A stretch of 64,000 nt of DNA, from NCBI GenBank assembly GCA_037042915.1, contig CM073197.1, positions 4,154,001 to 4,218,000 of the forward strand, in the 5' to 3' direction. Both the position numbers and the translations under genes were made by a program. Below, one piece after another: positions 1 through 64,000 of this stretch (the stretch's first letter is position 1; each line of letters opens with the position of its first letter). The notes under the pieces were generated by a model, which had not been told where the DNA came from, did no database searches, and was given only the letters and a program-made list of their open reading frames with translations. The stretch comes from Auricularia sp. M13 (Eukaryota > Basidiomycota > Agaricomycetes > Auriculariales > Auriculariaceae).

Positions 1-2
1 TT

Positions 3-978
3 CTATCTGTACTGTGTCTCAAGCGTCTCCGAACGAGGCAGTCTATACTTGGGCGCTTCTGCGCGCAGCATGCCGGTGGATCGACACGGCTGTGCACTGC
101 ACTGGCCAACTCGCCGGGTGTCGACAAATGCTGTTTGCCTTTCTCCACACTCCTTTGCGGCCACCGTTGCACGCCCATGGCCACGCCCATTGATCACTCG
201 CCACTGCCAACGAAAGTGACAACGTTGGACGTTACGGCCAGCTTTGCGCAGACCGACGGCGCCTCGGCGACGCCAGGCTGCGCGTTTGGGCACAGATTAG
301 AAGGAACTTATGTTTGCCCCGGGACAACGGCTAGTTTGGCTTTCTATGGTATGCAAGCGGGTGCTGTAGAACGCGCAGCGACATAATACTGATTCCGTTG
401 TCTTCACCTTAGGATCGTCGGTGGAAATCTTCCTGAACGGTACAACACGGTGTCAGGACGGCGTGTTCGACGTCCTCCTCGACGGCGTCGACGTCTTAGC
501 GCCGCAATACGCGGGCGCGTCACTATGTCCCAACGCCACGCGTGTCCAGCAGACACTGTCCGCGTCGGCGTCACACTTCCTCGCGATCGTCAATGACGCC
601 CGCAACACTGCGCCAGTGCTCATCACACGCGCGTTCGTCGAGAACTACTCCGCGGTAGCCGTCAGTACACCGATCATTGTGACTGCGACACCGACGCCGT
701 CTACAAACTCAAGGCCGGTCGAAAGCGCCAGCGCGACGAGCAGAAGGAATCTCGTCGCGGTGCTCGTACCGTCGATCCTCATTCCCGTCTTGATCATCGT
801 CCTCGCAATTGGCAGTATCGCTCCGTGGTGGAGAAGGCGGATGCGCAAGCAACGCGCGCTCATGGCGCCCAGCGCGGCGTTCAGGGCTGAGAATCCTGGA
901 CTCGTGTCAGCGCCGCCTGTTCCGTGGACTCCTATTGACGTAAAGAGAGGGCCTGGGGAGAGGGCGGATGTGGTCTGA
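3..978 (+). CDS. single-pass membrane protein, tail type A (5' end outside window)
   Basis: Two exons are visible, 3..348 and 413..978, joined in frame through a GT..AG intron (349-412). The frame is open to the left edge, so the start and any signal peptide are not seen. The outer part has several Cys and Asn-x-Thr/Ser sites (for example NGTT, NATR, NYSA) and the alternating pattern of a beta-sandwich ectodomain that is common in Agaricomycete membrane proteins. A Ser/Thr-rich stalk follows, then a TM helix (VAVLVPSILIPVLIIVLAIG) and basic WWRRRMRKQR, which puts the C-terminus inside. The tail has MAPSAAFRAE and VPWTPIDVKR, shared with the locus at 16941-18136. Function unknown; a surface sensor or adhesin is only a guess. 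Confidence 0.7.
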
Positions 979-1250
979 AGCTGATGTAAAGTATTACTTG
1001 TGTTGCTAATACTACATGTACAGGGCTGCAAGCAGCTTTGGCTCATCAAGTTTCAGCAACCTGCTATGCTAGGGCGCAATGACGTGCCAGTGGGTCTATG
1101 CATTACGCTCACAGGCAGGGTCGCATTGGAGGCACCGCTAATGATCCAGGCTTCAAGGAGATTCCTAGCATTTATTATATTTACATTGTATAGAACACAT
1201 CGTTGTGAGCAGCCCTCATTGCTGCCAGTGACGCTTGGCGGCTTTCCCCC

Positions 1251-1770
1251 CTAAACCGTGAGGTCGGAAACACAGTTGAAGATGAGAGTTCCTCCCCTCT
1301 CCGCGACACCAGAGAAACAGTCGAACGTGTCAGGCGAGTCCGTGACTCGGGTGCAGCTGCCGTGGTTGCCACCGTTAACGTCCGTGACCTGGTACCCTCC
1401 GTCCTTGTACAAGGCTACTCCAAGATATGTATGAGAAAAGCTCAATGTTGAACAATAAAAGGTACTTGCTGACGTGCCCAATGCCGTTGATGCCTTCCAT
1501 ATTGATCTCGAACCGCGTGATGTCGTATTCAGGGACAGAGTTGCCAGAGCACCCCTCGCAGACGTAGCCGTCCTTGTCGCCGCTGACGTCGTCGCTGCCG
1601 AACGCGACGTCCGCGTTGTAGACGTCGTTGCAGTCCGGCTCGCCGGTGAAGAAGTACGCGGCGTCGTGGAATTCGCCGTCGGCGGTTTCAATCTCGATTC
1701 CCTGGTAGACGAGGAAGTCGGCCGATGCGACGGCGGCAAAGGCGGCGAGGAGGAGAGTAGAGGCGCGCAT
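1251..1770 (-). CDS. small secreted cysteine-containing protein
   Basis: The ATG at 1770 opens a classical signal peptide (MRASTLLLAAFAAVASA). An acidic, aromatic mature region follows with Cys at PDCND, VCEGC and later HGSC, FDCFS and FNCVS. The reading frame changes between residues near GIGH and DGGYQVTD, which implies an intron around 1395-1465; a GTCAGC donor and a CAAG acceptor give a frame-compatible 70-bp intron, but this choice is uncertain. The stop is at 1251. Total about 130 aa, the size and composition of a small secreted (effector-like) protein. No family recognised. A TATA-like box lies about 85 bp upstream. Confidence 0.6.
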
Positions 1771-1851
1771 TTGCGTGGTTATGGGCTGGTGAGAGTTATG
1801 TGAGAGTCGATGAAGAGCTGGGACATTCTCCAACTTGCTCCTCTCTCCCGC

Positions 1852-1858
1852 TTAAATA
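1852..1858 (-). promoter_or_regulatory. TATA-like box of the small secreted protein gene
   Basis: On the minus strand this reads TATTTAA, 80-90 bp upstream of the ATG at 1770, inside a pyrimidine-rich leader. Position and sequence fit a core promoter. Confidence 0.4.
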
Positions 1859-1862
1859 CTCA

Positions 1863-2433
1863 TTGTGAATCTGTTGGAGATCGCGTCATTTGTGATTTGG
1901 ATGAGCCATGGCATAGGATGAGCCTGAGTATGAGGCTCACTGGAGGGCAAAAATTGCGCCGGTACGTTAACAATGCTGTCATTGAGGCCGCCGGCTCCAC
2001 TAACAACCGTCGGCCTAACAGTGTGAGACCCGTAGACAGCACTGCGGATGGGTGATTTGCCTGTCATGGACCAGACGGGCACAGCATGATGGCTCCGCGG
2101 CACGCCCAGCATTGCTTTTCGAATGAACGGCAGCATGAGCGTGCCGAGGCGGCGCGCTCAACGCAAAATGCAGTGATCACAACCCAGTCACAACCATCCA
2201 CTGCAGTACCTGATAGACACCTCAGTGCCTCAAGCTCAGCTACACTAGAACAACATCTTCATCTTCAGTGTATTGAAGACGGTGATAAACACATGTAAAA
2301 TGCAGTCGACGCATGTATGCATTACACCGAATACTGATACCAAACCAAACTCGACTCAAAACAAATGCGCACGCGCACTGCGAAACCTGCAATCAGCACA
2401 AGCACATCGATAGCCACAGGGGACGAAATTCAC
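1863..2433. other. intergenic, no gene seen
   Basis: Only short, mutually overlapping open frames with no domain, splice pattern or codon bias. I see no RNA gene or repeat here. Confidence 0.4.
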
Positions 2434-3567
2434 TTAAGCCTCATACACCGGCGGCATGACCTCCCCAGCACTACTCCTGCGTCCAACATCGCGATCAACG
2501 TCCAGGCGCGACACGCGGTTGAGCGAGCTCATGAGCTCGTTGACGGACAAGCCCGCGCGCTGCATGGCCGCCGTGAGCTCGGCCATCTCAACTGGGGAGA
2601 CGGCCATCGACACCGGGCTCGGGGCGGTCGCGGAAAACGTCGACGCGCGATCCGACTCGGAAGGCGTGTTGTGGCGGTCTGAGTCGGTGGGCGAGGAGAC
2701 CTCAGCGCGGAATGCACGTTTGGAGTCGTTGGGGAACGCGACCATATTGGGCACGACGCTCAGCCGCTCGCTCCCGGCGTCCGAGGTCGAGCGGTCGGTG
2801 AAGTGCTCGGGGAATGTAGGCGTTCCTGCTGCTGCTGAGACGGAGACGGGGTAGGGAGATGCAACGGATGCGAATTCCGGCGCGGGACGGCTCGCGTCCC
2901 GCCTGCGCTTCTTGCGCCAGAGGAGGAAGAGCAGGCCGAAGAGGATGATGGAAAGTATGACGACGGGCACGATGATGCCGACCAGCGTCCCGGTTGACGG
3001 TTGATCTGAATGCGCCTGTGATGGCGCGCCTCCCCGGGCGGCGGGAGACGGGTTTGAATCTGAATCTGAAGAGCGAACGAGCGACGAGGAAGGGAGCGAC
3101 TGGGTAGCATCGGGGTTGGGCTGCGAGGCGGGGAGAGCAGAACCGCCGTTGCCCGAAGTCGCCGTCGCTGTAGATGTGCGCTCAGTGCCCGTCGGCGTAG
3201 AATGAGATGAAGTGCGTAATGAACCTGCTGGAGAAGAGCTAGCGTGCGACTCCGAGTCGGACGGCCCAGAGCTCGGCTTCTGCGGAGCGGTGGGCGGCGG
3301 GGATGGCGCGGGGTCGTTATGCACTGGCGGCGGTGATGGTGCAGGCGGGTTCGACGTCGGCACCGTCGGAGGCTTCGACGAAGGCTTCTGCGGTGTGGGC
3401 GTCGGCGTCGGCGTCGCCTTGGGTGTCGTCGTTGTCGTGGACAACCCCGCGCACGGAAAGCCGAACGGCGGGAAAGGGAAGCCCGCCGGATTGCATCCCT
3501 GGCCGGGAAACGCTCGTGCCTCGACGTCGATGTCGTGAAGGGAGGTGGGGACGGGGACGGGAGCCAT
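2434..3567 (-). CDS. single-pass membrane protein, tail type B (helix plus C-terminal PPxY)
   Basis: From the ATG at 3567 the frame gives 377 aa; the frame is open further upstream to 3708, and a pyrimidine-AG just upstream (about 3650) suggests that a 5' exon could exist, so the start is uncertain. The outer part is a long Pro/Ser/Thr stalk (TPTPTPTPQKPSSKP and similar), probably O-glycosylated. The TM helix is LVGIIVPVVILSIILFGLLF, followed by LLWRKKRRRD, giving an inside C-terminus. The tail of about 170 residues is low complexity and ends in the family block AELTAAMQRAGLSVNELMSS, then SRLDVD and the terminus EVMPPVYEA. PPxY is the known ligand of WW domains, for example in Rsp5/NEDD4 ligases. 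Function unknown. Confidence 0.75.
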   Translation of the reverse strand: MAPVPVPTSLHDIDVEARAFPGQGCNPAGFPFPPFGFPCAGLSTTTTTPKATPTPTPTPQKPSSKPPTVPTSNPPAPSPPPVHNDPAPSPPPTAPQKPSSGPSDSESHASSSPAGSLRTSSHSTPTGTERTSTATATSGNGGSALPASQPNPDATQSLPSSSLVRSSDSDSNPSPAARGGAPSQAHSDQPSTGTLVGIIVPVVILSIILFGLLFLLWRKKRRRDASRPAPEFASVASPYPVSVSAAAGTPTFPEHFTDRSTSDAGSERLSVVPNMVAFPNDSKRAFRAEVSSPTDSDRHNTPSESDRASTFSATAPSPVSMAVSPVEMAELTAAMQRAGLSVNELMSSLNRVSRLDVDRDVGRRSSAGEVMPPVYEA

Positions 3568-4615
3568 GGCGCAGCGCGCCCTGCGACGAGCAGCAACGGG
3601 ACGAAGGGAAGGAGCAAGTTGCCGCTGATGGAGGAGCTTCCTGAAAAGAGTGTGGATCGTCGGAACAGCTCGTGGTCCGGGCGTTCTGGCAACCGAAGTG
3701 CCCGCCAACTTCCATCACGTTCGCACGATGCAAACCCAGAACTGTAACGGGCTCAGATACCAAACCGATCGTATGATCGTAAACCGATTGCTCTAACAGT
3801 AGCTGTGGCGGGGTGGTAGCCCTTCAATCGACTCCGTGAAGCAATTCGTTCCAGAGTCCAGACAAGTGAGTGAACGCGCAGGATACACCACTCGTAAGAA
3901 GCAAATCGCAGTAATCATTCCAAGATTGGAACGCTCACGTGCCCGCCCTGCATCGTAGATTGTACAGGGGCACCAGGGCAACTCCATGATATAGACCTCG
4001 ACTGGGCGTGATAATCGCAACAGAGGACGACAGCAGGGCGGCGGCGGTGGCATTTGGATTCAATCCATGGCAACCACGGCGCATAGGAGTCTCCGCATAT
4101 TATACGTGCACAGTAGGCACAATCCCCGCACCAAAATCACTTGGGGGTGCCGCTCATGAGTGCAGTCCGTTAGCTCGGGTCGAAGGCAAGCGTTCTATCA
4201 GAAAGACCCCGCCGGTGCGATGCGCCGGGGGCAGAGGACGCGCAGAGGTAGCGTATAGCGTGAGCGCCGCTGTTGCCGTCGGCGAGAAGCACTGCACTGT
4301 TGCCGTTGCCCCAGCGCTGCGCTCAACAGCGAAGCAATCGAGCAACGCCGGCACCGCAGTTCAATATCGAGCTCAGGCCATCATGATGCTCCTGGGTACG
4401 ACAGCGCCGGGCGTCGACGGACATGATGAGCCAGCTGTCAGCGTCAACGAGGAGCTCTTCCTGAGGAAGTTGAGGAGAGAAAAACTTCCGTCGGCCCGCG
4501 GCAGCAAATCAAACTGTCAGCTGTCGGCCCGAATCCGGCTCTGAGCACAGCCCCCGTCGATCTTCTTATCCTCCTGCTTTCACGTTCGCGTTCCTGCATC
4601 GGACACTACGACGTA
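3568..4615. other. intergenic, no gene supported
   Basis: This holds the upstream region of the flanking divergent genes. A 178-aa open frame on the plus strand (4008-4544) has no recognisable motif or signal and looks like chance openness in GC-rich DNA. Confidence 0.4.
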
Positions 4616-5708
4616 ATGAGCGCTCCGATTATCGGTCTCATCTCAGCCGGCGCAATGGGCGCGGGCCTTGCAGCGCGCCTCACAGCAGCGGGCTGCACAG
4701 TCCTGACGGACCTGACCGGCCGCTCGCCCGCTACGCGCAAGCGCGCTGCAGACGCCGGCATGCAGGAGGCCTCGCTCTCCGAAATTAATGGCAAGGCGCA
4801 GTGGATACTCAGCGTCCTCCCGCCCTCGGACGCTCGTGCTCTTGTCGAGCAATTCCTCGACGCTGGTCTGGCACAGTCGAAAGCTGTCTATGCGGACTGC
4901 AACGCCATCAGCCCCGAGACGACGCGCGCAATTGGCAAGTTGCTCGAGGAGAAGGCGCCGAATGTGCCATATATTGATGGGGGGATTATTGGTGGGCCGC
5001 CGAAGGGCGAGTACGAGCCTTCGTTGTACGCCAGCGCCGATGCGCGCTGGGAGAAACAGCTCAGCGCATTCGGCGAGTTGAGGAAGTGGGGATTACCTGT
5101 CAAGGTTCTGCCTGGCGCGGGTGTCGGCGGAGCCAGCGCGCTCAAGCTGAGCTACGCTGTACGTGTCAGCAATTCCCTTTGGTCTATCACACTTGAACGC
5201 TGAATGCGCAGGGCATCATGAAAGGCATGTCAGGCCTACTGATCACCATGGTCCTCGGTGCGTGTATCATATCTCTCCCTGCCAATACCATCCCCGCTCT
5301 CCAACATCTCTCCTCATCTCTCCTCATCATCCTCTTCGCCTTCCCACGTGGTCTAACACTGAACACCCCCAAACCCCAGCCGCGCACGCCGACTCCCCGG
5401 CGACCTCCAAAGCACTCATGTCCGAGCTCGCCTCGTCCAAGAACGGCAGATGGGTGCTCGAGCGCTCGTCCTTCTCGCTCGCCGACTCGCAGCAGAAGGC
5501 GTACCGGTTCGTCGGCGAGATGGAGGAGATCGCCGCGTTCATCGACGCCGGCCTCGGCAGCGCCAGCGGAGAGGGGCCAGGGAGAATCTTCGAGGGCATG
5601 GCGCGACTTTACTCCAGGCTTGCCGAAAGCGTCCGGAAGGGCGAGGGAGACGTGGACGTGCTCAATGAGTGGATTGAGAACGCCAAAAAGATTCGCGAAT
5701 CGGAGTAA
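4616..5708 (+). CDS. NAD(P)-binding 6-phosphogluconate dehydrogenase-like protein with DUF1932 domain
   Basis: Three exons, 4616..5158, 5212..5257 and 5380..5708, join in frame to 305 aa; both introns are GT..AG. Residues 5-40 form a Rossmann start (IIGLISAGAMGAGLAARLTA), followed by SVLPPSDA and the conserved IDGGIIGGPP, typical of the 6PGDH/3-hydroxyisobutyrate dehydrogenase NAD-binding domain. The C-terminal half (LSYAGIMKGMSGLL... then RWVLERSSFS) matches the all-helical DUF1932 domain that pairs with it. Fungal members are cytosolic oxidoreductases of unsettled substrate (2-hydroxyacid or phosphogluconate-like). The start is chosen at the ATG directly before the Rossmann strand. It is the most clearly housekeeping-like gene in the window. 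Confidence 0.88.
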
Positions 5709-6029
5709 AGGAGGGTAACAGGAGGTTGAGCAGAAACGTTGTACTGTATTATCTGTATGTGTGACTAAAACCCATCTATCCGATCCGTTTCCGAAAGTAC
5801 ATACTAAAGAGCAGCCAAAGTGAAGATAAGTATTGATACATCGGCGAGTTATAGAACGCGGTCATTATCTGAATGTTTTGTGCACGAAGCAGTCAAGTTA
5901 AGACTGGTACCGTCTCGTGCGCGAAGGCTGAACGACGACCGAGTCATTAGCACGCGCGGGGACATAAGCCTGAGCAAATTGCGGGTCGTGCCAGGCGGTA
6001 TAAAATTGAGCATGCGCATGCGCACGCGT

Positions 6030-6680
6030 CGCAGGCCGCCCATCGCCTCGCTGGACGTGTACCGCGCCGCCTGCGCTCTGTGCGAGATGCACGTGTCGAG
6101 GGCCCGAAGTCTGGTGCAGCAAAATAGTCATCAGACAACAAGTGCGATGGCGCGGGCAGGAGGCGTACCTGGATGTTTTCCTGCACGCGGTAGGAGGAGG
6201 ATGGTGGAGGATGGCCGTGCGCGGGCCCATCGCCCCGCTGGACGCGTACCGCTCCGCCTGTGCTCTGGGCGAGCCGGACGTCTCGAGCGCCCGAGGTCTG
6301 ATACGGCGGGACGGTCAGCAGACGATAAGCGCGACGGCGCGGGTGAGAGGCGTACTTGGACGTTAGGCTGCGCGCGGGAGGAGGAAGAAGGGGGAGCACG
6401 GCCGTGCGCGGGCCCATCGCCCCGCTGGACGCGTACCGCGCCGTCTGCGCTCTGTGCGAGATGCACGTGTCGTGGGCCCGAAGTCTAGCGCAGCAAAACG
6501 TCAGCAGGCGGCAAAGACGACGCGGCGAGTGGGAGGCGTACTTGGACATTATGCTGCGCACGAGAGGAGGAGGATGGCGGAGCCGCGGGCCCATCGCCCC
6601 GCTGGGCACGTACTGCGCCTCCTGCTGTCTGTGAGAGTTGCAGGTGTTGAGGGCGCGACGTCTGGTGCAGCGAAAATGTC
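6030..6680. repeat. tandem repeat array, about four units of 178-190 bp
   Basis: A core with CCCATCGCC..GCTGG.C.CGTAC recurs near 6033, 6218, 6408 and 6586. It is each time followed by a TGCGCTCTG..GAG block, a CAGCAAAA- or CAGCAGACG-like block and a GGAGGCGTACNTGGA-like block. Units are diverged, so this is not a fresh microsatellite. The last unit overlaps the 3' part of the minus-strand gene at 6549-7332. Open frames exist on both strands because the unit is GC-rich. Confidence 0.7.
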
Positions 6681-7332
6681 AGAAGACGACAAGCGCGACG
6701 GCGCGGAGGGGTGGCGTACTTGGACGTTATGTTGTGCGCGGGAGGAGGTTTGTGCAAGGCCTTGTGCGACTCGCGTGCGAGAGGAGGTAGCAGCATAGCC
6801 GTGCGTGGCGAGCGGGCGCGAGGAGGAAGGAGCGGCATGGCCGTGCGCGACGAGCGGGCGGGAGAAAGAAGAAGCGGCGTGGCCGTGTGCGGCGCGCGTG
6901 CTGGCCGTCTGGGGCGGGTAGGAAGGATGCGGCGGGTACGGAAGCGCAGTTGTCGCCGTGGAAGACGCATACGTCGCCGCGGTAGCTGGTGTCGACACCG
7001 CGGTATACGAGGAGGAAGATGAATGCGAAGGCGCTGGATGGGACGCCGCGGTGTAGTACGCCGAATGCGCAGACGAAGATGGTGGAGCTGGATACGCGGG
7101 GTAGTACCACTCAGCGGGAAGTGCGGGCCTGACTGGGCGCGCGTTGAAGGACCATTGAACGTCCTTCCCCTGCGCGTAGTATGCGGCCGGCAGTGGCGGC
7201 GGCGCGCCATGCAGGAAGGGCTGCGCGCTGTAGAGGGACCCGGTCATCTCCTGCGCGGGACGCGTTAGTCCTGCATTTAAGCAAACGAAAGCGGACCCAG
7301 ACATGACACACCTGGGGAGCATGAGCGCTCAT
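6549..7332 (-). CDS. Pro/Ser/Tyr-rich low-complexity protein with repeat-derived C-terminus
   Basis: The ATG at 7332 gives MSAHAPQ, then an intron (7251-7311) with a perfect GACTAAC branch site and a CGCAG acceptor, then exon 7250..6549 in frame; about 240 aa. The N-terminal half is rich in P, Y, A and S (PAYPAPPSSSAHSAYYTAA), with short repeats RPLVAHGHAA and RPLATHGYAA. The last 60 residues fall in the tandem array and resemble its minus-strand translation (HNVQVRHPSAPSRLSS). No signal peptide, TM or known domain; probably disordered. A TATA box lies at 7553-7559. A 50-codon open frame (7353-7505, MARNRSRPRKPC) precedes it and may be an upstream ORF or a first exon. Confidence 0.55.
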
Positions 7333-7552
7333 GAACTCGTCTGGCTGTTCGTCGTTCAGTCAACACTCCCAGGCAGGCAGAGGAGGAAACGCACAACGTC
7401 GCGCACGTGCTGAGAAGATGGCTTGCCCCTGAGAAGCGACCCAATGAATCGAAGCAGCGACGAGAAGGGACATGGTTTGCGAGGACGGGAACGATTGCGG
7501 GCCATGATGCTTCAATGGTGAGGCTGAGGAGAAGCGGGGTCCACCAGCGACG

Positions 7553-7559
7553 TTTTATA
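7553..7559 (-). promoter_or_regulatory. TATA box upstream of the Pro/Ser/Tyr-rich gene
   Basis: On the minus strand this reads TATAAAA in the context GCATATAAAACG, about 50 bp upstream of the first ATG (7505) and 220 bp upstream of the ATG at 7332. Confidence 0.5.
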
Positions 7560-7896
7560 TGCGTTGGATGTGGTCGTCGTCGATGAACATAATCTGATAA
7601 CCCCTTCGCTCGCAGAGGGTAACCTCCTCGTCATCAACGCCCACAGCAATTGCGACGGCACGATCCTGCAACAGGACACCACAACCCGGGGCATTGAGTC
7701 GTGGGTGGCCATTCCGTCCAGTATGATCAATAAAGCAGAGCTATAACCACAATGAAGTCAGAATGCCGTTGATCAGCCGGCCAGCAGCATAAAAGCAACA
7801 GAAGCGTACCGTCTTGCGCCTCGGAAACGACCCCCACCTGAGGTTTTCAGTTGCGTATAGTCGAAAAGGACGCGGCTGCAACCACGACCACATCGA

Positions 7897-8805
7897 TTAG
7901 CAAGAGCGCACCCTGAAGTTGAGAAGCGTACCGCGCGCATGCGTCTTCAGGCTCATGACTGACACCCCTTCATCCTCTTCCCTCCCGTTTCGCTGCACAG
8001 CGCCAAGCCACAGCGCGAGCGCCTCGTCCATATCGCCCGCATAGTCGTGCACCTTGATGTGCAGCCGCCCAGCCTCGTCCCCGCACGCCTGCAGCGTCGC
8101 GCAGTTGGCCAGCTGCGAGTGGTGCACGAGGTACAGCACCCTGCGCACCCTCGGCAGCGCGAGGATCGCGCGCGAGACCTCGACGAATAACGCCGCGTTG
8201 CGCTTCTCGCCCAGGTCGACGTTCAGCCCGCCGCTGAGCACCTCCAGGCGCGGAAACGCGTGCGCAGTGAAGACCAGGCGCGGGTCGGGGCAGTCTGCAA
8301 AGCGCAGGTAATCGAGCCAGTGGATGTGCAGCCGCACGGTGCGCCGGAAGTCCATGCCCGTGCGCGGCGTGCATGTGCGCGAGAGCAGGAAACGGTCCCA
8401 GTCCGTCGCGGAGAGCCAGACGAACGCCGTCTTGAAGCTGCGTTTCTTCACGCAGTGCCGCGTGAGCACCGTCGCGCGAGACTGGACGCTGAGCAGATTT
8501 GGACATGCGTCGACGATAAGCCCGGCTGTGTCGCGCTGCGTGCGGACATAGTCTGTCCAGACCGATAGGTGCCTGACGAGCTGCAGCGGCGCGGCGGACG
8601 GTAGGAGATGCGTGGCGAAGAGGCGCAGGCGACGCTCGGTGTCGAGAGATACGGTGTGGTAGAGGACCTCGGTCGCGCCTTCGCTTATAGTGCGGGAGAC
8701 GAGCGCGGCTCGTGGAAGCGAGTAATCGTCGTGCGCGGTCAGGAATTGGAATATTTTGAGTAGCAGCTCGTAAGGAAGACTCTCCAGACGCGAGGCGGGA
8801 GACAT
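7897..8805 (-). CDS. F-box protein
   Basis: The ATG at 8805 opens MSPASRLESLPYELLLKIFQ, an F-box at residues 6-50, the Skp1-binding part of SCF ubiquitin ligases. No intron is needed; 302 aa. The rest is a conserved alpha/beta region (VRHLSVWTDYV, ACPNLLSVQSRA, LHIHWLDYLRF, GGLNVDLG) that is also present in the broken paralogue at 18484-19526. In-frame codons upstream of 8805 exist but lack conservation. Predicted role: substrate receptor of an SCF E3; the substrate is not predictable. Confidence 0.8.
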   Translation of the reverse strand: MSPASRLESLPYELLLKIFQFLTAHDDYSLPRAALVSRTISEGATEVLYHTVSLDTERRLRLFATHLLPSAAPLQLVRHLSVWTDYVRTQRDTAGLIVDACPNLLSVQSRATVLTRHCVKKRSFKTAFVWLSATDWDRFLLSRTCTPRTGMDFRRTVRLHIHWLDYLRFADCPDPRLVFTAHAFPRLEVLSGGLNVDLGEKRNAALFVEVSRAILALPRVRRVLYLVHHSQLANCATLQACGDEAGRLHIKVHDYAGDMDEALALWLGAVQRNGREEDEGVSVMSLKTHARGTLLNFRVRSC

Positions 8806-9542
8806 GGTAGGTAGAAGAGCAGAGCGAAGTTGTGCATGTCGATGGTGCAAGCGACTGGTTGATAGGGCGCGCAGGCCGAGGCCTCGACGGCCATCAAAGG
8901 CCGGCGCTACCGCCCGAAACAAGCGCTCCCATTCGTTGCAACTATTTCAGCCGAATGGAGAACCAGACGAGGCTGAGCGACAGTGAGGTTGGAACAGAAA
9001 AAAGGTGCCCATTGAGACGGCTGAAGACATAAAGTGGGCCAGAGGAAAGCAAAGCCGCAGTCATCCTTTGGAGTTGGGACCCAAGAATAGGGGTTCGAGA
9101 CAGCCATGGTCGACGAGAGACAAATAACGGTGTCTGAACTATATCCCAAGCCAATGGACAAGCCAGAGCGTGTCAAGCGACCAAGAAGCGTAAGGTTCCG
9201 GTCTCCGGAAGCATGGTACCGACACTGCAACCGACGATGACGCAGCTCTGGAACGTGCCGCGAAGATGAGATATTGTGAGAATACATGAAGATACAAGCC
9301 TTCAAGCATGTTTAACGCGTTTGGATGTGCGGAAAGAGCCAAGACTCGCGGCTGCACGCTGAGATAACCATTTATGGTCACAATCCCCAAGATTTCGAAG
9401 CCCGAAGAAGCAGGGCGCTTGCCTCATGATCAATTACCACGCTGCAAGCGCGAGGTCGGTCAAGGCGCTCCATATGTCATCGAAACTGGCTGCATCAGAT
9501 TCATAAGAGCTGGCTGGCATCGGCCAAACACTATCCAACAAA
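8806..9542. other. intergenic between divergent F-box genes
   Basis: No coding signal. It holds the presumed promoters of the flanking minus- and plus-strand F-box genes. Confidence 0.4.
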
Positions 9543-11194
9543 ATGATGACTAGCAGCTTGACGTCGCGCGACTGCGACACGATCCGCGAATGCATCGTCA
9601 GCGTCCTGCGCGACGTGCTCACGCGTCAGGATGCTGCCTTGTGAGTTAGATATCGTTGGCGGCTGCGCTCTGGATTCTAAACGCGTCCAGTATCAGCGCA
9701 AAAGCCCCGACACCGGCAACGCTCGTATTCGACGCCGTACACGCCGTGCTGTCCCTCGCGCGCGACACGACGGCGCGCTTTGCAGAGGGCTGGAACGCGC
9801 GGCACTGTGATCCCGTGCGCAGGTTGCCCGTCGAGCTCAGCACATCCTGTTTCCGCCTCCTCGACTTGCGCGGCCGGCTCGCGGTCTCCCACGTCTCGCG
9901 CGCGTGGCGCCGCATTGCCCTGGCTGACCCCGGCATGTGGGCCACGGCTACGATAACCGAACAGACGCGCGGGGTCAGTCAGGAGCTCCTGGCCGAGCTC
10001 CTGCGGCGTTCGAGGCCGATCGGATTCGAGATCGCCTGGAAGTCTTATGCGGCCATTCCGAACGACGCCGTGGATGTTGTCATCGACAATATTGCACGTA
10101 TATCATCGCTCAAACTTAGAGCGCCTTCCAATGCCCTTCTGTTGCGGTTGTTCCAACAGTCTCCCCCTCTGCTGGAGCGGTTGGAGTGTCCGCAAGGCGA
10201 TTGCACGCTCCCTGCGACATGGGGCTCATCATCTGCACCTGCCCTCAAAACGCTGCACATTGGGCAGTTCAGCATTCCGCGAGACTACCAGCCGCTTTCA
10301 ACCCTTCACTCGTTCACCGGTGTGCTAGCCAACGCCTCGATTAACGCCAGCCAGCTCTTCGATCTCTACCCTGCACTCGTATCTCTCACCCTGCACAATG
10401 TCACTCAGCCGGCACTGTCGCACCTGCGTTCTTTACCGGACACTCTGGTCGACCTGAGCCTGTTCGCCGGCTCCTTCACCAAGCTGGACTTTTCCGAGCT
10501 GCAGGAATCGTGGCTCGGCCGGCGGTTCCGCAGTTTGCAGCTGAGCTACGCGAGCGCGCTTGTGCCGTCCATCCAGCTGCTTACGCACGGCCTCTCCGAC
10601 GGGGAGACGTGGAGCATGAGCGTGCACGATGAGATTCTCGCCGTCAAACTCTCGCGCGACGCCCCCGCCTCAGAGGAACGATACCAGGTCAACTTCTACG
10701 ATAACGTCCTCGCGCGGGACGCCGCCTCGGGAGCACTCCTCCCATATCTCACCAAACTGTCATCGCTCACAACACCCATGAGCACGCTCCTCCGCTTCGT
10801 CAGTGCTCCCCCAGAAATGCTCGCCCTGACGCATCTCACACTCGTCCTGAACCGCGAGACGCAGCTGCGGCCCGAGCGCGCGGGCCCGTTCCGCGCCCCG
10901 CAGCTGCGCGAGGTCGCGTTCACCGTGCACCGCGACCTCGCGGCGTACTGCTCGCTGCTCGAGGCGCAGTACCAGGTGCTCGCGGAACTCGTGCCCGAAG
11001 CGCTGCCGCGCCTCTTCGCGTACGCGCGCCCGCGGCTTGCGCGCGTGAGCGTTGTGGGGGAGCAGGTCGAGAAGCTGCTTGCGCGCGATTTGTGTTCGCT
11101 ACAAGGGCTGGCGGACGAGCTTGTCGTGCGGGATCGGGATACGGGCGCGTGCACTGTTTTTGTGAAAAATGCTGTGAAAACGTCTGTTGTGTAG
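9543..11194 (+). CDS. F-box/LRR-like protein
   Basis: Exon 1 is 9543..9640 (MMTSSLTSRDCDTIRECI...). A GTGAGT..CCAG intron (9641-9690) leads to exon 2, 9691..11194, in frame; 533 aa. The F-box lies near residues 75-120 (DPVRRLPVELSTSCFRLLDL, then HVSRAWRRIALADPGMW). About 350 residues of irregular leucine-rich repeats follow, as in the paralogues at 20961-22655 and 35529-37232, which share the same two-exon layout with a phase-2 intron after a short helical N-terminus. Predicted SCF substrate adaptor. Confidence 0.85.
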
Positions 11195-11836
11195 TTCGTA
11201 CATCATTTCACTTTTCTCCTCTCTCCGTTGTGTGTATCACGACATCACACTATGTAATCTCACGTTCTGTGTCTTGCAAGGCAGTCTTGTGATAAACATT
11301 CACTATCGCGGTGACGTTCCAAGGTATTTAATCGAAGCCAAAGGTGAGAGAAAGCCTGCTAACAGACCAACCAAACTGGTCCACGCCCGCGCAAGTGACT
11401 TTACAGGCCGCATTCGAAGTCTCTAGGTCCTCTCTTCGCTCAACGGCATTGGAAATGTCAGTCAATACTGCTGATGGCCTTGGGTTTTCTTCGTGTCGCT
11501 GACTCGCGTGAGCTCGCGTGCCAAAACAGGAAATGCGTCCGGAGGGCACCTCTTCGGCCCGCTCCGCCATTCACCAACTCCTAAAAGGTTAGACGATAGT
11601 CTATGCCTTTTTAGGTTGTTGGATTTTCAGAATGGGGGAAACGATAAAATTTTCGGCCCGTTTCGGTCCGCTCAGGCTCCGTTCCAATGGGATTGCAAGG
11701 ACTGCCTCCGAGCTGCCTCCGTAGGCTTGCCGTTTTGGTAACCGACCTTCAAGTACTCTCTGGTCACTGTGTCCGAGGCTCTCATAGCAAGTTTCTCATC
11801 TGATAGCTCCTCAAAAAACTTGAGCTGTCGTCTCAT
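11195..11836. other. intergenic, no gene seen
   Basis: 3' flank of the F-box/LRR gene. AT content rises and no open frame carries a motif. Confidence 0.35.
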
Positions 11837-13088
11837 CTACTTATGATATTGCGGCATTGTGTCTTTGCTTCGGAACACCATCAATGTGACATCCGTTCTC
11901 GAAATGCCTTTCTGGCCATCTGTGTTCCCATACGGCGCGAAGGAGAAATGGTTTGAGGCTATATTGTAGGCTTGGTGATCTTCAATAAAGTTCAGAAACA
12001 GCTCTGAGGCATACAATATTGTCCGGAACTTTGATCTCACCTGCACACCGCGCATTGGCGACGTACAGCTTGGTGTCCTTCCTCTTCCTCCGACCACTGC
12101 TGCAGTCGGATATCATTCAACTTGTTTTGCACACTGCGGTCTGGAACATATTTCCATGTCAAACTGCCGTCGTCGCCATCCTTCCGGTCATTCTGGTTCT
12201 GGTGCCGCAACAGCTCTCCATCCTCGTAGTGGCTTTCAAACTGCAATCCTCTAGCCCACATGAGGTAGTAAACTAGCTGAGTATGTTGCTCGGGGAAACG
12301 TCCACATCATTGTGCATCGCTGTTCGAACTGCATGATGCGCTCCCCCCATGTTCTCCGTATCTAATGCGCGATCAGCGGGGCGCGCAGCGCCACGCGTCG
12401 CGCTGACCTGAAATTCCCCGAGGTGAAGTCAAAGAGTGCACGCTTAAGATTGAACCGGACGGCTTTCCTCCTCAGGCTGGCTCCCAAGTGCATGACTGCA
12501 CGCCTCACATCGCACTGACCGAAAATCTCAAGGTTACATCGGACGGTTATCCCTGCCGCCTGGGCTCAGAGTGCATGGTTTCCGGGATGCCATTGTGTCA
12601 GTCTCATAGCGGGAAGAGGCCAAGCAGTAGCCAGATACCGAAGTTCTATGTAGCTAGCACTTTGACATCATGAAAAGGCGTAGGAACTTACTTCGTGTGA
12701 CAGTAGGTTGTACTGGAAGTGGCAACTTGAAAGTCTTTATAAGTTTCTACATGACGAGGGCAGAACTCGTCATGATGTCCGATAATTATACTCGGATTAC
12801 ACTCCGTATGGAACCTGGTAACGGATCGAAATCCGAGTCAAACATGGGCAGTAGATTACCATCTATTACCGACGGCTTACTGGCTGCCTCCATGAAGCTG
12901 TGATTCTGCGGCAAGCCTGATAGATATCCTGGGTCTTCCTGGGTATATGCAGGGTAGCTCAATGAGGTCGCATCCACCCGGAGCTGCTTCTGCATTTCCA
13001 TTACTGTATTTATCTCATACCATTTCGATATCCTACAACAGACAGTTTTGTCGAACAGACGACGCCGACCAAGGCAGCTGGCTCCCAA
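11837..13088 (-). pseudogene. remnants of an unidentified gene
   Basis: Several minus-strand stretches have protein-like composition: 12786-13088 (WYEINTVMEMQKQLRVDATS... FDSDFDPLPGS), 12037-12261 (LTWKYVPDRSVQNKLNDIRL) and 11837-12000 (IEDHQAYNIASNHFSFAPYG). They lie in different frames, without a convincing set of splice sites to link them. I do not recognise the family. It may be a decayed gene, or a real one whose introns I cannot place. Confidence 0.25.
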
Positions 13089-13197
13089 GGACCGAAGTTA
13101 CTATACTTCGATGACGTGTTCAGGGCCGACGTCATCATGAGCGTCATGGACTGCGGAACCTTGTTCGGGCCGTGTCAACAAACAGCGCGGTGTTCGA

Positions 13198-13689
13198 AAT
13201 GACTTTGCACTCTTTGCTCTCCCCCTTGCGCTCATCGCGCTTTTGCCAGCCTCAAGCACATCCGTACGCCCTATCGCCAGCTTCAAGGACTTCAGCGGGC
13301 CGCCCCGTTCGCAAAGCCCGCCTGGCCTTCGACTGCTAGCTTTGTCACTTGGCTGGAGCTTGCCCTGAGTTGCTCGCGCTTCGTGACCACCTGCGTTCGG
13401 TGCTCTTGTGACTCAATTGTGAATTCTGGGGCTTTATCTGATCTTGGGCTACGCTTTGCACCTCTGGGCTGGCTGGCTCTGCTCGTGCTCGTGCCTGCTC
13501 CGCTGCCTCAATATTACGGACTAACTAATCTTTTTTCAGATCCATGACATTCAACACACGCAGCGCGCCCCGCGTTTCCCTCACTCCCTCGCTTTACACG
13601 CCTGCGCGCACATCCCCCGTCTCCCGTACAGTACCCTCATCCGCCTCCAACCAGCTGTCGCATCTTCCATCCTCGTTTCCGGTATATTA
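13198..13689 (+). other. orphan splice signals and two short ORFs, possible small gene
   Basis: A textbook 3' splice site (GGACTAACTAATCTTTTTTCAG) ends at about 13541. A 48-codon open frame follows (MTFNTRSAPRVSLTPSLYTP..., stop near 13689), and a 46-codon frame starts at 13198. No donor could be fixed. It could be the last exons of a short Ser/Pro-rich transcript or a non-coding RNA. Confidence 0.25.
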
Positions 13690-15473
13690 GATTTACACCC
13701 CCTTATGCCCGTGCTGTATCCACATGCCCAATAATATGCACGTGCCTTGCCCTGTCTCACCCGTGCTGTGAATCCGAGAATCCTAAGTAAAAGATTTCCC
13801 TGTGGCTCAGCCGTTCAAAATCGCCGAAAATGAGCAGCAAGCTATCACAATGTCAACCTCCTGGGCAATGTTTCATAATGACAGTGGCCTGGTTGTACAG
13901 CACCGACGAGCAAGCCGCCAGGTTTGGCCAGCCTGGTCGCAAGATTACGACAGATTGCAAGAGGAGTGTTATGCTGCCGGCGCGTTTTCGGCCGGTTAGG
14001 TGGGTTACATTGCATTGTCGTGCTTCACCAAGACTACATTCAAGGTGAGAGATGATATGCAAGACAGAAGATGATCACTTGTTACATTGCCAGGTATTAT
14101 GCTACAAGTTGTCGGAGGTTTTCATGATGTTCAGATTAACAAACAGATTGCGGCAGTTGTTCGAGAGAGTCGCAATAATCCAGTGCGTTTTGTACGTCTC
14201 ATGTAGCTAGGAACGAGAGAGCTCTGACTTCGGGATAAGTAAGTAGATCTGAATTAGTTTTTAGAAACGATTGTAGTGGAAAATTCAAAGAGTAGCCCAG
14301 GCGGGTGAGCGGCGAGCAACCACATCTACTTCTCTGCCCAAGAGTGCGTCTGCAGGCACCCTGTCGGACCGAAGAAAGCCTTTTATTGGGAGTTGGTGAC
14401 TGCCGCGGACCTAGCGGCGCTACGATTTGCTTTTTACGCCACTCGCCGAACCGTAGAACGTGAAGCGCGTTGTCGTCGTTGCCCATTCAGCAGCGCCAGC
14501 CTCGTCAACCCTTCTGTTAACTCCTTGCGCGCCACTCCAACACCTGTCTGCACCATTCTGTCTCTCGGCACATGCGACTTCCTCGGACTACCTGCTATAT
14601 CTTGCGACACCGTCTGGAAGTGATATGCAACAAACATAGCAGGTCTGGAAGGATCCTTGCGCTGGATGTTTCGTGTCCGAGCTCAGCGCTCAGGTTTCCT
14701 GGTCCCGGTTCCGGAATGCCTACACACCATGATACGGTGATCACTTACCTTCGCTCTCCCCGAATCTTTTCCTGCCAATGAGGCCGAAATGTTGCACGAC
14801 TATCTGCGACTTCAGTCTGGCGTAGATGATGTGAAAACATCAAACTAGCGGCTCCGCGGGTCCGTTCTGTGCTGTGTTCGACGATTAATCTGCACGTGTG
14901 ACACTGATGTGACACTGTAGCAACAATTGCTGGCCAATGCTTTGCCGGCCATAGTATCCAGTACACTCTTGATTTGCAAGCCAAGACGGCGCCGGTTACT
15001 AGACCTAGGGTACTCAAAGACATCTCACAGCCGTCCTACACTCTCCAGTTTGGGATCAACATCTAAATCTTCCAATCGACGATTGCGGTGCGGGGAATCG
15101 CCAACGATGTTCACGCATTCACGCTGTTAATGTCATCCATCGGGCCCGGCCGTAACAGATCCAAGAGATCCACGCCGGCGTCGACATCGTCGACGTTCAT
15201 AGCCTGCTGTTCAATTTGTGTCATCCTAGTCCTCCAGTCTGACTCCCACACTCTCCTTTCCATGTCTAACGGCGGCGACTCTGGTATCAAATGTAGCCCA
15301 TTGGTTGCATTATGGCCGGCTTTCCACACGGCGGACAAGCCCAGGTTTTCCGTACTCCGGTCAGTTGACTTTATTGATTCAATAAAGTCCAAGCAAACCG
15401 ATGTGGTCGACAGTTTGCCTGCACCGATGCGTAAGAGACTTGCTTTTTCCGGGGTCAGGGACGTTGATTGTAA
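13690..15473. other. intergenic, no gene supported
   Basis: Low coding signal. The open frame at 15088-15486 lies directly upstream of the membrane-protein exon and could contain its missing 5' exons, but I found no reliable splice pair. Confidence 0.3.
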
Positions 15474-16238
15474 TTGCCAGCTTTAGCAAATGCCCCGGAG
15501 AACGACTTCCCAGCAGAAACTGTATCCCCTACGGCAGTACTCATCGGAACATCATTCACATTCACATTCACCACTGAAGACCCGTTTACATTCGAACCCA
15601 CGCGCAAAGCAGTTCCACCCGCATCCACCACGGTGTCTGCCATCCCTGCAATTCCGTCCGAATCAACCAGCACATTAACTCCGGATTCACCTTCCTCTAC
15701 CCCTGTCCTCCCTGCCACGCGCAGTGGACATTCAACGCAGCGTCCCATGCGGATGCTCCTCGGCGTCATCTTGCCACTCGTAGTTTTGGTCCCCGTCCTC
15801 TCCACCCTGTTGTTCCTACGCTGGCGCAAGGGGCACCGGCAATACGCAAGCTCTCATGCGCATGGGAACGCCTGGACCACAGCTACTCCCGTTGCTCAGG
15901 ACGACGTTACGCCGCTCCGCGTGCCCGCTGCGACGTCGAATCCATTCTTGGACCGACTGGATGAACGCGACGCAAGGGCAGCTACACCGAGTGCAACCCT
16001 CAAATCCAAGGGCGCATATAACAGCTCCACCAGCGTGCCTACTACGCTAGCAGAGTCGCTCCTTCAAGTTGCGCCGTCGGTCTCCAGCCACGCAGTGCCT
16101 GATAGTGCAATGGCCGAACTCTCGGCTGCAATGCGCCGTGCTGGACTCTCGGTCAACGAGCTCATGAGCTCGCTCAACCGAGTGGGACGCGTCGATAGCA
16201 CCTCAGGAGAGGTTATGCCACCCCAGTATGAGCCTTGA
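15474..16238 (+). CDS. single-pass membrane protein, tail type B (5' exon unresolved)
   Basis: The coding frame runs from a probable acceptor (AATTGCCAG or CTTTAG near 15480) to the stop at 16238, up to 254 aa. Order: a short Ser/Thr/Pro-rich outer segment (SFTFTFTTEDPFTFEP), the TM helix LLGVILPLVVLVPVLSTLLF, then RWRKGHRQ as stop-transfer, then a tail of about 140 aa with the family block MAELSAAMRRAGLSVNELMS and the end GEVMPPQYEP (PPxY). The first in-frame ATG lies at the TM, so an upstream exon with a signal peptide is expected. Compared with the copies at 2.4, 24.3 and 26.4 kb the ectodomain is short, so it may be truncated. Confidence 0.6.
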   Translation: MPALANAPENDFPAETVSPTAVLIGTSFTFTFTTEDPFTFEPTRKAVPPASTTVSAIPAIPSESTSTLTPDSPSSTPVLPATRSGHSTQRPMRMLLGVILPLVVLVPVLSTLLFLRWRKGHRQYASSHAHGNAWTTATPVAQDDVTPLRVPAATSNPFLDRLDERDARAATPSATLKSKGAYNSSTSVPTTLAESLLQVAPSVSSHAVPDSAMAELSAAMRRAGLSVNELMSSLNRVGRVDSTSGEVMPPQYEP

Positions 16239-16940
16239 CTTAGTGCGGTGCGATAACTCTCCGATGCGTTACGGTCCCATTCTCATAGCATTTCTCCCTC
16301 GGTTTTAGAAAGGTCATAGACTCTTTCAGGGTGCGGCCAACAGTCTGTTATACTTACATACCAATGTCGCGTTCGTGCAAATCGTTTACTTATGTATCGG
16401 ACCAGTACTGCATTGCGTAATGTCTGATACGTCTCGATTGAATCCTTGTCCGAGTCTAACGACGCCTGCCCGAGATCATACATACATTCACAAGTTACTG
16501 TATCTGTGCCACGTGTTCACAGATCGACATGCTGAGACTGGTGCGAGTTATTCAAAGATGTTCACCTCGCGGTCCAGTAGATGCCACTGAAGAACTTGAA
16601 GCGCAGAGCCTTCCCGTGCGTATCTTGGGATAAACAACATTAACTGCACTTTTTTATCTGACCGAAAATGCATCAAACGCGCAGTAGAGCCACTCTGGCT
16701 ACTCAGAACAAATATTTTCGTGGAGTACAGTACCACATGCATCGTTGACTCTGGGCTCAGCCGCCAATGCAGGCTGCTCGCAGCCTTCTACAGTAACTGT
16801 AACATAAGTAAGTTACGCAAGCCGGGCTGGGGCGAATAGTCATACAAATCCTATACTACAGACTGAGCGAAAAGCGGTCAAGTGCGAATAACTATGGCCC
16901 GCAAATAAACCTACGAACTGGAAGGTATAGAGCAGATAGA
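16239..16940. other. intergenic, no gene seen
   Basis: Shared 3' flank of two convergent membrane-protein genes. No motif-bearing frame. Confidence 0.35.
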
Positions 16941-18136
16941 TCAGGCAGTGGAAGAAGGCCCGGCGCCGTCCCCGGCCAGATGCTGCCGCTTCTCGTCGAT
17001 CGGGACCCAGGCCGTCTCAGGATTCGCCCTGAAGGCTGCGCTCGGCGCCATCTGCGCGCGCCCGCGCCGGCGCGCGAGCCACCAGAGCACGCCAAACGTC
17101 ACGGCTGCCACGCCGAAGAGGGCGCAGAGCACCGCGGGGACGATCACCGACGCGTTCGCGTGGTGCCCGCCGGTGCTGGTCGCGCCGATCTGGCTGGTGG
17201 AGCCCCGGGCGGGGATGGCGCTTGTAATGGGGACGAGAGGATTGGACGAGGTTGGGAAGAGGGACGGTGTTGCGTCTGAAGGGCGATTATTGGTGTCGGT
17301 GGATTCGGGCAATGGGGATGTTGGCTGACCTCCACTGGGAGTGCTGGTTGAGAGTTCATTCGGAAGGGAGCCTGGCGACGGCGGATATGCGAGCGTGATG
17401 TTTTCGAACAGAGCGAACTTGACATCAGGGTAGTTGGCCGAGGGTCCGCTCGCAGTAAACGATAACGCGGCCAGTGCACCGTCGGTGTCTTCGACCTTGA
17501 AATTGACAGATATGGGCACCCAAATGACGCTGCAGTCGCTTTGCGGAGTGCAGACGTGCGCCGTTGAATCATTTGCAGGATATTGCGCCTCTAGCTGTCT
17601 TCCGCCGAGGTTGACGAGAGGTGCCTGGGCTCCTTTAGGGACCCATGCGTAGATATTTCCATATTTTACCCCTCGCACTGCGACGGTAGCTTATCAGCAT
17701 GAGGCATATGAAGATTACAGTGTGACTCACGGTCAACGCTGCATACTGTTGGCACATTCTGAATTATGCGCAAGCAACGCGCTTGATCTCTCGTCACAGG
17801 GCCTGCAGCAGCGGAGGCAGCTGGACAAGGTTCTTGAGCGATAGCCAATGGCAGCATCCATTCTACCTCGACCTCTTTGTATATCTCGCCATCCGACGGT
17901 GCAGGAGATACCATACCCATGATAAGAGTAAGAAGATGGGGAAAGCGGAAGGAGCCCAGGGCGCGCTCACAGACCCAACTAACGCTTTTGACTGGCGGGA
18001 GCGGTGATGGACGTGCACCGCCCTCGGAGCGACACCAGCGCCAAAGCATTGCCCCCAAACACCGCAATGGCCGCGGCACCGCTGCTAGAAGCGACGAGCG
18101 CACTGTCTCCGGGGCGCGCTGATCTATAAATTTCAC
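16941..18136 (-). CDS. single-pass membrane protein, tail type A
   Basis: Exon 2 is 16941..17677 and exon 1 ends at 17731; the 53-bp GTGAGT..CGCAG intron is phase 1. Exon 1 is open to 18136, with possible starts at 18136, 18049 or the MGMVSPAPSDGE Met near 17920; the hydrophobic run FPHLLTLIMGMVS may be the signal peptide. The ectodomain contains EIYKEVEVEW, Cys at EPCPA, ARCLRI, HVCTPQSDC and the segment NFKVEDTDGALAALSFTA, then FENITLAYPPSPGSLP and a Ser/Thr stalk. The TM is ASVIVPAVLCALFGVAAVTF. The tail RRRGRAQMAPSAAFRANPET then AWVPIDEKR matches the 0-1 kb locus. The ectodomain is nearly the same as that of the 26.4-kb gene, which has a different tail. Confidence 0.72.
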
Positions 18137-18483
18137 CGCATGGAACGTGGATGAACGTGCTCAGGAGGCTCCCGGAGCCTTCAGCGAATGGGTGCGAGTC
18201 GAATGGTTGACGGTTGACGTCGCGTTTGCAGCGATCTCTCGACGCAGATGGATGTCGCGGAATCACGCGTCTCTGGCAGTGAAATCAGCCAAACCGCACA
18301 AGCAAATCTCAATCGCGCGGCAAACGCCTCGGTGTAACAGGTTGACCAGTGAGGCGAGCCCTTGAAGATATGATGAGAATCTGGATTCTGAGCCATGAAA
18401 CAGTGCCGATCTTCCTGTTCTGTCGCACCTCGCACAGCGCAGCATCTGCTTCTGGCTCCTGCGCACGGCAATGCATTGAAAGT

Positions 18484-19526
18484 CTAATTTTCAGGGACAC
18501 GCGGAAGATCCAGGACGCAATGCGAAGCTACAGGGAGACCGACGGGTGCCGGCAGGCGCCTTGCGTGGCAGGCGAGGATAGGTTCCTGGCCGCTGTGCAT
18601 CGTGGACGATCGGTAAGCTTTGAGAAGCAGCACGTGACACTGGAAAGACGTACCGCCAATGGATCCTTGGGGCTTCGTATTTAGGTGCAGCACCGGAGTC
18701 CCGCCTCGCCAGACGTCGCACGTGCCATGCGAGTCGTCCAGCCACAGCGCGAGCGCGGCGTCGACCGCGCAGTCGTGCGGACGGACGCAGAGGCGCTCGT
18801 CGTCGTCCGGGCAGCAGACGCGCTGGAGGGCGGGGCAGTGCGGGAGCTGCTCGCGGTGCACGACGTAGAGGATGCGCTCGATCGCGGGAAGATCAAGCAG
18901 GGCGCGCGAGATGGCCACGAAGAGCGCCAGAATGGCGATGTTCCCGAGATTGACGTTGAGCCCGCCGCTGAAGTATCGGAGCCGCGGGAATGCATTGGCG
19001 GTGAAGACGTCGAGCGGACGGTCGCAGAAGCGCAGGTAGTCCAGCCAGTGTATGTGCAGCTTTGTCGTGCTCGTGAAGTCCATGCCGGAGTTGGGACCGC
19101 TGGTCGCGCAGCGGAGGAAACGGTCCCAGTCGGCCGTGACCATCCAGACGAACACCGTATTGAAGCTGTTTCGCTTCTTGCAGTATTGAGTTATGACAAA
19201 CGCACGCGCTTGGACACTGCGGAGGTTGGGGCACGCATCAATTATGCGGCCTGTTCGCGTTCCCAGCCGACGTAGTCGGTCCAGACGGACAGATGGCGCA
19301 CAAGGCGCAGTGGGGACACCAGTTGGTCGGCGTTCAGCAGGCGTGCAAAGAGAACTAGGCGGCGCTCGGTGTCCAGCGCGACCGTGCGGTAGAGGACCTC
19401 GTTCGCGGCTTCGCACAGCAGACGGCAGGTGAGCGCGACGCGGCAGAGCGTGTAGTCGCCGTGCGCAGTGAGATTCCCCAGAATTGCAATCAGGACCTCG
19501 TATGGCAGGCAGGCTAGACCGACCAT
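18484..19526 (-). pseudogene. F-box protein paralogue with a frameshift
   Basis: From the ATG at 19526 the frame reads MVGLACLPYEVLIAILGNLT, an F-box, and follows the 7.9-kb F-box protein closely to VRHLSVWTDYV. It then hits a stop at about 19245. The downstream sequence continues the homology in another frame (IIDACPNLRSVQARA, LHIHWLDYLRFCD, GGLNVNLG) to about 18484. Alignment with the intact copy is explained by one missing base near 19250; no intron of workable size fits. Either a young pseudogene or a sequencing error. Confidence 0.7.
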
Positions 19527-20960
19527 GGTTTCTGGGCAGGGGGAGAGTCGACAGTGACCTGGCGCGACGCGATCTTTGAGAAGAGCGCGGGACTGATGCG
19601 GTCCTCACACGGTTAGGGTTTCCGTTATCGCCGCGGGTCATTTCGGGCCGTAGTTCTCGTCGTTTTGAGGGCCCAGGGGGTCGATTTTGGTCCATACACG
19701 CGAAGATGAAGTTCGCTGAAAGTCGAGATGTCCGAGAGAAACTGTGCCGCGCGCGAGAGCGCAGAGTGACGGACTCGAGTGCTCGGGCGACCGTCCACAG
19801 CCCCCGTCTTGCTTGCTGAATGCCGCCTGGAAGAGTAGAATACCCATCGCGTTTGAAGAGCTTAGGGTCGGTGCCGGCAGGGCTCTCTCTGGTCGCAATC
19901 GAGTCGTCTACAAGATGGAGAGAGGAAAATTGTTCCGGCCAAACATTCATAAATACAGTACTTCGGGACCTATTTTGGGAAGCGGTACTGTAGTATATAG
20001 ACAAAAAAACAACGAACAACGCAGTTATGACGAGAAATCTGACCTGTAAAGTGGTTGTGGGACTCTCATAGAGTCTGTACTTTCCTCCGCGGCACTGAGC
20101 CTGCGAGCGAGCTGTTCGGGTTCCACAATCCACATCTTGTGGGACCGGCGGGCCTGCCGCATCTTTGGCAATGAGACTCTCGTTCCGCTGAGAGCCATGC
20201 GATTCAAATACCCCGGCATCGTATGTATGCTTCGAACCGGCCACATCGCTCCGGAGCGCCGCGTGCTCATAGTATGGCGAAAGTCACGTCGTCTCTTGCT
20301 CCACCTCAGCAGCTATCAATACTCCAACTAAGACCGCTAGTGCTACGTAGGATAAGACAATTCAAGAGACAGCTGAATGATTTATAAGACGAAATTTCTG
20401 CAGTACGAAAGCGGTCACTGAAATGGCACCTTGACCCCAGGCGCAGTGGGAGATCTCTGTGTCGAGTTTGTTCCGCTATTTGTGGTTCCTGAGGGGATCA
20501 CTGTGCGTCCTAGAAGAGTGTACGGGAGCGGAAGCGTTGGTCACGTCTGGATCAAAGACGGACTCCGTCGGATTGCTATTAGTACTGGATGGCGATTGGG
20601 CGTCCGAGTCGGTGGAGAGCACAGCCGGAGACGACAATTTCGTCACACGCGATAGCACGACAGCAAATAGTGCGGAGGAGTCGGATGAAGTCGGAAAGGT
20701 CTCTACGAGCTGGGTGGCCATTACAGAGAAGACCACGAGCTCGCGCGCCGTGAAATTTCATGGTGATACGTCTCGGTGAGGAGTAATAGTATACCCCTGC
20801 CAGTGCGGGGGATCCAATACAGTCACAGTAGCCGAGGACGCGATGGATTTCCTCGCACGCGTGTCGTTCATGGTCAAGAGCATGTTGGGATGACGATGAA
20901 GCGGAAACTCGGGGCGGCATGCAGCCGTGCTTCATATACACTAGATAAAGGATATAGAGA
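19527..20960. other. intergenic with a possible relic of a Ser/Thr-rich stalk
   Basis: Nothing convincing apart from a minus-strand frame at 20476-20736 rich in Ser, Thr and Asp (FPTSSDSSALF, SPSSTNSNPTES). It resembles the stalk of the neighbouring membrane-protein family but has no TM or tail. Confidence 0.3.
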
Positions 20961-22655
20961 TCAGGTAGTTTGGTCGACGAGAACGGCAGCATGATCCTGC
21001 AGCGGCAGCTCCGTGACCTCCCGCGTCCGGGTATTCAGAAATTTCAGCTGGGACACAGCTAGTCCACCCGCCAAGCGCCGTAGGTTGTCTGTACCGCATC
21101 GCATGAGAAGCGCCGTGTCCTCTGCCTCGATCGTGATAAATGACACGTTCGCCTTCGGATAGGACAGAATCAGCGGGAATACCCCCGGCAGCTGCGTGCC
21201 TAGCCATCTGCCAAATTCGTCCAGCTGTTCGTCGTGCTCGTGGTAGCCGACGAACATGGTGGTGAAGGATAAGGACCGGAGCTGCGGTGCATCTACTGGG
21301 CCGGCGCTGCGCTCGTAAACGGCGGGAAGGTACTTGAGCTTGTCCATCCAGTCGAGTATGACGGTAAGTGAGCGGACGTTGGAGAGGGTGCGATCCCCCT
21401 CTGGGAGGGAATCGCCGATTGCGACGAGTAGTTCCAGGGTGAGCGAAAGAGCTGAGAAGGCGCGGAGCGGCGCCAGGATTCCGGGCTCATTGTCAAGAGA
21501 GAGCGATTGATAGCTCGTATCCATGGTGAAGCGAATGTCGTCGGCCTCGCTTTCCATGTACACGTCGCCGCGCCAGGGAATGTCGATGCGCCGCCCACCT
21601 TGCGTCTTCTCGACAAACAGTTGGACGAGACCGGAGACGGTGGAAGCTGAGCCGAGGAATAGCGAAGACAGATTGAGCCCGGCTAACGTAGGGATAATCG
21701 GCGAATAGTCCATTCCGAACCGGCGATGGATGCGCGAAGCACGTAGACGGAGACATGTAATGGACGGCGCAAGCGAGCCGAAATTGTTCAGTGACTGCTG
21801 GGTGACGCCAAGAAGCTCCAATGAGGTCAAGGCTGGGAAGACCTCGAAGAGAAAATCAGGCGGCGCAGCGTGTGTGCGAAGATGGAAGCGGAAGGAGCGC
21901 ACAGTAGCGACGGGCCTGCATGGCTCGGTCGCAGTGAACAGCGAAGCGTCGATGCTTTCTAGACACGGCGCCATTTCACCTCCGCGTAGCATGGACAGGT
22001 CTAATAGACCGGAGTAGGAGAAGGTCCTCAGGATCGGCGCCGGTTGTGAAAAAAGGCGCAAAAGGTGGGTTTGCGGACGATGCGCAACTTTGAGGCTTTC
22101 TATACGGTGAAAGTTGTTGATGATCACTTCGAGAAGCGCGTCTGACCATCTGTCTCCGCCCTGGTTCATTGACGACAGTGTGAACGGCTTGGGATCGGAG
22201 CGGTGAAGAAAGGCAACGAGCATGTCCAAGGCGACCGCCGGCCGGTTACTCGGGAGCGACACAGAATTCCATAGCCTGAAGTCGGATAGGGCAAGACTTC
22301 GCCAGGCGCGCGAGACGTGCGTTACTGCTTTGCGTCCGTTGAAATCGAGCGCCTCGAAGCATTCGAGCACAAGTTCTCGGGGCAGTCGAAGCACAGGATC
22401 GCGGTGCGCATCGTTCCAGCCATGATAGCATCGCAGAATCGCCGTCTTGACCACCAGTTCAATGCCACGAGCCACCTGAACCACATCGTCCGCGCTTTCG
22501 TGGGCACTGTTCGAACTTCAAGTTCAAATATCTGTCAAGGTTGCGGCCCGCAATATGGGTAGCTTTAGAGCGCACCTATGACAATCCAATAGCTCGTGGA
22601 ACGCGTTAGAGACGCACGCGTCGAGCAGGCCGTGGTGGTGGGAAGCAACGGACAT
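20961..22655 (-). CDS. F-box/LRR-like protein
   Basis: The ATG at 22655 opens exon 1 (22655..22576, MSVASHHHGLLDACVSNAFH...). A GTGCGC..AACAG intron (22507-22575) leads to exon 2, 22506..20961, in frame; 541 aa. The F-box lies at about residues 60-105 (DPVLRLPRELVLECFEALDF, then HVSRAWRSLALSDFRLW). Leucine-rich beta/alpha repeats fill the rest (APSITCLRLRASRI, LRSLSFTTMF). The phase-2 intron after a short helical leader is shared with the 9.5- and 35.5-kb paralogues, supporting this start. Predicted SCF adaptor. Confidence 0.85.
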
Positions 22656-23281
22656 CGTGATTATTTGCGCTTGTTGATTCCGCATCTTGAACAGCATCAG
22701 GATTCCGCATGCTTCCGGCACGTGCCATGACAGATACCTACCTACCTTTTAGACGTTCCACGTACATGCATGGGCCTTTTACATTATCGCTTCGTTTTCG
22801 TTGGCACTTGAGCTACTATGACCGCGGCGACGCAGTCCGCGACCACACGCTCGTAACATGATCGCCTGTCTCTGTGCGAAGAGTCTTCGCACCGCCGAAG
22901 ACTTGTTCAACGTTGACTGCAGCTAAAGATGTATTGTTTTTTTTTACCCTAGTCTGCGCGCTGCTTGCTGCGCGCCGAGTGTACCGTAGAGGTGACACTC
23001 CGTGTCCCGCGCGCATTGAGAAGCATGACCTCCACTGACCACGGACTCTGTTACCAGCCCTTCGTGGCCGACACGCGCTTAAGCGACATAAGTATGCTTG
23101 ACCGCTCAGCGCCGATGCCGATGTGGACAACATCGGGTGTTTTCCCAAGAGGATTCTGATTTGATCTTTGGAGCTATGGCTCGCATGGTCTCCCTTTGGT
23201 TTAGATTATCTTCATAACACCAACTCTCATGCCATATTGCACAGGACGCGCTGGTGCTGCAGTCTCTACACCTCAGTATTA
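22656..23281. other. intergenic, contains a poly-T tract
   Basis: No gene seen. A T-run near 22930-22940 is the only notable feature. Confidence 0.35.
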
Positions 23282-24142
23282 CAGTGACGGAAAAAATAAT
23301 TTGTACACCCGATTTTTGCCACTTTTGCAGACACAACTGTGAGAGCCTCAGCCTACCAATCCTCCTGGTATTCATGTATGTTGGTGGCAAGCACCTAAGC
23401 TTTGATTGTGTGCTGTGATCATGTGAATTGGACGGGCGCTGATTGAGATATGAGCACAAGTCCATGAAACCTATATAAGTGCAAATTAGCCCCTCATTCC
23501 TGAACAAAGGCTGATCTTTCTGAGATCCCTTTCCTATCACTAAATGAGATGGTATGCTATAGGAATATGCCATGGGAATTGGAGTCTGAGGCCAGTCTGT
23601 TTGCTGGCGTCCCAACAAACTCGGCTCTCAGTACACCCCAAACTTCATCTCATCGCTGAGAATCCTCCAGATAACTTTGATAACCCATATTTATGAGTTA
23701 TGTTCCTTGTATAAATAACTATATGTAGCTATGCCAGGGAGACCTGGGTTTATTTGCCTGGACATCGGCAATGAGATGAAGTTTGGGGTGTACTGAGAGC
23801 CGAGTTTGTTGGGACGCCAGCAAACAGACTGGCCTCAGACTCCAATTCCCATGGCATATTCCTATAGCATACCATCTCATTTAGTGATAGGAAAGGGATC
23901 TCAGAAAGATCAGCCTTTGTTCAGGAATGAGGGGCTAATTTGCACTTATATAGGTTTCATGGACTTGTGCTCATATCTCAATCAGCGCCCGTCCAATTCA
24001 CATGATCACAGCACACAATCAAAGCTTAGGTGCTTGCCACCAACATACATGAATACCAGGAGGATTGGTAGTCTGAGGCTCTCACAGTTGTGTCTGCAAA
24101 AGTGGCAAAAATCGGGTGTACAAATTATTTTTTCCGTCACTG
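23282..24142. mobile_element. fold-back MITE, Tc1/mariner-like, 372-bp arms
   Basis: Two inverted arms (23282..23653 and 23771..24142) of 372 bp flank a 117-bp centre. The outer end reads CAGTGACGGAAAAAATAATT and the element sits between TA dinucleotides (23280-23281 and 24143-24144), the target duplication of Tc1/mariner elements. I see essentially one difference between the arms when comparing their translations. Identical open frames on opposite strands (23106-23618 and 23806-24237) are only the arms read twice. No transposase is encoded. Confidence 0.88.
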
Positions 24143-24310
24143 TATACATCCCCCCTGAGTTCGGGCCCTCGCCGCCTCGCGATTCTTTCAGGGCCCTGCC
24201 TATACGTGGATTATACAGAATTTTACGAAAGTATTAATCTGGATCTAAGGGAACGTGCTGTTTGTCTGCGCATCAGCGACGCCAACAGGCTCGCACCCTA
24301 ATCTACAATC

Positions 24311-25503
24311 TCAAGCTTCATATCGCGGCGGTGTGACGTTCGCTTCGACGCCGGTATTCCTCTCGTGGGAATAGCCGTTCGCATCGACTTCCACTGGAAA
24401 GCGGGACACACGATCAAGCGAGCTCATGAGCTCGTTGACCGACAAGCCCGCACGGTACAGCGCCACAGTCAGCTCGGCCATCTGCCTCGGCGATGCGGTG
24501 CTCGGGGCGCCGAGCATAAAATTAGGCGACGATGTGGGAGGGTCATCTATTGCCATTGGCAACTGTGGATCCGGTGGGACGTTTGCACGCTTGGAGAGCG
24601 ACGCCCCCATATCAAGCAGCAACATCTTGTCGTTGCGCGTGCCACTGCCTCGGTCGCCAAAATGTTCTGGGGCACCGGAACCGGGTAAATGGGCCACATT
24701 CAAATCGGATGCGGAAAGCCGCCTGCGCTTCCTGCGAGAGAGGAGGAAGAGCCAGGTGACGAAGAGAACGGACAAGATGGCAACAGGGACAGTAATGCCC
24801 ACGAGCATCCCTTTGGACGGCTGGCTGGAATGCCTTTGGGAGCTGCCTCCGCGCGGACGGGAAGAAGAGGACGCTGCTTGGCAGCAGTCAGTATCAATGC
24901 GGCTGTAAAAGATGTGGAATTGACTAACGTCCGATAGACCCTGCTAATGCAGATGTAGACGAGGAGTCGCCATAGTAAAGGGTGACATTTTGGATTACAG
25001 CATCAGTAGGGGCTCGGGTTGCTGGTTTAACGACAAGAGACGCATATTGCCCATGTGGGAGGAAGGACATGGCCTGGAATGGCACCAAGTCGGCGCGGAT
25101 GCAAGCTGGAGGCTGAGGATAGGGACTTGCATCAAGACAAAACGGAGCCAAGTTTTCACCTCCTCGTGTTGCATTGACACGCGCCTGCGGCGACTGCGGG
25201 TCATATGCGGCGATTGTAGGATGTGCGGCGCCCATTGGCATCCAACCGTAAACAATCACCTCTTTCGCACCAGGTGGTACTGCAAAGCTTGAGCCTGATC
25301 CAACGGTTTATACTGCGAGCAGACTCACTTTCGAAGTTGCCAACTTGAGATCCGAATATGTAGACACATCCTGCCCAAGCGGGGTCGTAATGCAGGCCAG
25401 GCGTGCCCCCGGGATAGCAGGCCTTTGCTGAAGTCCAGATGATGGCAGCGACGGCGTCGCGCTGACCACTGGTCTCCGAACGTAAAGCTAAAGGCGAACC
25501 CAT
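24311..25503 (-). CDS. single-pass membrane protein, tail type B
   Basis: At least three exons. The 5' visible exon ends at 25329, with in-frame MGSPLALRSETSGQ from 25503. A 49-bp intron (25280-25328, GTGAGT..TGCAG, phase 1) leads to an ectodomain exon 25279 to about 24930 (KEVIVYGWMPMGAA, PFCLDASPYPQPPACIR, AVIQNVTLYYGD). A further intron before about 24905 leads to the TM exon, ending at 24311. The TM is LVGITVPVAILSVLFVTWLF followed by RRKRRR; the tail carries AELTVALYRAGLSVNELMSS and ends TPPRYEA. A signal peptide could be the run MPIVPGFAPILLAQYGFAFS in another frame near 25545, implying an unplaced 5' intron. Same phase-1 intron as the 17- and 26-kb genes. Confidence 0.62.
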
Positions 25504-26439
25504 ACTGTGCTAAGAGGATGGGAGCAAAGCCAGGGACGATGGGCATCTGACCCCCCGGTGCATTTGACGGGCGGGAGCGGTAGGCGTTGTGCAAGTCTAC
25601 CGTAACAGCGGCACCGCAAAAGCACTGCCGCGAGAGCGCCGATCCTAGGATTCAATCCGAGTGCGCTCATGAAAACTTCATTCTATGATTGGGTATTGTC
25701 GTCAGCCGGCAGGTCGCCAGTCCGTTCCTCTCCCCACGCAAGTCACCTAGATGTAGCTCATGCGTGCAGTCAGCTGGCATTTGTTATCCGGATAGCAGAC
25801 GAGCGGCGCGGCAGTGCTGGAGTTGCTCCTGATGCAAAATTTGAAGGATGCACACGAGCGCGCAGGGGCCGGGCAGGCCAAGCAATGGTCAGGACGACGT
25901 GCTGATGTTGCCTAGATAAAAGCGCAGGATTCCGTCAAAGAAGCGAACCGCGAGAAAGCGTGGAGCCGTAGACGTCCAATGGATCTAATGGACCTCCGCA
26001 GAAGGGCAGATACCCAAGTTGATCCCGCCGCCCAATGGAAACAAGACCCATTGCATGACACAAAAACTAGCATCGCATGCGCCCACCGGTTGCACCAACA
26101 GAAGTTGATTGCGCCTTGGACTCATCTGCGACCAAGCACAAGTTGGCCGTCGGCCTTTCATACGCGAGTAGCGCCGAGCAAGGGTCTTCGCCAAAGAGCA
26201 GCCGAGCCACACAGAGTGCAGCAGACATTGGCGTTCTGGGATAGACTGTGGCAAACGTCGCGCAATAGCGATCTTCGTGTCGTGGTGAGCGAAGGAGGTC
26301 AAGAGGCATTGATGCTCCCGATGAGCGCTTCCGCTCCGCAGTCCGCTACAGCCAACCCTTAACCCGCAGCACTGTCGCTGGTTTATATATATCGCAATGA
26401 TAACCTACAGTGGCCAAAATGAAACCCAAATTATAAGCC
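25504..26439. other. intergenic with a diverged duplicated segment
   Basis: No gene seen. Minus-strand sequence near 26180-26310 (LDLLRSPRHED and surroundings) is a diverged match to 30430-30690 (LDLLRSPSSRAH), showing that these flanks share ancestry. Confidence 0.3.
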
Positions 26440-27950
26440 TCAAGCTTCATATCGGGGCGGCAGGACCTCCGCCTCGATGTCAGTAGTCCGTTGACTGGAA
26501 TCATGGTTTACATCGACTTCCAGGCGCGACACACGGTCGAGCGAGTTCATAAGCTCGTTGACCGAAAGGCCGACACGGTACAGCGCCGCCGTAAGCTGGG
26601 CCACTTGCCCTGGCGATGCGGGCAATATCGATGGCGATGCGTAGAGTTCGTCCGCTGGCAGCTGCAGTGGCCTTTCCTGCTCGATTGCTGGTGGAGCGCC
26701 TGAGCGTGCGATATCTGCTGGCTCTGAGGGCGACTTTGACATTATGTTGAGTGCGGCAGTGATCTTGTCGTTGTGTGCGCCGCTGCCGCCGTCACCGTCG
26801 CGCACGTCGCTGGAGCGTGCAATATCTGCTGGCTCTGAGGGCGACTTTGACATTATATTGATTGCGGCAGTGATCTCGTCGTTGCGCGCGCCGCTGCCAC
26901 CACCGCTGCCGCCGTCGCCGTCGCTCGGGTGCTCCGGGATCGACGGTGCGGCAGCTATTGGGAAGGGGGTCACGTCGGAGGCGGGATCGGCCTCGGGGTA
27001 GCTGGTGCCCTGCCTGCGCCGCTTTCGTCTGCGCCGCAAGAACAGGGAAAGGAATATAGCGGAGAGAGTAGTGACAGAGACAATGATCCCTACGAGAATC
27101 CCTTTTGACGGATGTTTGCGAAGCACATCGCTGGGAGCGGGCTGTGAAGTCGATGTGAGCGACGATGTTGCGTCTAAGCGACGATTAGCATGGTTGCATT
27201 CGTCCGCGGATCCAAAGGATCGCGCAGAATGTAATATTGGCTCACCTCCACTTCCAGTGGCGGTTGAAATGGGGACAAGGGGATTAGACGAGGTTGAGAA
27301 GAGCGACGCTGTTGCGTCTGAAGGGCGATTATTAGTGTCGGTGGATTTGGGAAATGGGGATGTTGGCTGACCTCCACTGACAGTGCTGGTTGAGAGTTCA
27401 TTCGGAAGGGAGCCAGGCGACGGCGGATATGCGAGCGTGATGTTCTCGAACAGAGCGAAGTTGACATCAGGGTAGTTGGCCGAGGGTCCGCTCGCAGCAA
27501 ACGATAACACGGCTTGCGCATGGTCTGTGTAGTTGACCTTCAAATCGACAGATATGGGCACCCAACTGACGGTGCAGTCGCTTTGTGCAATGCAGAAGCG
27601 CGCCGTTGAATCCGTCGGGAGAAATTGCGCCTGTTGTTCCGTTTCATCGAGGGAGACGTGAGGTGCCTGGGCTCCTTGAGGGACCCATGCGTAGAGAGTT
27701 CCATATTTTGCCCCTCGCGCTGCGACGGTAGCTTGTCTGCATGAGGCACAGGACGATTACAGTGGGACTCACGGTCAACGGTGCCTGCATTTTGCCAATT
27801 CTGATGCATGCGCAAGCAACGCGCTTGATCTCTCTTCACAGCAGAGGGAGCAGCTGGACAGGGTACTGGGATATCCTGGAACGTTACCCATTGTACCTCG
27901 ACCGCTTTGTATATCTCGCCATCCGACGGTGCAGGAGGTACCATACCCAT
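26440..27950 (-). CDS. single-pass membrane protein, tail type B, with the ectodomain of the 17-kb gene
   Basis: Exon 2 is 26440..27719; a 53-bp phase-1 intron (27720-27772) leads to exon 1, which ends at 27773 and is in frame from MGMVPPAPSDGEIYKAVEVQ at 27950 (earlier in-frame codons FLFPHLLTLIMG may form the signal peptide). The ectodomain (YGTLYAWVPQGAQAP, ARFCIAQSDCTVSW, FENITLAYPPSPGSLPNELS) is nearly that of the tail-A gene at 17 kb. After the stalk comes the TM ILVGIIVSVTTLSAIFLSLF, RRRRKRRRQ, and a tail B with LTAALYRVGLSVNELMNS and the end VLPPRYEA. The tail holds an internal duplication (ITAAxNIMSKSPSEPADIAR twice). Confidence 0.75.
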
Positions 27951-28314
27951 GATAAGAGTAAGAAGATGGGGAAAGAGGAAGGAGCCCAGGGCGCGCTCTC
28001 CGAGCCACCAAACGCTTTTGACTGGTGGGAGCGGCGATGGACGTGCAAGGTATCGCCTGTCGACCGCTGCCGTAGCCCGGGCCCGCTGCTCGAAGCGACG
28101 TGCGCCTGCCGGTGTCTCGGGCTGGACGATCCAAAAGACGTTCAGGTGAGGCTGCCAGCTGCGATGTGCGTCCTGTCGTCAAGTGCGGCAGCGAACTGGA
28201 ACAGCGAACTCCAAAGCACGTGGCGCCTCGGGAATGAGAATTTTCCTGACAGGCGCCGACGTCGCTGAGTACTGTGCTATCACAGCAAACACCGAGACGT
28301 ACAGTACATACCGC

Positions 28315-28663
28315 CTGGGGGAACATCGGGAAATCGCATCCACGCTTAAATGACTCCCGGGGACTCCAGGAGCCCGTGCGCCTACGCCAGGAGCTAAGCG
28401 AGCTTCGAGGGCCTCCGGGAGCTCCTGGAGTTTCGGAAAGCTGCCGGAGGTGAACGACTCCTGAGCATTTCAGGCGATATTCTTTCTGCAATCTGCTAGA
28501 GAAATGTTTGAGGTTCTCAGCTGCAAAAATCTCGAAGGCTCATTTTCAAAATTGGAGGGGCGGATGACGTTCCAAGTTGCCGGAGCTCCTGGCGTAGTTG
28601 GATCACCTCCCGGAGTGTCCCAGAGTAACATTAAGCGTGCGAGCGATTTCCCGATGAACCCTG
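28315..28663. mobile_element. candidate small TIR element (MITE)
   Basis: The left end CATCGGGAAATCGC, followed by an ACGCTTAA block, is mirrored at the right end (GCGATTTCCCGATG). The outer bases CTGGGGGAA and AACCCTG extend the match imperfectly. The interior is rich in palindromic GGAGCTCC blocks. No clear target duplication, so the borders are approximate and the element is old. Confidence 0.45.
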
Positions 28664-29123
28664 GCATGGCTTCAGATGCATTTTCGGCACGGAGTCTCGC
28701 CCACGAGTCGCCGCACGGCCAGAGACAGTCCGAGCGCCGTCATGCATCGGGGGACGCCGTACGCAATGGTGAGGCGTGTACTAGTCGGGAATCGCAGATC
28801 GCGACGGCCGGAGATCACGTGCGGGGCGGGAGACAACCTCGCAATTCCCCATCCGTCGATAGAACCGGTCTGATACTAACTGAAGACATAGTCGTCCGGA
28901 CAGCGGACGGTGTCGTGCGGCGCGTAGGACAGGTGGAGCTGTTCAGAGGAGAACGCAAGTGCTGAGCCAATGTTGGCAAGGCAAACTTTGGGTCTGCCTG
29001 CACTGAGATGTTACTGCGCGTACACGGGAATATCGGATGGGTGATCGCAAAAGGGCAGACGAACGTAGACATCGGACAATCCTAGCGAACGCGAGGATGG
29101 GTTTCGGTTATGCGCAAGCAATA

Positions 29124-29534
29124 GGGGGAATCACAGTGGTCGAAACTCGTCGAAACGCGTCGAAACGCGGGTAGAAACGGTCAGTCGAAACGGTTGGACC
29201 GTTGCGACAAGTTTCGACCGTTTCGACCGTTTCGAGTTTCTACTCCGGGAGTCGGAACGCTCGAAACGTTCCGTCGAAACTGGTTGACATCTATGCCTTC
29301 CCCTTTACGAAATATTCATCCCTTTAATTCTTACTCTTCGAGGTGTGATTCCATGCTACTAAGGGCCTCAACAAAGCGTGCCAGCTAAAAGAATGTAAAT
29401 TTCCGGAGGTCGGTTTTGCAAGTTTCGGCCTGCAGTTCCTGGGGTAATCACAGTTGATTCTCACGATGTTTCTATTTCGTTCAAGAGTTTCGACGTTTCG
29501 TTTCTAGCAGCGTTTCGACAGCTGTGATTCCCCC
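29124..29534. mobile_element. MITE with GTTTCGAC subterminal repeats
   Basis: The ends GGGGGAATCACAG and CTGTGATTCCCCC are inverted repeats and are flanked on both sides by TA (29122-29123 and 29535-29536). Just inside, TCGAAAC/GTTTCGA is repeated many times in both orientations (29140-29280 and 29490-29520), the arrangement expected of transposase binding sites. 411 bp, no ORF. Superfamily unassigned; the TA duplication suggests an IS630/Tc1-like or related enzyme. Confidence 0.68.
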
Positions 29535-31797
29535 TAATGATTCCCCATATGCTGTAGCGCGCCTAGGCGCTCCTTGTCGAAGACCGCGCACTGGCAGCAT
29601 CATGATGCGCGTCCGTCCCTGCTCCGGATGACGCGAATGCGCAGCAAAGTCTGCGCGCATTGTCGTTCGGCCTTGTAAGGCAAGCGTGAAAAGAGGAGCG
29701 CTCCGTCGCGGGCTCGAGCGTCGACGTAAACGCTCGGATAGCATCGAGTCATAATCACGCAGATGCGACTGTCAGAGCCAGATACAAGCACGCGCACGAT
29801 GGGTGGTAAAGAGCCCAGGAAAGACCGTGCACATCCGGAAACCGGCATCAGATGGGTGGCAGGGGTGCGAATGCACTGACGCGGCCCCAGAGACACAGTA
29901 GCGGCTCAGTACTGGGAGGATAATGCACGCATCGGCTTCGGATCCTCTGTCAGGTAATGTCGCTAAGTATCCCTGCGCGCAGACGAGGCGTCCTGTTGGC
30001 GGAGTCAAAAGAGAAGTAGTATGGGAGCTCCCAGTGGAGAGGTACTGTATGTAGGGATAGACATCGTGAATTGCGCGGTGTGGGTATCGGACGAGCAGCC
30101 TTCCAGCACATGGCCGCTATCCACACCAGGGCGCCGCGTCGGGTCGGTGAACAGGAACTCGCGGCAACGGGACCATCGTAAGCAGCGGTCGGGCAGTGAT
30201 CACTGGTATGTCCTTTCCTGAGAGCGAGAAGCGGGGCGGTAGGGCAGATGGTGCAAGGCGTGGACACAAAGTGTGCCGGATGTGTAGCCGCGTTCGACTG
30301 CCGCCGGGCCCACGCAGAGTCTCAGGCTGGAATGTTGCGATACGGATGCGGCGCCATTAAAATCGGCCAGCGCGAAGCGGCAGCGAGGACTGTGATATTT
30401 TCCATAGAAAAGTCGTCGAGCACACCGTGCTACTGGTCCATACGGCGTCTGTTCGACCAGAAGGACACAGAGAAACAGAAAGGCCGAGGTATCATCCAAC
30501 GCAGGAATACGCGCCGGTGAGCAGTTTTTCGCAAGCGAGCAAACAGTGAACACGGGGCAGTCGATGAAAGCGCTAGCCAGGTGACGCGAGCACAGCAGGC
30601 GGAGGTGCATCTTTCCGGGGTCATTCCGATTCGTGCGCCAGCGTCGGATGTGCGCGCGCGATGATGGTGAGCGGAGGAGGTCAAGGAGCATATGCTTCCG
30701 GCGCGCGCTTCCGGTCCGGAGGTCCGGCAGTGGGTTCCAAGAATTCACCGCGGCGGCGAGTATCCTTGCCGTGGTGCCGCAATGTATAGTTTTGTGCGTG
30801 TATATGAAACTTTTTGTGCAAGGTCGCCAGGACTCCGGATGTGCCGAGCCTTTGCAGGGAACGTCAAAGACCACAGTCCCGGATGCCAATCTCACGAATG
30901 CCAATCTCACGAATGTGGGCGAATGGGCGCAACAGACGAGTTATTATGACGCCAAAAAATGCAAGAGGAACTGTACTCGAGGATCAAGAAGAAGCGCTGT
31001 AGTCTCAAGGGGTGAGTGTCGCGGCGGCCCGGGGAATAACTTCAAGTGTACTGTAGCTCTGGCACTTCTGCATCACCCCTGCGGCAGAAAAACGCATATC
31101 TACAGCAAGGTCGCAATGGCTATAGTACCCCGTACGGTATGGAGTCATATGAGCATTGAATGAGGCCCTGCTTTTGACGAGAATGGCTGATCGAAGCGGG
31201 GACGTGTTAGCCACAGGACGGAGTAGACCCTTTAGGGCATTTCTCGCGTTACAGGCCGGCATATGGATCATCAACCAAGCTTAAGGTATTCAAAGAGCCT
31301 TCATGCTTTGTATCTGATAGTTTTCCGGGTGCGATTCGAAGCGGGGTGGGCGGGCACAATTCTGCAGTGGCGGCGCCATCACTGTAATCGCAACGGAGTG
31401 AGACTCCTGGCAGGCCAAATGAGGGTCCTCATTTAAGAAGTATTATAGATGTACGTGGGGTGAGACGAACGCATGAAAAGAAGGCACGTATAAGAAGCTC
31501 TGGGATGCGGGCGGACCGACGCCCGATGCTTAACGCAAGGTTTTGCGTCCGAGCACGACATATAAGACTCAACCCGTGCACATCATGCAGCCGTCTGCTC
31601 GTCTTCCTTCTCTCCCACTTCCACTCGTTTGTCCTCTCAGTTGTTGCTCGTCGGGCCGAGCGACGTGTAAGCGCCCGTCGGCGACCTACCCGGCGACGCC
31701 AAAGTCCGCGATCCGCTCCTTCCTTGTTCTTTCCTCCAGCCGCGCCCGCCCTCGCGTCGCCGACACCACCCACGCGCCCTACACCCAAAACCGCGCC
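29535..31797. other. intergenic, no gene supported
   Basis: Only unstructured open frames. A short direct repeat (GCCAATCTCACGAAT twice) occurs at about 30890-30915. The segment near 30430-30690 is the diverged partner of 26180-26310. A TATAA (31560-31565) belongs to the next gene. Confidence 0.35.
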
Positions 31798-32337
31798 ATG
31801 AACCCGATCCAGCCCCTGACACGCGCCGCGACTGCGCCCGCGCTCTGCACGCTGTCCGTCAACGTCCTGGGCAAACGGCGCGCCGAGGCGCTCGACGACG
31901 ATCTCGACCTGGACGACTCTGCGCACCCCGACGCGAAGCGCGCGAAAGGCTGCGCTGTGCTTGGCGGCGACGGCAACAAGGAGAACATCCCGCCCTTAAC
32001 CAACGCGCGCCGTACGTCCGATATTCATCCGTCCTGGTTTCACGCCGCTGACCGAATACCAGCAACGACGACGCGCAGGCCGTCTGCGCTGTACCGGCGG
32101 ACGTCGACGGGCGGCGGACCTGGCGCTGGTGAGTTTTCTGCCCTTCACATCGATGACGCTAGGCGCTGATGTTGATCGCCATGACTGGCAGCTGCAGCGC
32201 CGTCCCGTCTCCGCCGAAATGCTAGCCTCTCCTCGTCCTCGACGACTCAGACGACATCCACGCGCTGCGACTGGGCGAGCTCGCTGCAATTATCTGGATC
32301 TGGCAGCGGGCGCGACGGCCAATCGGCGTTGTCCTGA
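31798..32337 (+). CDS. disordered protein with NLS-like and KEN-like motifs
   Basis: Exon 1 (31798..32128) starts MNPIQPLTRAATAPALCTLS; it ends at a GTGAGT donor, and the exon from about 32192 continues in frame to a stop at 32337 (158 aa). The second exon is a prediction. Motifs: LGKRRAEALDDDLDLDDSAH, KRAK (NLS-like), then GDGNKENIPPL, a KEN box of the kind recognised by the APC/C in cell-cycle proteins. Basic Ser/Thr/Arg-rich sequence follows. A TATA (ACATATAAGAC, 31558-31568) lies 230 bp upstream with a pyrimidine-rich leader. It may be a cell-cycle-regulated nuclear protein; a KEN tripeptide can also occur by chance. Confidence 0.5.
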
Positions 32338-34368
32338 TTGCTTGTTCGCGCAGCACGACGCGTCGCGGATCACGTGCGCGTCGCGTCGCGTCGTGTCGCG
32401 GGATCTTCGCCGTCATCGTCGCTTCTCCCGCCGATGCACATCGACACCTCGTCCTCATCACATGCGCTGCTTTAAAACACACTGTGTCGTTGCTGTCCTC
32501 TCGTCCTCAGCCCTAACTTTATGTGCTCATCTTCCTCCCGCGTCCGGTCCTCCGAGTCTTTCTCATCGCCATTCTCCCGCCGCCACCGTACCCTGGTCAG
32601 TGGTCTCAGCCCCCAGCTGCTGTCCGCAGCCTCTCTACATTGATTATGCCGCCATGCTCCATCTCACCACATGTATGTAACCGTCCCATCCCCATCGCGT
32701 CAATACGAGACTTTCTGCGCTGAATTCTGCCTGTGCTGTCCGGGGCGCCCTGTGCGCGACGGACCAACTCCAAGTCGACACTCTGCATATACAACGCGTG
32801 CTCTTCTTTTGCTTCCTGCGTATCCTGCATGCGTGTTCTTGCTCTCAGCGACCGCTTAGGCTGTCTGTCCACGGCCAATTCTCTGTATCAGCGCGCTGAA
32901 ATGCCACGCGGGTTGGCGCCCAGAGCTGCGCCGCGGCGAGTCGCTCACAATAACGCTACTGGTGGGCGGGACGCGCTCACAGCGTCCACCGCAAGCTCAC
33001 GTCTCCACGTCCTCGCACGCCCCGTCGCAAAGATCCCCACACCCACTGGCAACACTTTTGGCCTCGCTTCGTCGCTGGCACTCAACATGCGCCCTCGTAT
33101 TCTCCGGGCTGCCACTACTTTGCTGCTCGCTCACAGCCCGCTCTTCGCCTCAAACTACTACTGCACATGAGCGCCCGACTGCACTCGTTCACAATTGCAA
33201 GTTGAAGCCGGCAGCCCACAAATGTCGGTTTGCATATGGTTATCACCGTGCTCTTCAGCTTCCTCTCCCGACGGCACCGGCTGGTGCTTCCTCGGTACTG
33301 AAGGCGAATTTGCAGAAACGCCGAGGTACGGTGTTGCGCGACACGAGCAGCTTGTTCGCCCACCCGATCATTCTGCCAGTGCCAGATCGGCCGGATGTGC
33401 CGTAGACTGCACTTCCGACGAATGGAACACGCACCGTTGTGACGACGCTCCGCTTATATCTCTGCCCCGTCACGGTCTCGTGGCCGTGCTTGAGGACTGC
33501 TGGCTCTGGAACGAATACGGGATCGCACTGCCACCTTGACGGCGCGGTGCACACACTGTCAACGCTCTTCCGATCGCACCCAGCGCTGTTCTACATCACA
33601 TATGTACGCTCTGCGCCGTATCATGGCCGAGCTACAGTTCTTCGGCGGCGCTCGCACTGGCATTTTGCGGTCATTGCGCCTCGCGCCGGACCCCGGTTAC
33701 TCCTCTACTGAAACATTTGGTCTACTACAACGAAGATGAGAGCGATGACCACATGTTACCTGCGGGATCGGGCGCGCCCAGGCTGACGGTGCACTGCGGT
33801 ATCTCACAGCCCGGCAGTCCTCGCTGCCGCCAGACTCTGCGCATGCATCCTTCACGGTCCTGCTCCAACCCGGGCCGCCTCTTTCCTCCCAACAGCGTCT
33901 CGGATCTGGGTTTCTGAAGTGGCGAGAGAGAGCGACGCTCGGGTTTTATTCCTGGCAAAGATGGTGTTTGAGTGTTCCACTGCTTCGACAACAACGACGG
34001 CGATGACCATTGAATGCGTCATATTCCACACGTCTTGCGCCCCGCCCAAAAGGATCAGTTATGACAGAGCCAAACGAGTCCACTAGTGCGAGACAACAGG
34101 CATCCACATTGCGAGCTGAGAGTCTATGTAACAGGGAATTTTTTGGTTGCAGACTCGGCAGACAGTGCATGTGATGTTGCTAATGTGGTACTCAGCAGCG
34201 CAGCAAGACTGTCTCCGCAGGCATTCCCGATGAGCAAAAGACCTGCAGCCGGGCTGAGGATCGGCGCTATTACAGTGTATCAAATGTCAGAAACATCGTC
34301 ACGGGGAGCACGCTGTCCTTCGGGGGTGCGAGGCGACTCTGGGTAATCGCCGTCGTTCAGATCGTCGG
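32338..34368. other. intergenic, no gene supported
   Basis: GC- and pyrimidine-rich. One short frame (33087-33170, MRPRILRAATTLLLAHSPLF) looks like a signal peptide but stops after 27 codons, without an obvious donor to extend it. Confidence 0.35.
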
Positions 34369-35153
34369 CTACGACTGTAGTGGTGAATAGCTCCATAAGA
34401 CGCACGTGGCGTGCGACGCACCGAGATCGGCGTGCTGCTGTAGGGCAGTGCAATTGCGGATGAGGAGCTCCATGCGGTCGAGCCTCGGGGAGCCGTACTC
34501 GACGAACAGGGAAAGCACGGCTGCGACGTGGTATCCTCTATGAGCGTGATGGAAAGCGTTGCAAGCGCCGCCGCCCGTATGGGCCGCGCGGCTGCGCGTG
34601 GCGTGAAATCGCTGTGCGCGGTGGCCGTGAGCGCGTGCGTGCGCCAGCCGAGGGAGCGTCCCGTCCCGCCCTTGCATGCAGGAAACGTCGGCGAGAAGGT
34701 GCATGGGCAGCGAGAGCGACTGCAGCGCGTCCAGACGGTGTGGGTACGCATAGTCCCACCATCGTGTCACGGGAGAATTGAGACGGTAGGACATGCCGCT
34801 CGAATGGACCAGCGTGACCTGGTTCTCGAGGCAAAAGAGTTAGCATCTTCATGGACCAGCCCGCGTGGGCCTTCGCGGCGAACGCGTCGATGCTCGCCGC
34901 CATAGTGTGCGCGCTGTGCTGCAGCACAGACAGCGTCCGAACGGTGTCGCCTACGCGAGCCTCGATGCACGGTGCATAGTTGACTATATGTTCACGACGC
35001 CTGTCAGCGGGATGTTACGGAGACTCGAGGGGATACTATACTTTAGCAAACGTATTACCCGGTAATTGCACATTTTTGATCGCCCAGAGCGGCGCGCAAC
35101 GTGTGCGCGACGCACTGATAGACCTTTTCGCGGTCGGCTGACGAGGGGACCAT
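34369..35153 (-). pseudogene. F-box/LRR paralogue with internal deletion
   Basis: The ATG at 35153 gives an intact first exon (MVPSSADREKVYQCVAHTLR...) with a GTAATA donor, matching exon 1 of the neighbouring gene at 35529 (SEKVYDCVARTLRAVL, GTAATA donor). Within about 50 bp the sequence jumps to the LRR half: MAASIDAFAAKAHAGWSM matches VAATIDTFAARVRGAWSM of the intact protein. The F-box and first repeats, roughly 800 bp, are missing. Later parts lie in shifted frames down to about 34369. A dead copy. Confidence 0.7.
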
Positions 35154-35528
35154 CTGGGCTGAGTCAAAGGATCGGTAAACATGGACAAACACTTCCCGAT
35201 AGTCTCCCTTACGGTTAAATTCTCTTACCGCACGAATGTGCAAGCATGCATCATGGATATTATGCAAGCCATGAGTCTGCTCTTGGAAACGGCAGCTATG
35301 TGAAAATTCTTCTGACTTCCTGTTTAGTTATTTGCTATTTATTAGCAGTATTTGACTGACTTTTTTGTATTCAGCATTACTCAGGTATTTGGCTGCAAGG
35401 TCTTCCAGTGCGGCATGTAAAACCGTAACCGTCGACCGTACGGCACAGACGCGGAGCTTTGGGCGGTAGAGTGGTTTATTTGTACGTGTATACAGCCCTG
35501 CCGACTTCGGACTTGGACCGCATCGACC
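35154..35528. promoter_or_regulatory. shared divergent upstream region of two F-box copies
   Basis: 375 bp separate the start codons of the dead minus-strand copy and the intact plus-strand copy, so both promoters lie here. No clear TATA. Confidence 0.4.
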
Positions 35529-37232
35529 ATGGCACTGTCGTCGTTCTACAGCGAAAAGGTCTACGACTGCGTCGCGCGCACATTGCGGGCTGTCTTGGAC
35601 GACTATGGGGATGATTCTTCAGGGTAATATGGCCATTGAAACGTCGTATTCTCTCTCTGAAAATGTGACAGGAAAGCCGCGCGCAATGTTCCAAGCACTG
35701 TGATCGACATCATTGCTGCCGTTCAGTCCGCAGCAAACGAAGCCTATGCAGACTTCAGCGAAAACTGGAACAGGTCGTACCCGGACTTGCTGATCCGTCT
35801 ACCCACTGAGGTCGCGGTGCAATGCTTCAAGCCGCTGCCGTCCAGTGGACGGATCGCCGTGTCGCATGTGTCGCGTGCGTGGCGCCGTGTTGCTCTGGCA
35901 GAACGCAGTCTTTGGGCGCAGGCGCGCATCGCCCCTGACATGCGGGACAGCGTGACAAAGCTGACGGAATGGTTTTCGCGCTCTCATCCACTTCCATTTC
36001 GGTTGACCTGGCGCAGTCTCCCCTCCGTGGACGATTGCAGGGTCCTAGCGCTGCTCATCCAGAATCTCGACCGGATTCAGTCCCTTGAAACTGAATATGT
36101 TCCATCGACTATCGTGGCTCGCATCTTCGAGCATCCAGCCCCGATTCTCCAGACAATGACGCTCGACTGCGAAGAGATGGGCTCCTGCACTCTTCCGAAA
36201 CACTGGGGCCCGCAGTCTGCACCTCAGCTGAATTTTCTGGCCATGGGGGTCTTTTCCGTCCCGGACACATTTGAGCCGCTGCTCTCCATGCGCAGGTTTC
36301 GAGGATGGCTCCCAAATCCCGACGACGGCACCCCGGCCGTCGACCTATACGCAGGTCTGCACGCTCTTTTCGACATTTTCCCGCATCTCGTTCAGCTTGA
36401 GCTCGCCAATATCACGGACGAGTCTCTGTCTAGGATTCCCAATCTCCCCGGTTCACTTTACTTGCTCGTTCTCTGCACATCCGACCCGAACGGCGTCGAC
36501 TTCTCTGGATTTATCGAGGCCCGGGTCCCTGATACGCTGAAAAGGCTATCCATGGACAGCACCGGGGCGGTGGCAGCTACTATAGATACGTTCGCAGCGA
36601 GGGTGCGCGGCGCCTGGTCCATGACAATTCGTTCCGACGAACACTTCATAACGCTGGCAGACAACGAGAGCGACAGGGTGTACCTCGTTCACCCTAGAGA
36701 TGAAATGTGGTGGGAGCAAGACCCTCCAAATCTCTGCCGGCTCGACCAGTTGAAATCCCTGGTCCTGTCGCTCGACGTCTTTCTGAATTTCTGCTACGCC
36801 GTCCCGCCATGGAACCTGACGCTTCGGGGCTTACGGAGCCTTACGCTCACTGCTGTTGGCGACGAGTATCTTATTCACTCCGGGCGCATGAAGGGTCTAT
36901 CGGCCGTCGGCCTCGCGACTGCCTCGCCGATGCATGCCGCGAGGCTCGAGGAGGTTGTACTCCAGGTAACCTTGGCGAAAAAGGACCTGAATCTCCAGCA
37001 CATTATTGCCACGTTTCCCGCCAATATCCTGCAGAGACTCGTCGTATTTGACTCTGATCGCGCACAGCTCGACACCGTGACGATCGAACTTCCGAGTCCC
37101 TTTGCATCAAAACTGCTGGACGAGGATCTCAGCGAGCTCACGCCAGTTGCCCATTACCTGCGGATCTGCGACTCATCCACCATCCGAGTCATAGCCGAAT
37201 TCTTGGACGGAGAACGTCTGCAAGAACAGTGA
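35529..37232 (+). CDS. F-box/LRR-like protein
   Basis: Exon 1 35529..35623 (MALSSFYSEKVYDCVARTLR...); intron 35624-35671 (GTAATA..GACAG); exon 2 35672..37232 in frame; 551 aa. The F-box lies at about residues 60-105 (LLIRLPTEVAVQCFKPLPSS, then HVSRAWRRVALAERSLWAQ). The remainder is a set of leucine-rich strands and helices (LDQLKSLVLSLDVFLN, LRGLRSLTLTAVGDE). Same gene architecture as the copies at 9.5 and 21-22.7 kb. Predicted SCF substrate adaptor. Confidence 0.85.
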
Positions 37233-37695
37233 ATGTGAGTGGTTGTGACGGAAACTCGGATGTTACTGCTGGTATGGCTTCAAGTTTCGTCTCCGCGCTC
37301 CGAGTTACTACTAGGTTCTCATTCACTCGAAGATGCAGGCGGAAAAGCTGTACCCAGGAAATGCATGTAGCTCCCCTAAGAGCCGCATGACCCTGTGGTC
37401 CGACTGTCGGATTTACCAAAAGCGGTTTCATACTGCCCAATTAGTGCCATCGATGCGACCATTCCATGCGCATGCTCCGCGCTTCGTTTCCCGTGACTGT
37501 CTGAATTCACGGAACCTGCTCGAAGACTTGGGCGCGAACACGCGCAGTCGCAGCAGCTTCAGCATCTGCAAATCAACCAAAATGAAGCCCACAAATGAAC
37601 TCGATTTCAGCAGTTTCGGCAGCACAAATTGCAGTCACGACTCATCAGACGCAGACGCACAATATCAGACTCCGTATATCAAACGTAGATAATTG
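37233..37695. other. intergenic, no gene seen
   Basis: 3' flank of the F-box gene; nothing supported. Confidence 0.35.
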
Positions 37696-38164
37696 CTAGA
37701 CAACGTCCGTCTCATCGCCCGAATCCAAATCCCTGATCCTCAGCAGGCCAGTGTTGCTTCTGAGAGCAAACGTCTCGCGCCGCATGAGTTGATCGGCGTG
37801 CAGCATGGCGATTGTCAGGCTTCGCAAACCGCGGTTCCGAGTTGTCCGCATCCGAAAGAGGGTGAAATGTCGCAGTCAACCGGGTGGGCATATCCTCTGC
37901 GAGCCATTGCACGCAGGCTCCGGTATCATTTAAGGCAGCATCATCCATTCGTATAGTGACGCTCTCCAGAAGTGGGGTATCGAACGCCGGCGTGATCGGA
38001 TGGGTACGGAGCCTATCGATGCCGCAGATGGCGAGTGTCAAGGTGCGCAAGAGGGGCGTTGTGCAATTCCAGTTCTCCACAGTGGCAATACCGTAACGTA
38101 CGATATCATGTTTAGACAATGGACATCCATTCCACATAGCCATTCCCACAGCTCGTGGCAGCAA
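37696..38164 (-). pseudogene. C-terminal fragment of an F-box/LRR gene
   Basis: Minus-strand frames read PLLRTLTLAICGIDRLRT, PLLESVTIRMDDA, then, after a frame change, ETFALRSNTGLLRIRDLDSG and ETDVV before a stop at 37696. The final part matches the end of the 9.5-kb protein (DLCSLQGLADELVVRDRDTG). The F-box half is absent. Truncated relic. Confidence 0.55.
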
Positions 38165-38380
38165 TCGACAAATCAGCCCGCCGTGAGATAATGCCGATTT
38201 TGTCAGCGGAAATTGGCCTTGCCAACCACCAATCTTGGCGTCGCGGACCTAGTTGGACGGATGGCGGGCACCGTATCCTCCGGCATTTCCACATACATGT
38301 TTAATCTCGGGATGAATAAAGGTCTTGAAGTTCAATGGTAACCTCTCAATCGTCTTCCTCCTTTCCAGACAGCGCTGACT

Positions 38381-39221
38381 ATGACTCTCGACCTGAACAT
38401 GAACCGCGAGGCCCTCATCTCGCTCATGGCGAACCCAGACGGCTACCTCAACTGGATCCAGCTCGCGCTCGCAGCTGCAGGCTGCTTCCTTGCCTACCAG
38501 GCGGGCAGTATCGCCTGGACGTACTGGCGCCACACGCGCTCGCCGCTGCGCAAAGTCCCTGGGCCGGAGATTGAGGGCACAAACTGGCTCACGGGAAACC
38601 AGCGCGTCCTCTTCGACGGTGAGGGAATGACAAACCTGGAGAAATGGGGGGATGCATATGGCGGGAACTTCACGCTGCGCTCGGCACTCGGAGTAAGTCC
38701 CTCCAGCCGTATGTCCCACATTTGCTACAGTCTGACAAGTTTGAACTTAGAGCTACCAGCTCGTGACGACGGACACGCGCGCTCTAACCCACATTCTTTT
38801 TGCCACCGGCTCTTTCCATAAGCCGATGACGGATCGGGGCAACCTACTGATAATGCTTGGAGAGGGTGAGCTTCTCGTCTATCTAACACGGGATGCTACT
38901 GACAGAAGCAGGTGTACTCTACACGGAAGGTGACAGGACTATTACTTGCATATTTTCGCGTATTAAGGCAAATTACGACAGGGGAGCAGCACAGAGACCA
39001 CGTACGGCGTTTCACTGCTCGAGATTTTGTTCTCTGATGTCTTCCTTCAGCGCAGAATTCTCAACCCTGCTTTTGGATACGCTCATGTTAGACAGATGAC
39101 GGAGAGCTTCGTGGACGTCTCCCTGAAGGTGAGATCAATATTCTGTCCCTGGGATTCCACTCACAAGTCCCACACGCTGTTAGATGCGCGAAATCTGGCA
39201 CAGCAAGTGTGTGGCCGCCGG
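38381..39221 (+). pseudogene. cytochrome P450, 5' part, interrupted by a 16-kb element
   Basis: Exons 38381..38692, 38751..38865, 38912..38929, 38982..39001, 39051..39128 and 39184..39221 join in frame. The N-terminus has a membrane anchor (LNWIQLALAAAGCFLAYQAG) followed by the proline hinge RKVPGPE, typical of microsomal P450s. Then come the B-C region (TDTRALTHILFATGSFHKP) and the helix-C motif EQHR.HRRILNPAFGYAHVR. The last exon stops at 39221, where the transposon begins; its partner resumes at 55290. Downstream of the insertion the gene carries the heme-binding loop. The host enzyme would be an ER haem monooxygenase; the substrate is unknown. Confidence 0.8.
39218..39221. repeat. 4-bp target duplication (CCGG), left copy
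   Basis: CCGG directly precedes CTATGG at the left end and directly follows CCATAG at the right end (55286-55289). Confidence 0.75.
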
Positions 39222-39566
39222 CTATGGAAAGACGGACTGGACAGCTTCGGATCCGAGATGGACAGCTTCGGTGATCGAGCTTCCGAGTCCCGGATCCCGA
39301 GTGATCCCAAGTGCCATCCGGTGCCAGCATGACGTCCTGCCGTCATCGTCGCCGCCGTCATCGTCGCCGCCGTCATCGTCGCCGCCGTCATCGTCGCCGC
39401 CGTCATCGTCGCCGCCGTCGCGGCCGTCGTCGCGGCCAGGTCGCCGCCATCGACAGTGATCAGCCGCGGTTCCTTCGCGCCGCCCAGCGTCAGATGCCGG
39501 CTGCCACCACCAACCCACCGACATCGTCGCTGTGGCCGCCGCCGACATGTTGCCGCCGCCGCCGCC
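39222..39566. repeat. left terminal inverted repeat of the 16-kb element
   Basis: Matches the reverse complement of 54985-55285 nearly base for base outside the minisatellite, up to the CCGCCGCCGCC run near 39566. Confidence 0.85.
39344..39425. repeat. 15-bp minisatellite in the left TIR
   Basis: About five copies of the unit CGTCATCGTCGCCGC, against about two copies in the right TIR, so the two ends differ in length only by this array. Confidence 0.8.
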
Positions 39567-40047
39567 CCCATCGTCGCTGCCAGGTCGTCGCCGTAGACAT
39601 TGAGCTAAGGCGCAGCCAGCCGTGCAGGATGCTCCTTCCAGGGTGCTGGCTTGCTTGCTCGACGTCACGCAGGTGCAGCTATTTCTTCTCTGCCGGTCGC
39701 CGGACCACTTGAATAATTTGACACTGCAGCCTCGTGCAGCCTAGCTTTCGCCCTGTTTCTGGTGCGTACGGTGACCACACTTGATATCTCGCTTGCACTA
39801 ACTGGGTTTCAAAACTGCAGTGCTCGGACTACGGAGGAGATGCGAGGCGCCTGGCGACGCAGGCGCAGTGCGGCCACAATGACCTCTGTGCGCTCTGCCG
39901 CCACCCAGATGACACTACCCCGCCATCGCTCAGCATTGTCGCCCCCCACCAGACCCTGCGCATAATGAACGCGCCGGTGACGGCAGCTTCGGCATCACGA
40001 ATCCAATCTCATGTGTCGCGCCAGCTGCTGCCACCAACCCACCGCCA

Positions 40048-40553
40048 TAGCGCTCAGTTAGTTACCGGAAGTTAGTAACTTTGTTACTAACTTGTTAGTT
40101 ACTAACGTGTTATTAACATCTGGGCGGCAGGGAGACTGTGTTATTAACTTTACAGGTACATCAGAGCAGCGGGTTGGAGCAGGGATCTCTGCCTCAGAAG
40201 TTTCCGTTGGGTGACCCCCAATTCTCAGAGCACTCCCAGAGTCCAGATTTCCTCTGGAAGTTATTGCATTGGAGTGATCCCTGTTTGCTCAAGCCTTCCG
40301 CTGGCTGGATTGATGGGCCTGAGCCGTATTTGAGGGCAGCATTCATAGATTGCACACTCAGGTGGACATTAAACGGGCATTCCGAGCCACTCACACTCTC
40401 CAGTCACTACACTGGGTGAACTCGGGATGCACTCTCGACTTGTATGTATTACATAAGCTCATTGTTATCAACAATGTTAGTAACACGGTGTTACTAACAC
40501 CTAACGTTAGTAACGTGTTAGTTATCTCATCGGAGATAACTAACTGAGCGCTA
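40048..40553. mobile_element. hAT-like MITE, copy 1 (inside the 16-kb element)
   Basis: The ends TAGCGCTCAGTTAGTTA and TAACTAACTGAGCGCTA are perfect inverted repeats, flanked by an 8-bp duplication CACCGCCA (40040-40047 and 40554-40561). The interior is rich in GTTAGTAAC repeats. 506 bp, no ORF. An 8-bp duplication is the hallmark of hAT elements. Sister copy at 56495-56990. Confidence 0.88.
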
Positions 40554-40561
40554 CACCGCCA

Positions 40562-41282
40562 TCGTCGCGCAAGTTGCAATAGTAGACAATGAGCTATGGC
40601 GGTTTCCCCACACGTTAATTACACCTGTGCGCAGCACCAGGCGTTGGCCGCCTAGCAGGATGCTCCCTTCGCGTGCGCTGGCTTGCAATGCACCACTATT
40701 TCTAAATTTACCCCCCCCTTCTTGCGTAGTTCAGTGTGATCAATATTCCTTGGTGCTAAGTGGCTTTCAGTGCCTGCAGAAGATGGAGGAAGATGGGCGG
40801 GACTCGGCCAGCATACATGGGAAGAAGCCGTCCTGGGTTTGCTGGTGCAGTCCGGAAATTTCCGGTCCCCTGACATCTCTCCAATAACCAACCCGCTGTC
40901 ATTGGGGCAGAGCCTACTAAGCTCCCAAACTTTGTTGTTAGCACCAGGTGCATATGAAGCATGAATTGTGATGGTATGAAGAGTCACACTAAACTCCTTC
41001 CCTCAGTACGGAGTACATTTTGCTTTGCTAACGCAACGTGATTACTGCAATCATCATACTTCGCGCACACAATGAAAGCTGTTACTTAAGCAGATTGAAA
41101 GTTTACCTATGCTCAGGGTTCAATATAAGGATACCTAAAGGTGCCACGGAGTACAGCATATGCGTCAGAACAACAATATCGCAGCTCTACCGACTAAACA
41201 GATTTATTTTCACCGGTTGAACGGTCGACTATGCAGAGTAAAGGAGGCGGCAGCAGTTGAATGCATGGGAGTGACAGTGACG
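40562..41282. other. spacer inside the 16-kb element
   Basis: No gene seen between the MITE and the alpha-kinase stop codon. Confidence 0.35.
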
Positions 41283-44020
41283 CTAACCTTGTGCTGCAGG
41301 GAGTTGTGCTGCGTCAGCACGCTTCTGTGCGAGCTCTGGAAAGATTTGACCATCAGCAATAGCATTGACTTTGGCGAATATAAACTGGCCTGGAGCCTGA
41401 TCTTGCGGAAGGGGTAGACCAAAGAACTTGCAATACTCGTTGCATTGATGGTGGTCGACCATCGATGCCCAGCCAGCTTGCACGTTGCCATCGGCGAACT
41501 TGTTTGTGTATTCACTGATTACTGTGTTATTAGATATATAGACGGGGATGCTCAGGGACGCACGGTGAGGTAATAATCTGTGGGTCGGTGAGAACACCAT
41601 CGGCACCTATAATGCGTGTTAGTGTCTCGCGTCGCGTATCCAGGAGAATGCTAGCCTTGATAATCGGCTACAAAAACTTGGCCGTCCGTCTTGGCCCACT
41701 GGACGTGTTGAGAGAAGGAGAGAAAACGAGCCTCAAGCGCAGCGTTGTCAGGCAGATCCTCGTAAGGTACAGTATTTGCGTTGCCGATGTACTTGTACCA
41801 ATTGGCCACGTTCAACCGCGTTTCGATGAGAAGAACGCTGCCAGGGCGGTCTTGCTGGTCGGCGACGAACAGGCCGCCGTTAACGAAGCGGAAATCAGGG
41901 ATTTTGGGGCACAGTGTGGTGTCCCTGCCTGCCGCAGACATGCGCCGAAGCTCGCGGTCGACGTACCCAACCACCAGGTCCTGCAGCGCGTTGGCCCACT
42001 GCAAGTTGCGCATCTCCTTCAAGAGCACAACCAGAGCGTCCCTATTGGCCATCACAACTGGTTTGGCCAGCCGCGAGGCCTTCGTAATCGCCTTCTTGAC
42101 ACAGACTGGCCCAGTGAGCCCCGAGTCGTCAAACCGCTCCTTCATCTTTGCGTCGAGAGAGGGACATGTGAGCCTGCCAGCATACGCTGCCTTAAACGCG
42201 CCAGCATTGCCCAGCATAGTATTGTCCATGACGAGGTTGACATCGATTGGGTCGCCCAGCGTATCTGCTGCGAGTGGGGTTGCACGCACACAGTCTGCGA
42301 ACGAGTCGTGGTGTGGAACAAGATATAGCTTCCCAGACATTGTATGCTGCACTGCAAGAGAGATAAAATATCAGTTATCATACAGAGAACAATGCTCGAG
42401 ACGTACATAGCTGCGAAGAATTCATCCTTGAAATTTCGGCAGTTCCGGCGAGGGCAGCTCGCAGCTCAAGGCGCTCTGGAGATGCGAACGTAGCTGGAGC
42501 ACGCAGACGCCGGGGTGGTGTAACAGGCTGTCCTTGGGAGCGCGTAGCCTGCACATATAGTGAGCAGGCTGGGTGGAATGGGCGGTACATGAGTCGACTC
42601 ACATTGTATGTCCTCTTAATACCAGCTGCAGGTTCTACCTCGGTGAAGAGTACCTCGCGTGCAGAGGAGCGTGTGACCATAGCGGAGGACGTAGATGTTT
42701 TCCCCTGTTGGATCAGCTGACGCGTGAGTAACGGTGTTTCATCTCAGAGTGACTAGCCAGACAGACCTTGGCATCGGCCACGCCATGCTATTTTGACTCA
42801 TTCAGTCTCAGAGTGAGGCGTGTGTTGACATGGTGTACGCACCTCTTCCATACATTTGTACATGAGGTTGACGATCCGAAAGCTAATCCGGAAACCCAGA
42901 CGTATGGGGTTGTAGCCCTTGCCCTTCTTCGTCAGGTGAGGCGCCAGAGCTGCAACGTCATTTGCAGGGTCGGCAGGGGCGGTCAACTCGGTGAGGTGCG
43001 GCAGGAGGATGAACTCGGCCTTCTCGTCCGGGAACGGGAAGGATCCCAGTGTATATTCATCCCACTTGGGAATGATTGCTGCCAATGCGAGCTTTCGCAG
43101 TTGCTGCACACCAAGCGAGACGTGAACATCCATGCCCGTTATCACATCCTGAAACGACATTCAGATGCATGTACAATATGTAAAATTTACTTACACCAAC
43201 TCTGGAAGGCGAGTTCTTGCCCTCCGGAACATACACAACGGCGACGGAGCAGGTGACCGTGCTAGAGTTGGCTGGTGCAACCTGCTGAGCCTGTCGTGCG
43301 GCATTGCCCTTCTGCTGATTATAAAAGGCGTGGGCCGCGTTGTAGCCCGTCGTAGACAGCATCGATGGGACCAAGGCTGGCGGTGTCGGGGCCTGGAAGA
43401 CCCCAACGGCCTGGACAGGCATATTTGACCCTGGCCCAAAATTTAGTCACGCTGACGGCTGACACTGTAAGGGAGTCCAAGCAAACCTTGCTTCCAAGCA
43501 GCAGCAATGCCCTGACGTGCATCCGCGCATATCTCAGGCGATAAATAAACGGGTGTCGCAGGATGGGACTGGGGACCGGGGACGCCATACTGGACAAGAT
43601 TCATCGGTGTGGGAGGTGGAAGCTTTGGGGGTGGCGGCGGCGGCATCGCCTGACGGTTCACCTGCACTTGCGGTTGCGTCTTCACTGACTCTGCTGTGCA
43701 AATATATATAAGAAAGAAATGTATGAAGGCGTGCGTACGAACCTTTTTTCGTCTGATAGTACCGGTCGCATGCTGGACAGAGGTCCTTGTAAATTTTCCC
43801 GGTCGGCGTTTTGGAGTAACGGGAGACCATAGGCGTTTCGGCAGGGACAACACCACCCGGCACAGTCAAGCATTTTTCGCCGCGTCCGCATTGACGAAGG
43901 CCAGCTGTGCGACCCTGCGCAGTGCCTGCCACTTCCGTGAACTGGACGGACTGCTATGGTGGGGATGAGCCCAGAACTGTGACCTGTTCCTGCGCAACGC
44001 ACCGAGGGCTGCCCTGACAT
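41283..44020 (-). CDS. alpha-type (atypical) protein kinase, cargo gene
   Basis: The ATG at 44020 (MSGQPS) is followed by a 49-bp intron and a Cys-rich N-terminal motif (LRQCGRGEKCL ... LCPACDRYYQTKK), as often seen before fungal alpha-kinase domains. Further exons run down to a stop at 41283 with several short introns. Kinase landmarks: LYLVPHHDSFADCVRA region, LLIETRLNVANWYKYIGNAN, then FVADYQG, GVLTDPQII and FADGN, and the zinc-binding end HHQCNEYCKFFGLP, which corresponds to the HxCNxxC signature of alpha-kinases (MHCK/eEF2K type). The enzyme would phosphorylate Ser/Thr in helical contexts. Exact exon borders in the middle are not fixed. It lies 475 bp from the divergent integrase gene. 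Confidence 0.8.
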
Positions 44021-44495
44021 TTGCCAATCCTGAGCGGGGGAGGGAGAGCGTCAGTAGCAGCGCTTCGCCGGACTGAAGCTTAAGTCACCGGTGCAAATCA
44101 CACAATTGTAAGCATGATCCCAAAGTTGCTGCGCAAGGAAGGATTGCCGTGAGCTTCAAACGTCACAGTTTTGTCTTTAACCGCGTTCTGCTACTCTGTC
44201 TACCCTGTCGGGTCTGAATCCCAATGTTTAAACTTGCACCAGGGCGTCCGGCCCGATAGTCCACCATACAAGCTCCGTCTCAGACGATTGCCATGATGAC
44301 AAATGAGATTCGTCATAGCTTGGCCTGGCTATCGGGGATTACGCGTCTGATAAAGCAACTGATTTTGCAGACGGACTCCTCCTCCCCTCAAACGTTGTGC
44401 ATGGGAAAGAGAGCAAACCAGCACAAGCCATGCCGTGAGTGCCTACCGTCCAGATCGCACTCATATTGACCTGCTCAGCTCCGGAGGAGGACGTC
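44021..44495. promoter_or_regulatory. divergent promoter region between alpha-kinase and integrase
   Basis: 475 bp separate the two start codons, which point away from each other, so both promoters must lie here. No clear core elements recognised. Confidence 0.4.
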
Positions 44496-46217
44496 ATGCC
44501 AATAATCGAGAAATATTTCAATTTGCGGTGCTCCGATGCGAAGATCCTCGAGTATGTACATGAATCCATTGATCTGAACGTCTATGGAATGAGGTTGGGT
44601 ATTTATTAACTGCTTGAATTCTTCTAATCAATGATCTCAGTCTCAAGACGCTCAAGCGACTCAGAGCCAAGTACGAACTCATCAGCACTCGCCAGCAAGG
44701 CCACACCATCGAGAGCATCGCACCCTACATTGCCGAAGTACGCAGTCGGCTGCCTGCCATTGGAGCTGGAGATATGGTTTCCTCATTGTGGCATGATCAT
44801 GGCATTCGTGCCTCGCAGTGCGCACTATCCTTTGCTCCTATTGTCAATTCACGCCTGACATGCTCATTTTAGACATCTTGTTCTCGCTCACGACAAGGCC
44901 CTGGACCCCGTTGCAGTTGCTGCCCGAAAGCGCAACGGCCTCAAAAGGCGACGTTTTGGGCGACTGGCGTTAACGACGTCTGGTCATTCGATCAGCATGA
45001 CAAATGGAAGCGTTTCGGTCTCCTTCTCCACCTCGGCGTCGAGATATATAGTGGCAAGCTACTCTGGCTGAAGGTCTGGTGGAGCAATCGCCAGCCTCCG
45101 CTGCTGGCCAGTTACTACCTTGAAGTCGCACGTGAACATGGGGGCGAGTATCTTAATCTATCAACTATACAGTGAATCTAATCGTTGTGCAGGTGTTTGC
45201 CTCGTCACTCAGAGTGACCCAGGCCCTGAGAACTACGGCATCGCGAACCCCCACACAGTTATACGCCAGCATCTCGACTCCTCGCTCGTCGACACAATCC
45301 AGCATCGATGGATGCGTCAAGGCCTCAACGTAAAGCCGGAGATCAAGTGGTCAGTCTTTCGTCGCTCGTTTTCACCCGGCTTTGAGGGTCTCCTCGAGTA
45401 CGGTGTTACGATGGGCATCTACCTACCAGACGACGGTCTACATGTGTATGTCCGTCTTCCACATAGGCGCAGCTCACTCACAGTTGTATAGTCTCGTATT
45501 TCGCTGGCTCGTTATTCCTTGGATGCAGCTGCAGCTGGACAACTACCGCATCAAATCCAACCAGAAGCTTCCTCGCAGCAACAAGAAAAAGTTTCTGCCG
45601 CATGGAATTCCGGACATGATCTTCGAGCATCCACACGAATACAATGCTATTGATTACAAGGTACGCCTTCATCTTTTTTAATATATTGTCCTCATTGCTA
45701 TCTAGGTCAAGGTCGAACCCGCCCTTCTGGACGCCATACAGGCGAAGTATGCCCCCCCGGATCATCCGGTCTTCCAGCTCGTCCCGCCCTGGATTCACGC
45801 TCGCATTGTGGCTGCTTACCAGCGCCTTGGTCAACCTGCTCTTACGGTGGATACTCTTTGGCCGATCTACTCTGCTCTGCTCGAAGACGTTCGCGGACAG
45901 CTCAATCAAGACGAGCGGGCTGCAGCACAGGGTTTACTCATCCCCGGCGAAGATATACCCGAAATGCTCCCCGAGCTCCCTGGGAACTATGTTCCCTGGC
46001 CCGACCAAGGTGAGTTTGAGTTCAACAAAGTACCAATCAACAACTAATATTACTGCCAGTCAAAGCAGACACACAGGAGGTCGAGTTTTCAGACGACGAC
46101 GCACAGAGTGTTGAGTTCTCGGACAATGATGATATGCAGTACCTCGTCTTTGGCGAAAGTGATGATGGCGAGGAGTCCGATGGGGGTGGCGAGGTAGAAT
46201 TTAGTGATGTGGAGTAG
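44496..46217 (+). CDS. integrase-core (DDE) protein of the 16-kb element
   Basis: The ATG at 44496 gives MPIIEKYFNLRCSDAKILEY, a helical N-terminal region, with short introns (the first near 44615-44658). Core motifs: WSFDQHDKWKRFGLLLHLGV (first Asp), TQSDPGPENYGIANPHTVIR (second Asp), then SPGFEGLLEYG (candidate Glu), and further FRWLVIPWMQLQLDNY, KFLPHGIPDMIFEHP, KYAPPDHPVFQLVPPW. The C-terminus is a strongly acidic tail (VEFSDDDAQSVEFSDND). This layout matches a family of Agaricomycete proteins annotated as integrase core domain. It is the best candidate for the enzyme that moves the element. The gene looks nearly whole, with at most about one interruption. Confidence 0.72.
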
Positions 46218-46420
46218 ATACTGCAATAGATACATGAGAATACCCTTGGGAGACAGATGGTTCTACCACAGAGCTCTACCTTAGACTGTGTGCACGCATT
46301 CGGCAGCAAGCCCGTACACCTAGGTGTCTTGCTTGCATGTGCGCAATGTAGAAAGAGGGGCCGTTGATGATCGCGGAATCGGAGGAGGTAGTGCAAAATC
46401 CGACGTTTATTGACAATTTA

Positions 46421-47600
46421 CTAGTGCAGAATCGGTACGTACACTTTCCGCACATCGTCCACGTGCTCCAAAAGCACCTGCATGCCGCTCACTATAGTCA
46501 CGCACACGTACGGCGGCCGTGATATTGCGAGCCCGAGCTCCATGCAGCTGGTACGGGTCAGAGCATGTTCGGTCACCCAAAGGGCATTCTGACCAAACCG
46601 CGGTGCCACGCATGCAATTCGCAGCAGGATTCGGTTGCTCGAGATCGACTGCATGCCATGCGTGCACCAGGACACGCGCTGAATGCCTGCGAGCGTGAGT
46701 GAGCGAACTCGGCCGTCGAGTGAACCAGCCGGGGACGTACTCGTGCTCTGTGCACTGCCTGCGTTCCGCGATCGCGTGGGTGTTGGGCCTGGAGTCCCTG
46801 AGCTCGATCCTGTGCGCGGAATCGCACGATAATGAGCCCTTGTTTGGGCGCACGGATGGATGCTTCCAGGTACTCGCACCAGATTTGCACCTTGCGCATC
46901 GATAAAACACCGCTTCTGCGGGTCGGAAGCGTCAGTGGGGCCTATCGCCGCACAGAATACGCAGGTCGCGCACTGCGTTTTGCATCGCATCGGGAACGTC
47001 CGCGTGAGGTTGGGCGTCTCGCGCAGACTTGTGCTCAATCTTCCGCAATTCGAGCTCAATCGTCTCGGAGCGTTCGCTGGGGGTAGCCCTAACGTCCCCA
47101 AGCCTAGATATGAGCGCGGAATGTCGGAATAACGAGCGCACCGAGAGCGGTGCTCGTTGTCGTCCCCGTCGCACAAATAGCGTCGCCGCTTCACAGGCCG
47201 ATGTGGAACGGCTTCCGCGCATGGACTGCGTCGTCGGGGCATATGTGCGTGCTTGAAGCGTGTGCGACGTGTTGTGGATTGCACCGGGTGCGTCTGCGTG
47301 ACGTCGGCCGTCTCAAGCGGAGTCATCCTCGACCCTCCGTAGATCACTTGCCCCGCGCATTTTGACGATCGGAGAAGTTTGCCGTGGATGGCAGACACCT
47401 CCTCGTCGTGTGGCTTTGCGCATTTGCACCCGGCCGTCGAGATCGCGAGAAAAGTGTGCCGAACGGGTAAAACGAGCTGCAGACAGCGTCAGATGGTCCG
47501 CACTGGCGGTTGGACGATGGGAGGTATAGCATACGTACCCGATAATGATCTTGAACGGATTATTTCCACGGGAGAGGCCTCTGAGAGCGGGCGCGAGCAT
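46421..47600 (-). CDS. unrecognised gene region inside the 16-kb element
   Basis: Minus-strand segments with protein-like composition lie in different frames: 46421-46730 (GRVRSLTLAGIQRVSWCTHG, VCVTIVSGMQVLLEHVDDVR, stop at 46421), about 46800-46900 (QIWCEYLEASIRAPKQGLII), 46932-47110 (SERSETIELELRKIEHKSAR) and near 47540 (NPFKIIIG). This is what a multi-exon gene with short introns looks like, but I could not fix the splice sites. No family recognised. Confidence 0.35.
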
Positions 47601-48619
47601 TGTTTAAAGCTGTCTCATAAATTTAATTCCTGAGTAAACGCAGAGTGCTCGAACGGCGGTAAAATACATACCCATCGATAGCTCATATCGAGCCAAGTCA
47701 GCTGTGAGCAGCTGTGCGAAATCTTCAAGCCATTGTATTACGAGTTATGAGCAAGGTCTGCAAAGTCAGTCAGTGACTGTCACCGCGATGGTGACCTCGT
47801 ACATCCATCACACAGAGGTACGTACCTCCAAAACGTCTCTCTTGCCAGTCAGAACGGTTGTTGCGGTCTGCAGTGCAATGCCGTTAGGAAAAGCAAACGC
47901 GTGAGGACATCAGGAAAAGCGTACCGGATATTGGCCTTCTACAACGCCGTCGTGGCGTTGTGCAAGCCGTGCGGTGAGTTATGGGGAAATGGAAGTGGTG
48001 GGGCATTGGGAAAGCGGGCGGCAGAATCGCATCTGCGCGCGATGGTTGAAATAGGAGAGCAAGTTGCGGACTTTGCCGTTGTGCCGCCTGCCCGCGCACT
48101 GAACATGACAGATGTGAGAAAACCTCATGACCAGGTTAACAAGCAGTCTGTTTGCATGGCTGTGCGTGATTTTTGGATCAAATGCAGAATTCATTCGGAG
48201 GGACCTCCGAGGGACAAACAGAACTGCAGCAACGCAACGCAGTCTGACCATGTGGTCTCTCAGCCTCTCGGAAGAAGCAGATCCCAGGGGTTACGCATCT
48301 TGATGTGCTGTGCAAAGGCTTCGGAGCGCCGCAGGAAGCTCCTCAAATGGGAAATTGTTGAGTTACATGGCGATAGTGCATATATTCGCCATACCTACAA
48401 GTTGACGGGAGCTTAATGACCAGAATATACGCTCTCAGGTTCCTCCATTCCAGAACGGCCGGCTGCGCCAGCAAACACCTTGCTTGGCTTGCTTCTTACA
48501 TTTCCGAACAACCCCACGCTTGTAACCCCCGCGAACCTCGCAGACAAAATTACTAAATAATTCCCAGTCTCATATTCAACGTGTGCTAATTCTTCGGAAA
48601 TGCAAACTGTTCAACCAGT
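47601..48619. other. spacer inside the 16-kb element, no gene supported
   Basis: A 171-aa plus-strand frame (47901-48416) has no motif; support is too weak to call it a gene. Confidence 0.3.
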
Positions 48620-48746
48620 GGAAGTTTTGTGACTAGGCCTGTGCCCGGGATTTGATAAAATAAACAAATACTTGATCAGAGAATTGAACCCTCGCCTCAA
48701 AGGCGCACCAGGTAACCTCAGTAGGTAAACCACTTGGCCATCGTCA
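48620..48746 (-). mobile_element. tRNA-derived SINE-like unit
   Basis: On the minus strand, from about 48746, the sequence contains an A box TGGCCAAGTGG (48730-48740) and, 40 bp on, a B box GGTTCAATTCT (48680-48690). This is the internal pol III promoter of a tRNA (Ser/Leu-like A box), but no cloverleaf acceptor stem closes. An AT-rich tail region follows, so a SINE head or tRNA relic fits better than a working tRNA. Confidence 0.5.
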
Positions 48747-49253
48747 CTTATGTGAGGAGACCAATGCTCTCGGCCCAGTGCACATGACGGCATACCATAT
48801 CTGCTTAGGAACAAAAGAATTTGCTGAGAAATGAGACGCTGCGTACGTGGCGCGGTTGCGACGCATTCTGCGTATTTCCCAATTCCCCTTCATTTCCCGG
48901 GCTTTGTCGAAACGCGTTTGGGCGGCGCCCGAGTCCTTAGCCCATTTTTCGCGTTCGGAGGGCATAGGGGTACTCCCTGTGCCCACCCTCTGCAGAACGG
49001 GCACTTGTTTGAGCTCAAGCCGTCCAATGAGCTCTGTGAGCGAAAATTCCAGCGAGTGAGAACGGACTGGCGGCGCGAAATCAATGTTGCGGCTCGAGCA
49101 GGGGTGGCTAAATGCGCAACACAGGCACCCCCGGCGGCCTCAGCGCCGACTCTTCGCGCTTCCCACACCACACATCGTACAATACGGCATGTGTAAGCCT
49201 CCGCAGCTGCTTCCCGAAAAAGGTACGGGCCTTGCGAGCACTCCGCGACGGTA

Positions 49254-49737
49254 CTGTAGAGCTAATAATTATTACCGCGTCACGCGTCACGGAGGCCTCA
49301 CGGCCCGGTAATAAACGTGTTTTGTAACATGTCACGGGCCTCTCCAGGTAACCGGATGTCACGGTGTTCAGGCATTCAATTTCCCACTTCAGACTGTCGG
49401 GAGCGGCGCGCCTTTGGCGCGCACAATGTAACACTACATAACCGGAAAGTCTCACACAATCCCTGCAAAATCACAATGGTCACTGTCATGATTATCGCTG
49501 TGCTCCATATCAGGCTTTTAAGATACCTGAGGAGGGCCAGGAACAACCCAGAAATGAGATAATCTCACTTAAAGCATCTTTCTCACAGTCTAGTTGTGCC
49601 TTATCCTGCTGAGAAGTGCCAATTCAGCTTTTTTTTTCCCAGCCTGCCTGGCAATGTCACATGTCACGGGTGCCCCAAGGTAATGTCTCCGACGTGTCAC
49701 GGTCAAACATCGCCGGTAATAATTATTAGCTCTACAG
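49254..49737. mobile_element. TA-flanked MITE inside the 16-kb element
   Basis: The ends CTGTAGAGCTAATAATTATT and AATAATTATTAGCTCTACAG are perfect inverted repeats flanked by TA (49252-49253 and 49738-49739). Subterminal TGTCACGG is repeated near both ends. 484 bp, non-coding. The TA duplication fits a Tc1/mariner-type enzyme. Confidence 0.82.
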
Positions 49738-49739
49738 TA

Positions 49740-50666
49740 TAAAGTTGGTGCGGAAGCGACGCTCAGCACCTTGCTCTCTCCTTCCGCCCACACCTCCCGC
49801 ATCGGAAGCTGCTTGATGAAAGGAGGTTTATCCTCGCTTCAGCTGACGCTCGTCAGCCCGCCGTTCGTCGATGGTGCTGTCGATCGCGGTTCGTTAGCCA
49901 TTGCGGTCCGACCTTCGACTCCCTTTCTACCCTTTGCACCCGGATTGCGCATACAGCTGCGCAAGCTGTTCCACGCAGGCAAGGTGAGTGTTCATCCTTT
50001 GTGATTCAAAGTTCAGAACTCACGTTCGGCATACGAGACCGCTGTAAAAGCACCGCGTCTTGAGCGCGCCCTGGGATAGGTTGGACTTCATAATGCGGGC
50101 CCTGCGAACGTCCAGCAGCATTGTTGAGCGCCTTGGAAGTGTAACGGTGGCGATCGCGAGTTGTCGGCCGTAGAGTACGAAAGGAGTCTGTCAATGGCAA
50201 TTCGCGTCAGGGGCGTGCGACGAGGCGCTGAAATAGTAGCTAGACGCACCTGTTGATGGTCACGGTCTCGTTAGGTATGAAGTCAGATGGACTGAGTGAC
50301 GGGCAGCACATCGGCCTGTTCCGGACTGGCATGCATGGGAAAGTTTTATTCATTGTGAGGCCTTGGGATTTCCGTGACTCTTCATATGCCCAGAAATGGT
50401 GTATATTATGGAAAAGAATGTACTCCCTTAATACTAAGCCTTAGTAGGCTCTGCCCCGTCGCTGACAGCCAGTCTACTGTCGTCATGTGGGTGATATCAC
50501 ACTGTCACGGCTCGCATTCTTCGGGCTTTCTTTGTGACTCATCCAATGCTATTGGGTGTGGGAGATGCTTGTGTGGGCTCTCATACATTACGGATTGCAA
50601 ACTACACTGATAAAAAGCGAAAACAAGCAGCTCGGAAGGGCGCGGTGCGCTCAAGTGCATTATATT
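49740..50666. other. spacer inside the 16-kb element
   Basis: No gene supported. Confidence 0.35.
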
Positions 50667-53071
50667 TCAGCCTAATTCTGTTGTGTTCGTGCTTTCCGTC
50701 AGCACTCGTGCCTGCTGCGCAATGCCAGCATCTATAATCTGGGCATCCGCACATCGTCGCCTTTTGATGACGCGAGGTTCTGTGTCAGCCTCAGAATCCG
50801 ATTCGTCGGACTCACTGCTAAAGGCAGCGGCCAGTGCATCCAGCTCCGCAACGCGTTCTTGGAGTGCTTTGTCCACGCGAGCAGCCTCTGAACTCGTCAG
50901 AGCACGCTTACGCTTTCCCTCCTGGTCGCAGGGCAGATGAAGCCCGCTTACGCTTTCCCTCCTGGTCGCAGGGCAGATGAAGCCCGCGCCTTATCTCAGC
51001 CCGGAGCCGCCGAATGAAGTGGGCCCTAGCATTGCCCCGAAGCGCCTTTCGGTCTGCATTACTGATCGCCACGCTGTGATGCGTAAGAGACTGCATAGGG
51101 GAGAAGATATACAGATATACGCACTAGGTCTGTTGCCCATTGCTAAAGACTTGTGCGCAACCTTTGTACTCCAATGGCCCAATTGCGACGTCCCTGGTAT
51201 TGTCTACAATATGGTTGAAGAGACTGGACGCTCGCGTTTTCTCGCCTTCTTCCCTGGGTGAAATATCAGAGTTTGCTCAGCACATGGATGTTCCGCGTAC
51301 TCTATGTCGACTGGCGGGCTATTGATGGACCAGACGGGCCCGTTTGCGCAGCGATAGAGATGTGTCTTGATGAAAGCGCGGTTCGAGATTGCGCAGAACT
51401 GAGCGTGTGGTAGAATCATGGGACTGTAAGCTGGAAGATAGGTCAGAGCATCCACCACGCCTTTGGAAGGTCATCATGCAGCCGAATAAATTCCAATACA
51501 CATACCTCGCTTCCGAAAGACCGCAGTGACTGGATCATTGAGTGTAGCCGAAGGCGACATGCCAGCAGCGCGCAGTTGCTCGTCGTTCATGCCAAAGATG
51601 AGATGCGCGAGGTGTGTGGGTTTTGTGAATGCGACAGCGATATAGGTCGGCTCGAAGGGATCGTTCCGGATGGCTGCCCCGCTTTGAAGTGCAGACTTGG
51701 GATAATAAGGCCAAAAGCAGTGAGCAGAAGATTGTTGCATACCTCGAATTCTCGGACAGTAGCAGCAAAGCGCTTGTGCGTAGTCATACGGTCCTTGGCC
51801 CAGGCAAGGAGATAGTGACTAGCAAATCCCTTGCGCTGCTCGCGAGTCGGGGCAATGACTGTGCCCGCATGAAGCGCAGGCCGGATGACCTGTTCCAAAA
51901 AGTCCTTCTTGGCAACGTGCACAAATGCAAACATGGCCTCTAGGAGTCGCCCAACGCGCGAAGGATTGGTGAAAAGGTCGCATACGCGAAGTCCAGGCCA
52001 GAGACCTGGCAAATGTGAGTACTCATCGTAATCACCTGGCATGCCGAACCTGCAATGATGAAGACTTCCGAGGCACTGTAGAGGCCAACGCCGTGAAACA
52101 TTTCTACCAGCTCGCGTACTAACGCCAGGGCGAAGTGAGTGTTGGCCGCCAACTTGTCCCACTCCCTGTCAAGCCAGTCTGCAAAAAACGCGAGGTAGTC
52201 GAGGTTGTCTTCCGGTGCAGCCGGATTATGACCCGGATAGATCTCTGGTGGCGGCGTGGGGCGGGAGCGTACCCATTGAGGCTGTCAACTCGGTTGAGAA
52301 CTGATCTAGGCTCAAAACAATCAACTCACAAAGGCAACAAGGTCCTTTGTGAGAAAGGCGAGCACATATTTTGGGAACTGAAGAGCAATAATAATCTTGT
52401 ACGACCTATGCGATACCTATGCAAAAAGCGTGTAAGATGATTCTTGAGCATGATAGGCCTAGTTGGGCTCACCTCAGCCTTCACCTCCTGCACGGATTCA
52501 CGCCATTCCTGTATGCTGAACAGCTGCAGCGATGTGTGCGTCAGATAATGCATCTGCAAGTATCAGTAGCTGCACTATACAAACATGGAAGACATACATC
52601 CAGGAAGCAGACACCGAAGTCGAGCACAAGAGACCGGGCCGTGTAGTAAACATTTACGAGACGGAATGAATCCAAAGTCGCAAAGCCAGGGGGCCACAAG
52701 GGCCCGCGCACCGGTGCCTTGGTGACATCTGACTTCTTGCGACGCGAAGTGTTGCCCTTGGATTTCTGCTTCGAGCCACCGCGCTCCCGTTTGTCGCTGG
52801 CAGAAATCTGGACAGGCAACCGAGCCTTTTCCCGAGCACTGGCCTTGGCCTTCGCCGACTCCTCCTTGATGGGGTCTGCCCAGATGGCCTCGAGCGGCCA
52901 GCCCTCTGTCGAGCTTTTCTGGACAAAGAGATCGTCGGGGTCAAAGTCGGTGAAAAACAGGGCCGCGCGTACGAGATAGACAAGATGAAGATAAGACGCA
53001 ACCAACTCCCGTATCTCGGGCATAGCAGAAACACCGAGGGGAAGATAGCAGAGTACGAAGAGGAGGGCCAT
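50667..53071 (-). CDS. multi-exon protein of unknown function, cargo of the 16-kb element
   Basis: The ATG at 53071 gives MALLFVLCYLPLGVSAMPEI, followed by RELVASYLHLVYLVRAALFF and TDFDPDDLFVQKSS, then a Lys/Arg/Ser-rich stretch and APVRGPLWPPGFATLDSFRL. Later exons include LQLFSIQEWRESVQEVKAE (about 52480-52560), FALALVRELVEMFHGVGLYS (about 52100), NPSRVGRLLEAMFAFVHVAK, PTYIAVAFTKPTHLAHLIFG, MILPHAQFCAISNRAFIKTH, and a C-terminal coiled, acidic end (VAELDALAAAFSSESDESDS, stop 50667). Many short introns separate them. Family not recognised. A 40-bp tandem duplication (50905-50987) lies in the last exon and is not a multiple of three, so the copy may be damaged. A TATA-like sequence lies about 100 bp upstream. 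Confidence 0.55.
50905..50987. repeat. 40-bp tandem duplication
   Basis: The segment starting CGCTTACGCTTTCCCTCCTG occurs twice head to tail with a 40-bp period and no visible differences, inside the last exon of the unknown cargo gene. Confidence 0.85.
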
Positions 53072-53467
53072 AGTAAGTTGGGAGAGCGGTGACTAGGTTT
53101 CCATACCATATTTTGGGTATGGCAAGTGCGAGGGAAGGAGCCGGGAGATACACGGGCGGTACGCAGCAAGTATAAAGGAGAGAGCAGAGTTAGATCCAGG
53201 ACAGGACAGTCAAAAGCTACACACCTTTGCACCCATGTTGGCTCTATAATCTTGGATTAGAGCAGCTGTAGGTAGAGCAACGCAAAAGTTTGGTCCTGCA
53301 GCAGGCACTACGAGCGAAGGACGCGAAGGACGCGAACGCGTGATTGCGGGCTTTGAATAGCGTGCACTCCGCTCAACTTTGCCGTCTGCCGGTTATGCAT
53401 GACAGGATCACACAAACAGAATAGAGAAACCTTTCCAGCAGTTACATCTTGTTATTCAAAATGCAGT

Positions 53468-54490
53468 TTAACCGTCCTGGCACCGCAGCACATCGTCCTC
53501 CTGCCGCACAAACTCCTGATCGCGCTGCAGCTGCTCAGCGGTTGCACTGCGCGCGCGCACCCGCCTCCCGCTGCGCGCAGGCCTCGGCCTCTTCACGCCT
53601 AACACTGTCGATATGTTCTTGCTCATGCAGGCACGCTCGACCCGCTCCAGCTCAGCGCGCCGCGTCTGCTCAGCGCGCTTTTGACTCTGCTCAGCGTCGC
53701 GCCGCAACCGCTCGCTCTTCTCAGCCTCGCGGCAGCCGCTGGCGCTCCTCGGCCTCGCATTTTCGCCGCGCGCGTTCCTCTGACTCGCGCTTCAGCCGCT
53801 CGCACTTGCCGGCAGCTTCGTGTTCGCGCCGCTGCCGCTCACGGTCCTCGGACACGCGCCGCTGCTGTGCGCGGCTGTGCGCCTCGGCCTGCTTGCGCTC
53901 AGCCTCGGCCAGCTCGTGTTGTGGGCCTGCTCGCGTTGCTGTCGTGCAGGCAGCATCCACAAACGCCTGCTAGTCCTGCGTTTCGCCTGCGTCTGCAAAG
54001 AAACAGGCCGAAATTGCGGTGTCACGGGCTTCGCATCACCCAACGACGATGTTGGCGCGGGCGCATACGGCGAATGAGTCTACGAGGGCGGTCCAGCCGC
54101 AGGTTGAGCGTGCATCATGACACGCGTCGCCGGCGCACTGGGTGTCTGAGCACTGCTTGACTCGCCCTCCTCTGCGGCCCCAGCCCGCATTGAATGTCAT
54201 AGAGTACGTCGGCGCTTGGGCGGCGGTCGTCGTCGTCGGTGGTGTACGAGTTCTCTCAGTGAATGACCGACATTGGGCTCGAAATGCCGACGTACTGTGA
54301 GGCGCAGCTGTCGCCGCCGTTGCTGTGCGTGTGCTGCTGGGTGTGGTTGGGCGATAGCCGAGGAGCGGTGGGGGGACAGGCTGCGGCAGCGCCTGGGTCA
54401 CGGCCTTGCGCGCGCAGTCTTGAGGGTGTGGATGGTCATCATGTCATGTCCGCGTGTGCATCCGTTCTTCACCCCACGAGCACACTGCAG
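53468..54490 (-). CDS. Arg/Glu-rich coiled-coil protein, cargo of the 16-kb element
   Basis: A minus-strand region begins with Pro/Thr-rich sequence (about 54400-54150, PPLLGYRPTTPSSTRTATA). It continues as a long charged helix (ELAEAERKQAEAHSRAQQRR, REHEAAGKCERLKRESEERA) and then, in another frame, DAEQSQKRAEQTRRAELERV and EQLQRDQEFVRQEDDVL to a stop at 53468. The frame change near 53710 could be an intron or a one-base shift. The composition predicts a dimeric coiled coil. No family recognised. Confidence 0.45.
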
Positions 54491-54984
54491 TGAAAGTGAG
54501 TTAGCGCAAGGGGATCTTAGAGCACAACCAACATACACACACCAGAGATCGGGTGGTATTGAGATGAGTAGCATCGGGCGCGGCGCGCTGCCTCAAACAC
54601 TCGACCGAAGCGTTGAGCCGCTCAGAATGAGACGGCGGGCGTCGCTCGCGGCGGCTGAATGCATGTCCTGTAATCCATATGCCCTCTGAGCAGCGACATA
54701 GGTGTCGAGGTCGTAGCGTATTTCCCATGGCAGCATAGTCAAGCGAGCACTAGGCGGAGGGACCGAGTGCACAGCCGCTACAGCTGCAGGAGCGGTTATC
54801 GATGGCGGAGGCCGGCAGACGATGAACAACCCCTGACGTCGAGCAAGCAGGCCAGCACAAGCCAGCATCGTCAAGGTGTGTATTGTGCACGGCTGTCGGC
54901 AGCCGGCACCAGACGCTGTGCGCAGCCGCGCTGGATGCGTGAAAACGCCGTAGCCTAATGCGTATGGCGGCGACTTAGCGGTGA
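54491..54984. other. spacer before the right TIR
   Basis: No gene supported. Confidence 0.3.
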
Positions 54985-55285
54985 CGATGGCGGCGGCGGC
55001 AACATGTCGGCGGCGGCCACAGCGACGATGTCGGTGGGTTGGTGGTGGCAGCCGGCATCTGACGCTGGGCGGCGCGAAGGAACCGCGGCTGATCACTGTC
55101 GATGGCGGCGACCTGGCCGCGACGACGGCCGCGACGGCGGCGACGATGACGGTGGCGACGATGACGGCAGGACGTCATGCTGGCACCGGATGGCACTTGG
55201 GATCACTCGGGATCCGGGACTCGGAAGCTCGATCACCGAAGCTGTCCATCTCGGATCCGAAGCTGTCCAGTCCGTCTTTCCATAG
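54985..55285. repeat. right terminal inverted repeat of the 16-kb element
   Basis: Reverse complement of the left TIR with fewer minisatellite units; ends in CCATAG directly before CCGG. Confidence 0.85.
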
Positions 55286-55289
55286 CCGG
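55286..55289. repeat. 4-bp target duplication (CCGG), right copy
   Basis: Pairs with 39218-39221. Confidence 0.75.
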
Positions 55290-57234
55290 CGGTATAGTGA
55301 AGCTCGACGTCCTTCATTGGCTCAGCAAGGCAGCTCTGGACTCTATCGGGAAAGCAGGTTCGTAGTTCCTCGCTGCTGCTTCCATCCAGCTGATGACCGT
55401 TCCACCTGGCCCCTAGGATTTGACTATGATTTCGGCGGCCTCAGCGGACGTGATGGGGAAAACGAGCTCGCCGTTGCATTCGATAGGGTCTTCCGAGCCG
55501 ACAACACACCCAAGATCCAGCTCCGCATCCTCGTCGACAACATATTCCCCATAGTCCGCGCGATATTCGTGAGTTGGAGAGTTCATGTCAATGACTGCTA
55601 AAGCGACACTGAGCATGTTTCATTTGCAGCCCAGCTCGCGCGCGCGGGAGATCGATGAGAGCAAGAAGATGATGGACGATGTTGGCATGCGCATCGTCCA
55701 GGAGAGGAAGCAAACTGTTTTGAGCAACATGACTGGCGGACGCATTGATCGCAAGGCCGTCGGTGGAAAGGACCTCATTTCGCTCTTGATTCAGGCAAAC
55801 CTGGCCGAAGACGTGAGCCCGTCGCAGAAGCTCTCCGACGCCGAGGTCATGGCGCAAATACCAGCCTTCATTGTGGCAGGTGAGCGAGCACGGGCAGTGA
55901 ACTGGATCAGGACACGTTGCTCATGTAGACCCTCAGGTAACGAAACCACAGCGCCAGTTTGTTGGTCGTGTTTTATCTGCCTTAGGCTGACCATTTCCCA
56001 CAGGAACTCGACTACGTGGGCCATGTACGCCCTGGCTATGTACCCGGAGACCCAGAAGAAGCTTCGCCACGAGCTGCTGCAGGTCGGCACGGAGCACCCG
56101 TCGCTGGATGCGTTGAACGCTCTTCCGTATCTCGACAAGGTCGTGCGCGAGACTGTCGCAACGTTCATCGCGCGCGAGGCCGTCAAGGATGACGTCGTCC
56201 CCTTCGAGCGGCCCATCAAAGATGTCGATGGAAACCTGCACTCCCAGCTTAGGTGCGTGTCCTTGGAATTTTGCATGTTTCACATTGCAAGTGCTGACAA
56301 CTCTCAGACTTCGCAAGGGTGATCAGGTACTGGTGCCGATCTGGGTCATCAACCGCAGCAAGCACATCTGGGGCCCCGATGCAGACCAGTTCCGGTGCGT
56401 TGAGGTCCAGCCGCGATATTGCGCTGTGGCGACTCACGCACGTTTCAGCCCTGAGCGCTGGGACGAGGTCCCAAGAGCGAAGCGTCGTCGATCCTAGCGC
56501 TCAGTTAGTTATCTCCCGCGAGATAACTAACAGGTTACTAACGTGAGGTGTTACTAACATGGTGTTAATAACATTGTTAATAACATTTGAGCTTATATAA
56601 TACACTACAGGTTGAGAGTACATCCTGGACATCACCCAGGCCAGTATAATAGAATAATTGAGGTGCTCGAAGCAAGTTTTGAGGGCCTGAGCTGTATGTG
56701 TGGTGCGCAAAGACAGTCAACCCACTTCCCATAGCATTGGGAAGCCGAGGTACACCAGCATGAGTGATACTTGACAACTTAGAGGGAGTACAGGTCACTT
56801 AATTGGTATGAGAACTGAGATTCATATGACAGGAGTCCTTCAGGGCCCAGGATCCCTTCTCCGGCCAAGGGCTTTGATGTACCTTCAAAGTTAGTAACCC
56901 GACCTTCCCCCAGGACCTGTGTTACTAACGTGTTACTAACTAACACGTTAGTAACAAAGTTAGTAACTTTCAGTAACTAACTGAGCGCTAGTCGATCCCA
57001 GGAATCACGCTGAACCTGATGAGCTTCGTCGGCGGCCCGCGCGCGTGCACCGGGCACCGCTTCACTGTCGCGGAGATGAAGGCGCTGCTCTTCCACATCG
57101 TCCGCGGGTTCGAGTTTACACTCGGGATCGAAGACTCGCAGATCTGGTCGCGCACCGGCAACCTCTTGCGTCCGCAGCTCCGCAAGGACAACACCGTCCA
57201 GCTGCCCATGTTGTTGACCCCCGTCGCTGCGTAA
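55290..57234 (+). pseudogene. cytochrome P450, 3' part
   Basis: Starts inside the exon cut by the 16-kb element (GIVKLDVLHWLSKAALDSIG, exon end 55357). Introns then separate FDYDFGGLSGRDGENE, the EIDESKKMMDDVGMRIVQER exon, the I-helix (AFIVAG, then an ETT core), TTWAMYALAMYPETQKKLRH, DKVVRET, DDVVPFERPIKDVDGNL, IWVINRSKHIWGPDADQF and PERWDEVP. The heme loop FVGGPRACTGHRFTVAEMKA and the C-terminus, with stop 57234, lie beyond a second insertion (56495-56990). Around RET the sequence reads ETVA, so the Arg of the ExxR motif and the usual RLHPPVP segment are missing. The codons just before the MITE do not share a frame with the heme exon. The gene is dead even without the large insert. Confidence 0.78.
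56495..56990. mobile_element. hAT-like MITE, copy 2 (inside the P450)
   Basis: Same TAGCGCTCAGTTAGTTA ends as the copy at 40048-40553, with its own 8-bp duplication GTCGATCC (56487-56494 and 56991-56998). 496 bp, non-coding, with GTTAGTAAC-type subterminal repeats. It separates the PERWDE exon from the heme-binding exon. Confidence 0.9.
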
Positions 57235-58087
57235 AGCCTGCAGACCCAGCCTTGTTCGTAGAGTTCTAATGTAATCCACAACCTGAGTTGCCGCCAATCC
57301 AAAATAGACAGCCCCTTCAGTCGAGAACGTCCACGAAGCTGCATAGTACTGAGCACCGGATGGGAAGCCACGAGATCGTGGCATGCAAAGCCGGTCCAGT
57401 GCGAAATTGACGCTCCCCACTGGACCCGGAATGGTGGATTGGTTGACATTTGTAAGAGATTAATAGACTGGTCTTCTGCAAGAATGAACGATAATCGTTT
57501 GAGAGTGGTTGTTAAGTAATTTCAGGACCACCATTCAAACTATTCACTTGTTCAATGAATATCGTTTGTAATATGTGAGAGAGTGGCACCGAGATTTCTA
57601 TTGTGCCACATTCAATAGATTCTCTTGTATTCTTGCAGAAAATCATGCCGGTAATCTCTAACAACTTTCGACCACCACACAATCACGGGCCCAGTGCCCA
57701 CCAGTGCACGGGCCCGCGTGAATGAGCATGCCCGCCGAGTCCAGAGAAGCCGGGACGAGAGCGGACGCTGTAGAGGACCGATTCAAGCTCGCCGAGAGTC
57801 TTGGGAGGACCAAAGCGGAGAGGAGGGATATCAATGAGCGGGATTTGACGTGCGCTCTGAGGGATGTCGGCTATGTAATCCAGAGAACTACGCAGGGGGC
57901 AACACAGATAACGCCGACGAATATCATGTCTGGAACCTGGCCCCCGTGGGAAATCATCGGCGTGGCTGTGGCCCGAGCGCGAAGCGCCCGATCGGTGCCC
58001 CGATCCGGTCCAGGTCTGAACTTTTCACATACAGGCGCAGTACAGGCGTGTTGCAGACATTGAAAGGAATGTACAAGTAAAATAAAC
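57235..58087. other. intergenic with a possible small TIR element
   Basis: An inverted TTCTGCAAGAAT occurs at about 57474 and 57640. A GTGGCAC/GTGCCAC hairpin lies inside. No target duplication seen. No gene supported. Confidence 0.3.
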
Positions 58088-60526
58088 TCATTTCTTTGTT
58101 CTCTTCTCAGGCGGCCGAGTAGAATCTCCCTTCTCGGACTCGGAAGTGGGTGCACGGGGGCGTGCAGTCCCACTGCTCGCGCTGGGTGTGGATGCAAATG
58201 GATTGGCCGGCGTGGGAGGACCAGGAACAACGGGCGTCATTCCCATTACCTGCGGACGTCGGGTGCCAGCCTGGGAACCCGCCGAATTGCCTGCTGAACC
58301 TGTGGAATGTCTGCTGAGTGGAAATGAACTGAACCTGGGACTGCAAACCTGAACCAGGCTTCATGTGCTGTGGGATGTCATCTGAGTTGGGCAGGTTGTT
58401 GTCCCTACGATAAGCCAGCATCACCTGGGGATCAATCCCCAGATGCTGCTCCTCTGCAAGCATGATGTGCGAGCTATGAAATAGCGCTGTCTTCAGTAAT
58501 TGGTCGATATTCGGCTGTCCAGCGTGCTCCTTGTTGAAATGATCTGCGGCGCTGTATTTCCAGATCGTTTTATGGGCGCTGGTTGGTGAGGCGGGGCAAA
58601 GCAGACAGTTAATCGGGACATTTGCGTCACGGTGTGCTGCATACACCACCGACCAGGAGGCGTAGCCGACCAGGAAGGGTACTCAGGAGGGGAAGGTCGA
58701 ACACATAATAGACCAGATCCAACCTAGGGTACATCTGAGGGCAATCGCCGGTACATATAGTCCGATCGGAGGCAAATCGGATCCGAACGCTCCGGACAAC
58801 AAAGGAAGCCAACCAACACCAAAGAGAGGTCCGGAAGCGATGGGAAAGGCATCAGGGAAGTCACCGAGGGTAATCGGGAGCCAGTGGAAGCAATGGGGGG
58901 TAAAGGGAGTCAAGGGAGGGTCAAGAAAGAGTGAAGCGTCGCGCCGAAGGCGCAGAACGACTCCGGACGAAGGGGATAAAGGATGTCCGTGCCTATGGAG
59001 GGTATCGGGCGGGTATCCGAGACAGACCGAGGTGTCCTTGCATGTATGCACGCACCGACACCAGGGGCGAAAGGCGCCGACGCAATGGCGAGCGCAGCAG
59101 CGAGTGCAACGCGTCAGCGAGCGAGGTACGAGCGCACCACCCAACAATCAACACTCCCACTCCATCCGGACAGCCTCCGGACCATGGACCATGCCGCACG
59201 CGGACCGAGGAGAGTGTGGCGGCCGAGGTCCGAGGTGCCGGAGCGGTTGAGCATCCAGGGGACAGAGGGTGAAGGATGTATGTCGGAACGATCGTTGCAG
59301 CTTCACCTGTACTCCCAGCGCACACCGGCCATGCAGGGCAATACCCGAGGTGTGGTGTGCGGCATCTCCGAAGGTGTAGGCCGTAATGTGACGCCGAGGA
59401 GACGGACCGACGAACGGCTACACGCTGGTTGGAAACCAACACAGCGGTGATCGACAACAATGGCAATAGCGCGTCGCATCCAAGGACCGAGGTTGAAAGG
59501 GGTCCGGTGACGCCGAGAGAAGGTAGCCGAGGTGCCAGCGGTCCGGAGAGGCATGCGGAACGGGTATATCGGTCCGACGGAGCGGGTGAAGCGGCGAAAG
59601 AGATCCAACGGAAGCGGCGTATGGGCAAGATCGCCGCGCACCGTAACAATTTGTTGACGGCCCAGTTTTTGTCGATATCAGCGCCGACTTGTAAACCATG
59701 GTCGTGTAATGGTACGGACATGTCGATGTAATGGTTGGCGGGCGACCGTTCAAGGGGAAGGTAATGCTTGTGATGCAAGTGCCGCTCAGTCCGCACCAGC
59801 CACAAGCGTCTGGTGCAATGTCGGCCTGTCGGACCTGAAGTACGTCAGCAGGCTATATTCTATCTCTAATCCTAGGTCTCACCTTGGTTATCGGCGACAC
59901 ATCGTGCCGCCCTGATGATATGCGTGCCGACGTGGTGGCGCATATCTGTAAGTGTAACGGACCGCGGGCACAGCTTGCACTCATACTTCTTCAGCCTTTG
60001 AGGAGCAGACACGGTGCTGTTGGGAGCGTTCTGGGGATGCTGATCGGTTGTGAGCGCCTGAGACACAGCAGGAACCGACTGTGCTGGCGCTGACTCCGGC
60101 TCGTACTCTGGTACCTTATCGACCTGCGTAAGCTGCGGCGGAAGCTTGGTGATTATAAGCGCACGACGGCCTACAGCTTACAGTGAATATGCGCCGAAAA
60201 TACAGTTGTAGAACTCATACCTTGAGCGTCGCTATACGGAAGTTGGTTCATGCGACCTATCTTTGGCAGGAGTCCGACATTGGAGAATATCTCATCGGAA
60301 TCAGGCTCCAGAGCTCTCCACGCATCGTCAAGCGTCTTCTGCAAGTGCGCATGACTGAAAACCCACGTCGCTTCAGAGAATAAAGCTGTGAGTAATTGCG
60401 GTAAAGCATACAAAACCAAACTGTGCACACACCTGCAGTGTTTTCCCCAGTTTCAAAGCCCATGCTAGGCTGTAGTACGTAGACAAGTCCTGCAGGGACT
60501 TCAAGGACATACTGACTGCGCGCCGC
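58088..60526 (-). pseudogene. transposon-type Cys/His-rich gene, interrupted by LTR sequence
   Basis: Minus-strand exons include ALFSEATWVFSHAHLQKTLD (about 60360), LPYSDAQG, KKYECKLCPRSVTLTDMRHH (about 59960), DACGWCGLSGTCITSITFPL, TCPYHYTTMVYKSALIS, then beyond the LTR NCLLCPASPTSAHKTIWKYS, ADHFNKEHAGQPN and a Pro/Ser-rich end with stop at 58088 (PPEKRTKK). Repeated CxxC and HxxxH pairs suggest zinc binding. From memory, proteins with the CP...IWKY...H...EH pattern are frequent in Agaricomycete repeats. An LTR-like unit (58625-59648) splits it, and a Ty3 LTR begins at 60527, so the start is not seen. Confidence 0.55.
58625..59648 (-). mobile_element. solo LTR-like unit inside the Cys/His-rich gene
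   Basis: Bounded by a 5-bp duplication ATTTG (58620-58624 and 59649-59653). On the minus strand it starts TGTTACGGTG, close to the TGTTACGCCC start of the Ty3 LTR at 60527-61241. 1024 bp. No pol or gag motif is inside, so a solo LTR is the simplest reading. Confidence 0.6.
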
Positions 60527-61241
60527 TGTTAAGCCTGCTGTGCCTTGGGGGTTTGGTTGCAAGGATAGTCGAACGTCCGGGCGCAGAGAACACTCGAACG
60601 AACAACTAGAGCCTTCGGTGCGTTATTGAGCACACCGGCTACGTCGAGTAGCATGACCGAAGGGACCGCGAGCAGCAGAGGACTCAGACGAGTAAGTCGG
60701 GCGAGGGGAGAACCCAGAGGCGAAGTCGAGAGAGAGAGATAGAGTGTGCGAGGGGCACGACTATGTCGATTTCGTAACTGGGGAGCTAGATACAAAGTCG
60801 AGGGTCTTTTATACCTGGGGAGATGATCCGATGTACTCGGAGTGTATCCTAGAGACGAAGGAAGAGGGGCCTCAGATCAATAGAGATCGTCGTCATCGGC
60901 CGATAGAATGAGTAAGAGCGGGTGGGTAAGGTATCGGGGGATCGGGCGAATGACGAGAGGCGAATGACTAAGACGAGTGGAGCGAACCGGATATGAACAC
61001 TATCGATACAGTAGGGACAAGGCGAGTTAGGTGGATGTATGCGAGTAAGGAGAGAAGCTAGAGAAGTGAGGGAGAGGTCTAGAGGTAGAGGACGATGAGG
61101 AGAACATATCCCGAGCATATGAACACGAGGGGAGATAAGCCGGGTATTCGGGAGCTTGACCGAGTTGACCGAGTGACGTAGAATGACGCCGAGTGATGCC
61201 GAGCGCACGTGGGGTCCGCGGACCGGGGCACGGGCGTAACA
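60527..61241 (-). mobile_element. 3' LTR of a Ty3/gypsy element
   Basis: On the minus strand it starts TGTTACGCCC directly after a purine-rich tract (AAAGGGGGGATAC) and ends GGCTTAACA, so both ends carry the TGTTA..TAACA inverted repeat. 715 bp. It belongs with the integrase end at 62800-64000; the other LTR lies outside the window, so age cannot be judged. Confidence 0.7.
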
Positions 61242-61438
61242 GTATCCCCCCTTTACGTCCTGAGCCCACGAAGGACTGCAGCAACGCAAGGTGAATACGA
61301 AAAATGAGATAGCACGCACTCGAGTCCGAATGGGGCCAAAAGATCGGGTCGGGTCGGAACGGGTCGGACGCAGATTAAAAGTGGTTGGGTCGGGAGTTGA
61401 ATCGTCGAACCACTCTTGTCTTCTGCCCGCCGCCCGCC

Positions 61439-62678
61439 ATGCCGCGATACGAGTCGCTCGAGGACGTCGCCGCCGCGTACGACCGCAAGACCGTCGGCGC
61501 CGTCATGAGGTCGCTCGAGGACGACCCGACGATGGAGGCGCTGATCGCGGCGCACGAGGACGCGAAGCGGACGCTCGGCGGCCTGCAGCAAGAGGCCGTC
61601 GACGAGGAGGACCTCGACGCGATCGAGGCGTTCAGCGCGCGCAGACGCCAGGCGAAGGCCGAGCTGCGCCTGGCGGCGCAGCGACGCTTCGGGATGCTGG
61701 CCGAGCGCGTGGCCAAGATCGCGGCGGACGCGGGCGCCAAGACGACGAAGAGCCAGGCGTCGCCGGCGAAGGCGCCGACCACGAGCACGAAGGCGCCGGC
61801 GAAGGACGCGAGGGAGACCGAGTCGCCGCCGAAGAGGCGGAAGGCCATGGAGGTATGGGTCGAGTTACCTCGACTGCGCGATTTGGCTAAGGTGCGCTTT
61901 TGTTTTAGGTCGATGTCGCGAAGACAGCTCAGGCGCCGCGCAAGGTCGCGCCGAAACCCGCGCCGGTCGCGGTCGCTCGCTCGCCGTCGCTCGGGGCGGG
62001 CGAGACGCTCGAGGACGACGACGAGGCCGAGGAGATCGCGAGCCCGGTGGCGCCGGCCGCGAAGCCCAGGCCCAAGCCCAAGCCGCGCGCAGGCGGCAAG
62101 TTCACGGACAGGTGGCCGGAGGTGCCGTACGGGACGCGGTTCCCGAGTCAGGTGAGTTTTCGGTCGTTCGTGTTTTGCTCGCCGGGGCTGACATCGAGCA
62201 GTGCGAGGCTTGCGCCAAGCGCGGCGGCCAGTGCGTTCGGCAGCACCGGTCGAACACTTGCACCGCGTGTCATCAGACCCGGGGCAAGTGTACGCACTCG
62301 GGCAAGCCGTTCGTGCCGCGCGGCGAGAAGAGGGCGGCGTCGCCGAGTGCGTCGCCCGAGCGCCCCAAGAAGGTGCGGATCGTCGAGGGGACGACGCTGG
62401 GGACGCGGGCGGCCGAGGATCGCGCGAAGACGGCCGAGCACCGCAGGGTCGTGGAGAACCACGCCCTGTGGACGAACAATTCGGTGCACAACATCGAGCG
62501 GATGTTGTACCGGATGCTGCAGTGGCAAGCGCAGCAGTTCGGCCAGTCGATCGACGAGTCGATCGACAATCCGTTTTCGAGCGAGGAGGAAGAGGAGGCC
62601 GAGGAGGAGGTCGAGGAGGAGTCCGAGGAGGAGGACGAGGAAGCGGTCGAGGAAGCGACCGAGGACGCGGACGAGTAG
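61439..62678 (+). CDS. Cys-rich nuclear-type protein, antisense between Ty3 pol and LTR
   Basis: Three exons, 61439..61852, 61909..62151 and 62202..62678, join in frame to 377 aa with GT..AG introns. The N-terminal 100 residues are Ala/Arg/Glu-rich helix (PRYESLEDVAAAYDRKTVGA...). NLS-like PPKRRKAM and PKPRPKPKPR-type runs follow. Then comes a double Cys module, CEACAKRGGQC followed by CTACHQTRGKC (C-x2-C-x6-C twice), reminiscent of fungal Zn-binding modules, then a helical segment (NIERMLYRMLQWQAQQFGQS) and a long Glu/Asp tail. It runs opposite to the Ty3 pol but lies inside the element's borders, so it may be element cargo. It looks whole. A 448-aa frame on the other strand is its shadow. 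Confidence 0.72.
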
Positions 62679-62799
62679 GCGATAGGATAGAGTAGTAGCG
62701 GGTGCGACCAAAGTCGCCCAAAAATGTAATAAATGACTGTTTCTTGGAATCGGGTGAAAAGCGAGTGAGCGAAGAAATAGCGAGTGAAAAAACGAGTGC

Positions 62800-64000
62800 T
62801 TAGATGTTTTCGAATTTCTTGAGGATCTGCTGGAATTCTTGATAACTGCCGGGAGCGCTGGGATTTGCAGCATAGAAGTCTTGAACTGCTTCCTGCGCGT
62901 GTTCGAGATTTTCGGAGCCCATCTCGGTGGTCTCGGGGTCGTCGGGAGTGCCGATGTGACCGATCCAGCGAATGCGAAACGAAGCGCGAGTGACGATGGC
63001 GATTGTCGATGCGTACGCTGAGTACTTCGAGCTCGTACTCTTGTTCGCCGTCGACGACGACGGGCGGAGGAGGTTCTTGACGTTGACCGGGGAACGCTTC
63101 TCGAGGGTGGGGTTCGAGTTGCGAGACGTGAAAGACCGGGTGTACGCGAGCGAGGTAGTCGGGTAGGCTGAGGGTGAACGATTGCGAGCTAGGTTGATCG
63201 ACGATCGGGAACGGGCCTAGGTAGCGATCGGCGAGTTTGCGAGTGGGCTGCGTCGTCTTGATGTGTTCCGAGAGGACGTAGGCCATGTCGCCGACCTTGA
63301 AGTCAGGCGGGGAGTGCGTCGAGCATTCGCAGATGCAGTGTAACGTTTCTGAGCGGCAGCGATCTGCTCCTTCAGGACGTCCTGCAGTTCGTGGATGTCG
63401 ACAGCGAAGTCGCGGGCGCGAGCAGAGGCAACGTCGCGCTCGGGGTAGACGGAGATGTTCGGGTGAAAACCCTTGTTGGCGAAGAAAGGCGAGACACCAG
63501 TCGAGTCGTTCGGGGTGTTGTTGTACGTGAACTCGGCGAGGGGGAGTAGCTCGGACCAGTTGTCCTGCTCGTAGTTGCAGTAGAGACGGAGGTACTGCTC
63601 GAGCGTCTGGTTCGTGCGTTCGACTTGACCGTTCGCCTCCGGGTGGTGACCCGAGGTGAAGTGCATGGTCATGTTGAGGAGCGAGCCGAGTGCGCGAAAG
63701 AAGCGGGAGACGAATTCGGAGCCGCGGTCGGTAGAGACGTGCGAGGGAGCGCCATGTTTGGCGAAGACGTGGATGAGGAAGAGACGCGCGAGTTCTTCGG
63801 AGGTGATCTTGCCCTTGGTCGGGACGAAGATACCCTGCTTCGAGAGGCGATCAATAATGACGAGGATCGCGGTGTAACTGTTGGACTCAGGGAGTTGTTC
63901 GATGAAGTCCATCGAGATCGAGTCCCAGTTGCGAAGCGGAATCGGGAGCGGTTGAAGTCGACCGTACGGCTTGTGTCGTCGAGGTTTGCTGCGCCCACAG
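62800..64000 (-). mobile_element. Ty3/gypsy chromovirus, integrase and chromodomain end (runs off window)
   Basis: Minus-strand pol ends near 62800. Parts seen: the integrase core (DFIEQLPESNSYTAILVIID, DRLSKQGIFVPT, STDRGSEFVSRFF, HHPEANGQVERTNQTLEQYL), the C-terminal integrase region (LADRYLGPFPI, ARVHPVFHVSQLEPH) and a chromodomain-like end (EQEYELEVLS and after). With the LTR at 60527-61241 this is the 3' third of one element in minus orientation. Reverse transcriptase and gag are outside the window. Fossil; possibly about one or two interruptions, not examined further. Confidence 0.85.

Follow-up and report, generated by a model that had tools for sequence, protein, structure and literature searches.

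What is the 16-kb stretch enclosed by long inverted repeats in the genome of Auricularia sp. M13, and which enzyme moves it? The window, that is the whole stretch of DNA analysed (64,000 nucleotides, C5:4154001-4218000), was studied together with the 52.1-Mb genome (14 contigs), in which all genome-wide searches were run. The interval 39223-55284 of the window is a genuine mobile DNA element, large and recently mobile. It is very probably a single DNA transposon of the IS3EU superfamily inserted in a cytochrome P450 gene.

Borders of the element and target site duplication

The element has the termini TATGG..CCATA. A sequence-only reading of the window had described long inverted repeats bounding the 16-kb stretch, and this description stands: the outer 60 bp of the two repeats are identical, and their total length is about 340-390 bp, the difference between them corresponding to a differing number of 15-bp tandem units. 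The same reading had started the repeat at CTATGG and bordered it by a 4-bp CCGG duplication; neither point held. The second full-length copy (see below) and the small sister elements begin at TATGG, and the 6-bp sequence GCCGGC abuts both ends in the window. When the flanks of the two full-length copies are read from the TATGG start, the CTATGG/CCGG assignment is therefore one base off per end. CCGG resembled a 4-bp duplication because GCCGGC contains it. The features of the element are listed in Table 1.

Table 1. Coordinates of the element's features within the window.
Feature	Position	Strand	Basis or remark
Target site duplication, left copy GCCGGC	39217-39222	.	exact 6-bp repeat abutting both ends
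Left terminal inverted repeat, starts TATGGAAAGACGG, contains 15-bp tandem unit	39223-39612	+	
Nested MITE-like insertion of 514 bp, counting one copy of the 9-bp duplication CACCGCCAT	40040-40553	.	absent from C1 copy
Alpha-kinase gene, exons with C-terminal half of kinase domain	41400-42370	-	PF02816 match, reading frames
Integrase-type transposase gene, 7 exons, one GC-AG intron	44401-46047	+	by-eye model, three copies compared
Transposase exons 1-4	44401-44434, 44479-44593, 44641-44817, 44873-45143	+	by-eye model
Transposase exons 5-7	45193-45443, 45484-45660, 45706-46047	+	by-eye model
Second nested MITE-like insertion with 26-bp inverted ends and a TA duplication	49251-49736	.	absent from C1 copy
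Multi-exon gene without Pfam match	50802-53083	-	conserved in diverged C6 relative
Degenerate charged coiled-coil-like peptide stretch, internal stops	53643-53933	-	similar stretches on C1, C3
Right terminal inverted repeat, finishing TTTCCATA	54946-55284	-	
Target site duplication, right copy GCCGGC	55285-55290	.	exact 6-bp repeat abutting both ends

A second full-length copy and the history of the two copies

Used as a genome query, the left repeat matched at six places: the two ends in the window, two ends on C1, one end only on C6, and a short stretch on C4 whose alignment is confined to the repeat's tandem unit. The C1 matches delimit a second full-length copy (C1:8124866-8140072, 15,207 bp, reverse orientation) with the same ends as the window element. 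With TATGG as the start, it carries a target duplication of its own, CACCTG on both flanks (reverse complement CAGGTG). The sequence-only reading had named the lack of other copies with these ends as what would refute it, and this check did not refute it: such a copy exists, with an independent 6-bp duplication. Since the two full-length copies agree in their ends but differ in their flanks and duplications, some 15 kb must have been transposed whole, as one unit.

Identity is 97-99% in the four longest blocks shared by the two copies and 92% in a left-end block of 826 bp. Global alignment gave 14,801 matches, 130 mismatches (0.87% of 14,931 columns) and 18 gaps, with transitions making up 104 of the mismatches. 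In either copy, the left and right inverted repeats have variants in common that set this copy apart from the other, for example a 7-bp deletion found in both C1 repeats. This pattern suggests exchange between both ends of one element. Repeats related to the 40040-40553 insertion were seen at many places in the genome.

Probable insertion into a cytochrome P450 gene

When the flanks in the window are rejoined with a single GCCGGC, one open reading frame runs through the site. The gene to the right of the element encodes a cytochrome P450 (Pfam match, E 4.6e-16). Neither the left P450 exons alone nor the peptide across the rejoined site matched a Pfam model; from frame and position, we infer that the left flank is part of the same gene. 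The element thus probably inserted into the P450 gene and broke it.

Small sister elements

The whole genome was searched with the outer 22 bases, allowing up to three mismatches. This pattern occurred at 35 places, compared to none for the reversed control. The 35 places correspond to 15 paired elements, two large and 13 of 0.9-4.7 kb, and to five unpaired ends (C6:1449348, C2:2742357, C4:855298, C8:3393131 and C9:3303104). The TATGG..CCATA termini are present in both full-length copies and in the 13 paired small sisters. An exact 6-bp duplication abuts 14 of the 15 pairs, including 12 of the 13 small sisters; in the remaining sister (C10:2780804-2781988) the duplication is 5 bp. In one sister, a 4.66-kb element on C1, blastn similarity to the large element is confined to the ends, and none of 24 genome matches to the transposase falls inside this or the other paired sisters.

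The integrase-type transposase

From family motifs we took the plus-strand gene to encode an integrase. Its exons were modelled one at a time, and the length of the open frame at a related locus on C6 set the end of exon 7. The frame is broken in both full-length copies, by a 1-nt frameshift in exon 4 in the window and by a 162-bp insertion that interrupts exon 5 in the C1 copy. The C6 locus has an open frame of 455 residues under the seven-exon model. Residues 142-316 of its product match the Pfam model rva_4 ('Integrase core domain'); the match has E 1.1e-4, covers 165 of 194 positions and scores 22.5 bits, under the curated cut-off of 26. The integrase-core gene proposed from the sequence alone is present near the place proposed, but it spans 44401-46047, contains six introns and is frameshifted; the suggested HMM check, run on the C6 copy, returned a match whose score lies under the Pfam cut-off.

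No match to the C6 protein was found among the ncbifam models, and comparison of the transposase with PDB yielded nothing relevant, only a chance-level chitosanase. An hhalign comparison with two rva_4 proteins from this genome that score more strongly covered residues 133-224 (E 0.0027, probability 11%) and set D149 and D208 opposite D residues of the rva_4 family. The proposed third catalytic residue, E249, was placed by eye and would imply a spacing of 58 and 40. Across the genome the transposase has three close loci (window, C1 and C6) and nine weak matches with 24-32% identity. When the element was scanned against Pfam in six frames, X standing for stops, the integrase was missed, as it was in a scan of one exon alone. 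The six-frame scans probably missed it since introns and the frameshift split the gene. Viral contigs scanned with transposase peptide patterns gave three candidate stretches and no confirmed relative.

The alpha-kinase and the other inner sequences

The alpha-kinase gene on the minus strand and the transposase gene on the plus strand are divergent. The hand-joined kinase exons match Pfam PF02816 at E 7.6e-17 and, in PDB, eEF2 kinase at E 1.2e-6; the window copy has the motifs DYQG, NKFADGN and CNEYCKFFGL. In the six-frame Pfam scan with X at stops the kinase was detected at E 0.0047. Upstream, the gene probably has more exons, extending towards 43.95 kb. There are five alpha-kinase matches in the genome, of which two are the copies of the present element. 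Another such element was considered on C3, where an alpha-kinase (C3:1749530) and a transposase relative (C3:1759070) occur, but the candidate was unsupported. No tblastx similarity between C3:1750001-1759600 and the element in the window reached E 1e-3, and this stretch holds no TAYGG..CCRTA pair and no inverted repeat. The test is weak, since the stretch stops short of the kinase itself and tblastx missed the transposase relative as well.

The product of the multi-exon gene at 53083-50802 matched no Pfam model. Comparison of 559 codons between the window and C6, some of which count twice because aligned pieces overlap, puts dN/dS of this gene at about 0.09; the five other frames give 0.26-2.4, and synonymous sites are near saturation (dS about 2.3). 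By this codon comparison the gene is under purifying selection. No coding signal of that kind was found in region 46427-46819, where dN/dS is 0.49-1.3 over six frames. A 40-bp tandem duplication (50905-50944) in the window copy of the gene has no counterpart in the C1 copy. Relatives of the gene occur at ten other places in the genome, one of them at only E 0.017; scanning viral contigs with its peptide patterns gave one candidate stretch and no confirmed relative. With the alpha-kinase and this gene, the sequence-only reading was right that the element holds extra genes.

The six-frame scans contained a chance-level SMBP match (E 0.29) and no Pfam match to a tyrosine recombinase, the same scans having likewise missed the intron-split integrase. 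Tet_JBP gave 23 genome matches at E 0.01, four of them over the cut-off, and none inside either full-length copy, in a search that a diverged PE-type gene could escape.

A diverged relative on C6

The C6 locus is about 98% identical to the window over 43914-46233, 66-76% identical over other inner parts, and 88-89% identical at its single end repeat, so the 43914-46233 block has a recent history of its own. On sequence comparison, the locus is a mosaic, a diverged relative with a partial element. A relative of the 53083-50802 gene lies between its end and its transposase, so that gene order and orientation agree with the window. Similarity to the window ends where two direct repeats of about 700 bp, separated by 7.9 kb, delimit what looks like an LTR retrotransposon.

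Relationship to known transposons

Starships are cargo-carrying fungal elements that use tyrosine recombinases. The present element likewise has cargo, but it has long inverted repeats and a predicted integrase-type enzyme.

Fungal IS3EU elements, as characterised in PMC12730594, have TAYGG..CCRTA ends, 6-bp duplications and inverted repeats of >30 bp, and all TET+ families there have a TET/JBP gene between an oppositely oriented transposase and alpha-kinase. Our element resembles these in its ends, its duplication, its repeats of more than 30 bp (about 340-390 bp here, against the >30 bp of that description) and the kinase opposite the transposase. Unlike them it has no detectable TET/JBP gene, and it has an extra conserved gene beyond the transposase, on the far side. 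According to PMC10045372, complete IS3EU families end in TA..TA and their duplications are usually 6 bp long, and in IS3EU/GingerRoot the first catalytic D lies 100-300 residues from the N-terminus. The termini, the 6-bp duplication and the proposed first D, D149, agree with this, whereas the extra genes of our element set it apart, in a comparison made by description. IS3EU sequences are also reported from Ganoderma (PMC8955403).

The placement in IS3EU is based on the ends, the duplication length, the gene content and the core match. The element is very probably a large relative of described fungal IS3EU elements, neither a new class nor a Ginger element. The picture of a complete, recently mobile, integrase-type transposon carrying extra genes is upheld. 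The suggestion that its kind is new is not: fungal IS3EU elements with such ends, duplications and an opposed alpha-kinase are described in PMC12730594. In the literature searched, supplements and most subscription journals aside, no IS3EU element with a gene of the 53083-50802 type was found.

Alternative explanations

The link to Ginger drawn in the sequence-only reading would make this a member of Ginger1 or Ginger2, with a duplication of 4 bp. CCGG does stand at both borders in the window and an integrase-type DDE core is present, a feature shared with Ginger and not specific to IS3EU. However, PMC10045372 gives a duplication of 4 bp in Ginger1 and of 4 or 5 bp in Ginger2, whereas the exact repeat is 6 bp at the window, at the C1 copy and at all small sisters except the 5-bp one, and the termini of the element are TA..TA. 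We regard a Ginger element as highly improbable, and the proposed link was abandoned.

The integrase gene could also be cargo of an otherwise non-autonomous element of which another enzyme is the true mobiliser. The near-identity of the 43914-46233 block at C6, compared with the divergence elsewhere inside, would agree with such a history, as would the broken transposase frame in both full-length copies. This explanation is nevertheless unlikely: the six-frame Pfam scans contain no other transposase domain, although they also missed the integrase, and the ends and duplication length match published IS3EU elements, whose enzyme is of the same type. We attach a similarly low probability to the idea that two IS3EU ends once trapped unrelated host DNA and that the inner genes are accidental. 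The large size of the element and the ten other genomic relatives of the 53083-50802 gene would fit such trapping. Yet the alpha-kinase lies opposite the transposase, as in the IS3EU layout of PMC12730594, and the C6 relative keeps the order and orientation of the 53083-50802 gene, which is under purifying selection.

Proposed mechanism and implications

For the IS3EU transposon favoured here, the integrase-type DDE transposase would recognise the TATGGAAAG... ends, excise the element and insert it between target strands with a stagger of 6 bp. The small sisters resemble it in their outer ends and contain no transposase copy; they would be mobilised in trans. The alpha-kinase and the 53083-50802 gene travel with the element. 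Our best guess is that the kinase may phosphorylate the transposase or host chromatin proteins, favouring transposition or expression.

What the locus offers is an IS3EU element with clear borders and recent mobility, present as two near-identical full-length copies and accompanied by small relatives. Besides the alpha-kinase, it carries a second travelling gene maintained by selection. Its defined ends and several copies would make it possible to test why a DNA transposon carries an alpha-kinase. More tentatively, in a reading that we rate below even odds, IS3EU may be here a module-swapping lineage of large, multi-gene elements in which the kinase, the transposase and the selected protein form an accessory set; the transposase block would have moved recently between lineages whose other genes are near synonymous saturation.

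As a separate observation, relatives of the 53083-50802 gene lie 16-20 kb from the rva_4 loci at C1:259 kb and C8:807 kb, which are candidate large elements.

Sequence relationships between copies of the element

The relative of the IS3EU transposon on contig C6 was compared with the window element. Its transposase block is approximately 98% identical, whereas the remaining inner parts are 66–76% identical, a mosaic pattern that points to exchange between lineages of the element by recombination or conversion. The similarity ends at a stretch with direct repeats of approximately 700 bp, located 7.9 kb apart and 86.7% identical to each other, which looks like the insertion of an LTR retrotransposon. 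Alignment of the window element with the second full-length copy, on contig C1, revealed that each copy has its own variants, common to both of its inverted repeats (39223-39612 and 54946-55284 in the window), as though sequence were traded between the two ends of a single copy.

Related sequences in the genome

Thirteen small elements (0.9–4.7 kb) have the outer 22 bp in common with the large element, with up to three mismatches. They are flanked by duplications of 5 or 6 bp, and none of them contains any of the transposase matches found across the genome.

At two similar places, on contigs C1 and C8, an integrase locus matching the Pfam domain rva_4 lies 16–20 kb from a relative of the multi-exon gene without Pfam match; these are possible additional large elements. 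On contig C3, 9.3 kb separates an alpha-kinase from a distant relative of the transposase; most of the stretch between them was searched, and neither common ends nor similarity to the window element was found there.

A MITE-like repeat family occurs at many genomic places. One copy is nested inside the window element, and a diverged, inverted copy lies approximately 1.2 kb to the right of that element.

Positions of the features described
Feature	Contig	Position
Mosaic relative	C6	1449348-1460229
Putative LTR retrotransposon	C6	1460230-1468763
Small element (example)	C1	5988373-5993034
rva_4 integrase locus	C1	258978
Relative of multi-exon gene	C1	275449-276761
rva_4 integrase locus	C8	806620
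Relative of multi-exon gene	C8	825839-827143
Alpha-kinase	C3	1749530
Distant transposase relative	C3	1759070
MITE-like copy, nested	window	40040-40553
MITE-like copy, inverted	window	56495-56990
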